A stretch of DNA of 49,598 nucleotides from Acetobacteraceae bacterium (GTDB taxonomy: Bacteria; Pseudomonadota; Alphaproteobacteria; Acetobacterales; Acetobacteraceae): positions 1 to 49,598 of the forward strand of contig JAIYCD010000219.1 in NCBI GenBank assembly GCA_027488195.1, in the 5' to 3' direction. The notes under the pieces were generated by a model. The model ran no database searches and was not told where the DNA came from. It saw only the letters and a program-made list of their open reading frames with translations. Below are positions 1-49,598 of this stretch, piece by piece. Within the stretch, counting starts at the first letter, position 1; every line of letters starts with the position of its first letter. The translations under genes were made by a program, and so were the position numbers.

Positions 1-2
1 AA

Positions 3-65
3 GAGGGCCGGGTGGTGCTGACGATGAATCACATGGAGGCGCTGAAGGCGCGCACCATGGAGTGA
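3..65 (+). CDS. 3' end of an unidentified CDS (partial at window edge)
   Basis: An open frame runs from the window edge to a TGA at 63-65 and gives only about 20 residues, ending in LKARTME. It faces the convergent D-aminopeptidase-like gene whose stop lies 7 bp further on, so this is probably the true end of a plus-strand gene. The fragment is too short to assign a family. Confidence 0.4.
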   Translation, partial: EGRVVLTMNHMEALKARTME

Positions 66-72
66 GAGCCGA

Positions 73-1620
73 TCAGGCGCGGGTGAAGACCAGGCCCCGC
101 GCCCGGCTCGCATTCACCGTGAAGCTGTGGCCATCCTGGGCCAGCACCGCATCGGCCCAGCCGTCATAAAGCGGGGAGGGCATGGCCACACGCAAATGGC
201 GCGGGCCGAGGGCGGTGATGGCGGAGGGCGGGCCGCGGCGCACCGGGCCCAGGGCATGGGCCACGCCATCCGTGATTCGCCATTCCGCCCCAAGCTCGGC
301 GCAATGCCAGAGCCCATCCAGCGCCGGGGGCGCGATGGGGCCGGCGCGGCGGAAAGTGGCGCTGTACTCGCCGTCGAACTCCACCTCCATCGCATCGCCG
401 CGCGGCAGCGAAGCCTTGAAGGGGAAGGCGCCGCGTCGCGCCGTCATGCGGCCATCGGCGCTTGGGATCAGGGTGAAGGGCACGCCATGCATGCGCGCCG
501 TGCCATCGGCCGCGATATCCAGCGAAAGCCCCTCCGCCTCGCTGAGCCAGGTGCCCGTCATCGCCGTGTGGTCCACAGCCTCGGGTGCGGGCAGAAGCGC
601 GGGGTCGCTGCCGAGTGCGGCTTCCAGCACCTGAAGCGCCATATTGTGCGGATCGAGCCCCGCATTGTTGGTGAGCACGATCACCGTCAGCCGCTTTTCC
701 GGGATGCGCAGGAAGGCGCTCTTATAGCCTGGCCAGAGGCCGCCGTGGCTCACCAGGCGCAGCCCGCGCCACTCTTCCACGTCCAGCCCGAGCGCGTAGC
801 GGTTCATCGCGCCATGGGTGAAGGGGGTCGCCGTCTGCAGCCGCGTCTCGATGCCGCCGCCCAGCCCGCCTACGGAAAGGCTCCGGGCCCAGAGCGCCAG
901 ATCCTCCACGCAGGAGACGAGGCCGCCCTCGCCGCCCAGGACGAAGCCATGCCGTGCCGCGGTGAAGCCGCCCGCGCCATCGGGCAGGTAGCCGGTGGCG
1001 AGGCCGCGCACCGGCCGCGCCGTATCGGGCGTGTGGTGGGTGCGGGTCATGCCCAGCGGCAGGAAGATGCGGGTGTCCAGGAACTCGGCCAGGCTCAGGC
1101 CCGAGATGCGCTCGATCACGCGCCCGAGCAGCCAGAAGCCGCTATTGGAATAGAGGAAGCGCGAGCCGGGCGCGAAGTTCAGCGTGGCCTGGCGGCCGAT
1201 CGCGGCATCCAGCTCGGCGGCGCTCACGGGCGTGGCGAGGTCGGCGCCGCCGAGGCGCATCAGCTCCAGCATGTCGCGCAGGCCGGATGAGTTGCGCATG
1301 AGGTGATCGAGCGTGATGCTGTCCAGCGATTCCGGCAGTTCCGGCAAATGCCGGCGCACCGGGTCCGTCACGCTGAGCAGTCCGTCACGCTCCAGCAGCA
1401 GGATGGCCGCGCAGGTGAATTGCTTGGAGACCGAGGCGATGCGGAAACAGCTGGTCACGCCGAGCGGGACGTGCAGTCCCAGGGAGGCGAGCCCAACCGA
1501 GCGCCTGAGCAGCAGGACGCCGTCGCGGGTGACGCCCACGGTGGCGCCGGGCTGCTCCGCCAGGGGGGCGAGCATCAGGCCGACGCGGCGTTCCAGCCGC
1601 AGCAAATCCAAGTCACGCAT
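73..1620 (-). CDS. D-aminopeptidase-like serine hydrolase (beta-lactamase family, S12)
   Basis: A 515-residue penicillin-binding-protein-fold hydrolase. Visible catalytic motifs are S63-V-S-K66 (SxxK), Y157-S-N159 (YxN) and H292-G-G294 (HxG in place of the usual KTG). This motif set, its spacing and the total length match the known D-aminopeptidase (DAP) of Ochrobactrum, in which the beta-lactamase-like domain is followed by two C-terminal beta-barrel domains. Residues from about 335 onward would be those barrels. The HxG triad favours release of N-terminal D-residues over beta-lactam hydrolysis. I see no clear signal peptide, so it is probably cytoplasmic. I start at ATG 1620 because the family N-terminus begins there; the frame stays open further upstream but would run through the divergent acetyltransferase gene. 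Esterase activity is the main alternative. Confidence 0.82.
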   Translation of the reverse strand: MRDLDLLRLERRVGLMLAPLAEQPGATVGVTRDGVLLLRRSVGLASLGLHVPLGVTSCFRIASVSKQFTCAAILLLERDGLLSVTDPVRRHLPELPESLDSITLDHLMRNSSGLRDMLELMRLGGADLATPVSAAELDAAIGRQATLNFAPGSRFLYSNSGFWLLGRVIERISGLSLAEFLDTRIFLPLGMTRTHHTPDTARPVRGLATGYLPDGAGGFTAARHGFVLGGEGGLVSCVEDLALWARSLSVGGLGGGIETRLQTATPFTHGAMNRYALGLDVEEWRGLRLVSHGGLWPGYKSAFLRIPEKRLTVIVLTNNAGLDPHNMALQVLEAALGSDPALLPAPEAVDHTAMTGTWLSEAEGLSLDIAADGTARMHGVPFTLIPSADGRMTARRGAFPFKASLPRGDAMEVEFDGEYSATFRRAGPIAPPALDGLWHCAELGAEWRITDGVAHALGPVRRGPPSAITALGPRHLRVAMPSPLYDGWADAVLAQDGHSFTVNASRARGLVFTRA

Positions 1621-1674
1621 GTCCCGAAAACTCCCTGGCCTGAACCTCCTACACGATATTTCCGAGCGCGACAC

Positions 1675-2280
1675 ATGGTTATTCCCGTGCAAATCCTGAT
1701 TCTGGGCGCGGGTGGCCATGGCCGCGCCGTCTGCGAGGCGGCGCGCGATTCGGGCTTCGCGCCGCGCGGCTTCCTCGATGCGCGCGCGCCCCTGCCCCCC
1801 ATGCTGGGCCTGCCCGTGCTGGGCGACGAAGCCGCGCATGATGGCGGGCCGCTGCTGATCGCGCTCGGCCAGAACCGGCTGCGGCTGGAGGCGGCGGCGC
1901 GCCTTGGCTGCGCCTTGCCCGTGCTGCTGCACCCCTCGGCGGTGCGGGCGCGCAGCGCGGAACTGGCCGAGGGTGCCGTGGTGATGCCGCGCGTGGTGCT
2001 GGGCGCGCTCGCGCGGATCGGCCGCCTCGCGCTGGTGAATACGGGCGCCATCATCGAGCATGACGTGGTGCTGGAGGAGGGGGCGCATGTGGCGCCGGGC
2101 GCCGTGCTCTGCGGCGGTGTGCGGGTGGGGGCGCGGGCGATGGTGGGGGCGGGGGCGGTGGTGGCGCCCAACCTCGTCATCGGCGCCGATGCGGTGGTGG
2201 GGGCGGGGGCCGCGGTGCTGGCCGATGTGCCGCCCGGGGCCATGGTGGCGGGCGTACCGGCCCGATCCCAGGGAAATTGA
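1675..2280 (+). CDS. NeuD/PglD-type sugar O/N-acetyltransferase (left-handed beta-helix)
   Basis: A 201-residue protein. The N-terminal part opens with ILGAGGHGRAV, the nucleotide-sugar-binding Rossmann loop typical of NeuD/PglD/VioB acetyltransferases. From about residue 95 it continues as hexapeptide repeats (IGRLALVNTGAIIEHD, then VGARAMVGAGAVV) that build a left-handed beta-helix binding acetyl-CoA. The His in the IIEHD segment corresponds to the general-base histidine of PglD. Such enzymes acetylate UDP-amino sugars or sialic acids for surface glycans. No glycan cluster surrounds it, so the substrate is unknown. ATG 1675 is used because the Rossmann loop follows within ten residues. It is divergent from the D-aminopeptidase-like gene with a 54 bp gap that must hold both promoters. 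Confidence 0.85.
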   Translation: MVIPVQILILGAGGHGRAVCEAARDSGFAPRGFLDARAPLPPMLGLPVLGDEAAHDGGPLLIALGQNRLRLEAAARLGCALPVLLHPSAVRARSAELAEGAVVMPRVVLGALARIGRLALVNTGAIIEHDVVLEEGAHVAPGAVLCGGVRVGARAMVGAGAVVAPNLVIGADAVVGAGAAVLADVPPGAMVAGVPARSQGN

Positions 2281-2501
2281 GACAAAGCGTGACGCGGGCT
2301 TGCATTCAAACCTCAAAGGCGCATGTCGTGTTTCATTGCGCCGCGTTCCGGAAGCTTTAAGCTTTCCCAGGCGTGATGGTGGGCATCATGCGGGTTTCCC
2401 GGCTTCGGGGCCCCGCATGCCGGCAGCGGAGCGCGCGTATGGAACATTCGGGACGCTTCAGGCATGGATCGTCCTGAACCACTGGGAATGAGGCTCGCTG
2501 G
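2281..2501 (+). other. Intergenic leader upstream of ctpA
   Basis: This 221 bp gap has no credible ORF. It holds two AAGCTT hexamers (2352-2357 and 2359-2364) in a locally A/T-rich patch, with TTGC-type hexamers upstream near 2300 and 2336. The ctpA promoter is probably here, but no -35/-10 pair is convincing enough to place. Confidence 0.3.
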
Positions 2502-3899
2502 ATGAAGCTCAAGGTCGGGACCACCGCTGCCGTCGCAGGCGCCTTCGCCGCCGGCATCATCATCGGTCCCATGGTCGCGGCCTGGGCCCAGGGCGCCGCC
2601 GATGGCGGGCGGGCGGAGACCTACCGCCTGCTGCAACTCTTCGGCGACGTCTTCGCGCGCGTCCGCGCCGAGTATGTCGAGCCCGTCCAGGATCGTGACC
2701 TGGTCGAGAATGCGGTGAACGGCATGCTCACCGGCCTCGACCCGCACAGCGCCTATCTCAACCCCCGCAATTTCCGCGACATGCAGGTGCAGACCCGCGG
2801 CGAGTTCGGCGGCCTCGGCATCGAGGTGACGCAGGAGGGCGGCTATATCCGCGTCATCTCACCGATCGACGAGACCCCGGCCGCCCGCGCCGGCATCCGC
2901 CCCGGCGACTTCATCACCCACCTCAACGGCAATTCCACCCAGGGGATGACGCTGCAGGAGGCGGTGGACCAGATGCGCGGCGAGCGCGGCACGGCCATCC
3001 GCCTCACCGTCCGCCGCGAGGGCGAGGCCCGCCCGCTGGAAATCTCGATCACGCGCGACGTGATCCGCCCGCAGGTGGTGCGCTTCCGGCTGGAGGGGGG
3101 CGACATCGCCTATATCCGCATCACCTCCTTCAATGAGCAGACCGAGGTCAACCTCCGCCGCGCCATGACCACCTTGCGCCAGCAGGCCGGCGGCAACCTC
3201 CGCGGCGTGGTTCTGGATCTGCGGAACAACCCGGGCGGCCTGCTCGACCAGGCGGTGCAGGTGACGGATGACCTGCTGGATCAGGGGCAGATCGTCTCGA
3301 CGCGCGCCCGCCGTCCGGAGGATGGCCAGGTCTGGAATGCTCGGGCGGGTGACATCACCCAGGGCCTGCCGATGGTCGTGCTGATCAATGGCGGCTCGGC
3401 CTCGGCCAGCGAGATCGTGGCCGGCGCCCTGCAGGACCATCGCCGCGCGGTGGTGATCGGCACGCGCAGCTTCGGCAAGGGTTCGGTCCAGACGGTGATG
3501 CCGCTCGGCGGCAACAACGGCGCCATCCGCCTCACCACCGCCCGCTACTACACGCCCTCCGGACGCTCCATCCAGGCGACCGGAATCGAGCCCGATTTCG
3601 AGGTGCGCGCCACCCGCCAGGAGGCGCAGACCGCAGCCGCCACCACACCGGCGCGCGAGCGCGAGCAGGACCTCCGCCGCTCACTCCGGGCCGAGGGCGC
3701 CACCACGCCCGCGCCGCCCACGGTGACGCTGCCCCCGCTCAACCTGCCCGCCTCCATCACCGACCGCGTGCAGAACCAGCCGCCGGAAAACTGGCCCACG
3801 CTCGACATCACGAAGCCCGAGACGGATTTCCAGTTGCAGCAGGGCCTCTCCCTGGTGCGCGCGCTCGCTGCCAATCCGCAGCGCCGCGCGCAACGCTGA
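2502..3899 (+). CDS. ctpA: C-terminal processing peptidase, S41 family
   Basis: A 465-residue periplasmic serine protease. An uncleaved or cleaved signal segment (about residues 5-30, ending in AWAQ) is followed by an N-terminal helical region, a PDZ domain (about 95-180, starting at the FGGLGIEV loop) and the S41 catalytic core. Alignment by eye to E. coli Prc places the nucleophile at S301 in GGSASASE and the general base at K326 in FGKGSVQ, 25 residues later, as in the family. The C-terminal tail (about 370-465) is low-complexity and proline/threonine-rich. CtpA enzymes trim C-termini of envelope proteins and cell-wall hydrolases. It lies 19 bp upstream of the divergent deacetylase gene and then rppH, the usual alphaproteobacterial order. 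Confidence 0.95.
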   Translation: MKLKVGTTAAVAGAFAAGIIIGPMVAAWAQGAADGGRAETYRLLQLFGDVFARVRAEYVEPVQDRDLVENAVNGMLTGLDPHSAYLNPRNFRDMQVQTRGEFGGLGIEVTQEGGYIRVISPIDETPAARAGIRPGDFITHLNGNSTQGMTLQEAVDQMRGERGTAIRLTVRREGEARPLEISITRDVIRPQVVRFRLEGGDIAYIRITSFNEQTEVNLRRAMTTLRQQAGGNLRGVVLDLRNNPGGLLDQAVQVTDDLLDQGQIVSTRARRPEDGQVWNARAGDITQGLPMVVLINGGSASASEIVAGALQDHRRAVVIGTRSFGKGSVQTVMPLGGNNGAIRLTTARYYTPSGRSIQATGIEPDFEVRATRQEAQTAAATTPAREREQDLRRSLRAEGATTPAPPTVTLPPLNLPASITDRVQNQPPENWPTLDITKPETDFQLQQGLSLVRALAANPQRRAQR

Positions 3900-3918
3900 A
3901 GGGAGACACCGGCCCGCC

Positions 3919-4941
3919 GTGTCCGAAGGGAGCGTGAACGCGCCGGCTGACCGGCGGGGCTGGGCCTGGCTCGGCGCTTTCTGGGCGGTGGTTCTGCTGG
4001 CCCTTGGCGGCGGAGGCGTGACCTTGGCCGTGCTCGGCCCGCCGCCGGCCGCACCGATCGCCGTGGCTGAGCTTCCCCTGGCGGTGGTCGAGATGCCGCC
4101 GGCGCCCGCACCCGCACCGCGCGGTGTGCCGCAGAGCCTGGCCCGCCATGTGGACCCGGCGCTGGTGGAGTTCACCGCGGCAGGCGCCTTGCCCCGCATC
4201 GGCGCCGATGGGCGCATGCCCATGCGCGCCTATGCCCGACCCTTCGACCGCGGCGACCCGCGCCCGCGCGTGGCCCTCATTCTTGGCGGAATCGGTCTGC
4301 GCGCCGGCCTCTCGGAAGAGGCGATCCGCGGCCTGCCGCCGCAACTGGCCCTGGCCTTCACCCCCTATGCCCCCAACCCCGCGCCGCTGATCGAACAGGC
4401 GCGGGACCGTGGCTTCGAGACCTTGCTGGCCCTGCCGATGGAGCCGACCGGCTTCCCGATGAACGACCCCGGCCATCGCGCCCTGCTGACCGGGCTTTCG
4501 GCCGGCGAGAACGCCCAGCGGCTGGAGTGGCTGCTGGCGCGCTACCCGGGCCATGTCGGCGCGGTGGGTGCGCTGACCTCGATGCGTGGCGACCGCTTTG
4601 CGGCCATGGCCGAGCCCTTCGCGCAGATGCAGCTGGCGCTCAGCGCGCGGGGCCTGCTTTATTTCGACGCCCGCCCCGGTGCGCCCAACCCCCAGCGCGT
4701 CTGGGGGCTCACCGTGGATGTCGTGGTGGATGAGCCACACACGCGTGGCGAGATTGACCAGCGCCTCGCCCAGCTGGAACGCCTGGCGCGGGAGCGCGGC
4801 GGCGCGCTGGGCTATCTCGGTGAGTTGACGCCGGTGGCGCTGGAACGCCTGGCCGCCTGGACCGCCGGGCTGGAGGCGCGGGGCCTGGCGCTCGCCCCCG
4901 TCACCGCCTTGGTACGCCGACCGGAGATCGCGGCCCGATGA
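3919..4941 (+). CDS. Divergent polysaccharide deacetylase family protein (YibQ/DUF610)
   Basis: A 340-residue protein starting with GTG, preceded by a GAAGGGAGA-type ribosome site at about 3898-3906. One transmembrane helix (about residues 14-36) and a proline/alanine linker lead into the divergent polysaccharide deacetylase (PF04748) fold from about residue 113. Family landmarks seen are the LPMEP block and the late YFDARPG block. The canonical acidic IDDLG start is ILGGIG here, and the metal-site NHMGSR block reads TSMRGDR. It may therefore be a non-catalytic or altered envelope protein, and related alphaproteobacterial members also deviate here. It sits between ctpA and rppH and overlaps rppH by 4 bases. 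Confidence 0.85.
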   Translation: MSEGSVNAPADRRGWAWLGAFWAVVLLALGGGGVTLAVLGPPPAAPIAVAELPLAVVEMPPAPAPAPRGVPQSLARHVDPALVEFTAAGALPRIGADGRMPMRAYARPFDRGDPRPRVALILGGIGLRAGLSEEAIRGLPPQLALAFTPYAPNPAPLIEQARDRGFETLLALPMEPTGFPMNDPGHRALLTGLSAGENAQRLEWLLARYPGHVGAVGALTSMRGDRFAAMAEPFAQMQLALSARGLLYFDARPGAPNPQRVWGLTVDVVVDEPHTRGEIDQRLAQLERLARERGGALGYLGELTPVALERLAAWTAGLEARGLALAPVTALVRRPEIAAR

Positions 4942-5417
4942 TGCTGCCATACCGCCCCAATGTCGGCGCCGTCCTGTTCAACGCGGCGGGGCTGATCCTC
5001 GTTGCCCGCCGGGCCGACATGCCCAATGCCGAGGGCGCGCCCGGCGGCTGGCAATTGCCCCAGGGCGGCATGGATGAGGGCGAGGACCCGGCCGTCGCCG
5101 TCTTCCGCGAGCTGGAGGAGGAGGTCGGCACCGCGCGGGCCGAAATCCTGGCCGAGCATCCGGAATGGCTGAATTACGACCTGCCGGCGGAACTCATCGG
5201 CAAGGCGCTGGGCGGCAAGTATCGCGGCCAGACGCAGAAATGGTTCGCGCTGCGGTTTCTGGGCGAGGATGCCGATATCCGCCTCGACCTCGACCCCCAC
5301 CCGGAATTCGACGCCTGGCGCTGGGCCAGGCTGGCGGAATTGCCCGGGATGGCGGTGCCCTTCAAGCGGGCGATCTATGAGCGGCTGGCGGTGGATTTCG
5401 CGCGGTTTGCGGCCTGA
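4938..5417 (+). CDS. rppH: RNA pyrophosphohydrolase (Nudix)
   Basis: A 159-residue Nudix hydrolase that removes pyrophosphate from the 5' triphosphate of mRNAs to start decay. The N-terminal YRPNVGAVLFN segment and the GGWQLPQGGMDEGE stretch are typical of RppH. The Nudix box runs from GGMDEGE to the REL-EEEVG helix with all expected glutamates. The later KWFALRF and EFDAWRWA segments are also diagnostic. The ATG overlaps the stop of the upstream deacetylase gene (ATGA), indicating translational coupling in a ctpA-yibQ-rppH unit. Confidence 0.95.
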   Translation: MMLPYRPNVGAVLFNAAGLILVARRADMPNAEGAPGGWQLPQGGMDEGEDPAVAVFRELEEEVGTARAEILAEHPEWLNYDLPAELIGKALGGKYRGQTQKWFALRFLGEDADIRLDLDPHPEFDAWRWARLAELPGMAVPFKRAIYERLAVDFARFAA

Positions 5418-5423
5418 GCCGGC

Positions 5424-5756
5424 TCAGAAGGCGTCGAACAGCACCTTGCTGGCGAGCCCGAGCCCCAGCAGCGCGAGGCCCATGGAGACGCCTGGCCAAT
5501 AGGGCCGCGCGCCGTATTGCAGCACCAGCGCATTGGCGGCCAGCGAGCCCACCAGCCCGGCCAGCGGCTGCCACCAGGCCAGTTGCCAGAAGCCGAAGCC
5601 CAGCAGCCCGATCCACATGGCGAAGGCCGACCGCCCGAGCCAGCGGAAGGCGCGGTCGGCCGGTTCGTAATCCGGGCGCAACCCGGGGGTGGAGCTGCGC
5701 GATTCGATCATGCCGGAAATGGCGAGCGCCACGAGAGCCAGGAAGTAGATGTCCAT
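5424..5756 (-). CDS. Small hypothetical membrane protein
   Basis: A 110-residue protein starting MDIYFLALVALA. It has an N-terminal hydrophobic helix, a charged stretch around residues 18-42 and three further hydrophobic segments (about 44-60, 63-79 and 88-108). I do not recognise a family. It ends 7 bp from the convergent rppH stop and is divergent from moxR with a 52 bp gap. An in-frame upstream ATG exists but would overlap the moxR coding region, so the shorter start is chosen. Confidence 0.6.
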   Translation of the reverse strand: MDIYFLALVALAISGMIESRSSTPGLRPDYEPADRAFRWLGRSAFAMWIGLLGFGFWQLAWWQPLAGLVGSLAANALVLQYGARPYWPGVSMGLALLGLGLASKVLFDAF

Positions 5757-5808
5757 GCCAGGGGGAAAACATGCTCCGCCCTTTGCCGCAAGACAGGAAA
5801 GCGCGAAG

Positions 5809-6687
<879 letters not shown>

Positions 6688-6694
6688 GCCGGAG

Positions 6695-7882
6695 GTGTTC
6701 GCGCCCTTCATCCTCGAACTCCGCAAGGCCGGCCTGCCCGCCTCGCTCACCGAATGGCTCATGCTGATGGGCGCGATGAAGGCCGGCGTCGCGGATTACG
6801 ACCTGGAGGATTTCTATCACCTCGCCCGCGCCACGCTGGTCAAGGATGAGCGCCACCTGGACCGCTTCGACGTCGTCTTCGGCCAGGTCTTCAAGGGGCT
6901 GGAACCGCCCACCACGGTCACCGGCGAACCCATCCCGCGTGAATTGCCGGAGGAGTGGCTGAAGAAGCTCGCCGAACGCCTCTTCTCCGCCGAGGAGATG
7001 GCGAAGATCGAGGCGCTGGGCGGCTTCGAGAAGCTGATGGAAACCCTGAAGCAGCGCCTGGAGGAGCAGAAGAAGCGCCACCAGGGCGGCAACCGCATGA
7101 TCGGCACCAACGGCACCTCGCCCTTCGGCGCCGAGGGCTTCAACCCCGAGGGCGTGCGGATCGGCCAGGAAGGTTCGCGCAACCGCCGCGCCGTGAAGGT
7201 CTGGGACAAGCGCGAGTTCCGCGACCTCGCCGATGACGCGGCGCTGTCCTCCCGCGCCATGAAGCTGGCGCTGCGCCGCCTGCGCCGCTTCGCGCGCCAG
7301 GGTGCGGCGGATGAGCTGGACATTGACGGCACCATCGGCGCCACCGCGCGCAATGCCGGCACGCTCGACCTCAAGATGCGGCCCGAGCGGCGCAACGCGG
7401 TGAAGGTGCTGCTGCTGCTCGACATCGGCGGCAGCATGGATGACCACATCCGCGCCTCGGAGGAGCTGTTTTCCGCAGCGAAGAGCGAGTTCAAGCACCT
7501 CGTCCACCTCTACTTCCACAACTGCCCCTATGAGCGCTTCTGGAAGTCCAACCGGAGGCGGGCCGAGCAGCAGACCGCCACCTGGGAGATCCTGCGCACC
7601 TATGGCCCCGACTGGCGCGTGGTCTTCGTGGGTGACGCCTCCATGTCGCCCTATGAGGTCATCGAGCCCGGCGGCAGTGTGGAGCATTGGAACGAGGAGG
7701 CGGGGAAGGTCTGGCTGAAGCGCATCACCGCGCATTTCCGCCGCGTCGCCTGGCTGAACCCGACGCCGGTGAAGCATTGGGGCTACACGACCTCGATCGG
7801 CCTCATCCAGGACGCGATGGAGGGGCGGATGTTCCCGATGACGCTGGAAGGCCTGGACGACATGGCACGCGCGCTGCGTTAG
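6695..7882 (+). CDS. VWA domain protein, CoxE-like
   Basis: A 395-residue protein read from GTG 6695 with the adjacent GAGGAGG and GGAG sequences as ribosome site. Residues 1-200 are a charged helical region with a basic patch. The von Willebrand A domain follows, with the MIDAS-like motif D243-I-G-G-S247 (DxGxS rather than DxSxS, which I believe is common in this CoxE-like family), and later the FVGDASMSP segment. It is the expected partner of the MoxR ATPase 7 bp upstream. The metal-ion adhesion site likely grips the client while MoxR remodels it. Confidence 0.9.
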   Translation: MFAPFILELRKAGLPASLTEWLMLMGAMKAGVADYDLEDFYHLARATLVKDERHLDRFDVVFGQVFKGLEPPTTVTGEPIPRELPEEWLKKLAERLFSAEEMAKIEALGGFEKLMETLKQRLEEQKKRHQGGNRMIGTNGTSPFGAEGFNPEGVRIGQEGSRNRRAVKVWDKREFRDLADDAALSSRAMKLALRRLRRFARQGAADELDIDGTIGATARNAGTLDLKMRPERRNAVKVLLLLDIGGSMDDHIRASEELFSAAKSEFKHLVHLYFHNCPYERFWKSNRRRAEQQTATWEILRTYGPDWRVVFVGDASMSPYEVIEPGGSVEHWNEEAGKVWLKRITAHFRRVAWLNPTPVKHWGYTTSIGLIQDAMEGRMFPMTLEGLDDMARALR

Positions 7883-7939
7883 ACGCTTTGCTGAGAGGAT
7901 GATTCACGGCTTCGGCGTGCCGCCTCCGCCGATCATGCT

Positions 7940-9073
7940 CTACCCGTTAGGCCGCAGGATCTGCCGCAGCACCGTGCCCTCCGAGAGCCGGTCGAATCCC
8001 TCATTGATCTCGTCCAGGCTGACGAAGCCGCTGCGCAGCTTCTCCACCGGCAGCTTGCCGCGCCGGTAGAGGCCGAGCAGCAGCGGGATGTCGCGGTTGG
8101 GCACGCAGCTGCCCATGTAGCTGCCGCGGATGCTGCGCTCCTCGCTCACCAGGCTCGCATGCAGGTAGGAGAATTTCGCGGCGACATTGGGCAGCCCCGC
8201 GCTGATCGTGCTGCCGCCGCGCGCCGTGATGGCATGAGCGAGTTCAAAGGCCGGAATGGTGCCCGCCGTCTCGATCACGGTGTCCAGCCCGCCCGCCGTG
8301 GCGTCCCGCACCGCCGCCGCGCAATCCGCATTGCCGGCGAGGAAGGTGTCGGTCGCGCCCCATTCGCGTGCGAGGTCGAGCTTCGCCAGGCTGGTATCCA
8401 CCGCGATGATCCGTGACGCGCCCGACGCCACGGCCGCCAGCAGCGCGTTCATGCCCACACCGCCCAGGCCCACCACCGCCACTTCCTCGCCGGGGCGCAG
8501 CCGCGCCGTGTTGATGACGGCACCCGCGCCCGTCATCACCGCGCAGCCGAACAGCGCCGCATCCTCCAGCGGAATGTCCTTGTCGATCTTGACCAGGCTG
8601 TCGCGCATCACGACGGCGAATTGCGCGAAGAGCGAGAGGCCGGAATTGTGGTTCACCACCTCGCCATTCAGCCGCTTCAACCTGCGCGCGCCGGACATCA
8701 GCGTGCCCTTGGCCCGCGTGTCGAAGCTGGCGGCGCAGATATTGGGCCGGCCCCGCACGCAATAGCGGCAATCGCCGCAGCTCGTGACGAAGAGCGCCAC
8801 CACATGGTCGCCCTCACGCAGCCCCGTCACCCCCTCGCCCAGCGCGCGAACGATGCCCGCCCCCTCATGGCCGATGATGATGGGCAGCGGGCGTGGGCGC
8901 TGGTTCTCGATGGTCGAGAGGTCGGAATGGCAGAGGCCGGCGGCGGCGATCTCGATCAGCACCTCGCCCGGGCCGGGGGGGGCGAGTTCCACCTCCTCGA
9001 TGCTCATCGGTCGCGTCTCGGCATAGGGGCGCGGCAGGCCCTGGGCCTGCAGCACGGCGGCTTTCATGCGCAT
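7940..9073 (-). CDS. Zinc-dependent alcohol dehydrogenase (MDR family)
   Basis: A 377-residue medium-chain dehydrogenase. Catalytic zinc ligands C48 and the GHE block (H69-E70) are present. The structural-zinc cluster C99, C102, C105 and C113 is complete, and the NAD-binding GLGGVG motif lies near residues 200-206. This is the class III-like alcohol dehydrogenase layout used for NAD(H)-dependent oxidation of primary alcohols or hydroxymethyl adducts; the exact substrate cannot be read. Start ATG 9073 is preceded by GAGGAG at suitable spacing; ATG 9067 two codons later is possible. It is divergent from the MBL-fold gene. Confidence 0.92.
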   Translation of the reverse strand: MRMKAAVLQAQGLPRPYAETRPMSIEEVELAPPGPGEVLIEIAAAGLCHSDLSTIENQRPRPLPIIIGHEGAGIVRALGEGVTGLREGDHVVALFVTSCGDCRYCVRGRPNICAASFDTRAKGTLMSGARRLKRLNGEVVNHNSGLSLFAQFAVVMRDSLVKIDKDIPLEDAALFGCAVMTGAGAVINTARLRPGEEVAVVGLGGVGMNALLAAVASGASRIIAVDTSLAKLDLAREWGATDTFLAGNADCAAAVRDATAGGLDTVIETAGTIPAFELAHAITARGGSTISAGLPNVAAKFSYLHASLVSEERSIRGSYMGSCVPNRDIPLLLGLYRRGKLPVEKLRSGFVSLDEINEGFDRLSEGTVLRQILRPNG

Positions 9074-9150
9074 GGCGCGTCTCCTCATTCCGCTACAGGC
9101 TGGACGGCACGCGCGCCCCTGTCCAGCATGGCGGAAACGAGGGAAGCGCC

Positions 9151-9933
9151 ATGACCTACGAGCTCTACGCCATCCGCTACGCCACCAATCCGCGCCGCCT
9201 CGCGCGGGACCAGTTCATGACCTCGCCCGGCGACGCGCATGACGGGCCGATGCCCATGGATTTCTTCGTCTGGGCCGCGGTGCGCGACGGCCAGGCCATC
9301 CTCATCGACAGCGGCGCCGACCAGGCGACCTGCGCCGCGCGCGGCCATGACTTCCTGCGCTGCCCGACCGAGGGCCTGGCCGCGCTCGGCGTGAAGGCCG
9401 AGAACGTGACCAGCGTGATCAGCACCCACCTGCACTGGGACCACGCCGGCAATTTCGAGAAATTCCCCCGCGCCCGCTTCCACGCCCAGGCCTGCGAGAT
9501 CGAGCACGCGGTCGGCCCCTGCATGTGCAAGCCCTTCCTGCGCCGGGCCTATGACGTCGAGCAGGTGGTGAGCTTCGTCCGCCTGGTGCATGGCGACCGC
9601 GTGACCTTCCATGACGGCGAGAGCGAGGTCGCCCCCGGCATCACCCTCCGCCATGTCGGCGGCCATGCGCCGGGCTTGCAGGTGGTGCGCGTGCACACGA
9701 AGCGCGGCTGGGTGGTGCTCGCCTCCGACGCCATGCATTTCTTCGCCAATGCGGAGTTGGGCATTCCCTTCCCCGTGGTGGTGAATGTGGCGGATTACCT
9801 GGCCGCCCAGGCCCTGCTGCCGAGCCTCGGCGAGAGTGCGCAGCATGTCATCCCCGGCCATGACCCGAAGGTCATGGCGATGTATCCGGCGGTGGCGCCT
9901 GATGTGATCCGGCTGGACGTGGCGCCGGTCTAG
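9151..9933 (+). CDS. Metallo-beta-lactamase-fold hydrolase (AHL-lactonase-like)
   Basis: A 260-residue protein with the dinuclear-zinc motif H93-L-H95-W-D97-H98. A further histidine lies in GGHAPG, an aspartate in ASDAMHF, and a last histidine in IPGHD. This residue set and size fit the N-acyl-homoserine-lactone lactonase branch (AttM/AiiA-like), but many members of that branch hydrolyse other lactones or thioesters. No quorum-sensing gene is nearby. It overlaps the convergent MetE-like gene by exactly four bases (9930-9933, CTAG). Confidence 0.85.
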   Translation: MTYELYAIRYATNPRRLARDQFMTSPGDAHDGPMPMDFFVWAAVRDGQAILIDSGADQATCAARGHDFLRCPTEGLAALGVKAENVTSVISTHLHWDHAGNFEKFPRARFHAQACEIEHAVGPCMCKPFLRRAYDVEQVVSFVRLVHGDRVTFHDGESEVAPGITLRHVGGHAPGLQVVRVHTKRGWVVLASDAMHFFANAELGIPFPVVVNVADYLAAQALLPSLGESAQHVIPGHDPKVMAMYPAVAPDVIRLDVAPV

Positions 9934-10967
9934 GCGCCCAGCTCCCGCCGCACGATCGCGGCGCCATCCGCCAGCGCCTTCAGCTTGCCGAAGGCGCGCT
10001 CGCGCGGGAGGTACTTCATCCCGCAATCGGGTGCGGGCACGATCATCTCGGCCGGCAGCACCTTGAGGCCGGCGCGGATGCGCTCGGCCACCACCTCGGC
10101 CGTCTCGATCTCCTTGGAGCCGAGGTCGAGCACGCCCAGCATGATGGTCTTGCCCGGCAGCTCCTTCAGGATGGCGAGGTCGAGCTTCGGCTGTGCCGCC
10201 TCGATCGAGATCTGCCCGGCGGCGCAATCGCTCAGTTCCGGCAGGAAGGAGTAGCCCGACGGCTTCTGGTTCACCATCGCCGCATAGCCGAAGCAGAGAT
10301 GCACGACCGTCGTGCCCTCGATCCCTTCCAGCGCGCGGTTGATGGCGGGCACGGCGAAGGCGCGCGCCATCTCGGGGAAGGCCTGCATCCAGGGCTCGTC
10401 GAGCTGGATGACGTCGGCACCGGCGGCCTTCAGCTCGCGGATCTCGGCGTTGAGCGCGATGGCGTAGTCCATCGCGAGCTCGGCCTCGTCCTTGTAGAAG
10501 GCGTTCAGGCATTGCCGGCTCATGGTGAAGGGGCCGGGCAGGGTGATCTTCACCGCGCGGTCGGTATTGGCGCGGGCGAAAGTGACGTCGCGCACTTCCA
10601 CCGCCTGCTTGCGGCGGATGCGGCCGATCACGCGCGGCACCAGCGTCTTGGCGCCGGTGCGGCCCACGACTTCGCCGGGGCCGGCCGGATCGATGCCGTC
10701 GAGTGCCGAGGCGAAGTGGTTGGAATAGCTTTCCCGGCGGATTTCGCCATCGGTGATGATGTCGATGCCCGCGCGCTCCATGTCGCGCATCGCGAGCAGG
10801 GTCGCGTCATCCTGCGCCTGGGGCAGGAGGTCGGGCGCCACGCGCCACATGTCCGGCGCACGCACGCGCGGCACCAGGCGCGAACGCAGCGCCTCCTGGT
10901 CCAGCAGCCAGGCCGGCTGGGGGTAGCTGCCCACCACCGTGGTGGGCAGCAGAGGCAGCGGGCGCAT
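9930..10967 (-). CDS. MetE C-terminal-like methyltransferase (cobalamin-independent methionine synthase family)
   Basis: A 345-residue single-domain protein resembling the catalytic C-terminal half of MetE. It begins with the TTVVGSYPQP block and contains DGEIRRESY, a VIQLDEPWMQ segment, HLCFGY (zinc His/Cys), and PDCGMKYLPRE near the C-terminus supplying the last zinc cysteine. The N-terminal half of canonical MetE is missing, as in archaeal-type core enzymes, so the methyl donor may not be the usual folate. Its ATG shares one base with the stop of the upstream FAH gene (TGATG), so the two are coupled. The link between these two activities is not obvious. Confidence 0.88.
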   Translation of the reverse strand: MRPLPLLPTTVVGSYPQPAWLLDQEALRSRLVPRVRAPDMWRVAPDLLPQAQDDATLLAMRDMERAGIDIITDGEIRRESYSNHFASALDGIDPAGPGEVVGRTGAKTLVPRVIGRIRRKQAVEVRDVTFARANTDRAVKITLPGPFTMSRQCLNAFYKDEAELAMDYAIALNAEIRELKAAGADVIQLDEPWMQAFPEMARAFAVPAINRALEGIEGTTVVHLCFGYAAMVNQKPSGYSFLPELSDCAAGQISIEAAQPKLDLAILKELPGKTIMLGVLDLGSKEIETAEVVAERIRAGLKVLPAEMIVPAPDCGMKYLPRERAFGKLKALADGAAIVRRELGA

Positions 10968-11857
10968 CAGCCGACCGGGTTGGTCAGTTCGCCGATGCCC
11001 TCGACCGCGATCTTCACGACATCGCCGGTCTTGAGCACCTGCGGCGGCACCATGGCGTAGCCCACGCCCTCGGGCGTGCCAGTCATCACCACGTCGCCGG
11101 GCACCAGGGTGAAGCCCTTGGAGAGGTGATGCAGGATCTCCTTCACGTCGAAGATCATCTTGCTGGTGCGGCTGGATTGCCGCTGCTCGCCATTGATCCA
11201 GAGCTGGATGGCGAGGTCGCTCGCGTCCAGCTCATCCGCCGGGATGATCCAGGGGCCGAGCGGGCAGGAGCCGTCCAGCGACTTGCCCTTGAACCACTGG
11301 CCGTAGCGGCGCTGCAGGTCACGGCCCGTCACGTCATTGGCGATGGTCCAGCCGAAGACGTGGCTGAGCGCGTCCTCCTTCTCGATATTCGCGCCAGGCT
11401 TGCCGATGATCAGCGTGAGCTCCGCCTCGTAGTCGAGCCACTGGGTCACGCCCGTCGCGCCATGATCGGGGATGGTGTCGCCGGGGGCGATCACCGTCTC
11501 GGGCGCCTTGGTGAAGAATTGCGGGAACTTGGGCAGTTCCGAGTTGGTGATGCCGCGGGTGCGGTCGCCCTCGGCCACGTGGTCCATGTAGTTCCGGCCG
11601 ACGCAGAAGATGTTGCGGGCCGGGCGGGGCAGGGGGGCCAGCAGCTTCACGGAAGCGAGCGGCAGCCGCGCGGCGGCGGGCGGGGTGGCCACCAGGGCGC
11701 GGATGGCAGCGAGCGCGGGCGCGCCGGCGGCGATGATCGCGGCCATGTCCGCCTGGGGCAGGCCGGCGGCGGTGAGGTCCAGCACCTCGGAATCGCCCAG
11801 CATGGCGCCGGGGCGGTTGGTGTTGGCATGGGCGAAGGTGACGAGGCGAAGGGCCAT
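10967..11857 (-). CDS. Fumarylacetoacetate hydrolase family protein
   Basis: A 296-residue FAH-fold enzyme. The characteristic CVGRNYMDHVAE segment, the metal-binding DYEAELTLIIG block (E-x-E plus downstream Asp in NDVTGRDLQ) and the TGTPEGVG signature are all present. Members hydrolyse or isomerise C-C bonds in aromatic or sugar-acid catabolism (ureidoglycolate lyase-like, 2-hydroxyhepta-dienedioate isomerase-like, acylpyruvase); which one cannot be decided here. I use ATG 11857 (MALRLVTF), since conservation starts there, although the reading frame stays open upstream. It is the first gene of a two-gene unit with the MetE-like gene. Confidence 0.92.
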   Translation of the reverse strand: MALRLVTFAHANTNRPGAMLGDSEVLDLTAAGLPQADMAAIIAAGAPALAAIRALVATPPAAARLPLASVKLLAPLPRPARNIFCVGRNYMDHVAEGDRTRGITNSELPKFPQFFTKAPETVIAPGDTIPDHGATGVTQWLDYEAELTLIIGKPGANIEKEDALSHVFGWTIANDVTGRDLQRRYGQWFKGKSLDGSCPLGPWIIPADELDASDLAIQLWINGEQRQSSRTSKMIFDVKEILHHLSKGFTLVPGDVVMTGTPEGVGYAMVPPQVLKTGDVVKIAVEGIGELTNPVG

Positions 11858-12109
11858 GGCGGTCTCTTTCTGGGACAGGGCCACAGGGGAAGCCGACGAC
11901 ACTGCTTTGACAAGCCCCCGGACTGGACGTCTCAAATTGCGGGACATCTCGTTTTTGTTCAACATATCCATTGCAACCGCCGCGATGGCTGCGTTAAACA
12001 TGCCCCGACATCTCATGGAAGCGATCGGCATCCCCGTGCCGCCGTCTCCGGACGCTACGATCTCTGGCTGACTGACCGCTTGGTGCCCCCCCTGGCCGAG
12101 GACCGACGC
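11858..12109. promoter_or_regulatory. Divergent intergenic region between the FAH gene and bcsZ
   Basis: This 252 bp region separates two divergent transcription units and must carry the bcs operon promoter unless that lies inside bcsZ. A perfect TTGACA hexamer occurs on the plus strand at 11907-11912, but the sequence 17-18 bp downstream (TCTCAA/CTCAAA) is a poor -10 box. The most A/T-rich part is 11934-11980. No operator palindrome stood out. Confidence 0.35.
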
Positions 12110-13213
12110 TTGACCCTGGTTGCCCCCCCTGTGCTGTCCCGGCGCTTCGCCCTCCTGGCCTTGCCGGGCGCGGCGCTGACCGGCTTCGCCACGCCGGCCG
12201 CCGCGCAGATCCGTGCGCCGAGCGACATCCAGCGTGCCGAATGGCAGGCCTTCCGCGAGCGGTTCCTGGCACCCGAGGGCCGCATCGTGGATACCGGCAA
12301 CCAGAACATCTCCCACTCGGAGGGGCAGGGCTGGGCCCTCATGTCGGCCGTCCGCGCTGATGACCGGGAGAGCTTTGAGCGCATCCTGGCCTGGACGGTC
12401 ACCACGCTCCGCCGCCCGCAGGATGAGCTGTTTTCCTGGCGCTTCCGCCCGAACGCCGCCACCCCGGTGGATGACCCCAACAACGCGACGGATGGTGACC
12501 TTTTCATCGCCTGGGCGCTGCTCGAGGCCGGTCAGCGCTGGGGCAACCGTGACCACACGGCCCAGGGCACGGCCATGGCGAGGGACATCCTGCGCCTGCT
12601 GGTCCGCCGCGCGGGGCCCTATACGGTGCTGCTGCCGGGTGCCCGGGGCTTCGAGCGGGCGGACCACACGATCGTCAATCCCTCCTACTACGCCTTCCCG
12701 GCGATCCGCGCTTTGGCCCAGGCCGTGCCCGACCCGGCCTGGCTGCGCATGGCGGCGGATGGCGTCGCGCTCCTGCGCAGCGGCCGCTTCGGTCGCTGGG
12801 GCCTGCCGCCCGACTGGCTGGCGGTCCGCCGGGCGGATGGGCTGCTCAGCCTGCCGGGCGACTGGGCGCCGCGCTTCTCCTATGACGCGCTGCGGGTTCC
12901 GCTCTACATGGCCTGGGTCGGCCTGGCGCAGGAGCCGAGCCTGACGGGCTCCGCCGATTTCTGGAACGATCCGCGCCACCGGCATTTGCCAGCGTGGGTG
13001 GACCTTACCACAAATATAATCTCGCCCTACGCCGCCTCCCCCGGTATCGGCGGGGTCGCGGCCCTGGCCACGGCACGGCGAGGCGGGACGGGCGGGCAGC
13101 GCCAGGCAAGCCTCCTCCTCCCCGGCAGCGCGGTGCCCCAGATGCCGGATTACTACTCTGGCGCGCTCAGTCTCCTTTCAACACTCGCGGCGCGCGATTC
13201 TGCCCTGATTTGA
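12110..13213 (+). CDS. bcsZ: Cellulose-operon endoglucanase, GH8
   Basis: A 367-residue glycoside hydrolase family 8 enzyme. Numbering from a TTG start, the acid catalyst is E71 in SHSEGQGW, the subsite Asp is in NATDGD (D128 region), and the FSYDALRVPLY segment carries the expected base. A signal peptide with a twin-arginine-like SRRFALL start and ATPAAAQ end precedes the domain, so the enzyme is periplasmic. BcsZ trims or edits nascent cellulose and is required for normal fibre formation. There is no ATG start. TTG 12110 follows GAGGA at about 7 bp, and GTG 12131, just before SRRF, is an equally plausible start. It heads the bcs operon, 105 bp before the proline-rich gene. Confidence 0.88.
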   Translation: MTLVAPPVLSRRFALLALPGAALTGFATPAAAQIRAPSDIQRAEWQAFRERFLAPEGRIVDTGNQNISHSEGQGWALMSAVRADDRESFERILAWTVTTLRRPQDELFSWRFRPNAATPVDDPNNATDGDLFIAWALLEAGQRWGNRDHTAQGTAMARDILRLLVRRAGPYTVLLPGARGFERADHTIVNPSYYAFPAIRALAQAVPDPAWLRMAADGVALLRSGRFGRWGLPPDWLAVRRADGLLSLPGDWAPRFSYDALRVPLYMAWVGLAQEPSLTGSADFWNDPRHRHLPAWVDLTTNIISPYAASPGIGGVAALATARRGGTGGQRQASLLLPGSAVPQMPDYYSGALSLLSTLAARDSALI

Positions 13214-13318
13214 AACGAAGCGCCGCGCATTCAACCTATATTTCAAGCTTCAGGGTTTCGTTGACGCCGATTTGCGGGCATTCTACGGCGGCATAGGCAT
13301 CAGGGGTATGCGTTTTCG
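13214..13318 (+). promoter_or_regulatory. Spacer between bcsZ and the proline-rich bcs gene
   Basis: This is the only sizeable gap inside the bcs block (105 bp) and is unusually A/T-rich for this genome. TATATT occurs at 13237-13242 with TTGAAA at 13210-13215, a spacer of 21 bp that is too long for a standard promoter. TTCGTT/AACGAA inverted hexamers flank it. A secondary promoter for the rest of the operon is possible but unproven. Confidence 0.3.
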
Positions 13319-14983
13319 ATGGGCCAGGAGCCAGACGTGGCGCGGGTAGCCGCGGCCATGAACACGCCAGGCTTGAAGTATCGTAGTTTTGGCAACCTGC
13401 CGGTTCGGACCGAGCCGGCTCGGGGTGATGGCGCGCCTATTGGTCCGGAGGAAGTGCTGCGCGAATTGCGCGCCGTTTCAGCGTCGCTTCGCTCGGAGGA
13501 ATCCGCCCCTCCGGCCGATCCGGCCAGCGCCATGGTGCCGAATGCCATGGCGCCCATCACGGCCGTCCCGCCGATCGATGGCAAGACCCTTCCCCCAGCG
13601 CCACAGCCCGCCCCACGCCCGCGGGCCGTGAGCCCGCCGCCCAGCCTTGCACCGGCGCCTCGGCCGCCGAGCGAGGGCGCGGCGCCCCTGCGTGGGCCTG
13701 CCTTCGCGCCGCCGCCGCGGCTGGGCGAGCCCACGCTCTCCGCACCGCCCCCTGCGCCTGAGGCACTGGCTCCGCTCCGGGCCGTGCCGCCGCCTGATCC
13801 GAATCCGACGTTGCCAGCCGCCTCGAAGCTCGTGATGGCGAGCCCGCCGGTTCCGGCCCCCTTGCCGCCTTCCATGCCAGTCGCGCCCTCGCCCGTGGCG
13901 CCAGCCATGGCGGTCAGGAGTGCCCCGGCATCGGTCATCAGCGCGGCGCCGATGCCCCAGCAGGCCGCTGCCAAGCCCTGCCCGCCCGTATCGGTCGTGA
14001 TGAGCGCGCCGCCCGTCTCGGTCACCCCGCCGCCGGCACCCGCTGCGCCGATCGCGGCGCGCGCACCGGTCCTGGCTCCGGTCCTGGCCGTGGTGCCGCC
14101 GCCGCTCCCCGCTGCACCTCGCGCTGCGGCCGCCCCGACTGTCACCCCCCGCCTGGCGGAGCGCGCGGCCGTTGCGCCGCCACCCCCGGTGATGGTCGCC
14201 CCACCGGCCGCCTTGTCGCCCGGCTACCAGGCGGCGGAGCCGCCCCGGCATCAGGCGGCGGAGCCGCCCCGGCAAGCCCGCGGCCTTGCCCCGGTGCCGG
14301 AAGCGGCGCCGGCTTGCGTCGTTTCTGCTGTTCTCGAGAAGATTGATTGGTCCGCCCTGTCCGCGCCCCCGCGGACTCCCGCGCCCCGCCCGGCCGAGCC
14401 CGAGGCCCTTCGTCCGGCCCTCGCCCCCATCCTGGCTCCCAGCCTGGCTCCCAGCCTGCCTCCCAGCCTGCCTCCTCTGCCCAGCCCGGCTCCCCCTGCG
14501 ACGTCGGTCGCCCCTCCGCCGGCGCTGGCCGGTGCGGAATTGTCGCTCTTCGCTCAGGCTTCGGCAGCCTTGAACGAAGAATACGTGCCGGCCGCGCCCG
14601 CTGCTGTGGTGTCTTTCCCCAGCATCGCCCCCACCCCGCTACTGGCCCCCACGCCCGCCCCCATGCCCGGCCCGGCCACGGATTTCGTCATCTTCAACAA
14701 TCTGGGCCCGCCGCGCGAGGCGGCGCCTCCTGGTCCCGCGGCTCCGGCGGGCAGCACGCTCAGTCGCCTGAAGCAGGTGGTCACCTCTCCGGGCGCACCC
14801 GGACTGCCCGCGCCCCTCTCCCGGCAGGACCCGCCGCCCAGGCCTGGCGGCAACGCCATGCCCGCCTCAGCCGTGACAGTTCCCCTGGGGGAGGTTATGC
14901 GTCTCATCGCGGCGGGCGGCCCGCCTGCTGCATCCCCCTTTGACACGTTCGGCGCCGCCCTGCGGGCGCCGTCAAGCTTCTAG
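13319..14983 (+). CDS. Proline-rich cellulose-synthesis accessory protein (BcsP/BcsO/BcsH-like)
   Basis: A 554-residue low-complexity protein. Residues 5-50 (DVARVAAAMNTPGLKYRSFG...) resemble the short BcsR/YhjR-type segment found at the start of proline-rich Bcs proteins. Residues about 60-500 are Pro/Ala/Val-rich and probably disordered. The C-terminus (PLGEVMRLIAAGGP, then SPFDTFGAALRAP) is a second non-repetitive patch likely to bind a partner. It lies 15 bp upstream of bcsQ, as proline-rich BcsO/BcsP genes do in other proteobacteria, where such proteins scaffold the synthase with BcsQ or BcsD. No BcsD is present in the window. Assignment rests on position and composition; the exact family name is uncertain. 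Confidence 0.65.
   Translation: MGQEPDVARVAAAMNTPGLKYRSFGNLPVRTEPARGDGAPIGPEEVLRELRAVSASLRSEESAPPADPASAMVPNAMAPITAVPPIDGKTLPPAPQPAPRPRAVSPPPSLAPAPRPPSEGAAPLRGPAFAPPPRLGEPTLSAPPPAPEALAPLRAVPPPDPNPTLPAASKLVMASPPVPAPLPPSMPVAPSPVAPAMAVRSAPASVISAAPMPQQAAAKPCPPVSVVMSAPPVSVTPPPAPAAPIAARAPVLAPVLAVVPPPLPAAPRAAAAPTVTPRLAERAAVAPPPPVMVAPPAALSPGYQAAEPPRHQAAEPPRQARGLAPVPEAAPACVVSAVLEKIDWSALSAPPRTPAPRPAEPEALRPALAPILAPSLAPSLPPSLPPLPSPAPPATSVAPPPALAGAELSLFAQASAALNEEYVPAAPAAVVSFPSIAPTPLLAPTPAPMPGPATDFVIFNNLGPPREAAPPGPAAPAGSTLSRLKQVVTSPGAPGLPAPLSRQDPPPRPGGNAMPASAVTVPLGEVMRLIAAGGPPAASPFDTFGAALRAPSSF
14228..14275 (+). repeat. Tandem 24-bp repeat (two copies) in the proline-rich gene
   Basis: Two near-identical 24-bp units, 14228-14251 and 14252-14275, encode QAAEPPRH and QAAEPPRQ. 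The identical nucleotide sequence indicates recent tandem duplication inside the disordered region. Confidence 0.85.
14432..14475 (+). repeat. Degenerate 12-bp tandem repeat in the proline-rich gene
   Basis: Nearly four copies of CTGGCTCCCAGC / CTGCCTCCCAGC occur head to tail. They encode LAPS-LAPS-LPPS-LPP and keep the reading frame, so copy number can vary without frameshift. Confidence 0.85.
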
Positions 14984-14998
14984 GCCGCCGGAGGCTCC

Positions 14999-15799
14999 AT
15001 GCCCCTCATTTGCTTTGCGTCCCCCAAGGGCGGCGTCGGAAAGACCACGCTGGCCGCGAACGTCGCCGATGCCATGCGGCGCCAGGGGCGCCGCGTCCTG
15101 GTCATGGATTTCGACCCGCAGAACACGCTGCGCCTGCATTTCGGCGTGCCGCTGAGCGACATCGCCGGCTTCATGACCGAATTGCCCAAGCGGCCGGACT
15201 GGCGCGAGATGGTCCGCCAGACCGCCTCCGGCGTCATGCTGCTGCCGCACGGATCGATCGACATCCGCGGCGCGCTGGGCCTCGCCCATGCGCTGGAGCG
15301 CGATCCGGAACTGCTGGCCGCGCCGCTGCGCGCCATCCTCGCCGACCCGAACCTGCTGGTGATCGCGGACACGCCGCCGGGCGCCTCGCACTCGCTGAAC
15401 ATCCTCGCACCCATGGCCTCGATGGTCTGCGCCGTCCTGCTGGCGGACGCGACCAGTGCCGCGCTGGTGCCCGACATCGACAATGGCCGCTTCCTCGGCG
15501 CCGGCACCATGGCGGCCCTGTTCGCCGGGCGGCTGCGCGTCGTGCTGAATGGCGTGGACCCCAATACCCGCCTCTCGCGCGCCGCGGCCGAGACGGTGGC
15601 CCGGCATCTTGGCCCCCGCCTGCTCGGCGCCATCTGCCGCGAGGAGATCGTGGCGGAGGCGCTCGCCGCCCAGCGCCTCGTGCTCGACATCGCGCCCAAC
15701 AGCCAGGCGGCCGAGGATCTGCGCGAGATCGCACGCGGGATCGAGGCCGCGCTGCCGCCGGTGCCCGAGCCGTTCAACTCCGGCTGGGGCGCTCGATGA
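14999..15799 (+). CDS. bcsQ: Cellulose synthesis ParA-like ATPase
   Basis: A 266-residue MinD/ParA-type ATPase of the BcsQ (YhjQ) family. The deviant Walker A K10-GGVGKTT lies at the N-terminus, the MDFDPQN switch follows, and the IADTPPG segment provides Walker B. BcsQ helps place and assemble the cellulose synthase at the inner membrane, usually with BcsR/BcsE or proline-rich partners. The ATG is preceded by GGAGG at 8-10 bp. Its stop overlaps the bcsAB start by four bases (ATGA). Confidence 0.92.
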   Translation: MPLICFASPKGGVGKTTLAANVADAMRRQGRRVLVMDFDPQNTLRLHFGVPLSDIAGFMTELPKRPDWREMVRQTASGVMLLPHGSIDIRGALGLAHALERDPELLAAPLRAILADPNLLVIADTPPGASHSLNILAPMASMVCAVLLADATSAALVPDIDNGRFLGAGTMAALFAGRLRVVLNGVDPNTRLSRAAAETVARHLGPRLLGAICREEIVAEALAAQRLVLDIAPNSQAAEDLREIARGIEAALPPVPEPFNSGWGAR

Positions 15800-18700
15800 G
15801 CGAAATCGCTGCCCGGAAGGAATGGCTGGCCCGGCTTCCGCTGATGCGGAACAAGTGGTTCGGCTTCTTCATCACGACCCTGGGCGCCTTGCTCTCGCTC
15901 ACGATCATTACCGTGCCGATGTCCGCCGAGCAGCAGGTGGTCTTCGCGCTCGGCTGCCTGTTCCTGTTCCTTGTCTTCAACCGCATTGCCGGCCGCACGA
16001 TCACGCTGCTGCTGATCGTGCTCTCGCTGCTCGTCTCGCTGCGCTACATCTTCTGGCGACTGACCGAGACGCTCGATTTCAGCTCCTTCCTGCAGACCTT
16101 CCTGGGTGTCGGCCTGCTGATGGCCGAGGTCTATGCGATCATCGCGCTCGTCCTCGCCTATTTCCAGACGCTCTGGCCGCTCGACCGCAAGCCGGCGCCG
16201 CTCCCGGCCAATACGGATGAGTGGCCGGCGGTGGATGTCTTCATTCCCTCCTACAACGAGCCACTCGACGTGGTGCGGCCGACCGTCTTCGCGGCCCTGG
16301 CCCTCGATTGGCCGTCCGACCGGCTCAATGTCTACCTGCTCGATGACGGACGGCGCGAGGATTTCCGCCGCTTCGCCGAGGAGGTGGGCTGCCACTATAT
16401 CATCCGGCCCGACAACAAGGGCGCCAAGGCGGGCAACATCAACCACGCGCTGGCGCAGACCAGCTCGGAATACGTCGTCGTCTTCGACTGCGACCACGTG
16501 GCGACGCGCGGCTTCCTCCAGCTCAGCCTGGGCTGGATGCTGCGCGACCAGGGCCTCGGCATGGTGCAGACGCCGCACTACTTCTACTCGCCCGACCCCT
16601 TCGAGCGGAACCTGGCCGCGGGCCAGCGCGTGCCGAATGAGGGACTGCTCTTCTACGGCCTGATCCAGCAGGGCAATGATTTCTGGGGCGCCACGTTCTT
16701 CTGCGGCTCCTGCGCGGTGATCCGGCGCACGGCGCTGGAATCGGTGGGCGGCGTGCCGACCCAGACCGTGACCGAGGACTGCCACTGCTCGCTCAAGATG
16801 CAGAAGAAGGGCTGGCGCACCGCCTATCTGCGCGTGCCGCTGGCCGCCGGCCTCGCCACCGAGCGCCTGATGCTGCACATCGGCCAGCGCATGCGCTGGG
16901 GCCGCGGGATGATCCAGATCCTGCGCACCGAGAATCCGCTCTTCGCCAGCGGCCTCAGCCTCGCGCAGCGGCTCTGTTACTTCAACGCCATGTTCCACTT
17001 CCTGTTTCCACTGCCGCGCTTCGTGTTCCTGACGGCTCCGCTGGCCTTCCTGATCTTCGGCGAGAGCATCATCGCCGCCTCGCCGCTCGCCATCGTGGCC
17101 TATGCCGGCCCGCATATCGTGCTCTCGGTCACCACCGCCTCGCGCATCCAGAAGACGGTCCGGCACTCCTTCTGGTCGGAGATCTACGAGACGGTGCTGA
17201 CGGTGTATCTGCTGCCGGTCACGCTCTCGACGCTGCTCGACCCCAAGCGCGGCCGCTTCAACGTGACCGACAAGGGCGGCACGCTGGAGGAAGGCTATTT
17301 CGACCTTCGCGCCGTGGGCCCGAACATGATCCTCGCCGGGGCGCTGCTGCTGGGCCTGCTGCTCGGCATCTACGGCCTCGCCGCCAATGCGCCGCAGACG
17401 CTGGAGTTCCAGGCCTTCGCGCTGAACGTCATCTGGGGGACCTTCTGCCTGATCGCGGTGCTGGCGGGCCTGGCCGTGGGTCGTGAGCGGCGCCAGGTCC
17501 GCTCGCGCGCCCGCGTCTCGGCCGAGGTGGAGGCGGCGGTGCTGCTGGCCGATGGCCGGCGCGTCGAAGGCCTCTCGGAGGATCTCTCGCTCGGCGGCGC
17601 GGCGCTGCGGATGCCCGCGCCCGAGAATTGGGGGGATGACAATCTTGTCATGGTCGAGCTGGATGCCGGATCGCAACGCGTAACGGTGCCGGCGGAGGTC
17701 TTGCGCTGGGAAGGGGATCGTCTCAATTTGCGCTTCCTGCCCCAGGATCTGCAGGATGAGGGCAGTATTGTGATCGCGACACTGTGTCGCGCCGATGCTT
17801 GGGTGGATTGGGACAGCATCCGCGAGGATCGCCCGCTGCGTTCGTTGAAGGAAGTGCTTGTGTCGATCGGAGGTCTTTTCGCGGGTGGGTCGCAATTCAG
17901 CCTGCGCAAGCGCCCCGCCGCCGGCCGGTCGATCCAGGTGCCCGACATGGGCGACGTCGCGCCGGCCAAGGCGGCCGAGGCGACGGCGCTGGATGCGGCC
18001 AAGCCTGCGGCGACCGCACGCCCCGCCGTCCCGGCAGCCATCGCGCTCGTCATTTTGCTGATGCCCGGCCTCGCCTGGGCGCAGGGGCGCGGGCCGCAGC
18101 CGCCCACGCTCTCGCCGCCCACGCTCTCGCCGCCGCCGCTCTCGGCCCCTCCGGCGCTCTCATCGGCGCCGGGCCTCGCCCCCGCGCCGGTCCTGCCGCC
18201 CATCCTCGGCGCGCCCGGGCTGGCCGCGCCACGCGATGCGCAGGCCGGCGGGCTGATCATGGCGACGTCCGGCCAGGAGGCGCCCGGGACCCGCACCGAG
18301 ACGCGCACCTTGCGCCAGCTGGGCCTGCGCGGCCCCATGCAGATGCGCGGCGTGTCGGATCTCCAGGGCCTGCTTTTTGGCGTTCGCGGCGACGAGGTCG
18401 TGACCTCGGCCCGCCTCACGCTGCAGGGCGCCACCTCGCCCGCGCTGATCCCCGAGCTGAGCCAGATCGCCTTCACGCTGAACGAGCAGTTCATCGGCAC
18501 CGTGCAGCCCGACCGCGCGCGGCCGGCGTTCGGGCCGCTGGAATTTCCGATCAACCCCTTCTTCTTCGCTGATGTGAACCGGCTGAACTTCCGCTTCACC
18601 GGCCGCTACGCGATCGAGTGCAACGACCCGCTCTCGGGCCTGCTCTGGAGCACCATCTCCGACAATTCGACCATCTCGCTCCGGCTTGAGCGGCTGCCCA

Positions 18701-20415
18701 TCACGCGCGACCTGGCGCGCCTGCCCGAGCCCTTCTTCGACCCGCGCCAGCTGCGCGAACCTCTGGTGCTGCCCTTCATCCTGCCCGAGGTCGTGAGCAA
18801 CGAGGCGCTGCGCGCGGCCGCCATCGTCTCCTCCTGGTTTGCCGTGCAGGCGGATTACCGGGGTTCGACCTTCCCGGTCGGCAACGTGATCCCGCCGCGC
18901 GGCAATGCGGTCTTGATCTCGGCCAGCCTCGATTCCATCCCGGGCCTGGTCATGCCCCGGCTGGAGGGGCCGACGCTGGCCATCGTGCCCAATCCGAACG
19001 ACCCGCTCGGCCTGCTGCTCGTCATTGCCGGGCGCAACGGGCAGGAAGCGGTGGCCGCGGCCACCGCGCTCGGCGTGGGGCGCGAGGCGCTGAGCGGCGA
19101 GCTGGTGACGATCCAGGCGCAGGAAATCCCGCCGCGCCAACCCTATGACGCGCCGCGCTGGGTGCGGGTGGACCGCCCGCTGCGCTTCGGCGAGATCATG
19201 GACCCCTCGGAACTTCAGGCCTTCGGCTATGTGCCCGGCCCCATCGCGGTGCCCTTTCGCACCGCGCCCGACCTCTACACCGCGCGGGACCGCGCCCTCT
19301 CCGCCCTGATCCGCTTCCGCGCGCCCCCGGGGCCGATCATGGACGTCTCCGTCTCCCGCGTGGATATCGCGCTCAATGACATCTACCTGCGTTCGGCCCC
19401 GCTGCGCTCGGCCGAGGCGACCTGGCCCTTCAACTGGATCCAACGGCAGATCGCGCAGAGCGAGACCGACGAGGTGCAGATCGGCCTGCCCGCCTACATG
19501 CTGTTCGGCCAGAACGAGCTGCAGCTGCGCTTCGACATGCGCCCCCTGCACCGCGGCGATTGTATCGCGGTGCCGGGCGACATCCGCGCCTCGGTGGACC
19601 CGGACAGCACGATCGACCTGAGCGGCGCCTATCGCTTCACAACATTGCCGAACCTGGCCTTCTTCACCTCTTCCGGTTTCCCCTTCACCCGCTACGCCGA
19701 TCTGTCGCAGACGGCGGTGGTGCTGCCCGAACGCCCCTCGCAGGTGGAGCTGGAATCCTTCCTGACCATTCTCGGCCGCGTCGCGGCGCTGGTGGGCTAT
19801 CCGCCGGTGAACATGATGGTGGTCCGGCCTGATGCGCTGCAAAGCGTGGCCGAGCGGGACCTGCTGGTGATCGGAACGCTGGGCCGCCAGCCCGCCCTGC
19901 AGACGCTGCTGCGCAACGCGCCGCTGCAGATGGAGGGCAACCGCCTCACGGTCCGGCTCAATGACGCGCTGGGCGATTTCCGCAACCTGTTCGGCGGCGA
20001 GCGGCGCGGCGAGATCGAACGCGTCTCGGCGCTGCTGGCCAATCCGGGCGAGGCGATGGGGGCCCTGATCGGCTTCGAGAGCCCGCTGCGCTCCGGCCGT
20101 TCCGTCGTGGCGCTGACCGGCTCCACCGCGGCCGGGCTCGAGGCGATGGTGACCGCGCTGCGCGACCCCGAACAGGTGCCGCGCGTACAGGGCGACACGG
20201 CGATCCTGAGCGGCGGCCGCATTCAGGCCTTCCGCGTCGGCTCGACCTACACGAACGGCGTCCTGCCGCCCTGGCTCTGGCCGGAATACCTGATGAAGGA
20301 CAATCCCTATGTCCTGCTGGGGATGTTCGTCCTGGTCCTGCTGCTGATCCCGGGCCCGATCTACTGGGCCCTGCGTCGCCGTGCCGCCCAGCGCCTGCGT
20401 GAGCGGTCGGTCTGA
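15796..20415 (+). CDS. bcsAB: Fused cellulose synthase catalytic and regulatory subunits (BcsA-BcsB)
   Basis: One uninterrupted 1539-residue ORF encodes both inner-membrane synthase subunits. The BcsA half has N-terminal transmembrane helices, then a GT2 domain with DDG (183-185), DCD (231-233), TED (326-328) and QRMRW (364-368). The gating loop FNVTDKG lies at 488-494. The c-di-GMP-binding PilZ domain has RSRAR (569-573) and DLSLGG (596-601). A linker follows with a signal-anchor-like helix (about 745-763, ending in AWAQ) and a proline-rich PPxLS stretch (to about 815). The BcsB half then follows, with its carbohydrate-binding/flavodoxin-like periplasmic domains and a C-terminal membrane anchor (about 1500-1525). 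A single-chain AcsAB is known from some Komagataeibacter strains. It makes beta-1,4-glucan from UDP-glucose under c-di-GMP control. Confidence 0.95.
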   Translation: MSEIAARKEWLARLPLMRNKWFGFFITTLGALLSLTIITVPMSAEQQVVFALGCLFLFLVFNRIAGRTITLLLIVLSLLVSLRYIFWRLTETLDFSSFLQTFLGVGLLMAEVYAIIALVLAYFQTLWPLDRKPAPLPANTDEWPAVDVFIPSYNEPLDVVRPTVFAALALDWPSDRLNVYLLDDGRREDFRRFAEEVGCHYIIRPDNKGAKAGNINHALAQTSSEYVVVFDCDHVATRGFLQLSLGWMLRDQGLGMVQTPHYFYSPDPFERNLAAGQRVPNEGLLFYGLIQQGNDFWGATFFCGSCAVIRRTALESVGGVPTQTVTEDCHCSLKMQKKGWRTAYLRVPLAAGLATERLMLHIGQRMRWGRGMIQILRTENPLFASGLSLAQRLCYFNAMFHFLFPLPRFVFLTAPLAFLIFGESIIAASPLAIVAYAGPHIVLSVTTASRIQKTVRHSFWSEIYETVLTVYLLPVTLSTLLDPKRGRFNVTDKGGTLEEGYFDLRAVGPNMILAGALLLGLLLGIYGLAANAPQTLEFQAFALNVIWGTFCLIAVLAGLAVGRERRQVRSRARVSAEVEAAVLLADGRRVEGLSEDLSLGGAALRMPAPENWGDDNLVMVELDAGSQRVTVPAEVLRWEGDRLNLRFLPQDLQDEGSIVIATLCRADAWVDWDSIREDRPLRSLKEVLVSIGGLFAGGSQFSLRKRPAAGRSIQVPDMGDVAPAKAAEATALDAAKPAATARPAVPAAIALVILLMPGLAWAQGRGPQPPTLSPPTLSPPPLSAPPALSSAPGLAPAPVLPPILGAPGLAAPRDAQAGGLIMATSGQEAPGTRTETRTLRQLGLRGPMQMRGVSDLQGLLFGVRGDEVVTSARLTLQGATSPALIPELSQIAFTLNEQFIGTVQPDRARPAFGPLEFPINPFFFADVNRLNFRFTGRYAIECNDPLSGLLWSTISDNSTISLRLERLPITRDLARLPEPFFDPRQLREPLVLPFILPEVVSNEALRAAAIVSSWFAVQADYRGSTFPVGNVIPPRGNAVLISASLDSIPGLVMPRLEGPTLAIVPNPNDPLGLLLVIAGRNGQEAVAAATALGVGREALSGELVTIQAQEIPPRQPYDAPRWVRVDRPLRFGEIMDPSELQAFGYVPGPIAVPFRTAPDLYTARDRALSALIRFRAPPGPIMDVSVSRVDIALNDIYLRSAPLRSAEATWPFNWIQRQIAQSETDEVQIGLPAYMLFGQNELQLRFDMRPLHRGDCIAVPGDIRASVDPDSTIDLSGAYRFTTLPNLAFFTSSGFPFTRYADLSQTAVVLPERPSQVELESFLTILGRVAALVGYPPVNMMVVRPDALQSVAERDLLVIGTLGRQPALQTLLRNAPLQMEGNRLTVRLNDALGDFRNLFGGERRGEIERVSALLANPGEAMGALIGFESPLRSGRSVVALTGSTAAGLEAMVTALRDPEQVPRVQGDTAILSGGRIQAFRVGSTYTNGVLPPWLWPEYLMKDNPYVLLGMFVLVLLLIPGPIYWALRRRAAQRLRERSV

Positions 20416-21467
20416 TGCGACGCCGAGACATGCTGAAGCCAACGGGGGCTGACACGATGCCTGAGGCCAATTCCCTGAAGATCACCCGCCGTGCCGGTCT
20501 CGCCGGCGCGCTCGCCGCCCCCCTGGTCACCCCCCTGGCCTCGCCGTGGCGGACCGCCCAGGCGCAGCAAACCAGCCTGGTCGAGATCGGCACCGATGGC
20601 TGGCTGTTTCCCGTCTGGGACCGTCTGGTGCGGGTGGACATGGCCGCCCTGCGCAACGCGCTGCAGACCGTGGTGGAGACCATCGGCATCCTGCGCGCCG
20701 CGCGCATCCAGGTCGCGATCTGTCTGATTCCGTCACGCAAGCGGATGATGCGGCAGTTCCTGCCCGCCGGTTCCCAGGTCTCGCCTGAGGCGGCGCAGCG
20801 CTACACCATGACCGTTGCGGAATGCGCCCGCGCCGGCGCCGTCGTGCCCGACCTCGATGCCCTGTTCCGCGCGCAGATGCAGCGCGACCCGGCGCACCTG
20901 CTGTTCTTCAAGACCGACACGCACTGGACGCCGATGGGCGCCGAGGCCGCGGCGGTCGAGATGGCGCGCGCGATGCGTGCGCAGATGCAGTTGCCACCCA
21001 GCTCGCGCCCTGGCACCCGCCTGGGTGACCTCCGGCCGATGCAGCTGGCCGCCGGCGACCTCACGCAGCACCTGACGCCCGCCCAGCGCGCCGCCTACGG
21101 GCCTGAGCAGTCGCTGATCCGGCAGATCCTCCCGCCCGAGGGCGCCGCGGCCCTGATCGAGGATGACAGCTTCGACACGATGCTGATCGGCACCAGCAAC
21201 GTGCAGCCACGCTTCGGCTTCCAGCCGGTGCTCTCCAACCAGCTGGTTCGCCCGGTCGGCCTCTCCTGGAAGCCGAACAATGTCGGCACCTATTTCACCC
21301 TGCTGGAATACCTGCGCAGTGACGGCTTCCGGCAGCAGCGCCCGCGCGCCATCGTCTGGAACCACCTCGAGCAGGACATGGTGAACACGCCGAACAACCC
21401 GGCCTGGGGCAGCGCCGCGATGGCGCCCGCCGAGTTCCTCAACCAGGTGCGGCGGGCCGTGGCATGA
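20415..21467 (+). CDS. AlgX/AlgJ-like O-acetyltransferase of the cellulose operon (WssF/WssI-like)
   Basis: A 350-residue periplasmic SGNH-type protein. After a twin-arginine-like signal (ITRRAGLAGALAAP..., ending near residue 50) comes the DGWLFPVWD segment typical of AlgX/AlgJ. The catalytic pair D168-T-H170 lies in KTDTHWTPMGAEA and the nucleophile candidate S261 in LIGTSN, matching the D/H/S set of AlgX. Family members move acetyl groups onto alginate or, in Wss systems, onto cellulose. Its ATG overlaps the bcsAB stop by one base; an in-frame ATG at 20457 with ACGGGGG upstream is an alternative start. It overlaps the AlgF-like gene by 4 bp. Confidence 0.82.
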   Translation: MRRRDMLKPTGADTMPEANSLKITRRAGLAGALAAPLVTPLASPWRTAQAQQTSLVEIGTDGWLFPVWDRLVRVDMAALRNALQTVVETIGILRAARIQVAICLIPSRKRMMRQFLPAGSQVSPEAAQRYTMTVAECARAGAVVPDLDALFRAQMQRDPAHLLFFKTDTHWTPMGAEAAAVEMARAMRAQMQLPPSSRPGTRLGDLRPMQLAAGDLTQHLTPAQRAAYGPEQSLIRQILPPEGAAALIEDDSFDTMLIGTSNVQPRFGFQPVLSNQLVRPVGLSWKPNNVGTYFTLLEYLRSDGFRQQRPRAIVWNHLEQDMVNTPNNPAWGSAAMAPAEFLNQVRRAVA

Positions 21468-22153
21468 GGCGTTTGCTCCTGGCGCTGGCGGCGGGCTTCG
21501 CGGCGAGCTTTGCGACGGCTGGCGCCGCCTGGGCGCAGGGCCAGGTCTATGATCCGGTGCCGCCCCGCGGCTCCGCCTATCTGCGCCTGGTGAACGTGCT
21601 GCCGGGCGAGGTGACCGCGCGGCCCGACTTCCTGCCGCAGCAGCGCCTGGGCGTCGCGCCCGCGCAGCGCGTCATGGCCTTCACCGCGATCGAGAATGTC
21701 GCCAACCGGCAGCTCCGCCTCGAATTCCAGGAAGGCCAGCGCCGCGGTCAGGCGAGCTTCCGCATCGAGCCCGGCAGTTTCGTCACCGTCCTCCTGCACG
21801 CGACGGCGGAGGGCGGCCTGGCCGCCACGCCGATCGTCGACTCGCCGGATTTCAACCGCGCCCGCGCCCGTCTCGCCTTCTACAATGCGATGCCCGATTG
21901 CCCGGCCGGCGGCGTCTCGATCCAGCCCTCCGGCCCCGCCGTCTTCGAGGCTGTGCCGAGCCTCGCCACCCGCGCGCGCAGCGTGAACCCCGTCTCGGCC
22001 GAGCTGCGCGCCCTGTGCGGCGAGCGTGGCAGCGCGCCCTTCGCCCTGGAAGGGCTGGAGGCGGGCGGCATGTACAGCATCTGGCTGATCAGCGGCACGC
22101 CGCAGCCCCAGGCCTTCCTGACGCGCGACACCACGGCGATCTGGCGGCCGTGA
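21464..22153 (+). CDS. AlgF-like periplasmic acetylation protein (WssG-like)
   Basis: A 229-residue secreted protein. A signal peptide (about 1-25, ending in AAWAQ) is followed by YDPVPPRGSAYLRLVNVLPG, the start typical of AlgF. The remainder is predicted to be beta-rich, with two cysteines (in DCPAGG and LCGER) that could pair. AlgF is an accessory protein for polysaccharide O-acetylation, and its homologue WssG belongs to the cellulose acetylation set of Pseudomonas fluorescens. Overlap with the AlgX-like gene (ATGA) and the 13 bp gap to bcsC make it part of the operon. Confidence 0.75.
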   Translation: MRRLLLALAAGFAASFATAGAAWAQGQVYDPVPPRGSAYLRLVNVLPGEVTARPDFLPQQRLGVAPAQRVMAFTAIENVANRQLRLEFQEGQRRGQASFRIEPGSFVTVLLHATAEGGLAATPIVDSPDFNRARARLAFYNAMPDCPAGGVSIQPSGPAVFEAVPSLATRARSVNPVSAELRALCGERGSAPFALEGLEAGGMYSIWLISGTPQPQAFLTRDTTAIWRP

Positions 22154-22166
22154 TGGGGCGAGCGGC

Positions 22167-25100
22167 ATGCTGATCCGCCGAGACCGCGCCAGGCGCCGCG
22201 CCTTCGGGCGCGAGGCCGCAGGGCTTGCGGCGGGGCTCGTCCTGGCCATGCCAGCCGCGGCGCAGCCGCCGCCCATCCTCTCGCCGCCCCCGCCCGTGCT
22301 CTCCGGCCCGCCCGCTCTCTCTCCCCCGCCTGCGCTTTCGGGGCCGCCCGCGCTTTCGGCCCCCCCCGCGCTTTCTGAGCAAGGCGCCGCATCGGCGATG
22401 GGCGGCGACGCGCGTGCAAGCGGCGGCTCACCCTCCGCCAACCTGCTGGAGCAGGCCGCCTTCTGGCAGCAGCAGGGCCAAAGCGAGCGCGCATTGCAGA
22501 CGCTGGACCGGCTTCTCGTCGTCGAGCCCAACAACATCGAGGCGCTGGCCGGCGCTATCGAACTGGCCTCGCTCAGCGGCCAGCCGGAGGTCGCGCGGCG
22601 CTACATCATCCGGCTGCGGCGGCTGGCGCCCGGCGATCCCCGCCTGGCGCGCGGCGAAGAATTGCTGCGCGTGACGGGTGAGGAGGGCGAATCGCTCGCC
22701 GCCGCCCGGCAGCTCGGGCGCGCCGGACGCACCGAGGAGGCGCTGGCCCGCTACAGGGCGCTGTTCCGCAACGGCCGCATCCCGCCCGCCCTCGCCCCGG
22801 AGTATTTCCAGGTGCTGGCCGCCTCCTCCGAGGCCGGCTACCGGCAGGCGGTGCAGGATGTCGGCCAGATGGTCGCGGCCCAGCCCGGCAACGCGCAGCT
22901 GGCGCTCACCTACGCCCAGCTGCTCACCTATCGGGAGGAAACCCGCTCCGACGGCGTGGACCGGCTTGCGGAGCTCTACAATCAGCGCGCCGTGCGCGAA
23001 TCCGCCCGCGTCGCCTGGCGCCAGGCGCTGCTCTGGCTGGGCGACGAGCCGGAAACCGCGGCCCGCATCCGCGCCTATCTCGCCGTCAACCCCAACGACC
23101 GGGAGTTGGAGCAGAAGATCCGCTCCTCCGAGGTGGTGATCGCGCCCGGCGCCTCGGCCCGCATCTTCGGCTGGGGGGCGATAGACGCCCGCCGCTTCAC
23201 GGAGGCCGAGCAGCAGTTCAACGCAGCGCTGGCGATCGACCCGCAAGACACGGAGGCCATCCTCGGCTTCGCCGTGCTGCGGAAGATCCAGAACCGGATG
23301 ACCGAGGCGCGGAACCTGCTGGACCGCGCCATCGCGCTCTCACCGGACCGCGAGGATGAGTTCCGCCGCGCCGTCGGCGACCTCAATCCCTGGAACACGG
23401 GCGGGGGACGCGGCGGCGGCTCGGTCGGTCCCAGCGTGCTCGCCTGGCGCGCGCTGGAGCGTGGCGACCTCGACCGTGCCGATGCCCTGGCCCGCCGTGG
23501 CCTGAACGCCCGCGGGCAGGAGCGGCTGGACAGCGAGTTGCTGCTCGGCCAGATCGCGCTGCGCCGCCGCGACAACGTCGCCGCCGAGCAGCGCTTCCGC
23601 AACGCGCTGACGCTGCGCCCGCGCCAGACCGATGCGATGAACGGCCTGTACCTCGCGCTCATCGGGCAGGATCGCATTGCGGAGGCCGAGGCCTTCCAGC
23701 GTGAGATGGGCCTGCCCCCCAACCGGGACGCCCTGGCGGCCCGCGCCTTCAGCCTGCGGGACCGCGCGGCCCTGACCGACAACCCCGAGCAGGCGGTGGC
23801 GCTGCTGCGCCAGGCGCTGGCCATGGCGCCGGGCAGCACCTGGATCATGCTCGACGCCATCCGCAAGCTGCGCAGCCTGGGCCAGACCGCCGAGGCGGCC
23901 GAACTCCAGGCGCGGCTGGAGCGCGACACCAGCGCCGAAGGCTCCACCGCGGCCGCCCTGGCGGCGTTGGACGAGGAGCGCTTCGGCGCCGTGGTCGCCC
24001 TGCTGGAGCGCATCCCCGTGCGCGTCCGCAACGCCGACATGAACCGGCTGCTGACGGCAAGCCGACGCGAATTCGAGATCCGGCAACTTGAACTCCAGGT
24101 GCGCGAAGGGCGCGCTGGTGCCATGGAGGCCCTGATGGCGGGCGCTGGCCGGCGTGACCCGGCCTTCACCGTGGGGCCCGCCACGGTGCGCGCCTTCGCC
24201 CGGCTGAACGACCCGGTGCGCGCCGGCCTCGCCGCGCGCGCCGCGCTGGCCGCCAACCCCAACACCAGCGCCGCCGACCGCATCGCCCTGGCCTCGGCCC
24301 TGGTCGATGCGAACCGGCTGGAGGATGCCAGCGCGCTCGCCGCCCCCTTGCTTGCGGACCGCAACCTGCCGGCCGAGACGCGGCGCGAACTCGCCGCCGT
24401 CATGGAATCGGGCGCGGCCCAGCAATCCGACGCCCTGGCGCTGCGCCGCGCGCCGGAGCAGGCCTACCAGGTGCTCGCGCCCGCACTCGCCGCCTCGCCC
24501 GCCAGCGTGCCGCTGAACATGGCGCTGGTCCGCCTCTATGTCGCAACCAACCGCACGGCCGAGGCGCGCATCCTGGTGGACGCCGTGCTGGAGCGGGACC
24601 CGCGCAACCTGACCGCGCGCCTCGCCAAGATGGACCTGGCGATCGCCGAGGGCCGGCTGCGCGAGGCCGATGCCCTCATCACCGAGACCGCCTTCCTCCA
24701 TCCGGGCGAACTCCAGGTGACGCTGGCCGAAGCGCGGCTGGCCCGCGCGCGGGGCCAGTTCGGCCGCAGCCTGCGCCTGATGGAGACGGCCGGCGCGCGC
24801 CGGCTCGAGCATCTGCGCAACAGCGGACAATTGGCCGAGGAGCGGCTGGCGCAGATCGCCCTCAATCCGCAGCGCGGCGGCCCCGGCCCCGCGCAGCTGC
24901 ATGACCCGCTGACGGCGCAGATCGCCCAGGACCTGATCCGCGCCCGCGACGAGGCCGCGACCTGGGTGCAGGCGGGCGCCTATCTCGGCTATCGCGCCGG
25001 CGATGCCGGCACCTCGCGCCTCACCAACCTGACCGTGCCGACCGAGGTCAGCACCCGCATGCCGGGCAATATGCCCGGGCGCATCGTCATGGGCGTGGAT

Positions 25101-26189
25101 GCGGTGGCGCTGAATGCCGGCCGGATGACCTCCGAGTCCAGCAATGCGCGCTTCTTCGCCGAGAATCCGCTCAACTTCACCGGCAGCTACCGCGTCGGTC
25201 CCGAGACGGCCGAGGGCGCGGCGCTCCGGGCCGCCTATCTCGGCCGGAACTTCCGCGCCGATATCGGCTCGACGCCCATCGGCTTCGCGCGCACCAACAT
25301 CGTGGGCGGGGCCGAGGTGGTGCCGCGCATCAATGAACAGCTCCGCATGCGCCTGACCATCGAGCGCCGGGCGGTGACGGACAGCATGCTCTCCTATGCC
25401 GGCATGCCGGATTCGGTGGTGGGCGCCCGCTGGGGCGGCGTGGTCCGCACCGGGGGCCGCATCCAGTTCGAATGGGCGCCCTCCGCGCGCTTTGGCGCCT
25501 ATGCCGGCGCCGGCTACGGCACCTATCGCGGCAACAACGTCCAGAACAACAACCGGGTCGAGGGCGGGATCGGCGCGTATTACGCCCTTCTGCGCGAGCA
25601 GAACCAGCAATTCACCATGGGCGTGGACCTGCGCTACATCGGCTTCGACAGGAACCTGAGCGGCTTTACCTTTGGCCAGGGCGGGTATTTCAGCCCGCAG
25701 CAGAACGTCATCGCCTCGCTCCAGGCGGAATACATCGCCCGCTGGGGCGACTGGTCACTGCGGGGCATCGGCTCGGTCGGCTACCAGAACTTCCGCACCT
25801 CCTCCACGCCGGTGTTCCCGACCAATGCCGCATTGCAATCCCAGCTTGCGACGATCGCGAGCTTCGATCCCACCACCGGGGCGGTGAACCCCGCGACCCG
25901 CAGCAGCGGCCTCACCGGCTCGATCTTCGGCAACGTCGAATACGCGGCGACGCCGAATATCCGCCTGGGTCTCGCCGGCCGCTTCGAGAAGGTGGGCGAC
26001 TACCAGGACACGGTGGGCCTGTTCTATCTGCGCTGGCGCCTGGACCGCCCGCGCGAGGATCTGATGCCGCTTTATGCCGGCGCGAATACGCCGACGCCGA
26101 ACGTGAACGATCCATTGCAGTCGAGCTTCGGCTCCGGCCGGCCCGAATGGGTGGGCCTACCCTCGGGTGCGTCGCGCCCGACATGGTGA
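22167..26189 (+). CDS. bcsC: Cellulose export outer-membrane protein BcsC
   Basis: A 1340-residue protein. A basic signal peptide (ending in AMPAAAQ near residue 33) precedes a proline-rich segment of PPALS-type repeats (about 34-75). A long superhelix of TPR units follows to about residue 900; for example, NLLEQAAFWQQQGQSERAL starts the first. The C-terminal BcsC porin domain (about 910-1340) has alternating amphipathic strands and ends in DTVGLFYLRWRLD followed by a short tail. It guides cellulose through the periplasm and outer membrane. Length is within the usual BcsC range. The proline-rich start resembles the BcsA-BcsB linker. Confidence 0.95.
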   Translation: MLIRRDRARRRAFGREAAGLAAGLVLAMPAAAQPPPILSPPPPVLSGPPALSPPPALSGPPALSAPPALSEQGAASAMGGDARASGGSPSANLLEQAAFWQQQGQSERALQTLDRLLVVEPNNIEALAGAIELASLSGQPEVARRYIIRLRRLAPGDPRLARGEELLRVTGEEGESLAAARQLGRAGRTEEALARYRALFRNGRIPPALAPEYFQVLAASSEAGYRQAVQDVGQMVAAQPGNAQLALTYAQLLTYREETRSDGVDRLAELYNQRAVRESARVAWRQALLWLGDEPETAARIRAYLAVNPNDRELEQKIRSSEVVIAPGASARIFGWGAIDARRFTEAEQQFNAALAIDPQDTEAILGFAVLRKIQNRMTEARNLLDRAIALSPDREDEFRRAVGDLNPWNTGGGRGGGSVGPSVLAWRALERGDLDRADALARRGLNARGQERLDSELLLGQIALRRRDNVAAEQRFRNALTLRPRQTDAMNGLYLALIGQDRIAEAEAFQREMGLPPNRDALAARAFSLRDRAALTDNPEQAVALLRQALAMAPGSTWIMLDAIRKLRSLGQTAEAAELQARLERDTSAEGSTAAALAALDEERFGAVVALLERIPVRVRNADMNRLLTASRREFEIRQLELQVREGRAGAMEALMAGAGRRDPAFTVGPATVRAFARLNDPVRAGLAARAALAANPNTSAADRIALASALVDANRLEDASALAAPLLADRNLPAETRRELAAVMESGAAQQSDALALRRAPEQAYQVLAPALAASPASVPLNMALVRLYVATNRTAEARILVDAVLERDPRNLTARLAKMDLAIAEGRLREADALITETAFLHPGELQVTLAEARLARARGQFGRSLRLMETAGARRLEHLRNSGQLAEERLAQIALNPQRGGPGPAQLHDPLTAQIAQDLIRARDEAATWVQAGAYLGYRAGDAGTSRLTNLTVPTEVSTRMPGNMPGRIVMGVDAVALNAGRMTSESSNARFFAENPLNFTGSYRVGPETAEGAALRAAYLGRNFRADIGSTPIGFARTNIVGGAEVVPRINEQLRMRLTIERRAVTDSMLSYAGMPDSVVGARWGGVVRTGGRIQFEWAPSARFGAYAGAGYGTYRGNNVQNNNRVEGGIGAYYALLREQNQQFTMGVDLRYIGFDRNLSGFTFGQGGYFSPQQNVIASLQAEYIARWGDWSLRGIGSVGYQNFRTSSTPVFPTNAALQSQLATIASFDPTTGAVNPATRSSGLTGSIFGNVEYAATPNIRLGLAGRFEKVGDYQDTVGLFYLRWRLDRPREDLMPLYAGANTPTPNVNDPLQSSFGSGRPEWVGLPSGASRPTW

Positions 26190-26944
26190 GGGCTCTGCGT
26201 ATCGCCCGGGGCTCCCTCATCCTGGCGTGCCTCCTGCTCCTCGCGGGCGGGCTGCCCGCCTGGGCCAACTGCCCGGCACCCCCAGCCGGCCAGCCCCTGC
26301 CGCGCGAAGCCCGGCCGGAGCCCATCGACTGGGTGCCCTGGCGGGGGGCCGTGGACACGCTGACCGCGCGGCTGCGCGCCACCGACGTCTCCCGCACCCG
26401 CCTGGTGTTCATCGGCGATTCGATCACCCAGTTCTGGGAGGAGCATATCTTCCGGAACTTCTACGCCCATCGCGCGCCGCTCAACCTCGGCATCGGCGGA
26501 GATGTGACGCAGAGCCTGCTGTGGCGGCTGGAGAACGGGCATTGGCCCGCGCAGCTGAAGCCAGAAGCCATCGTGCTGCTGATCGGCACCAACAACATCG
26601 GCAGCGGGGCCCAGCCCCAGGCCGTGGCCTATGGCATCACGCGCATCGTCGAGCGCCTCCAGCAGCTGGCGCCGCAGGCCCGCATCGTGCTGGTCGGCAT
26701 CCTGCCGCGCGGCATCTACGCCAATGACCGCATGCGCCGGCCCATCGCCGAGGTGAACCGCCTGATCGCCGCCTGCGGCGATGGCCGCCGCGTCTTCTAC
26801 TCGGAGCCGGGGCAGCTGATGCTGGATGGCCAGGGCGTGCTGTATGACTGGATCGCGCCGGACTGGATCCACCTCTCGCTGACCGGCTACGCGATCCTCT
26901 CCACCGCCATCGAGGGCCATCTGCGCCTGGCGCTGCAGCGGTAG
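26183..26944 (+). CDS. SGNH/GDSL hydrolase of the cellulose operon (BcsX-like position)
   Basis: A 253-residue secreted hydrolase with a signal peptide (about 1-28) and all SGNH blocks: F-I-G-D-S80, G105 in GIGGD, N137 in GTNN, and D227-W-I-H230. The fold is shared with platelet-activating-factor acetylhydrolase-type and carbohydrate esterases. Placed directly after bcsC with a 7 bp overlap, it could remove acetyl groups from cellulose, as proposed for BcsX in Komagataeibacter second operons. ATG 26183 is used; GTG 26186 one codon later is equally possible. The substrate is inferred from context only. Confidence 0.82.
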   Translation: MVRALRIARGSLILACLLLLAGGLPAWANCPAPPAGQPLPREARPEPIDWVPWRGAVDTLTARLRATDVSRTRLVFIGDSITQFWEEHIFRNFYAHRAPLNLGIGGDVTQSLLWRLENGHWPAQLKPEAIVLLIGTNNIGSGAQPQAVAYGITRIVERLQQLAPQARIVLVGILPRGIYANDRMRRPIAEVNRLIAACGDGRRVFYSEPGQLMLDGQGVLYDWIAPDWIHLSLTGYAILSTAIEGHLRLALQR

Positions 26945-26949
26945 GGCGG

Positions 26950-26966
26950 CCCGCCCGTCAGGCGGG
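26950..26966. terminator. Hairpin between the convergent SGNH hydrolase and JmjC genes
   Basis: A perfect stem CCCGCC-CGTCA-GGCGGG (6 bp stem, 5 nt loop) lies across the 13 bp gap and the end of the minus-strand gene. It closes the bcs operon. There is no T-run, so it is a possible bidirectional terminator rather than a textbook intrinsic one. Confidence 0.45.
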
Positions 26967-28097
26967 TTCGAGCAGTCCCATGCCCCAGAGCTTGCGCGCG
27001 AAGACCGCATCGCCGGGCACCGCGCCCTCGGCGAGGGCGGCCAGCTCGGCCGCCTCACCAGCATCGAGCGGCAGGGCACCGCCGGTCCAGAACAGCGTGG
27101 CCGAGCCGTCCTGCGCCTGCACCAGATGCGAATGCATGCCCTCGGTCAGGCGGAGCGCGCCCTCCGGCATGGGGGCGAAGAGGCCGCGCGCGGGCAAGGG
27201 CTGCCGGTCCCGTGCCAGTTGTTCCAGCATCAGGTTCGCCAGTCGCTCGGCATGGGCGGGGGTGGCGAGGCGAGAGAGGCGCAGGGCGAGCCCGGGCAGG
27301 AGGTCGGCCTCGCCGAAGCGCCAGCTGGGCAGGCTTTCGCGCAGGACGGGATCGGCCAGCTCCGCCTCATCCAGCAGGGCGCGGATCGCCTGCGCCCAGG
27401 AGGCTTCCATGAAGCCGATGGTGGCATGCAGCGAGCGTTCGCCCGGCTCGGTCGCGGCGTCATGCATGATGCCGCGCGGGATGTAGAGCGCGTCGCCCGG
27501 CTCCAGCACCAGCACATGCGGCTCGCCCAGCGGCGCCATATGGCCGGGCCAGGGGGTGCGGCGGGTGGGGCGCTCGACGCGCTCCCCATCCCAGACGCGC
27601 CAGCGCTTGCGGCCCTCCACCTGGAGCACCAGCACGTCATGCGTGTCGAAATGGGTGCGGAAGCCCTGGGCCGCGGGCGGCGTCAGATAGATGTTGGACT
27701 GGACCGGGTGCAGGAAGAGGCGCTCCAGCCCGCGGCAGAAATCCGCGAGCGGCGGATGCGTCTCATGAAATTGCGAGACGACGAGCGAGGCGCCCGCATC
27801 GAAGCGGGTGAGCAGCCGGGGCAGATCCACCCGGCCGTCAGGCAGGGTGAATTCCTCCTCCGGCACGCCGGCGCTGCCGTTGCGCGCCTCATCCGCCATG
27901 GCGATGCGTGGCGTGCGGGCGCCATCGGTGCGCAGATGCGCGTCGAGGTCGGCCACGCTGAGCAGATCGGCGAAGCGGCCGGGGCTCGAGCCCTTGAAGT
28001 GGCGCCACGCCAGACCTTCGCGCAGGGCGAGTGCCTCGTCCACGCTCATGCCTTCAAAGGCGAGGGCGAAGGCCGCCTCGGTCAATCCTTGCTGCAT
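26958..28097 (-). CDS. JmjC/cupin-4 Fe(II)/2-oxoglutarate oxygenase (RoxA-like)
   Basis: A 379-residue protein. The JmjC core holds the iron ligands H149-F-D151 in RTHFDTHDVLVLQ and H212 in PRGIMHDA, followed by a C-terminal helical/winged region. GRKRWRVWD just after the first ligands resembles E. coli RoxA (YcfD), which hydroxylates an arginine of ribosomal protein L16. It could therefore be a ribosomal oxygenase. However, it sits 34 bp downstream of, and co-directional with, two genes for repeat proteins rich in Gly-Arg-Gly. Hydroxylation of those proteins is an alternative I regard as open. Both readings are inference; the oxygenase fold itself is clear. Confidence 0.85.
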   Translation of the reverse strand: MQQGLTEAAFALAFEGMSVDEALALREGLAWRHFKGSSPGRFADLLSVADLDAHLRTDGARTPRIAMADEARNGSAGVPEEEFTLPDGRVDLPRLLTRFDAGASLVVSQFHETHPPLADFCRGLERLFLHPVQSNIYLTPPAAQGFRTHFDTHDVLVLQVEGRKRWRVWDGERVERPTRRTPWPGHMAPLGEPHVLVLEPGDALYIPRGIMHDAATEPGERSLHATIGFMEASWAQAIRALLDEAELADPVLRESLPSWRFGEADLLPGLALRLSRLATPAHAERLANLMLEQLARDRQPLPARGLFAPMPEGALRLTEGMHSHLVQAQDGSATLFWTGGALPLDAGEAAELAALAEGAVPGDAVFARKLWGMGLLEPA

Positions 28098-28131
28098 GGA
28101 TCCTGCCGGCCCTGATGCGTTGCCGCGCTGC

Positions 28132-28581
28132 CTACCAGCGGCCCTGGCCGGGTGCGTCGCGCGGATCGGAATCGGTGCGGCCGGTGCGGCCATAGCCACC
28201 GCGCCCACGGCCTGGACCATCGCTCGGGTCGCGGTCGGTAATGCCCGTGCCGCCGGTGTTGCGGTAGCCGCCGCGGCCATTGCCAGGCCCGTCGCTCGGG
28301 TCGCGATCGGTGATGCCGGTGCCGCGCCGTCCGCCGCGGCCATTGCCCGGACCGTCAGTCGGGTCGGCGTCCGTGATGCCGGTGCCGCGGCGCCCGCCGC
28401 GGCCATTGCCGGGGCCGTCGCTCGGGTCGGCATCGGTGATGCCGGTGCCGCGCACGACGACCGGCGCCGGGCTGCCGTAATAGGACGGCCCTGGGGCGAC
28501 GCAGCCGGCCAGGGCTGTTCCTGTTCCGCCCAGGGCGGCGAGACGCAGAACGAGCAAACGACGTGTGAGGCGGTTTTCCAT
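28132..28581 (-). CDS. Repeat lipoprotein A, TDxDPSDGPGxGRGG repeats
   Basis: A 149-residue protein of no family I recognise. The N-terminus has a signal peptide with lipobox ALAGC (Cys27), so it is predicted to be a lipoprotein. From residue 45 it consists of five repeats of about 21 residues, each carrying D-x-D-P-[ST/R]-D-[GA]-P-G-x-G-R. The first three begin with GTGITD, and the last is degenerate and ends in GRW. Synonymous codons differ between repeats (Gly as GGC, GGG, GGA, GGT), showing selection on the protein. The Asp spacing could bind calcium or another cation. A GAGGAA ribosome site precedes the ATG. The JmjC oxygenase gene follows after 34 bp. Confidence 0.72.
   Translation of the reverse strand: MENRLTRRLLVLRLAALGGTGTALAGCVAPGPSYYGSPAPVVVRGTGITDADPSDGPGNGRGGRRGTGITDADPTDGPGNGRGGRRGTGITDRDPSDGPGNGRGGYRNTGGTGITDRDPSDGPGRGRGGYGRTGRTDSDPRDAPGQGRW
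28135..28449 (-). repeat. 63-bp-period coding repeat in lipoprotein A
   Basis: Tandem units of about 63-72 bp encode the TDxDPSDGPG repeats. The first three units are closest to each other, and the last two carry small in-frame insertions or changes. Units diverge mostly at third codon positions. Confidence 0.85.
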
Positions 28582-28709
28582 CTGGTTTCCTCGCTTCGTA
28601 TTCCGGTATCAGAACTGTGACAGAGTGCACAGGCTGGGCCGGGAGCACAACGGTTCTCAAGGCATCGGCCGGCCGCGCGCCGCGCGCCCGGCTGTCTCAG
28701 CCCGACTTG
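28582..28709 (-). other. Gap between repeat proteins B and A
   Basis: This 128 bp gap has no ORF worth calling. It is long enough for a separate promoter for gene A. Apart from the GAGGAA ribosome site just before the gene A ATG, I see no clear element, so co-transcription of B with A is not assured. Confidence 0.35.
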
Positions 28710-29066
28710 TCAGCGGCGGCCGCGGCCAGGGCCGTCGGACGGGTCGCTGTCGGTGCGCCCCGAGCGGCCACGGCCGGGGCCGTCGGTCGGGTCGCGGTCG
28801 GTGTAGCCGGTGGAGGAGCCGGTGCCGCGGCCGCGCCCCGCGCCATCGCTCGGGTCGCGGTCGGTCGCGTTGGTGCGATATTGCCCGCCGCCCGACCCAC
28901 GGCCGCGGCCGGGCCCGTCGCTCGGATCTGCGTCGGTGACGCTGCGCTGGGCGGCCGCCTCGCCGGGGATGGCGGCAGCAGCGGCGATCAGGCCTGCTCC
29001 GCCGGCCGCACGCGCCACGATCAGGCGGCGGCTCAGCCGCGGGTCCTTCGGTTCTTGGTCGGACAT
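28710..29066 (-). CDS. Repeat protein B, paralogue with TDxDPSDGPGRGRG repeats
   Basis: A 118-residue paralogue of repeat lipoprotein A. It starts with a twin-arginine-like signal (SRRLIVARAAGGAG...) ending near residue 40 in EAAAQ, without a lipobox cysteine. The mature part is essentially four repeats, TDADPSDGPGRGRG, TDRDPSDGAGRGRG, TDRDPTDGPGRGRS and TDSDPSDGPGRGRR, separated by Gly/Ser/Thr spacers of varying length. A GAGGAAG site lies at proper distance upstream of the ATG. It is divergent from sapC. The function is unknown; candidates are a cation-binding or cell-surface matrix protein, or a substrate for the downstream JmjC enzyme. Confidence 0.7.
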   Translation of the reverse strand: MSDQEPKDPRLSRRLIVARAAGGAGLIAAAAAIPGEAAAQRSVTDADPSDGPGRGRGSGGGQYRTNATDRDPSDGAGRGRGTGSSTGYTDRDPTDGPGRGRSGRTDSDPSDGPGRGRR

Positions 29067-29097
29067 GGACTTCCTCGATATCTGTTATGTGGTTGGC

Positions 29098-29118
29098 TGG
29101 CGCCTTTCTCGGGCGCCA
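29098..29118. promoter_or_regulatory. Inverted repeat TGGCGCC-N7-GGCGCCA
   Basis: A perfect 7-bp inverted repeat lies in the divergent region between repeat protein B and sapC. It could be an operator or an mRNA hairpin. A TATGCT hexamer sits 10 bp downstream (29129-29134), but no good -35 box accompanies it. Confidence 0.4.
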
Positions 29119-29180
29119 AATCTTGGGCTATGCTCTTTCACCAGAACAAGGCCTGCGTCAGAAATTAGACGGACCTATCC

Positions 29181-29198
29181 GACGTTTAATGAAACGTC
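29181..29198. promoter_or_regulatory. Palindrome GACGTTT-AATG-AAACGTC
   Basis: A perfect 7-bp inverted repeat with a 4-nt spacer lies 43 bp before the sapC ATG, in the shared upstream region of sapC and repeat protein B. Its symmetry and A/T-rich core in a 70% GC genome suggest a dimeric regulator site; the regulator is unknown. Confidence 0.5.
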
Positions 29199-29241
29199 CC
29201 GCTGCGCCGCCGCCTTGGAACGTCTCGCCGGAGTGAACGCC

Positions 29242-29958
29242 ATGAATGTGCCAAGCCTCCCCGTCCTCTACACGGCCTTGGAGCCGCTTGACGCCGAACG
29301 GCATGCGGGGCTGCACCTGCGCGATGTGGGGCATGGCTTTGCCGCGCACCTTTCCTCCATCCCGCTGGCGGTCGAGGAATTCGCCCTGGCCGGCCGCCAC
29401 ATGCCGGTGGTCTTCGCCGACCAGGCGCCGCACATGCCCGTGGCGCTGACCGGCCTCTCACCCGACCGCAACCTCTTTGTGGATGAGCAGGGCGCCTGGC
29501 GCCGGGGCACCTATGTGCCCGCCTATCTGCGCCGGTATCCCTTCCTCCTGGTCCGCGCCGCCGCCGATTCCGACCAGCTCATCCTCTGCATCGACCCCGA
29601 GGCGCCCCAATTCGCCGCCTCCGCGGGCGAGCCGATCTTCGACGCCGAGCGCAAGCCGGCGCCGCTCGCCACCAAGGCGCTCGAATTCACCCGCTCGGTC
29701 GAGGCCGCCTTCCGCAAGACACAGGAATTCGCCGAGGGGCTCTCGCTGATGGGCCTGCTGCAACCTGCGGCCACGCAATTCGAATGGGACGGCAAGCCCT
29801 TCCGCGTGGACGGTTTTTTCGCGGTAGACCGTGAGCGGCTCTCAAAGCTGACCGGCGAGCAGCTGGCAACCCTGCGGGACAAGGGCTGGCTTGATGCCAT
29901 CTACGCCCATCTGCTCTCGCTGGGCGGCATTCCCGAACTCAAGCAGATGCAGGGCTGA
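29242..29958 (+). CDS. SapC family protein
   Basis: A 238-residue protein of the SapC family (PF07277), recognisable from the blocks YTALEPLDAERHAGL, FALAGRHMPVVFA, NLFVDEQGAWRRGTYVPAYLRRYPF and the C-terminal GFFAVDRERLSKL. SapC was named from a Campylobacter S-layer locus, but its biochemical role is not established. There is no signal peptide. GGAG upstream supports ATG 29242. tctC follows after 4 bp, so they are probably co-transcribed. Confidence 0.85.
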   Translation: MNVPSLPVLYTALEPLDAERHAGLHLRDVGHGFAAHLSSIPLAVEEFALAGRHMPVVFADQAPHMPVALTGLSPDRNLFVDEQGAWRRGTYVPAYLRRYPFLLVRAAADSDQLILCIDPEAPQFAASAGEPIFDAERKPAPLATKALEFTRSVEAAFRKTQEFAEGLSLMGLLQPAATQFEWDGKPFRVDGFFAVDRERLSKLTGEQLATLRDKGWLDAIYAHLLSLGGIPELKQMQG

Positions 29959-29962
29959 ATTC

Positions 29963-30922
29963 ATGCAGCGCAGAACCCTCTTGGCGAGCGCGGCCCTGCT
30001 GCCGACGCTTGCAGATCCGGCCCAGGCCCAGGCGCGCTTCGCCAATATCAGCATGTTCATCCCCGCCGGCCCCGGCGGCGGCTGGGACGGCCTCGGCCGC
30101 GCCATCGAGCAGGTGGCCCGTCCGGCCGGCCTCGTCGGCAATTTCCAGTTCGAGAATGTGGGCGGCGCGGGCGGCATCGTGGGCCTGCCGCGCTTCGTTT
30201 CGCAGCGGCGCGGCCGGCCGGATGCGCTGATGGTCGCGGGCTCGGTCATGGTGGGCGCGGTGCTGACCAACCGCTCGCCGCTGGGCCTTGCCAATGTCAC
30301 GCCGGTGGCGCGGATGACGCAGGAGGTGGGCGTCGTCGTCGTGCCCGCATCGTCTGAGATCCGGGACATCGCGGGGCTGCTGGCGGCCTTCCGCGCCAAT
30401 CCGGGCGGCACCTCGGTGGGCGGCGGCAGTGCGGGCGGGACGGACCACATTACGCTCGGCCTGATCCTGAAGGCGCTGGGCCGCAATGCGCGCGAGGGCA
30501 GCTACGTCGCCTTCGCCGGTGGCGGGCCGGCCCAGGCGGCGATCCTGGGCGCGCAGGTCCGCGCCGGCATCTCGGGCTATTCCGAGTTCGCCGAGCAGAT
30601 CCGCGCGGGCCGGATGCGGGCGCTGGCCACCACCGGCGAGACGCGCTCGGACCCCGCCATCCCGACGTTGCGGGAGTCCGGCGTGGATGTGGTGACGGCC
30701 AATTGGCGCGGCGTCTTCGGCGCGCCCGGCATCAACCCGACGCAGCGCGCGGCCCTCGTGACCCTGATGACCGAGCTGAACGCGCTGCCCGCCTGGCGCG
30801 AGCTGCTCACGACGCGCGGCTGGGACAATGCCTTCCTGCCCGGTGCGGAGTTCGACCGCTTCCTGGCCGCCGACATCGCGGCGACCGAGACGGTGCTGAA
30901 GGAGCTTGGCCTGGCGGGCTAA
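29963..30922 (+). CDS. tctC: Tripartite tricarboxylate transporter substrate-binding protein (TctC/Bug)
   Basis: A 319-residue periplasmic binding protein. A signal peptide (about 1-24, ending in PAQAQA) is followed by the Bug-family ligand loops, seen as IPAGPGGGWDGLGRAI and the later GGGSAGGTDHITL. TctC delivers carboxylated substrates to the TctA/TctB membrane pair. Those genes (tctB, tctA) lie 1.8 kb further on the same strand, separated by an old yellow enzyme and an opposing methyltransferase. The longer spacing in the GGGWDG loop fits a tricarboxylate-type TctC better than the Bug protein at 43463. Confidence 0.9.
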   Translation: MQRRTLLASAALLPTLADPAQAQARFANISMFIPAGPGGGWDGLGRAIEQVARPAGLVGNFQFENVGGAGGIVGLPRFVSQRRGRPDALMVAGSVMVGAVLTNRSPLGLANVTPVARMTQEVGVVVVPASSEIRDIAGLLAAFRANPGGTSVGGGSAGGTDHITLGLILKALGRNAREGSYVAFAGGGPAQAAILGAQVRAGISGYSEFAEQIRAGRMRALATTGETRSDPAIPTLRESGVDVVTANWRGVFGAPGINPTQRAALVTLMTELNALPAWRELLTTRGWDNAFLPGAEFDRFLAADIAATETVLKELGLAG

Positions 30923-31053
30923 AGCGCCGCGCGCGAATGGGCATCATCACCGGGAGTTATTTCGCGCGGCAGGCGGCAGGCACCATCTTCATCGGCAAGG
31001 GGGCGGCATGTCCTGCCCCGAGCCCCCGCCCTGAGTGATGGAGTTGCCCGCAA

Positions 31054-32097
31054 ATGTCCCTCTTTTCGCCCCTGCGCGTCGGCGCGCTGAACCTGCCGAG
31101 CCGCATCGTGATGGCGCCGATGACGCGCAACCGCAGCCCCGGCCAGGCGCCCAATGCGCTGAACGCCGAGTACTACGCCCAGCGCGCCAGCGCCGGCCTG
31201 ATCGTGACCGAGGGCACCACGCCCGACGCCTCGGGCCGCGGCTACATCGATATTCCCGGCCTCTACGATGCCGCGCAGGTCGAGGGCTGGTGCCAGGTGG
31301 CGGATGCCGTGCACGCCAAGGGTGGCCACATCTTCGTGCAGCTGATGCACACCGGCCGCATCTCCCACCCCGATTTCCTGGACGGCGCGGCGCCCGTCGC
31401 GCCCTCCGCGATCCAGGCACCCGGCCAGATTTACACGCATGAAGGCATGAAGCCGCATGGCACGCCCCGCGCTCTGGCGGCTGCCGAGATCCCGGCCCTG
31501 ATCGCCACCTATGGCCGTGCCGCCAAGCTGGCGCGCGAGGCCGGGCTGGATGGCGTGGAGGTGCATGGCGCGAATGGCTACCTGCCCGGCCAGTTCCTCG
31601 CCCCCAATGTGAACCAGCGGAACGATGAATGGGGCGGCTCGGTCGAGAACCGGGCGCGCTTCCTGCTGGGTGCCGTGGATGCGGCGTTGGCGGCGATCGG
31701 GGCCGATCGCGTGGGCGTCAGGCTCTCGCCGGGGGGCGTGTTCAACGACATCCATGACGCGCCCGCGACCTACGCCTATGTCGCGGCCGAGCTTGCGAAG
31801 CGGCGCCTGGCCTATCTGCACATCTTCGACACGAAGCCTGGGTTCGATGTCGCCGCCCTGATCCGCGCGCATTACAAGGACACGCTGATCCTGAATGGCG
31901 GCTATGACCGGGCGCGGGCGGAGGCCGACATTGCCTCGGGCCTGGCCGACCTCATCGCCTTCGGCGTGCCCTTCCTGGCCAATCCGGACCTGCCGGAGCG
32001 CCTGGCGCAGGGTGCCGCGCTGAACACGCCGGACCAGGCGACCTTCTACGGTGGCGGCGCCAAGGGCTACACGGATTATCCCGTGCTGGCGGCCTGA
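31054..32097 (+). CDS. Old yellow enzyme family alkene reductase (NemA-like)
   Basis: A 347-residue FMN-dependent ene-reductase. Family features seen are APMTRNR at residues 20-26, QLMHTGRISH, the substrate-binding pair in EVHGANGYLPGQFL (H-x-x-N), and the NQRNDEWGGSVENR block before the phosphate-binding LNGGY and GVPFLANPDLP region. It reduces activated C=C bonds (enones, maleimides, nitro compounds) with NAD(P)H. It is placed between tctC and tctB, so reduction of an imported unsaturated acid is conceivable but unproven. Its 3' end overlaps the convergent methyltransferase gene by 22 bp. Confidence 0.95.
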   Translation: MSLFSPLRVGALNLPSRIVMAPMTRNRSPGQAPNALNAEYYAQRASAGLIVTEGTTPDASGRGYIDIPGLYDAAQVEGWCQVADAVHAKGGHIFVQLMHTGRISHPDFLDGAAPVAPSAIQAPGQIYTHEGMKPHGTPRALAAAEIPALIATYGRAAKLAREAGLDGVEVHGANGYLPGQFLAPNVNQRNDEWGGSVENRARFLLGAVDAALAAIGADRVGVRLSPGGVFNDIHDAPATYAYVAAELAKRRLAYLHIFDTKPGFDVAALIRAHYKDTLILNGGYDRARAEADIASGLADLIAFGVPFLANPDLPERLAQGAALNTPDQATFYGGGAKGYTDYPVLAA

Positions 32098-32624
32098 GGG
32101 CTGACGCGGCGGGCCAGCAGGCTGCGGTATTCTGGGGGCGAGAGGCTTGCATGGTGCAGCACCTCTCCTTCGAAGCATCCCAGCGCCACCCCCTCAGACG
32201 CTCCGCTGGTGAAGATGAGCGCCGCGCCAGGGGCCGCGTGGCGCGCGAAGACGGCGAACATCGCACGCTGGTCCGCATGGTCGAGGTGAAAGAAGCTGTC
32301 CCAGGCGAGGATCCCTTCGAAGCGCCGGCCGAGGTCGAGGCCGCGCATATCTCCCAGCACCCAGTCCTGCGCCGGAAACCGCGCGCGGCAGAGGCCGAGC
32401 AGGCTTGGCGCGGTGTCCACGCCCGTCAGCCGGAATCCCGTACCGATCAGATGCGCCGCGATCGGCTCGCCCATGCCGCAGCCGAGGTCGAGCACCCTGC
32501 CGCCGGGCGGAATCAGCGCCGTGAAGCGATCCAGCCAGGGCCGCTCCATCAGCGCCCGGCCGCGCTGCGCGTCGTAGGCGTCAGCATGGCGTTCGTAGAT
32601 TTCGATGATGCGATCCGCGTCCAC
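32076..32624 (-). CDS. Class I SAM-dependent methyltransferase, short at the C-terminus
   Basis: A 182-residue Rossmann methyltransferase. Motif I is VLDLGCGMGEP, an acidic loop follows in LTGVDTAPSLL, and motif post-II is VLGDMRGLDLG. GTG 32624 is preferred because upstream in-frame ATGs run into tctB. Relatives known to me usually continue for about 25 more residues after the SPPEYRSLLA helix, ending in a strand with a DPDCGG-type motif. Here the sequence breaks into RRVSPQAASTG and stops. This may be a truncation or a frameshift near 32120; the last 22 bp overlap the old yellow enzyme gene. The substrate is unknown. Confidence 0.72.
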   Translation of the reverse strand: MDADRIIEIYERHADAYDAQRGRALMERPWLDRFTALIPPGGRVLDLGCGMGEPIAAHLIGTGFRLTGVDTAPSLLGLCRARFPAQDWVLGDMRGLDLGRRFEGILAWDSFFHLDHADQRAMFAVFARHAAPGAALIFTSGASEGVALGCFEGEVLHHASLSPPEYRSLLARRVSPQAASTG

Positions 32625-32739
32625 CGGAGCTGGATAGCGGGGCGCAAGCTTCCCCGCATGACATGCTTGCCACGCGCCAGACAGGTGACGGATGGCATGA
32701 ATCGGCCAAGACTGGCGGCGTGAGGAAACGCAAGGCGCC

Positions 32740-33249
32740 ATGACGAACCGAATCCCGCTGCCCGACCTTCTGGCCGGCTTGTTCGTCCTGGCCTTCGGGC
32801 TGGTCGGCTTCTGGCAGGCCGGTGCCATTCCCGTCTCGCCCCTCTATGCCCAGGTCGGCCCCAAGGCGGTGCCCTATGTGGTGGCCAGCGGCATGACGGT
32901 CCTGGGCGGGCTGCTCGTCCTGGCCGCCCTGCGCGGCGGTTGGTCCGCGCAGGTGGCGGAGGTGGCCGAGGCCGGACCGCCCAATCTGCGTGCGTTGGGG
33001 CTGCTGGGGGCCGGCTTGCTGGCCAACCTGGTGCTGATCGTCCCGGCTGGCTTCTCCATCGCCGCCTCCGCGCAATTCGTGCTGGTGGCCGCCGCCTTCG
33101 GCAGTCGCTCCATGGCGCGGGACCTGCTGATCGCCCTGCCGCTGACCTTGCTGGTCTGGTTCCTCTTCGTGCAGGGGCTCGGCGTGAATATCGGCGCGGG
33201 GTTGCTGGAGGGGCTGATCCTGCGCCTCCTCGGGCAGGAGGTCCTCTGA
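32740..33249 (+). CDS. tctB: Tripartite tricarboxylate transporter small membrane subunit
   Basis: A 169-residue protein with four predicted transmembrane helices (about 9-26, 46-64, 84-105 and 125-150) in the TctB layout. The [18 protein letters not shown] start and the [10 protein letters not shown] loop are typical. TctB is the poorly conserved small permease subunit. Its stop shares one base with the tctA start (TGATG), so expression is coupled. Confidence 0.92.
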
Positions 33250-34748
33250 TGGATGCCATCAACGGGCTGGCGCTCGGCTTCTCGCATGCGCTGACGCTGA
33301 CCAATCTGGGCTGGGCGCTGACGGGCTGTTTCCTCGGCACCGCCGTCGGCGTGCTGCCGGGCATCGGGCCCGCGCTGACCATCGCGCTGCTGCTGCCCAT
33401 CACCTTCCAGGTGAGCGCGACCGGCGCCTTCATCCTGTTCTGCGGCGTCTTCTACGGCGCCATGTATGGCGGCAGCACCACCTCCATCCTGCTGAACGCG
33501 CCGGGCGAGAGCGGCTCGATCATCACGGCGCTCGAAGGGGCGAAGATGGCGCGCAGCGGGCGCGCGGGGCCCGCGCTGGCGACGGCCGCCATCGGCAGCT
33601 TCGTGGCCGGCGTGGTGGGCACGCTCGGCATTGCCTTCCTCGGCCCCGTCATCGTGGATTTCGCGCTGGTGCTGGGCCCGGCCGAGTATTTTTGTCTCAT
33701 GGTGCTGTGCTTCGTCACCGTCTCCGCCGTGTTGGGCGGCTCGGCGTTGCGCGGGTTGGTGAGCCTGTTCTTCGGCCTCACGCTCGGGCTGATCGGCATT
33801 GATTTGCAGACCGGCCAGCCGCGCATGACCTTCGGCCTGCCGGAGCTTTATGACGGCGTGAACGTCGTGCTGGTCGCCGTCGCGCTCTTCGCCGTGGCCG
33901 AGGCGCTGCACATGGCCTGGCGCTACCATGGCGGCGAGGCGAAGGTGCTGCCGGTGGGCAAGCTCATGCTCTCGCGCACCGATCTCAAGCGGAGCTTCTG
34001 GCCCTGGATGCGGGGCGCCGGCCTTGGCTTTCCCTTCGGCGTGCTGCCGGCCGGCGGCACCGAGATGCCGACCATGCTGAGCTACTACGCCGAGCGGAAG
34101 CTGGTCGCGCCCGAGCACGCGCATGAATTCGGCACGACCGGCGCCATCGAGGGCGTGGCGGGCCCCGAGGCTGCGAACAACGCGGCGGCGGCCGGCATCC
34201 TGGTCCCCATGCTGACGCTCGGCCTGCCGACCTCGGCGACGGCGGCCATCATGCTCAGCGCCTTCCAGAGCTACGGCATCCAGCCCGGGCCGCTGCTGTT
34301 CGAGACGCAGGCCGATCTCGTCTGGACGCTGATCGCGAGCCTCTTCGTCGCCAATGTCATGCTGGTGGTGCTGAACCTGCCGCTGGTGGGGCTCTGGGTG
34401 AAGATCCTGAAGATCCCGACGCCGCAGCTCTACGCCGGCATCCTGGTGTTTGCCACGATCGGCACCTACGGGATTTCCAACTCCATCGTGGACCTGATCC
34501 TGCTCTATGCGATCGGGATCATCGGCATGTTCATGCGCCGCTTCGACTTCCCGGTGGCGCCGGTGGTGATCGGCATGATCCTTGGCCCAATGGCCGAGCA
34601 GGCGCTGCGCCAGGCGCTGACCATCAGCGAGGGGAATTGGATGGTCTTCGTGACGCGGCCGGGGAGCCTGGCCATCCTGCTGGTGGCGGTGGCGGCTTTG
34701 CTGGGGCCGCGGATCTATGGGGTTTGGGCGCGGCGGCGGGCGGCCTGA
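33249..34748 (+). CDS. tctA: Tripartite tricarboxylate transporter large permease
   Basis: A 499-residue inner-membrane permease with about 11-12 hydrophobic segments. The TctA signatures are [17 protein letters not shown] near residues 34-50, [19 protein letters not shown] near 75-93, and the mirror-image second half with [18 protein letters not shown] and [15 protein letters not shown]. It moves carboxylates with a cation gradient once TctC hands over the ligand. The ligand cannot be deduced. It is the last gene before the XRE-CcdA/CcdB module. Confidence 0.96.
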
Positions 34749-34772
34749 AGGGCATGCCCCCCTCCGGAGGAT

Positions 34773-34801
34773 TGTGCTTGATTTGCACATCGCTCCTGTG
34801 C
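34773..34801 (+). promoter_or_regulatory. Putative operator of the toxin-antitoxin module (TGTGC half-sites)
   Basis: An inverted repeat TGTGC-TTGATTT-GCACA (34773-34789) is followed by another TGTGC (34797-34801). The three half-sites are centred 12 bp apart, ending 11 bp before the antitoxin ATG. TTGATT (34778-34783) inside it could be the -35 box, with CATTTT 17 bp downstream. This is where the XRE domain of the antitoxin would be expected to bind for autoregulation. Confidence 0.5.
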
Positions 34802-34812
34802 ATTTTCCGCCC

Positions 34813-35223
34813 ATGACGCTTGCGGAATACCTCGAACGCACGGACACTACCTTGCAGGCCCTGGGGGAACGTCTTGGCGTCTCGCACACGACGGTTCTGC
34901 GTTGGGCGACAGGGCAGGCCATGCCGCGCGGTCGGGCGCGGATGGAGGCTTTGGCCAAGGCCACGCAGGGTGCCGTCACCGCCGCCGACTTCTTCCCGGA
35001 GGCCAAACCACGCCCCGGCCTCGCCGAAACCCAGGCCCCCTTCGCTGCCGAAGCCCAGGCCTTGGGGCTGGACGCCGCCGCCATCGCCGCCCGCGCCGTG
35101 CAGGACGCGATCCGCGCCGAGAAAGCCCGCCGCTGGCTGGCCGAAAACGAGGACGCCATCGAGGCCTGGAACCGCTGGACCGAGAGCAACGAATTGCCCC
35201 TCGCCGAATACCGCATGTTCTGA
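34813..35223 (+). CDS. Antitoxin: XRE helix-turn-helix fused to a CcdA C-terminal domain
   Basis: A 136-residue protein. Residues 1-62 form a Cro/cI-type helix-turn-helix (TLQALGERLGVSHTTVLRWATGQ...). Residues about 80-136 match the toxin-wrapping tail of CcdA, best seen in EKARRWLAENEDAIEAWNRW against the ERWKAENREGM stretch of E. coli CcdA. Classical CcdA has a ribbon-helix-helix DNA-binding domain, so the DNA-binding part has been exchanged. CcdB follows directly. Antitoxins of this type neutralise the toxin and repress their own operon; the upstream TGTGC half-sites are the likely operator. The ORF ends in the first copy of a 14-bp triplication. Confidence 0.85.
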   Translation: MTLAEYLERTDTTLQALGERLGVSHTTVLRWATGQAMPRGRARMEALAKATQGAVTAADFFPEAKPRPGLAETQAPFAAEAQALGLDAAAIAARAVQDAIRAEKARRWLAENEDAIEAWNRWTESNELPLAEYRMF

Positions 35224-35252
35224 CCCGCATGTTCTGACCCGCATGTTCTGAT
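35211..35252 (+). repeat. 14-bp tandem triplication across the antitoxin stop codon
   Basis: Three head-to-tail copies of CCGCATGTTCTGAC occur, the last ending in T instead of C. Each copy contains ATG-TTC-TGA, that is, a Met-Phe-stop mini-ORF. Copy one supplies the natural RMF-stop end of the antitoxin; copies two and three lie in the 32 bp before the ccdB GTG. Confidence 0.95.
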
Positions 35253-35255
35253 CCA

Positions 35256-35558
35256 GTGGCCCGTTTCGACCTTTTTCGCCGCCCGCGCGGCGCGCCCGGC
35301 TATCTGCTGCAAATCCAGAACGATTTCCTGGACAAGCTGGAAACCCGCGTGGTCGCCCCGCTGCTGCCGCCCGACGCGGTCCCCGGCCCCATCCGCGACC
35401 TCCATCCGCGCTTCGAGATCGAGGGTCAGCCCTACCTCATGGCGACCCAGCTTCTCGGCGCCATCCCCAGGCGCGAACTCGGCCCCGCCATCGGCAGCCT
35501 TGCCGCCCAGCAGGACGACATCACCCGCGCGCTCGACGTGCTGATCACGGGCTTTTGA
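35256..35558 (+). CDS. ccdB: CcdB-family toxin
   Basis: A 100-residue protein, the same size as E. coli CcdB (101), starting with GTG. The family pattern is clear: YLLQIQNDFLD at the first strand pair, VVAPLLP, the YLMATQLLGAIP region and the C-terminal helix QDDITRALDVLITGF. In E. coli CcdB the last three residues are W-G-I and the Trp is needed to poison DNA gyrase; here the end reads T-G-F. Either gyrase poisoning is lost or the target or mode differs. No good ribosome site precedes the GTG, so translation probably depends on the antitoxin ORF and the intervening repeats. The ChvG-like kinase begins 2 bp downstream. Confidence 0.88.
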   Translation: MARFDLFRRPRGAPGYLLQIQNDFLDKLETRVVAPLLPPDAVPGPIRDLHPRFEIEGQPYLMATQLLGAIPRRELGPAIGSLAAQQDDITRALDVLITGF

Positions 35559-35560
35559 GC

Positions 35561-37228
35561 ATGGTCGAATCCCCCCTGCTCAAGCCCGAGGACGGCGCGG
35601 CCGAGCCCGATCGCCGTCGCCGCTGGGTCTCGCCGCTCCTGCGCCGCATCCTGCTGGTGAACGCGCTGCCGCCCGCGCTGCTGGCCGCGGCCCTGCTCTA
35701 CCTCGACCAGTACCAGAACGGCCTGCTCGGCGCCGAGGTCGAGGCCATGCGCACCCAGGCGCGCATCTATGCGGGCGGCATCGCCGAGGCCGCCGTCCGC
35801 ATCCAGGATGACCGCGCCGTCCTGGTGCCCGAGGTCGCGCGCCCGCTGCTGCGCCGCCTGGTCGAGCCCTCGCCCAACACCCAGGCGCGGCTCTTCGACA
35901 CGGCCGGCCTCGTCGTCGCCGATAGCCGCGTGCGCGAGGCGGCGGGCGGCGCCGTGGTGACCGAGCCCTTGTCCGCACCCGCCCCGCGTGGCGCTCTCTC
36001 GGACACCGTCTCGGGCCTTTATGAGCGCGTGCTCGGCCTGCTGCCGCGCCAGGCGTTGAATCCCGTCGTGCTCGACACCACGCCCGATGCGCAAAGCTTC
36101 GACTGGCAGCCCGATCTCGGCCCCGAGCGCCAGGCGGAGCTGCGCCTGGCGCTGGAAGGCGGCGTCACCCCCTATATCCGCCGCACGCCTGATGGGCGCC
36201 TGCTGGTCAGCGTGGCCGAGCCCGCGCGGCGCGGCGCCCAGGCCGTGGGCATCGTGCTGCTGACGCGCGAGGCGCGGGAGGTGGATGCGCGCCTGTTCGA
36301 GATCCGCGCCAGCGTCCTCGGCCTCTTCGTGCTGGCCCTCATCCTGACGGTCGCCGTCTCGCTCTACCTCGCGCGCACGCTGGCCAGCCCGATCCTGCAA
36401 CTCGCCAATGCCGCGGCCGAGATGCGCCAGGGCAAGGGCCGCGGCGGCAGCGTGCCCGAGCGCCTGCTCGACCGGCAGGACGAGATCGGCATCCTCGCGC
36501 GCGATCTCCAGGCCGCGGCCCGCGCGCTCTGGGCGCGGATCGACGCCAATGAGCGCTTCGCCGCCGATGTGGCGCACGAACTCAAGAACCCGCTCACCAG
36601 CGTGCGCAGCGCCATCGAGACGCTGCGCCGCGTGGAGGACCCGGCGCAGCAAAAGCGCCTGCTCGGCATCATCGCCAATGACGCGGTGCGGATGGACCGG
36701 CTGATCGGCGACATCTCCGACTCATCCCGCGTGGATGCCGAACTCTCGCGCACCGTGGCGGAGCCCGTGGATATCGGCCCGATCCTCGCCGTGCTGGTGG
36801 AGCTCCACAACACCACCCGCCAGCCGCGCGACCCCGAGATGGAGCTGGAAGCGCCAGAAAAGCTGGTGGCGATGGGCGTGGAGGACCGCCTGGTGCAGGT
36901 GCTGCGCAACCTGCTGGGCAACGCCGTCTCCTTCAGCCCGGATCACGGTCATGTCTGGCTCCGCGCGCGCGAGGCGGGGGCGGAGGTCGAGATCATCGTG
37001 GAAGATGAAGGCCCGGGCATCCCGGACGCCAAGCTCGAAGGCATCTTCGACCGCTTCTATTCCGAACGCCCGCGGGGCGAACGCTTCGGGCAACATTCGG
37101 GCCTCGGGCTCTCCATCTCCAAGCAGATCATCGAAGGGCTGCGCGGGCGGATCAGCGCGGAGAACCGGCGCGATGCGGCGGGGAAGGTGCTGGGGGCGCG
37201 GTTTGTCGTGCGGCTGCCCAAAGCCTAA
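35561..37228 (+). CDS. ChvG/ExoS-like sensor histidine kinase
   Basis: A 555-residue membrane histidine kinase. It has TM1 (about 30-47), a periplasmic ChvG-type sensor (48-248), TM2 (about 250-271), HAMP (272-330), the H-box with H339 in DVAHELKNPL, N450 in RNLLGNAV, G1 DEGPGIP (482-488) and G2 HSGLGLS (512-518). ChvG/ChvI systems respond to acid or envelope stress in alphaproteobacteria. The response regulator chvI, normally next door, is not here; the toxin gene precedes it by 2 bp and a MORN gene follows. HprK and PTS genes that often accompany it are also missing from the window. Confidence 0.9.
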   Translation: MVESPLLKPEDGAAEPDRRRRWVSPLLRRILLVNALPPALLAAALLYLDQYQNGLLGAEVEAMRTQARIYAGGIAEAAVRIQDDRAVLVPEVARPLLRRLVEPSPNTQARLFDTAGLVVADSRVREAAGGAVVTEPLSAPAPRGALSDTVSGLYERVLGLLPRQALNPVVLDTTPDAQSFDWQPDLGPERQAELRLALEGGVTPYIRRTPDGRLLVSVAEPARRGAQAVGIVLLTREAREVDARLFEIRASVLGLFVLALILTVAVSLYLARTLASPILQLANAAAEMRQGKGRGGSVPERLLDRQDEIGILARDLQAAARALWARIDANERFAADVAHELKNPLTSVRSAIETLRRVEDPAQQKRLLGIIANDAVRMDRLIGDISDSSRVDAELSRTVAEPVDIGPILAVLVELHNTTRQPRDPEMELEAPEKLVAMGVEDRLVQVLRNLLGNAVSFSPDHGHVWLRAREAGAEVEIIVEDEGPGIPDAKLEGIFDRFYSERPRGERFGQHSGLGLSISKQIIEGLRGRISAENRRDAAGKVLGARFVVRLPKA

Positions 37229-37248
37229 AAATAAAGGGCCTCCGGCGG

Positions 37249-37267
37249 CTGGGGCCTCAGGCCCCAG
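37249..37267. terminator. Strong hairpin between the kinase and the convergent MORN gene
   Basis: A perfect 8-bp stem CTGGGGCC-TCA-GGCCCCAG lies in the 50 bp between two convergent genes and is preceded by GGCCTCCGGCGG. There is an A/T-rich AAAATAAA at 37227-37235, which gives a T-run 14 nt after the hairpin on the minus strand. It is probably a shared terminator; elements of this type also recur as REP-like repeats in related genomes. Confidence 0.6.
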
Positions 37268-37278
37268 ACCCCATCAGT

Positions 37279-37923
37279 TTAGGGGCATTCCTCCAAGGGG
37301 CGGCCGATCGCGGCCTGGCGCTCGCCTTCGCGGAAGCAGCCGGCGAGCCAGGTGCCGCGGAACCAGCCGCCCTCCACGCTGAAATACTCGCCGAGGCCCT
37401 CGGGGCGGTCGTCGCGGAACTCGCCGCGATACAGATTGCCGTTGATCCAGACCATGATGCCGCGGCCATGCCGCTTGCCCTCGCGCCACTCGCCCTCATA
37501 GCGGGCCGTGGCCCAGACCCGCAGGCCGAGGCCCTGCTCGCGCCCCTCCTGCCACTCGCCCTGGTAGACCGAGCCGTTGGAATCCAGGAAGGTGCCGATC
37601 CCGTGCATCTTCCCGCGCGCCATGCTGCCGACATAGCGCTCGCCCCGCGGCTCGCCGCCCTCGACGTAGCGCCATTCCATCAGCCCGTCGCCCTGCGCCG
37701 GGCCACCCTCGCAGGCGCCGGTCCAGAGGACGGTCTCCTCCTGCTGCGGGTTGGGGTTCCAGACCCAGCAACCATTGCGCGCATCCACCGTCCAGCCGGG
37801 GCGGCCCAGCTCGGCGATGGCATCGGCGGGCGGGGCGGCCGGGCGCGGCTGTGCCGGCTCGGGCGCCGGTGCCTGCGCGAAAGCGGGGCCCATCAGGGCC
37901 AGGAACAGGACCAACCAACGCAT
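37279..37923 (-). CDS. Secreted MORN-repeat protein
   Basis: A 214-residue protein with a signal peptide (about 1-17, MRWLVLFLALMGPAFAQ) and a proline-rich spacer, followed by at least four MORN-type repeats. Examples are RYVGSMARGKMHGIGTF, VYQGEWQEGREQGLG, RYEGEWREGKRHGRG and LYRGEFRDDRPEGLG, in the last 130 residues. MORN repeats bind lipids or mediate protein contacts; bacterial versions are mostly uncharacterised. A GGAGG ribosome site lies about 8 bp before the ATG. The MFS gene upstream ends 38 bp before this start and may be co-transcribed. Confidence 0.85.
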   Translation of the reverse strand: MRWLVLFLALMGPAFAQAPAPEPAQPRPAAPPADAIAELGRPGWTVDARNGCWVWNPNPQQEETVLWTGACEGGPAQGDGLMEWRYVEGGEPRGERYVGSMARGKMHGIGTFLDSNGSVYQGEWQEGREQGLGLRVWATARYEGEWREGKRHGRGIMVWINGNLYRGEFRDDRPEGLGEYFSVEGGWFRGTWLAGCFREGERQAAIGRPLEECP

Positions 37924-37961
37924 CGCACAACCTCCATCCCGTCCCGCCATGGCGGGGCGAA

Positions 37962-39131
37962 TCATCCGCCGCGCCGCAGCGCGGCAACACTGAGCGCCAA
38001 GCCGCCACCCAACGCAACCATGGCCACCGCGACCGGCAGGCCAAAGCCCGGCACCGCCTCCAGCAGCAACCCGCCAAGCGGCGCGCCGAGTGCGCCCCCC
38101 AGCAGATAGGCCGTGTTCAACCCCGCCATCCCCAAGGCGCGCGCGGGCCCCGCGAAGCGCTGCACGGCCCGCACCATGCCGAGCGTATAGATCGCGCCCG
38201 CCGCACCGCCCCAGATGGCCAGCACCGGCCAGATGCCCCAGCCCGGCGCCAGCCAGGGCCAGAGCAGCGAGCCCAGCGCCACCGTCACGGCACAACCCAG
38301 AAGCGCGCGATGCGTGCCGAAGCGGTCCGCCAGCATGCCGACCGGATATTGCGCCAGCATGTTGCCGAAGCCGGTCGCCACCACGATGCTGGCGGCCGCC
38401 CCCGCCGCCAGGCCCAGCGCCAGCCCCTGCACCGGGAACACCGCGCCCGCCGTGCCCTCCAGCGCGCCGCAGAGCATCGCCGCCCCGGCGGGGGCCGCCA
38501 TCATGAGTGCCACCGGCCGCAGCCGCGCCAGCGAGAGGCGCATGCGGCTCGGCACCGCGCCCGGCACCTCGCGCAGCAAAAGCGTCAGCGCGACACCGGT
38601 CAGCATCAGCCCGGCCGAGGCGGCGAAGGCCGCGGGCCGCACGCCCGAAAGCCAGAGCACCGCCGGCCCGCCGCCGATCGCGGCCGAAATGAAGGTCTGG
38701 TAGATGCCGAGGAACCGCCCCTCACGCCCAGCGGGCGCCATCGCGCCGGCAATGGCATCGGCCGTGGTCCAGGTGAGGCAGGAGGCGATGCCGAGCAGCC
38801 CGCCAAAGACGAACCACAGCGCCAGCGGCGGGTTGGTGGCCAGACCCAGCAATGCGACGGCCGAGACCAGCCCCGCCACCTGGTGCAGGCGCAGCGCACC
38901 CCCCACCCAGCCCGCCAGCCAGGGCGAGGCGGGGGCGGTGAGCAGGGCCGCCACCCAGACGGAGGCGGCATAGAGCCCGACCATTGCGGGCGAGACGCCG
39001 GCCTCGCTCAGGATGACGGCGGCCAGCGGCACGGACATCCAGACGCCGGCAAAGCCGCAGGTGGCGGCGGCGACAAAGACAGGAAACTGGGCCGGCGCCG
39101 GAAGCGGCGCGGCCGGATGGGTCACGGACAT
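37962..39131 (-). CDS. MFS transporter
   Basis: A 389-residue major-facilitator protein with 12 hydrophobic segments arranged as two six-helix halves. The loop after TM2/TM3 is short, and the second half has the GMLADRFGTHRALL loop (GxxADRxGxRR-like motif A). No substrate-specific feature is visible; relatives are annotated as sugar or drug exporters. ATG 39131 (MSVTHP) is used because the first helix starts 15 residues later; an in-frame ATG at 39215 would add a poorly conserved extension. Confidence 0.85.
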   Translation of the reverse strand: MSVTHPAAPLPAPAQFPVFVAAATCGFAGVWMSVPLAAVILSEAGVSPAMVGLYAASVWVAALLTAPASPWLAGWVGGALRLHQVAGLVSAVALLGLATNPPLALWFVFGGLLGIASCLTWTTADAIAGAMAPAGREGRFLGIYQTFISAAIGGGPAVLWLSGVRPAAFAASAGLMLTGVALTLLLREVPGAVPSRMRLSLARLRPVALMMAAPAGAAMLCGALEGTAGAVFPVQGLALGLAAGAAASIVVATGFGNMLAQYPVGMLADRFGTHRALLGCAVTVALGSLLWPWLAPGWGIWPVLAIWGGAAGAIYTLGMVRAVQRFAGPARALGMAGLNTAYLLGGALGAPLGGLLLEAVPGFGLPVAVAMVALGGGLALSVAALRRGG

Positions 39132-39334
39132 GGAATTCCGGGCGCTGCGGCGCGCCCCCTCGATCACGGTTTGCGGGTCAGGCGAAGGCGGCGTCAGCCG
39201 CGTTTCGGGCCGCATGGATCGGGGTCCAGCAGGACCACCCAGGCGCGCCATGCGGCGGGCCCGCTGCGCTGAAGGGAGGAGGGCTTGGACATGACCCGAA
39301 GATGAGGGCGACCCCGGACGAAGTCAAACCAACC

Positions 39335-39365
39335 CTGGCTTGCCAGCCACGCATGGCAAGGCCAG
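39335..39365 (+). promoter_or_regulatory. Leader hairpin upstream of the universal stress protein gene
   Basis: CTGGC-TTGCCA pairs with TGGCAA-G-GCCAG across an 8-nt loop, an 11-bp stem with one bulged base. Its perfect core is CTTGCCA-N8-TGGCAAG. It ends 10 bp before the ATG, where a ribosome site should be. It could limit translation or act as a regulator site. The remaining divergent gap (39132-39334) shows nothing else I can support. Confidence 0.45.
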
Positions 39366-39375
39366 TTTGCGGCGC

Positions 39376-40221
39376 ATGATCCGTTCCATCCTGCTCGCCC
39401 TCGACGACACGCCCGGCGCCTGCGCGGCGCGGGACATCGCCTTCGCCCTGGCCCGCCGCACCGGCGCCGCGGTCACCGCGCTGATCGTGCTGGACCGCCC
39501 GCACACCAGCGGGGCGCATGAGCCGGTGCCGCTGGGCGCCAGCGCCTTCGCCGCCCGCCGCAACGAGAAGCTGGCCGAGGCGGTCGAGGCCGAGGCCGAG
39601 CGCGTGCTCGCCGATGCCCGCATCGCCGCCGACGGTCTCGACTTCGCCGTGGTCCGCCGCGATGAAGCGCCCGAGGCCGCCCTGCTGGCCGAGGGCTGCG
39701 CGCATGACCTGATCGTGATTGGCCGCGACAGCACGCTGGGCCGCGAGGCCTGCGATGACGGCCTCTCCCCCACCATCGAGGCGCTGCTGCGCGACGGCGC
39801 GCGCCCGCTGCTGGTCGTGCCGCCCGGTGTGGTAGCCGCCGCACCCGGCATCGCCGCCGGCGAGGCGCTGACGCGCCCGATCCTGATCGCGCATGACGGG
39901 TCGCTCGCCACCATGCGGACCTTGCACGTCTTCGCGCTGCTCGGCCTTGGGCGGAACCAGGTCGTGAAGCTGCTGGATTTCGCGACCGAGACCAGCCCCG
40001 AGGCCTTGCAGCGCTACCTCACCCAGCACGAGATGCGGGCCGAGGCCTATGCGGTGCAGGGCGACGTGCACGACATCGTGCTGGCCGAGGCGCGGAGCCT
40101 GCCTGCCTCGCTCCTCGTCCTCGGCGCGGATCAGGAGAGCGGCATCGCGCGGCTGATCTTCGGCAGCGCTACGGCGCGACTGCTGCGCGCCTCGCCCTGC
40201 GCGGTGTTCATCCACGGCTAA
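39376..40221 (+). CDS. Universal stress protein with two UspA domains
   Basis: A 281-residue tandem Usp protein. Domain 1 starts IRSILLALDDTPGACAARD and domain 2 (from about residue 165) starts RPILIAHDGSLATMRTL. The C-terminal GSATARLLRASPCAVFIHG matches the nucleotide-binding GS-x-A pattern of ATP-binding Usp proteins, although domain 1 lacks a full G-x2-G-x9-G(S/T) motif. Such proteins promote survival under stress or low oxygen. The gene lacks a visible ribosome site and is preceded by a hairpin. Its stop overlaps the convergent lipase-like gene by 4 bp. Confidence 0.9.
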   Translation: MIRSILLALDDTPGACAARDIAFALARRTGAAVTALIVLDRPHTSGAHEPVPLGASAFAARRNEKLAEAVEAEAERVLADARIAADGLDFAVVRRDEAPEAALLAEGCAHDLIVIGRDSTLGREACDDGLSPTIEALLRDGARPLLVVPPGVVAAAPGIAAGEALTRPILIAHDGSLATMRTLHVFALLGLGRNQVVKLLDFATETSPEALQRYLTQHEMRAEAYAVQGDVHDIVLAEARSLPASLLVLGADQESGIARLIFGSATARLLRASPCAVFIHG

Positions 40222-41651
40222 GCCCTGCGCTGCTCCTCGAGCAGCCAGAACAGGATGTTGTCCCGGAAGGTCGCGTCGCGCGTGATCTCCAGATGCTCGC
40301 GCGGCAGGAACAGCGCGCGCTCGAAGCCCATCGGGCTTTCCACACGCGGCGGCCGTGGCGACTGGCCCTGACGCTGGTCGAGCAGGACGGAATCGCGCAG
40401 CACCACGCCATCGCCCGGGCCGGTTTCCCGTGCTGTCAGCCGGCCATCGGCACCGGCCGAGAGGCGCTGCGCCGTCGGCATGGAATCGCCCGCAACCAGC
40501 ATGAGTTCCGTCCCTGGCGGCGGGCGCGCCGGCTGGTCCATCGCGGCGGCGAAGGCGCGCGCGCGCCGCAGCAGCCGCGCTTGCAGGGCGACGGCCAGGC
40601 GGCGGCGCTCCTCCGCATCCGCGACATCCGGCATCAGCGTGGCGAGGTCTCCCTCCAGACCGCGCCCAGCCAGGCCCCAGCCCAGGCGCTGCCACACCGC
40701 TGGGTCATGCAGATCCAGCGCCAGGTCGCCCTGCAGCACCGGCAGGCTGCGTGCGCGGGGCAGCAACTGGTAGACTGAGGCGAAGGTGCCGAGGATCGCC
40801 TGGCTGTAGCGCGGCACGATGGGCTGGCCGAAATCCCGCCCCTCCACCAGCACGCGCAGCGCATCGAGCGAGCCGCCATTGGGCGTGCCGATCTGGATCA
40901 GACGCGCGATGTATTCGGCGCCCGCGAAGCTCGGTTGCGGCAGGGCGCCATCGGCGGGCAGGTCGGCATCGCCGAACAGCATGGCGTAGCGCGCGACGAG
41001 ACCGCCCATGGAATGCGCGACCACGTCGAACTTCACGGGATGGTTCCGCATGCCGAAGCGCCGCGCGTATTCGGCCTGCACGAAGGCGCGCTTCTCGGCC
41101 ATGAATTCCATCAGCCGCTTCGCGTTCAGCACATTGTCCTGCCGCCAGTCATAGGAGAACTGGAAGCAGGTGAAGTGGTCGCTGCCGTAATTCACGCGCC
41201 CGGCCAGCCCCAGCGCCTCGTCCCGGTAGCCGCCGAGGCCGAGCGTGCTGAGGATCTCGGCATAGGCGCGCAGCGCCAGCGGAATCCCGGCCACGCGCAG
41301 CTGCACCCGGTCCAGCACGCCATCGGGGGTGACGCGGCTTTGCGTGGCCTCGGTGAAGGGCAGCGCCACCAGCCGCGCCCCCTCCGGCGTGCCGGGGTCG
41401 GCGGCCACACCGTCGAAGGCGCCCCAGACGATGCGGCCCGAGGCGGGGTCGCGCAGGCGGCTGCCGAGCAGGCCGGGGATGACGATGATCGGGTTGCGGT
41501 CCACGCCATGATGCATGGCGGCCGGCGTGTAGAGGAGGTGGAGGTCGGCCTCGGTCTCGGGCGGGCGCGTCTTCAGCGCGGCATAGGCCGCCACCCCCGC
41601 CGCGCCGCCCAGCGCCAGGCCGCGGCGCGTCCAGCGCCAGGCGCGGCTCAT
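40218..41651 (-). CDS. LCAT-like alpha/beta hydrolase (lipase/acyltransferase)
   Basis: A 477-residue protein with an N-terminal signal or membrane anchor (about 10-26). The LCAT/PDAT-type start is NPIIVIPGLLGSRL, the nucleophile elbow is VAHSMGGLVARY (S214), and a late histidine lies in REHLEITRD. The FSYDWRQDN segment is also typical of lecithin:cholesterol acyltransferase-like proteins. It probably hydrolyses or transfers acyl chains of lipids in the envelope; the substrate is unknown. No operon partner is close: the next minus-strand gene stops 50 bp upstream. Confidence 0.83.
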   Translation of the reverse strand: MSRAWRWTRRGLALGGAAGVAAYAALKTRPPETEADLHLLYTPAAMHHGVDRNPIIVIPGLLGSRLRDPASGRIVWGAFDGVAADPGTPEGARLVALPFTEATQSRVTPDGVLDRVQLRVAGIPLALRAYAEILSTLGLGGYRDEALGLAGRVNYGSDHFTCFQFSYDWRQDNVLNAKRLMEFMAEKRAFVQAEYARRFGMRNHPVKFDVVAHSMGGLVARYAMLFGDADLPADGALPQPSFAGAEYIARLIQIGTPNGGSLDALRVLVEGRDFGQPIVPRYSQAILGTFASVYQLLPRARSLPVLQGDLALDLHDPAVWQRLGWGLAGRGLEGDLATLMPDVADAEERRRLAVALQARLLRRARAFAAAMDQPARPPPGTELMLVAGDSMPTAQRLSAGADGRLTARETGPGDGVVLRDSVLLDQRQGQSPRPPRVESPMGFERALFLPREHLEITRDATFRDNILFWLLEEQRRA

Positions 41652-41701
41652 GGGAAGATCCTGATCACGGGCGGCAGACTGGGCGGGGCGTGGGCCTGCT
41701 G

Positions 41702-42616
41702 TCAAAGCCTGGTTTCCAGCCAGCCCTGCACCAAGCCCGCGATGGCGTCGCTGTTGCGCTCCAGCATGAGCATGTGGCCATTGCCCGTGAGGCCCTCCGC
41801 CGGCAGGTCACGCAGCTCGGCCCGAGGCGTGCGCGCGGCGAAGGCGCCGCCGGCTTCGCGCAGGGTCACCCAGCGCGGATCGCGCGCGATATGGTCGCCG
41901 TACAGAAGCAAGATCGGAACATCCGGCATCGGCCCCGCGCCGAAGCCCGAGGGTTCCAGCAGCACCAGCCCGCGCACGAGTTGGGGGACCGCCTGCGCGG
42001 CGGCACAGGCGAAATGCCCGCCCTGGCTGTGTGCCACGATGACCGAGGGCCCCACGCGCTCCAGCAGCGCGAGATACCCCGCCAGGATGTCGTCATCCGT
42101 GCCCACGAAGCGCGGCACGCCCTGCCGCACGAAATCCTCGTAGTGCTCGAGCGGGAATTGATGCCCGGGATGCGCCACGCCCGCCGCATGGCTGGGGCCG
42201 ATGCGAAACTGCTCCCACGGATCGTTCACGCGGCGATGCAGTGGCGGCCCCGGAAAAATCTCGGGGAAGGGCGCATAGCCGCTGCGGCCGCGCTCCACCG
42301 CGTCGCTCACATGCACATGCCAGCCGCGCCGGAGGAACCAGAGCTTCCAGCCCTCGCGCCCATCGGGCGTCGTGTCCCAGCAGGCGCCGGTCAGCCCGCC
42401 GCCATGCCAGAAGAGCAGCGGGCAGGGGCGCGTGACGGGGTCAGGCCGCGCATGCTCCACATAGAGGCTCGCCACCAGGTATTCGCCGTTCATGTCGGCA
42501 CGATAGGGCGGGCTGCCGGGCACCAGCCGCATCTCCAGCACGGGCCGGCCCTCGACCCGCGCGCGGCGGCCGCCCACGAAGAAATGACCCATGTCGGCGA
42601 GGCGGAGCGGTTGCAT
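41702..42616 (-). CDS. Alpha/beta hydrolase
   Basis: A 304-residue alpha/beta hydrolase. The oxyanion region is LLFWHGGGLTGACWD, the nucleophile sits in VIVAHSQGGHFAC, the acid is D in LLYGDHIA, and the catalytic histidine is in LTGNGHMLMLERN. Family members include esterases and lactonases, and the sequence alone does not separate these. It has no signal peptide. The ATG at 42616 begins MQPLRLADMG. It is divergent from the SDR gene, with a gap of 100 bp. Confidence 0.85.
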   Translation of the reverse strand: MQPLRLADMGHFFVGGRRARVEGRPVLEMRLVPGSPPYRADMNGEYLVASLYVEHARPDPVTRPCPLLFWHGGGLTGACWDTTPDGREGWKLWFLRRGWHVHVSDAVERGRSGYAPFPEIFPGPPLHRRVNDPWEQFRIGPSHAAGVAHPGHQFPLEHYEDFVRQGVPRFVGTDDDILAGYLALLERVGPSVIVAHSQGGHFACAAAQAVPQLVRGLVLLEPSGFGAGPMPDVPILLLYGDHIARDPRWVTLREAGGAFAARTPRAELRDLPAEGLTGNGHMLMLERNSDAIAGLVQGWLETRL

Positions 42617-42716
42617 CCGCGCATCCTGCCGCAGCGCCCGCCGCCTTGAACATCCGGGATTGACGCCGCCCCGCCGAGAGGCCGGAATACGCCCAACGAC
42701 AGAAAGGGAGGCAGCC

Positions 42717-43466
42717 ATGGCCGGAAGGCTCGCAGGGAAACGCGCATTCGTGACGGCGGGGGGGCAGGGCATCGGCCGTGCCACCGCCATCGCCATGGCG
42801 AAGGAAGGGGCCTCGGTCATCGCGACCGACCGCGATGCCGCCAAGCTCGCCGGCCTCGACGCGCATGGCATTGCGACCCAGGCGCTGGACGTGCTCGATG
42901 ATGCGGCGGTCGCTTCCGCGATCGGCGCGGCCGGCCGGCTCGACATCCTCTTCAACTGCGCGGGCTTCGTGCACCAGAACACGGCGCTGACCTGCACCGA
43001 TGAGGAATGGGACTTCGCCTTCGCGCTGAACGTCCGCAGCATGTGGCGCAGCATCAAGGCCGCACTGCCGGCGATGCTGGAAGCGAAGCGCGGCAGCATC
43101 ATCAACATGGCCTCGGCCGCGTCCAACATCAAAGGCGCGCCCAACCGCTTCCTCTACGGCACGAGCAAGGCGGCCGTGATCGGCATGACGCGCGCCGTCG
43201 CCGCCGATTGCGTGACCGCGGGCGTGCGCGTGAACTGCCTCGCCCCCGGCACGGTGGACACACCCAGCCTGCAGGATCGCATCGCTGCCAATGCGGCGGC
43301 GGCTGGCGGGCTTGAGGCCTCGCGCGCTGCCTTCATCGCGCGCCAGGCCATGGGCCGGCTTGCGACGGCCGAGGAGATGGCGGCGCTTGTGGTCTATCTC
43401 GCGAGCGACGAAAGCGCCTTCGTCACCGGCCAGGCCATGGTGATCGATGGAGGATGGACGCTGTGA
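42717..43466 (+). CDS. SDR-family oxidoreductase (DHRS6 / 2-keto-3-deoxy-L-fuconate dehydrogenase-like)
   Basis: A 249-residue short-chain dehydrogenase. The cofactor motif TAGGQGIGRA, NCAG, catalytic Ser in MASAASNIKG and Y-G-T-S-K are all present. The overall pattern (LFNCAGFVHQNT, LNVRSMWRSIKA, NIKGAPNRFLYGTSKAAVIG) is close to the DHRS6/BDH2 and 2-keto-3-deoxy-L-fuconate dehydrogenase group. The aspartate in IATDRD favours NAD. The next gene encodes a Bug substrate-binding protein with overlapping start, suggesting that the enzyme handles an imported acid or sugar acid. GGGAGG lies upstream of the ATG. Confidence 0.9.
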   Translation: MAGRLAGKRAFVTAGGQGIGRATAIAMAKEGASVIATDRDAAKLAGLDAHGIATQALDVLDDAAVASAIGAAGRLDILFNCAGFVHQNTALTCTDEEWDFAFALNVRSMWRSIKAALPAMLEAKRGSIINMASAASNIKGAPNRFLYGTSKAAVIGMTRAVAADCVTAGVRVNCLAPGTVDTPSLQDRIAANAAAAGGLEASRAAFIARQAMGRLATAEEMAALVVYLASDESAFVTGQAMVIDGGWTL

Positions 43467-44419
43467 ACACGACACGCCGCGCGCTGCTGGCCGCACCCCT
43501 TCTCGCAACCCCTGCCTTGGCCCAAGCGCCCTGGCCCAACCGCCCCATCCGCATCCTGGTCGGCTTCCCCGCCGGCGGCACGACAGACCTTCTGGGGCGC
43601 GTCGCCGGGCAGATCCTGACCGAGGAGCTGGGCCAGCCCGTCGTTATCGAAAACCGCCCCGGCGCCGGCGGCAACATCGCCGCCCAGGCGGTGCTGCGCA
43701 GCCCGGCCGATGGCTACACGCTGATGCTGGGCTCGCCCGGCACCAACGCCATCAACGCGCATCTCTACAGCAATGCCGGCTACGACCCGCTGACCGATTT
43801 CCTGCCGATCAGCCAGATCGCCGAGGTGCCGAACCTGCTCGCCGCCCACCCCTCGCTCGGTGTGCGGGACGTGCCGGGGCTGATCGCGCTCGCCAAGCAG
43901 CGCCGGCTTTCCTATGGCGAGACCAGCATCGGCGGCTCCACCCATCTTTCCGCCGAGATGTTCCGGCTGATGGCGGGCATCGAGGCGACGCATGTGCCCT
44001 ATCGCGGCAGCGCGCCGATGATGGTGGACCTGCTGCCCGGCCGCATCGACTATGGCGTGGATAATCTGCCCACCATCATCAACCACGTCCGCTCCGGGGC
44101 GCTGGTCGGCATTGGCGTCACCTCCGCCCGGCGCTGGCCCACGGCGCCCGAAATCCAGGCGATCGGCGAGACGTTGCCCGGCTATGAGGTGACGGCCTGG
44201 TTTGGCATCGTGGCGCCACGCGGCACGCCGCCCGAGGTGATCGCCCGCGCCAATGCGGCGCTGCGCGCGGGCCTCACCAAGCCCGAGACGGTGGCGCGGC
44301 TCTCCGAACTCGGCGCCGCCGCGCTGCCGGGCTCGCCCGAGGAATACCAGGCGCGCAACGTGGCGCAGCATGCAAGGCTGGGTGAGCTGATCCGGCGGAT
44401 CGGCGTGAAGGCGGATTAG
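43463..44419 (+). CDS. Bug/TctC-family substrate-binding protein
   Basis: A 318-residue periplasmic binding protein. A signal peptide (NTTRRALLAAPLLATPALAQ) is followed by typical Bug motifs: RPIRILVGFPAGGTTDLLGR, the VIENRPGAGGNIAAQ block and PYRGSAPMMVDLL. I choose GTG 43463, which has GGAGG nine bases upstream and overlaps the SDR stop (GTGA); ATG 43454 is too close to that site. It is an orphan without its own TctA/TctB and may share the permease at 32740-34748 or serve in sensing. It overlaps trmJ by 4 bp at the 3' end. Confidence 0.9.
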   Translation: MNTTRRALLAAPLLATPALAQAPWPNRPIRILVGFPAGGTTDLLGRVAGQILTEELGQPVVIENRPGAGGNIAAQAVLRSPADGYTLMLGSPGTNAINAHLYSNAGYDPLTDFLPISQIAEVPNLLAAHPSLGVRDVPGLIALAKQRRLSYGETSIGGSTHLSAEMFRLMAGIEATHVPYRGSAPMMVDLLPGRIDYGVDNLPTIINHVRSGALVGIGVTSARRWPTAPEIQAIGETLPGYEVTAWFGIVAPRGTPPEVIARANAALRAGLTKPETVARLSELGAAALPGSPEEYQARNVAQHARLGELIRRIGVKAD

Positions 44420-45213
44420 CCCCGGTCTTCCGGCTCCGGCCTTCCATGCCGCATGCGGCCGCGCGAAAGCTCGGCCACCACGCCATGCAGGGTGCGGACC
44501 TCCTGCTCGGTGATTTCGCCGCGGGTGAACCAGTGGCGCAGATTGCGCACCATGCCCTCGCGCTTGGGGGCATTGCGCAGGAAGCCGCTGGCGTCGAGTT
44601 CACTGATCAGGTGGCCCATCAGGTTTTCGAGGCTGTCGCGCGTGGCGATCTCGGTCTTGTGCGTCTGGAACTGGCGGGGCGGCGTGGCATCCGCCGCCAC
44701 CCACCACTCATAGGCCAGCACCATCACCGCCTGGGCCAGGTTGAGCGAGCTGAATTCCGGGTTGAGCGGATAGCGCACCAGCGTATCCGCCCGCGCCAGA
44801 TCCTCGGCTTCCAGCCCCGCGCGCTCGGGACCGAACAGGACCGCCACGCGCATGCCACGCGCGTTGATGTCGCGCAGCTCGGCCGCACCGGCGCGCGCCG
44901 TCATCACCGGGATCACCACATGGCGCGGGCGCGGGCAGGTGGCGAGCACGCGATGGCAATCGGCGAGTGCCGCGTCCACCGTGGGGAAGACCTGCGCCGC
45001 ATCCAGGATGCGATCAGCGCCCGAGGCCGCGGCCCAGGCGCGCGGATGCGGCCAGGTGTCGCGCGGGGCGACGAGGCGCAGGTGGAACAGCCCGCCATTG
45101 GCCATCGCCCTGGCTGTCGTGCCGATATTCTCGGCGAGCTGCGGGCGCACCAGCACCACGATCGGCGTCTCGCCGGCGGGCGCGACGAGCGGTGCGGCGC
45201 CCTCTTCCCTCAT
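44416..45213 (-). CDS. trmJ: tRNA (cytidine/uridine-2'-O-)-methyltransferase TrmJ-like
   Basis: A 265-residue SPOUT methyltransferase. The start [20 protein letters not shown], the [12 protein letters not shown] segment (motif 2) and the [19 protein letters not shown] knot region (motif 3) are diagnostic of TrmJ, which methylates position 32 in the tRNA anticodon loop. The C-terminal helical extension contains [20 protein letters not shown]. It begins in the stop of the DUF305 gene (ATGA overlap) and ends in a 4-bp overlap with the convergent Bug gene. Confidence 0.92.
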
Positions 45214-45569
45214 CTGGCGGGAAGCCTGGCGAGCATGGCGCGCATCTGCGCGATCTCGGCCTGCTGTGCGGTGATGATCTCCTCCGCGAGGCGCTTCACC
45301 TCGGGGTCCGTGCCGTGGCGCAGCACGATGCGGGCCATCTCGATTGCGCCCTCATGGTGCGGGATCATGCCGGCCACGAAGTCGCGATCGACATTGCCGC
45401 TGTAGCGGATCTCCATCGCGCGGTGCATGGCGTTGTTGGCGGCGCGGAACTCGCGCGTGCTGGCGGGCTCGTTGCGGGCCGCTGGCGCGCCGTGGCCGGC
45501 ATGCGGCGATTGCGCCAGCGCGGTGGTGGGGGCGACAGCGGCGGCGATCAGGGCGGTGCGGCGGTTCAT
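45210..45569 (-). CDS. DUF305 family secreted protein
   Basis: A 119-residue protein with a signal peptide (about 1-20, [20 protein letters not shown]). A short His-rich linker (SPHAGHG) and a DUF305 domain with the characteristic [16 protein letters not shown] motif follow. The paired histidines belong to a ferritin-like helical fold and may bind metal, often copper. The function is unknown. It is translationally coupled to trmJ, an unusual pairing, and lies 52 bp from cysS. Confidence 0.9.
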
Positions 45570-45621
45570 GGCGTGTCTCCGGTTGGGAGGAGACAGGCTG
45601 CGGCTTGCCATGAGGTGAGGG

Positions 45622-47049
45622 TCAAGCGCGCTTCCATGTCGTGCCCCCCGCGCTGTCCTCCAGCACCACGCCCTGCGCCAGGAGCTCCGCGCGGATGCGG
45701 TCCGCCTCGGCCCAGTTCTTCGCGGCGCGGGCGGCGAGGCGAGCGGCGATGGCGGCCTCGATGGCGCTCGCATCATCGCCCCCTTGCAGCCAGGCGCGGG
45801 GTTCGCTTTGCGCCAGGCCCAGCACGGCGGCCGCCTCGCGGAAGGCGGCGGCGGCCTGGCCGGGCACGGGCGCCCAGGACTTGCCAATGCGCGAGAGCAC
45901 GGCGGCGGCGGAACCGCCGACGGTGGCACTGTTTTCCAGCGTGCGGAGATCGCGCAGGCGGGCCAGCGCGAGGGGCGTGTTCAAATCATCGGCCAGCGGC
46001 TCCAGCGCCCATTCCGCCATCTCGGTGATGAGGGCCGCTTCGCTGACTTCGGGCGCGCGGCCCAGCATCGCGTAACTGTCATCCAGCTCGGCCTTGGCCT
46101 CCGCGAGGCCCGCCTGGGTGTAGTCCAGCGCGCTGCGGTAATGCGTGCGCAGCAGCAGCATCCGGAAGGCCTCGCCCGCCCAGGGGCCCTGCGCCAGGAT
46201 GTCCTGCACGGTGAGGAAATTGCCGAGGCTCTTCGACATCTTCTCGCCATCCACCAGCAGCATGCCGTTGTGCAGCCAGGTGTGTGCCATGAAGGGCGTG
46301 CCGAAGGCGCCGCGGCTTTGCGCCACCTCGTTCTCGTGATGCGGGAAGAGCAGGTCCGCGCCGCCGCCATGGATGTCGAACTGCTCGCCCAGGTGCCGCC
46401 AGGACATGGCCGAGCACTCGATATGCCAGCCCGGCCGCCCACGGCCCCAGGGCGAGGCCCAGCCCGGCGTCTCATCATCGGAGGGCTTCCACAGCACGAA
46501 GTCACCGGCATCGCGCTTGTAGGGCGCGACATCCACGCGCGCCCCGGCCAGCAGCTCATCCTGGTTGCGGCCGGAAAGCTTGCCGTAATCGGCGAAGCTG
46601 CCGACGCTGAAGAGGACATGACCCTCCGCCGCATAGGCGTGGCCGTTCGCGACCAGCTTCTCGGTGAGCGCGATCATCTCGGCGATGTGGCCGGTGGCGG
46701 TCGGCTCCACATCGGGCGGCAGGCTGCCGAGTGCGGCCATGTCGCGGTGGAAATCGGCCGTGGTGCGGGCGGTGATGGCGCTGATTGGCTCACCCGACTC
46801 ACGGGCGCGCGCGTTGATCTTGTCATCCACGTCGGTGATGTTCCGCGCATAGGTCACGCGCGGATAAAGCCGCCGTAGCAGCCGCGCCAGCACGTCGAAC
46901 ACCACGACCGGCCGCGCATTGCCGAGATGCGCCAGGTCATAGACCGTGGGGCCGCAGACATAGAGCTTCACATGCGCGGGATCGAGCGGGCGGAACGCCT
47001 CCTCGCGGCGCGTCAGGCTGTTGTGGAAACGCAGGGGAGGCTGGGTCAT
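45622..47049 (-). CDS. cysS: Cysteinyl-tRNA synthetase
   Basis: A 475-residue class I aminoacyl-tRNA synthetase. C32 and the HIGH-equivalent HLGN (41-44) lie in [17 protein letters not shown]. Other zinc ligands occur in HIECSAMSW (C212) and FPHHENE (H237/H238), and KMSKSLGN starts at 270. The DALR-type anticodon region follows. Length matches the family. It loads cysteine on tRNA-Cys. The gene sits downstream of gltX with a 126 bp gap. Confidence 0.97.
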
Positions 47050-47175
47050 CGGGGCTGGTCCGTCGGGCCAAGAGTAAGGCGCGCGCCAGCGTCACGCGGC
47101 GCGCGGGTCGTCAGCAGGTTCGGCAGGACAGCGACAGGACCATGCGCCTTGTATGCGCCAGGACCGGCCCCGGAT

Positions 47176-48498
47176 TCAAGCCCGCAACCGCGCCTCGGCC
47201 CTGGCACGGCCGATCAGCGGCAGCAAGGTCTTGAGGTCCGGCCCGTGATCCTCGCCGGTGAGCGCCAGGCGCAGCGGCATGAAGAGCGCCTTGCCCTTGC
47301 GACCCGTGGCGGCCTTGATCGCCTCGGTCCAGGCGGGCCAGGTGGTGGCGTCATAGGGCTCGGCCGGCAGGAGGCTGAGTGCCACGGCGAGGAACTCGGC
47401 CTCCGCCGGCTGCTCGACGGGCGCGATATGGCCATGCACCACATCCCACCAATGCTTCACCTCGGGCAGGCGGTCGAGGTTCTCGCGCACGGCTTCCCAG
47501 AAGGCGGCATCCGCGCCCTCCGGCAGCTTGGGCTGCGCTTCCTCGAAGGACATGCCGTGCAGCAGCTTGCGGTTCAGCGCCAGCAATTGCCGCGGGTCGA
47601 AGCGCGGCGAGGAGTGGGAGACGCTCATCAGGTCGAAGGCCGGCAGCAACTGGGCCGGCGTGCCCGGGAAGGGATCGTGCGAGGTGCCGAGCGCCGCGAG
47701 ATACCCGGTGATGGAAGCCGCCTCCACCCCATCCCGCCGCAGCTGCCTGAGCGAGAGCGAGCCGATGCGCTTGGAGAGCGGCCCGCCATCGGCGTCCGTC
47801 AGCAGCGGCAGATGCGCGAAATGCAGCGCCTCCATCTTGCCGCCCAGCGCGCGCCAGATATCCAGCTGCACGCCGGTATTGGTCACGTGATCCTCACCGC
47901 GCACCACATGGGTGACGCCGGTCTCAAGGTCATCCACCACGGAGGTGAAGGTGTAGAGCGGCGAGCCATCGGCGCGCACCAGCACCGGATCACTGATGGC
48001 GGAGAGCTTCACCGAGCGCGGGCCCAGAACGCCATCCACCCAATCCACGCTGCCGGTGGAAAGCTTGAAGCGCCAATAGGGCTGCTTCCCGTTCTCCAGC
48101 GCGCGGGCGTACTGCTCCTCCGTCATCTTCAGCGCCGCGCGGTCATAGAGCGGCGGGCGGCCCTGCTTCAGGCGGAGTTCGCGCTTGTAGGAAAGCTCCT
48201 CCTCGCTTTCGAAGCAGGGGTAGAGGTGGCCGCTTTTCTTGAGGCGCTCGGCGGCGGCGGCATAGGCGGCGAGGCGGTCGGACTGGCGGAACATGCTGTC
48301 CCATTCCAGGCCGAGCCAGCGCAGATCCTCCTCGATCGCGGTGACGTATTCGACCTTGCTGCGGCCGGTGTCGGTGTCATCCAGGCGCAGCACCAGCTCG
48401 CCGCCGGACTTCCGGGCAAACAGCCAATTGGCAAGCGCGATGCGGGCATTGCCCACATGGAGATGCCCGGTGGGCGATGGTGCAAAACGAAGCTTCAT
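47176..48498 (-). CDS. gltX: Glutamyl-tRNA synthetase, GltX2 type
   Basis: A 440-residue class I synthetase. The HIGH-equivalent is in FAPSPTGHLHVGNAR (residues 5-19). The KMSKS-equivalent is P-L-S-K-R (240-244, inside LTDADGGPLSKRIGS) rather than KLSKR. SLSLRQLRRDGVEAASITGYLAALG follows, a layout typical of the second glutamyl-tRNA synthetase of alphaproteobacteria. Many of these genomes have two copies, one of which also charges tRNA-Gln for the amidotransferase route. Which of the two roles this copy has cannot be told from sequence. Confidence 0.93.
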   Translation of the reverse strand: MKLRFAPSPTGHLHVGNARIALANWLFARKSGGELVLRLDDTDTGRSKVEYVTAIEEDLRWLGLEWDSMFRQSDRLAAYAAAAERLKKSGHLYPCFESEEELSYKRELRLKQGRPPLYDRAALKMTEEQYARALENGKQPYWRFKLSTGSVDWVDGVLGPRSVKLSAISDPVLVRADGSPLYTFTSVVDDLETGVTHVVRGEDHVTNTGVQLDIWRALGGKMEALHFAHLPLLTDADGGPLSKRIGSLSLRQLRRDGVEAASITGYLAALGTSHDPFPGTPAQLLPAFDLMSVSHSSPRFDPRQLLALNRKLLHGMSFEEAQPKLPEGADAAFWEAVRENLDRLPEVKHWWDVVHGHIAPVEQPAEAEFLAVALSLLPAEPYDATTWPAWTEAIKAATGRKGKALFMPLRLALTGEDHGPDLKTLLPLIGRARAEARLRA

Positions 48499-48587
48499 AT
48501 CGATGCCCTCAAACGCCGGGCGCGCGCTCCGCGCGCTGGGCTTCGCGCCACGGCGGGCGCGCTGGTGGGAAGTGCGGTCTGGGCGCG

Positions 48588-48606
48588 CCGGCCGCGGTGC
48601 GGCCGG
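48588..48606. terminator. Hairpin between the hypothetical gene and gltX
   Basis: A perfect 8-bp stem CCGGCCGC-GGT-GCGGCCGG lies in the 150 bp gap, 43 bp after the hypothetical gene's stop in its direction of transcription. A second GCGCGC-rich inverted repeat is present nearer gltX (48521-48537). No T-run follows; it is possibly a terminator, or a rho-independent-like pause. Confidence 0.4.
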
Positions 48607-48648
48607 ATGGTCCTGGGCGCGTTCAAGGAAGGGAGGCCGGCTCAGGCG

Positions 48649-49035
48649 TCATTCCGCCTCGCCCTCCTCGTCATCCTCATCCTCTTCGAGCCGGCGCGGA
48701 TCGATGATGCGCCAGTTCAGCGCCTCCCGATCGCGCGGGGGCGCGGCGGCGAAGGCGGGCAGGTCATTCGCACTCTGCCAGGCGCTTTCGGGTGCGCCCT
48801 CCACCACCGCATCCTCGCCAAAGGCGAACCAGGCGGCGGTCACATCGGCGGCCGAGGCGCGCGGCACGCGGCAGCGCTCCACACTGTCCCGCACATAGCG
48901 CTTCGCGAATTCATTGGCATGCGCGAGCGAGGTGAAGCCGCGCACCACCTCGGCCGGTTCCGCGCTGTCGGGGTCCGAGAGGTCCATGATGCGGACCTCC
49001 AGCCCCTCGGGGGGCGCCAGCAGGTTCTCGGTCAC
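48649..49035 (-). CDS. Hypothetical protein with acidic C-terminus
   Basis: A 128-residue cytoplasmic protein, GTG start overlapping the nadE stop (GTGA). The visible pattern is a basic/hydrophobic middle ([25 protein letters not shown]), a region rich in Trp/Phe and a strongly acidic tail ([15 protein letters not shown]). I do not recognise the family. Coupling to nadE and position before gltX suggest it is co-expressed with housekeeping genes. Confidence 0.75.
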
Positions 49036-49598
49036 GAGATCAGCCCCGTGAAGCCATTGGTGATGGGGTAGCGCCGGTCCCGCCCGAAGGCGCGCTGGCC
49101 GATCTTCACGCCGGGCGGGGCCTGGCGGCGCTTGTATTCGGCGCGGTCCAGCATGCGCCAGACGCGGAGGACAAGCGTGCGTTCAAAGCCGGCGGCAACG
49201 AGATCATCCACGCTGCGTTCCTGCTCGACCAGGCCGTTCAGGATGGCGTCCAGCACCTCATAGGGCGGCAGTGTGTCCTGGTCCTTCTGGTCGGGCTTGA
49301 GCTCCGCGCTGGGCGGCTTGGTGATCACGCGTTCGGGCATCACGGCGCCATCGGGGCCGAGGGCAGCGGCCGGGACATTCTCATTGCGCCAGCGGCAGAC
49401 CTCGAAGACGTCGGTCTTGTAGACATCCTTCAGCACGGAATAGCCGCCGCACATGTCGCCATAGATGGTGGCGTAGCCGGTGCTCATCTCGCTCTTGTTG
49501 CCGGTGGTCAGCAGCATGTTGCCGAACTTGTTCGACAGCGCCATCAGCGTCACGCCACGGATGCGCGACTGGAGGTTCTCCTCCGTGATGTCCGGCGC
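49032..49598 (-). CDS. nadE: NAD+ synthetase, C-terminal part (partial at window edge)
   Basis: The last 188 residues of a glutamine- or ammonia-dependent NAD synthetase. [12 protein letters not shown] at the window edge, [20 protein letters not shown] (ATP/NaAD-binding region), [12 protein letters not shown] and the [23 protein letters not shown] block are typical of the C-terminal synthetase domain. It converts deamido-NAD to NAD. The 5' part, with the possible glutaminase domain, lies beyond the window. Confidence 0.96.

Follow-up and report, generated by a model that had tools for sequence, protein, structure and literature searches.

The JmjC oxygenase gene examined here and the genes for Tat-type repeat proteins that accompany it were found to form a recurrent pair, and the best explanation is an oxygenase-repeat pairing in which the modification takes place before export, whichever residue is hit (probability roughly 0.75). 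The pairing itself is strongly supported by comparative genomics. It shows a shared pathway rather than a substrate; that the repeats are what the enzyme acts on we consider highly probable. Aspartate has about an even chance of being the modified residue, and we prefer it to arginine because it is the invariant residue of the unit. The original prediction is partly supported: its idea of repeat substrates with a dedicated modifier agrees with distribution and adjacency, and its chemistry is what we infer below. The window, the whole stretch of DNA that was analysed, covers 49,598 nucleotides of an Acetobacteraceae genome, and the features of the locus are given in Table 1.

Table 1. Features of the repeat-oxygenase locus in the window, with signal regions as predicted
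Feature	Position	Strand	Remarks
Repeat protein A	28710-29066	-	118 aa; twin-arginine R13 R14 and 4 units
Tat-type signal region of A, aa 1-40	28947-29066	-	
Repeat array of A, aa 43-118	28713-28940	-	
Repeat protein B	28132-28581	-	149 aa; twin-arginine R7 R8, lipobox LAGC (C27), 5 units
Tat and lipoprotein signal region of B, aa 1-27	28501-28581	-	
Repeat array of B, aa 49-149	28135-28437	-	also detected by TRF
JmjC_2 Fe(II)/2-oxoglutarate oxygenase	26958-28097	-	379 aa, ATG at 28097; ROX-like fold; H149, D151, H212

On the minus strand the genes run in the order A, B and JmjC gene, with 34 bp (28098-28131) between the last two, which confirmed the predicted arrangement of two repeat paralogues followed on the same strand by an intact JmjC gene. 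When the A and B repeats were compared with the repeat ORFs of close relatives (6 comparisons), 40-59 differing codons were synonymous and 11-29 non-synonymous, and third codon positions were the most divergent. Since the differences are mainly synonymous, the repeats of A and B are selected protein-coding sequence, and the codon-position pattern of changes ruled out the opposite-strand ORFs as real genes. A scan of the locus for promoters and terminators found none. The genome, which is 88% complete, yielded two JmjC_2 genes, namely the locus enzyme and a paralogue (P0005, contig C291) with 31% identity to it over 195 residues, so the locus enzyme is not its sole JmjC_2 gene, which speaks against an objection that the original prediction had anticipated, namely that the oxygenase would be the only RoxA orthologue. 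A third repeat protein, on contig C87 and unlinked to the locus, has six units and a signal of the type seen in A and B; the genome has a single TatC gene.

Repeat profile A1 and the enzyme served as queries against one set of 200 genomes of the family, and enzyme matches at E of at most 1e-40 were counted as orthologues. Repeats were present in 29 of the 200 genomes and enzyme orthologues in 27, all of them among those 29 (Fisher test, 2e-31, uncorrected for kinship). According to the match coordinates, repeat and enzyme shared contig and strand with the repeat upstream in 26 of the 27; the gap was -57 to 187 bp in 25 genomes and 1061 bp in one (G168), and in the remaining genome (G005) the repeat lay on another contig. 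The two repeat genomes without the enzyme were G177, which is 78% complete and has one repeat array running off a contig end, and G106, where the 318 bases after one repeat gene contain no enzyme; a broader search with profile A5 recovered no enzyme from G177 and only a 165-bit paralogue from G106. As a control, weaker JmjC_2 matches, considered to be paralogues, lay within about 1 kb of a repeat in 2 of 42 cases, both from genus g95, in which the paralogue adjoins the repeat-enzyme system. One intermediate enzyme (E 3e-31; 238 bits with A5), from a genome with no detected repeats (G091), was counted neither as an orthologue nor as a paralogue. Several genomes encode linked as well as unlinked repeat proteins, and thus one enzyme probably serves many substrates.

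A second set, which overlaps this family draw, came from a pattern scan through 84,980 species genomes; of the 381 relatives that it confirmed, the best 80, and hence only the closest ones, were kept. These came from Roseococcus, Rubritepida, Rhodovarius, several Roseomonas-type genera, Belnapia, Humitalea, Caldovatus, Phreatobacter/Hyphomicrobiales and genome bins. An upstream ORF on the same strand with at least 2 units was found at 72 of these 80 best loci (71 at -6 to 232 bp, one at 1067 bp), and all 8 remaining genomes had repeats elsewhere in the genome. In a draw of 385 genomes from the class, scores with profile A5 were bimodal, with 13 enzyme matches in 12 genomes at 351 bits or more and the next match at 187 bits. 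All 11 repeat genomes of this draw, representing six families, carried a high-scoring enzyme with a repeat gene adjoining; this count omits matches at E about 3e-4 in G200 and G282 and includes G214, found by A1 only. Two separate repeat-enzyme pairs were present in G523, the repeats followed the enzyme rather than preceding it in G428 and G214, and an enzyme without a detected repeat was seen in G399, where the contig ends about 30 bases past the enzyme. A quick tree of 24 system-labelled rows, including that of G399, and 23 others needed two label changes, and only the long-branched enzyme of G091 (PAR_L255) grouped with the system rows.

Among 398 genomes drawn from the phylum, whose class make-up is not given, seven had repeats at E up to 1e-6, and all seven were Alphaproteobacteria. 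Three of them, from family f23 and with weak repeat matches, encode short two-unit Tat proteins, and all three have the enzyme at 412-420 bits. The enzyme is adjacent and divergent in G871 and at one G746 locus, the repeats of G771 lie more than 1 Mb from the enzyme, and the other G746 locus has no enzyme nearby. A plasmid search gave 144 records with JmjC homologues, all below 80% coverage of the query, and no match to the repeat protein of L209. Repeats adjoin this JmjC gene in most genomes examined, as the original prediction had suggested checking. The case that was to speak against the pairing, repeats occurring widely without the oxygenase, was encountered only marginally, in 2 of 29 repeat genomes of the family and 0 of 11 of the class.

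The repeat unit can be written as [T/S/N]-D-x-D-(2 or 5)-D-x-x-G-x-G-R, and two unit classes were distinguished among 957 units, with a linker of 2 in 807 and a linker of 5 in 143. Conservation was counted over units that are not independent within one protein, after 3 of 183 repeat ORFs contained in longer ones had been removed (180 left), and it looked alike before this removal. With only Pro and G.GR fixed, which left 773 units with 300 distinct strings, the three Asp were kept in 773, 773 and 772 of them and the preceding T/S/N in 772. With the Asp triad fixed, the two Gly positions were kept in 931 and 942 of 943 units. The repeats of 8 repeat proteins had no match above the curated cut-offs of Pfam and NCBIfam (Pfam only for L236), and matches below the cut-off among the repeat proteins were to Suprabasin, Tal-1A_2A and formate_TAT. 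B had no match to PDB sequences even at E 10. Its AlphaFold2 model (pLDDT 43.3) showed no structure beyond the signal helix, and the repeat chain is predicted to be disordered.

Export signals were studied in 176 usable N-termini, the other 7 of 183 distinct repeat ORFs having been set aside for N-termini cut by a contig end. A twin arginine preceded the first unit in 176 of 176, and RRx-phi-phi was present in 175, compared with 15% in shuffles; a lipobox-like motif was seen in 51, and the lipobox C27 of B was invariant in 13 rows. A classical SRRSFLR-type motif occurs in some other families, and the signal of the L197 protein passes the cut-off of the NCBIfam model TAT_signal_seq (TIGR01409). 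When 18 repeat proteins were scanned at E up to 0.1, 6 matched formate_TAT and 3 matched TAT_signal_seq. A matches formate_TAT below the cut-off only, and because B has no NCBIfam match its Tat assignment rests on the motif. From motif and hydrophobic stretch, A and B are putative Tat-type proteins for which TatC-dependent export is predicted; the Tat-like signal originally noticed on B does include a twin arginine, but it is not particular to B, as A has one too. In addition, the G346 repeat protein (on L236) ends in a PG_binding_1 domain above the Pfam cut-off (1.7e-18), with no enzyme found within its 8.5 kb stretch, and this peptidoglycan-binding tail points to the cell envelope.

The enzyme matches Pfam JmjC_2 (PF08007) at E=2.1e-26, with 92.4 bits against a cut-off of 22. 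Its predicted metal triad is present, and H149, D151 and H212 were invariant in all three family alignments, A2 (25 rows, without L053 and L071), A5 (16 rows) and A6 (44 rows, without L166, whose stretch contains a stop). Foldseek, run with an AlphaFold2 model of pLDDT 92.1, ranked NO66 first, ahead of MINA53, with Rhodothermus and E. coli YcfD after these. The top NO66 rows had TMq 0.70-0.74 over about 430-460 columns, with an rmsd of 5.2-6.1, that is, above 5 A. By sequence the enzyme matched NO66 at 1e-25 and YcfD at 4e-9. The earlier label "RoxA-like" was dropped, as the nearest solved relatives are NO66 and MINA53 and not RoxA/YcfD; we class the enzyme as a JmjC_2/ROX-type protein and not as RoxA.

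In the alignment with NO66, whose numbering was anchored on the two residues concerned, Tyr328 pairs with Y137 and Ser421 with G228, and the Ser-to-Gly change is also found in the paralogue P0005. Both residues of NO66 are named in the passages of PMC9994133 drawn on here, in which the target His is gripped by Ser421 (NO66) or Ser257 (MINA53), and in a simulation Asn was too short for Ser421 and bonded to Tyr only. A pocket with the Tyr but without the Ser would therefore suit a short target residue such as Asp. In YcfD, going by the relevant passages of PMC5862942, the Arg is gripped by D118 and S208, with M120 close by. Because D118 and M120 of YcfD are spaced like Asn and Tyr328 of NO66, N135 probably takes the place of D118, an equivalence that comes from residue spacing and not from a residue-level alignment with YcfD. 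Both Arg-gripping residues thus appear to be absent here, with G228 assigned by the NO66 alignment and N135 by spacing.

These residues bear on a somewhat unlikely reading that keeps the same enzyme-substrate pair, and so overlaps with the best explanation, but places the modification on the Arg of G-x-G-R, giving beta-hydroxy-Arg in the manner of RoxA. In its favour, 901 of the 943 units with the Asp triad have the Arg, and Arg hydroxylation is described, in the portions of PMC5862942 used here, for the ROX-family YcfD and also for the more distant JMJD5. However, Arg is the least conserved core position of the unit, and the L230 array, which is paired with its own JmjC gene, consists of two full units without any Arg. 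The apparent replacement of D118 and S208 (PMC5862942, in part) by N135 and G228 also argues against it. Together with the closer relationship to NO66 and MINA53, this leaves the RoxA-like arginine chemistry of the original prediction unsupported. As to other residues, Pro was rejected as target because long-linker units mostly have S, T or G behind the second Asp, which means that Pro is not shared by all units; modification at a Gly or at the T/S/N position is considered unlikely.

It is improbable, but still to be weighed, that the enzyme works in the same pathway on a target other than the unit, for example a third protein or the conserved signal region. The surroundings of the twin arginine are indeed conserved as well, and genomic linkage leaves the modified atom unnamed. 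On the other hand, the unit is nearly invariant over 180 ORFs, which implies that it is itself under selection, and the enzyme clade co-varies with unit type. Loci with clade I enzymes (30 loci, 8 in the tree and the others placed by similarity) had 177 short units and 0 long ones, while those of clade II (14 loci, all in the tree) had 46 short and 66 long units.

A RiPP pathway, in which multi-core repeat precursors would be cut after export into small hydroxylated peptides, is very improbable. The substrates are multi-unit, and the JmjC/cupin-like ornithine hydroxylases BpmG/BipG and PbsQ act on RiPP precursors, according to the sections of PMC12257519 and PMC12707348 cited here. However, the candidate substrates carry Tat and often lipoprotein signals, lengths of up to about 330 aa occur (L198), and one has a peptidoglycan-binding domain. 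Among the neighbour clusters present in at least 8 of 80 loci, read by eye, no peptidase, maturation gene or other system partner stood out. With these signals and a chain predicted to be disordered, the suggested likeness to RiPP precursors found no support. ORFs resembling TctC, a tricarboxylate uptake transporter, were identified by eye near 33 of the 80 loci, and the window has a TctC gene of its own; we take this neighbour as local synteny. Finally, that the oxygenase is an ordinary ribosomal RoxA and a neighbour by chance, as the original prediction allowed, has next to no probability, for despite the shared ROX fold and Pfam JmjC_2 domain it is contradicted by the genome distribution (27 of 27 co-occurring, 26 of 27 adjacent, the paralogue unlinked at 2 of 42) and by the seemingly changed Arg-gripping residues.

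Returning to the pairing with modification before export, the cytoplasmic JmjC oxygenase would take A, B and the unlinked C87 repeat protein as substrates. Since iron and 2-oxoglutarate are cytoplasmic, hydroxylation is expected to precede Tat export; the disordered repeat chain would be hydroxylated in the cytoplasm and then exported by Tat. B would receive its lipid after export, as would some other repeat proteins, and A would be released. In the most likely chemistry, one of the invariant Asp in each unit would be converted into beta-hydroxy-Asp within the D-x-D-(2/5)-D pattern, which could bind metal, although the D-x-D-D pattern makes metal binding no more than a guess. In its complete form, one ROX-type JmjC would put beta-hydroxyaspartate in every unit of all the Tat-exported disordered repeat proteins, whether linked to its gene or unlinked, and give an oxygen-dependent metal-binding surface or extracellular material, and this we offer as a tentative proposal. 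A role for the product as metal-binding or matrix material at the cell surface is the more doubtful part.

Eukaryotes have supplied the best-known JmjC protein hydroxylases, and to our knowledge few bacterial targets are known, namely uL16 and some RiPP peptides. The genome evidence ties a bacterial JmjC clade to a defined, repetitive and probably easily expressed candidate substrate. If the proposal is true, it would add an oxygen-dependent modification of exported proteins, suggest why disordered repeat proteins bear Tat signals (modify first, export later), and provide a function for a repeat-protein family without a family name and for its enzyme. Among the literature matches listed, there was no description of the repeats or of a ROX-type JmjC with Tat-exported repeat proteins.

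Among solved relatives, the human ribosomal histidyl hydroxylases NO66 and MINA53 come closest to the enzyme, both in sequence and, along most of the chain, in fold. They differ in that the Ser holding the target His, as given in the cited passages of PMC9994133, aligns with the invariant G228 here, and the locus enzyme, unlike them, is bacterial and linked to exported repeat proteins. YcfD/RoxA, the arginyl hydroxylase of uL16 Arg81, has the ROX-type JmjC domain and metal triad in common with it but is more distant in sequence, and its D118 and S208 seem, partly by inference, to be absent here. BpmG/BipG and PbsQ are likewise bacterial JmjC/cupin-like enzymes encoded with their own substrate, which sets a precedent for a bacterial JmjC accompanied by the gene of its substrate; they differ in belonging to a small-peptide pathway with an MNIO, an arginase and a radical SAM enzyme, and the sections of PMC12257519 and PMC12707348 cited here do not mention Tat-exported repeat proteins for biphenomycin-type pathways. 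We file the system as a new variety of protein hydroxylation rather than a RiPP. In its proposed working only, it resembles AspH and the EGF-like domains, where an oxygenase hydroxylates repeated units before the protein leaves the cell. The hydroxylation of collagen by prolyl hydroxylase is analogous in the same way, repeated units being modified before export. Both differ from the locus in enzyme, compartment and substrates, and the repeat proteins described here, if modified as proposed, would be a bacterial counterpart of hydroxylated matrix proteins.

Two separate enzyme-repeat pairs were found in a single genome, G523 (fetched stretches L230 and L231), and arginine was absent from the repeat units of one of them (L230). 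In the search of family genomes, the enzyme match at G088:C1:1560490-1561639 was broken across two frames, with a repeat gene alongside. The second JmjC_2 enzyme adjoined a repeat-enzyme pair only in genus g95, in 2 of 42 paralogue hits.

The system in the window adjoins an exopolysaccharide neighbourhood at 20415-26944. The window's SapC-family and TctC genes are divergently oriented relative to the repeat genes. Among the loci of the best 80 of 381 relatives, 33 had TctC-like ORFs, identified by eye, close to the system.

One repeat protein, in the 8.5 kb stretch L236, had no enzyme gene nearby within that fetched stretch. Its peptidoglycan-binding domain, located at the C-terminal end, hints that this protein is located at the cell wall.

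Features of the window and of fetched stretches (L-numbers)
Feature	Source	Positions	Strand	Remark
AlgX-like protein, protein lacking any Pfam match, BcsC-like protein for cellulose export, GDSL hydrolase	window	20415-26944	+	
SapC-family gene (PF07277)	window	28810-29958	+	SapC domain starts at residue 160
TctC receptor gene (PF03401)	window	29891-30922	+	
Repeat protein with C-terminal peptidoglycan-binding domain	L236	4358-5197	-	PF01471, E 1.7e-18
Second JmjC_2 paralogue, g95	L059	8968-10191	-	adjoins repeat-enzyme pair
Second JmjC_2 paralogue, g95	L067	5092-6318	+	adjoins repeat-enzyme pair
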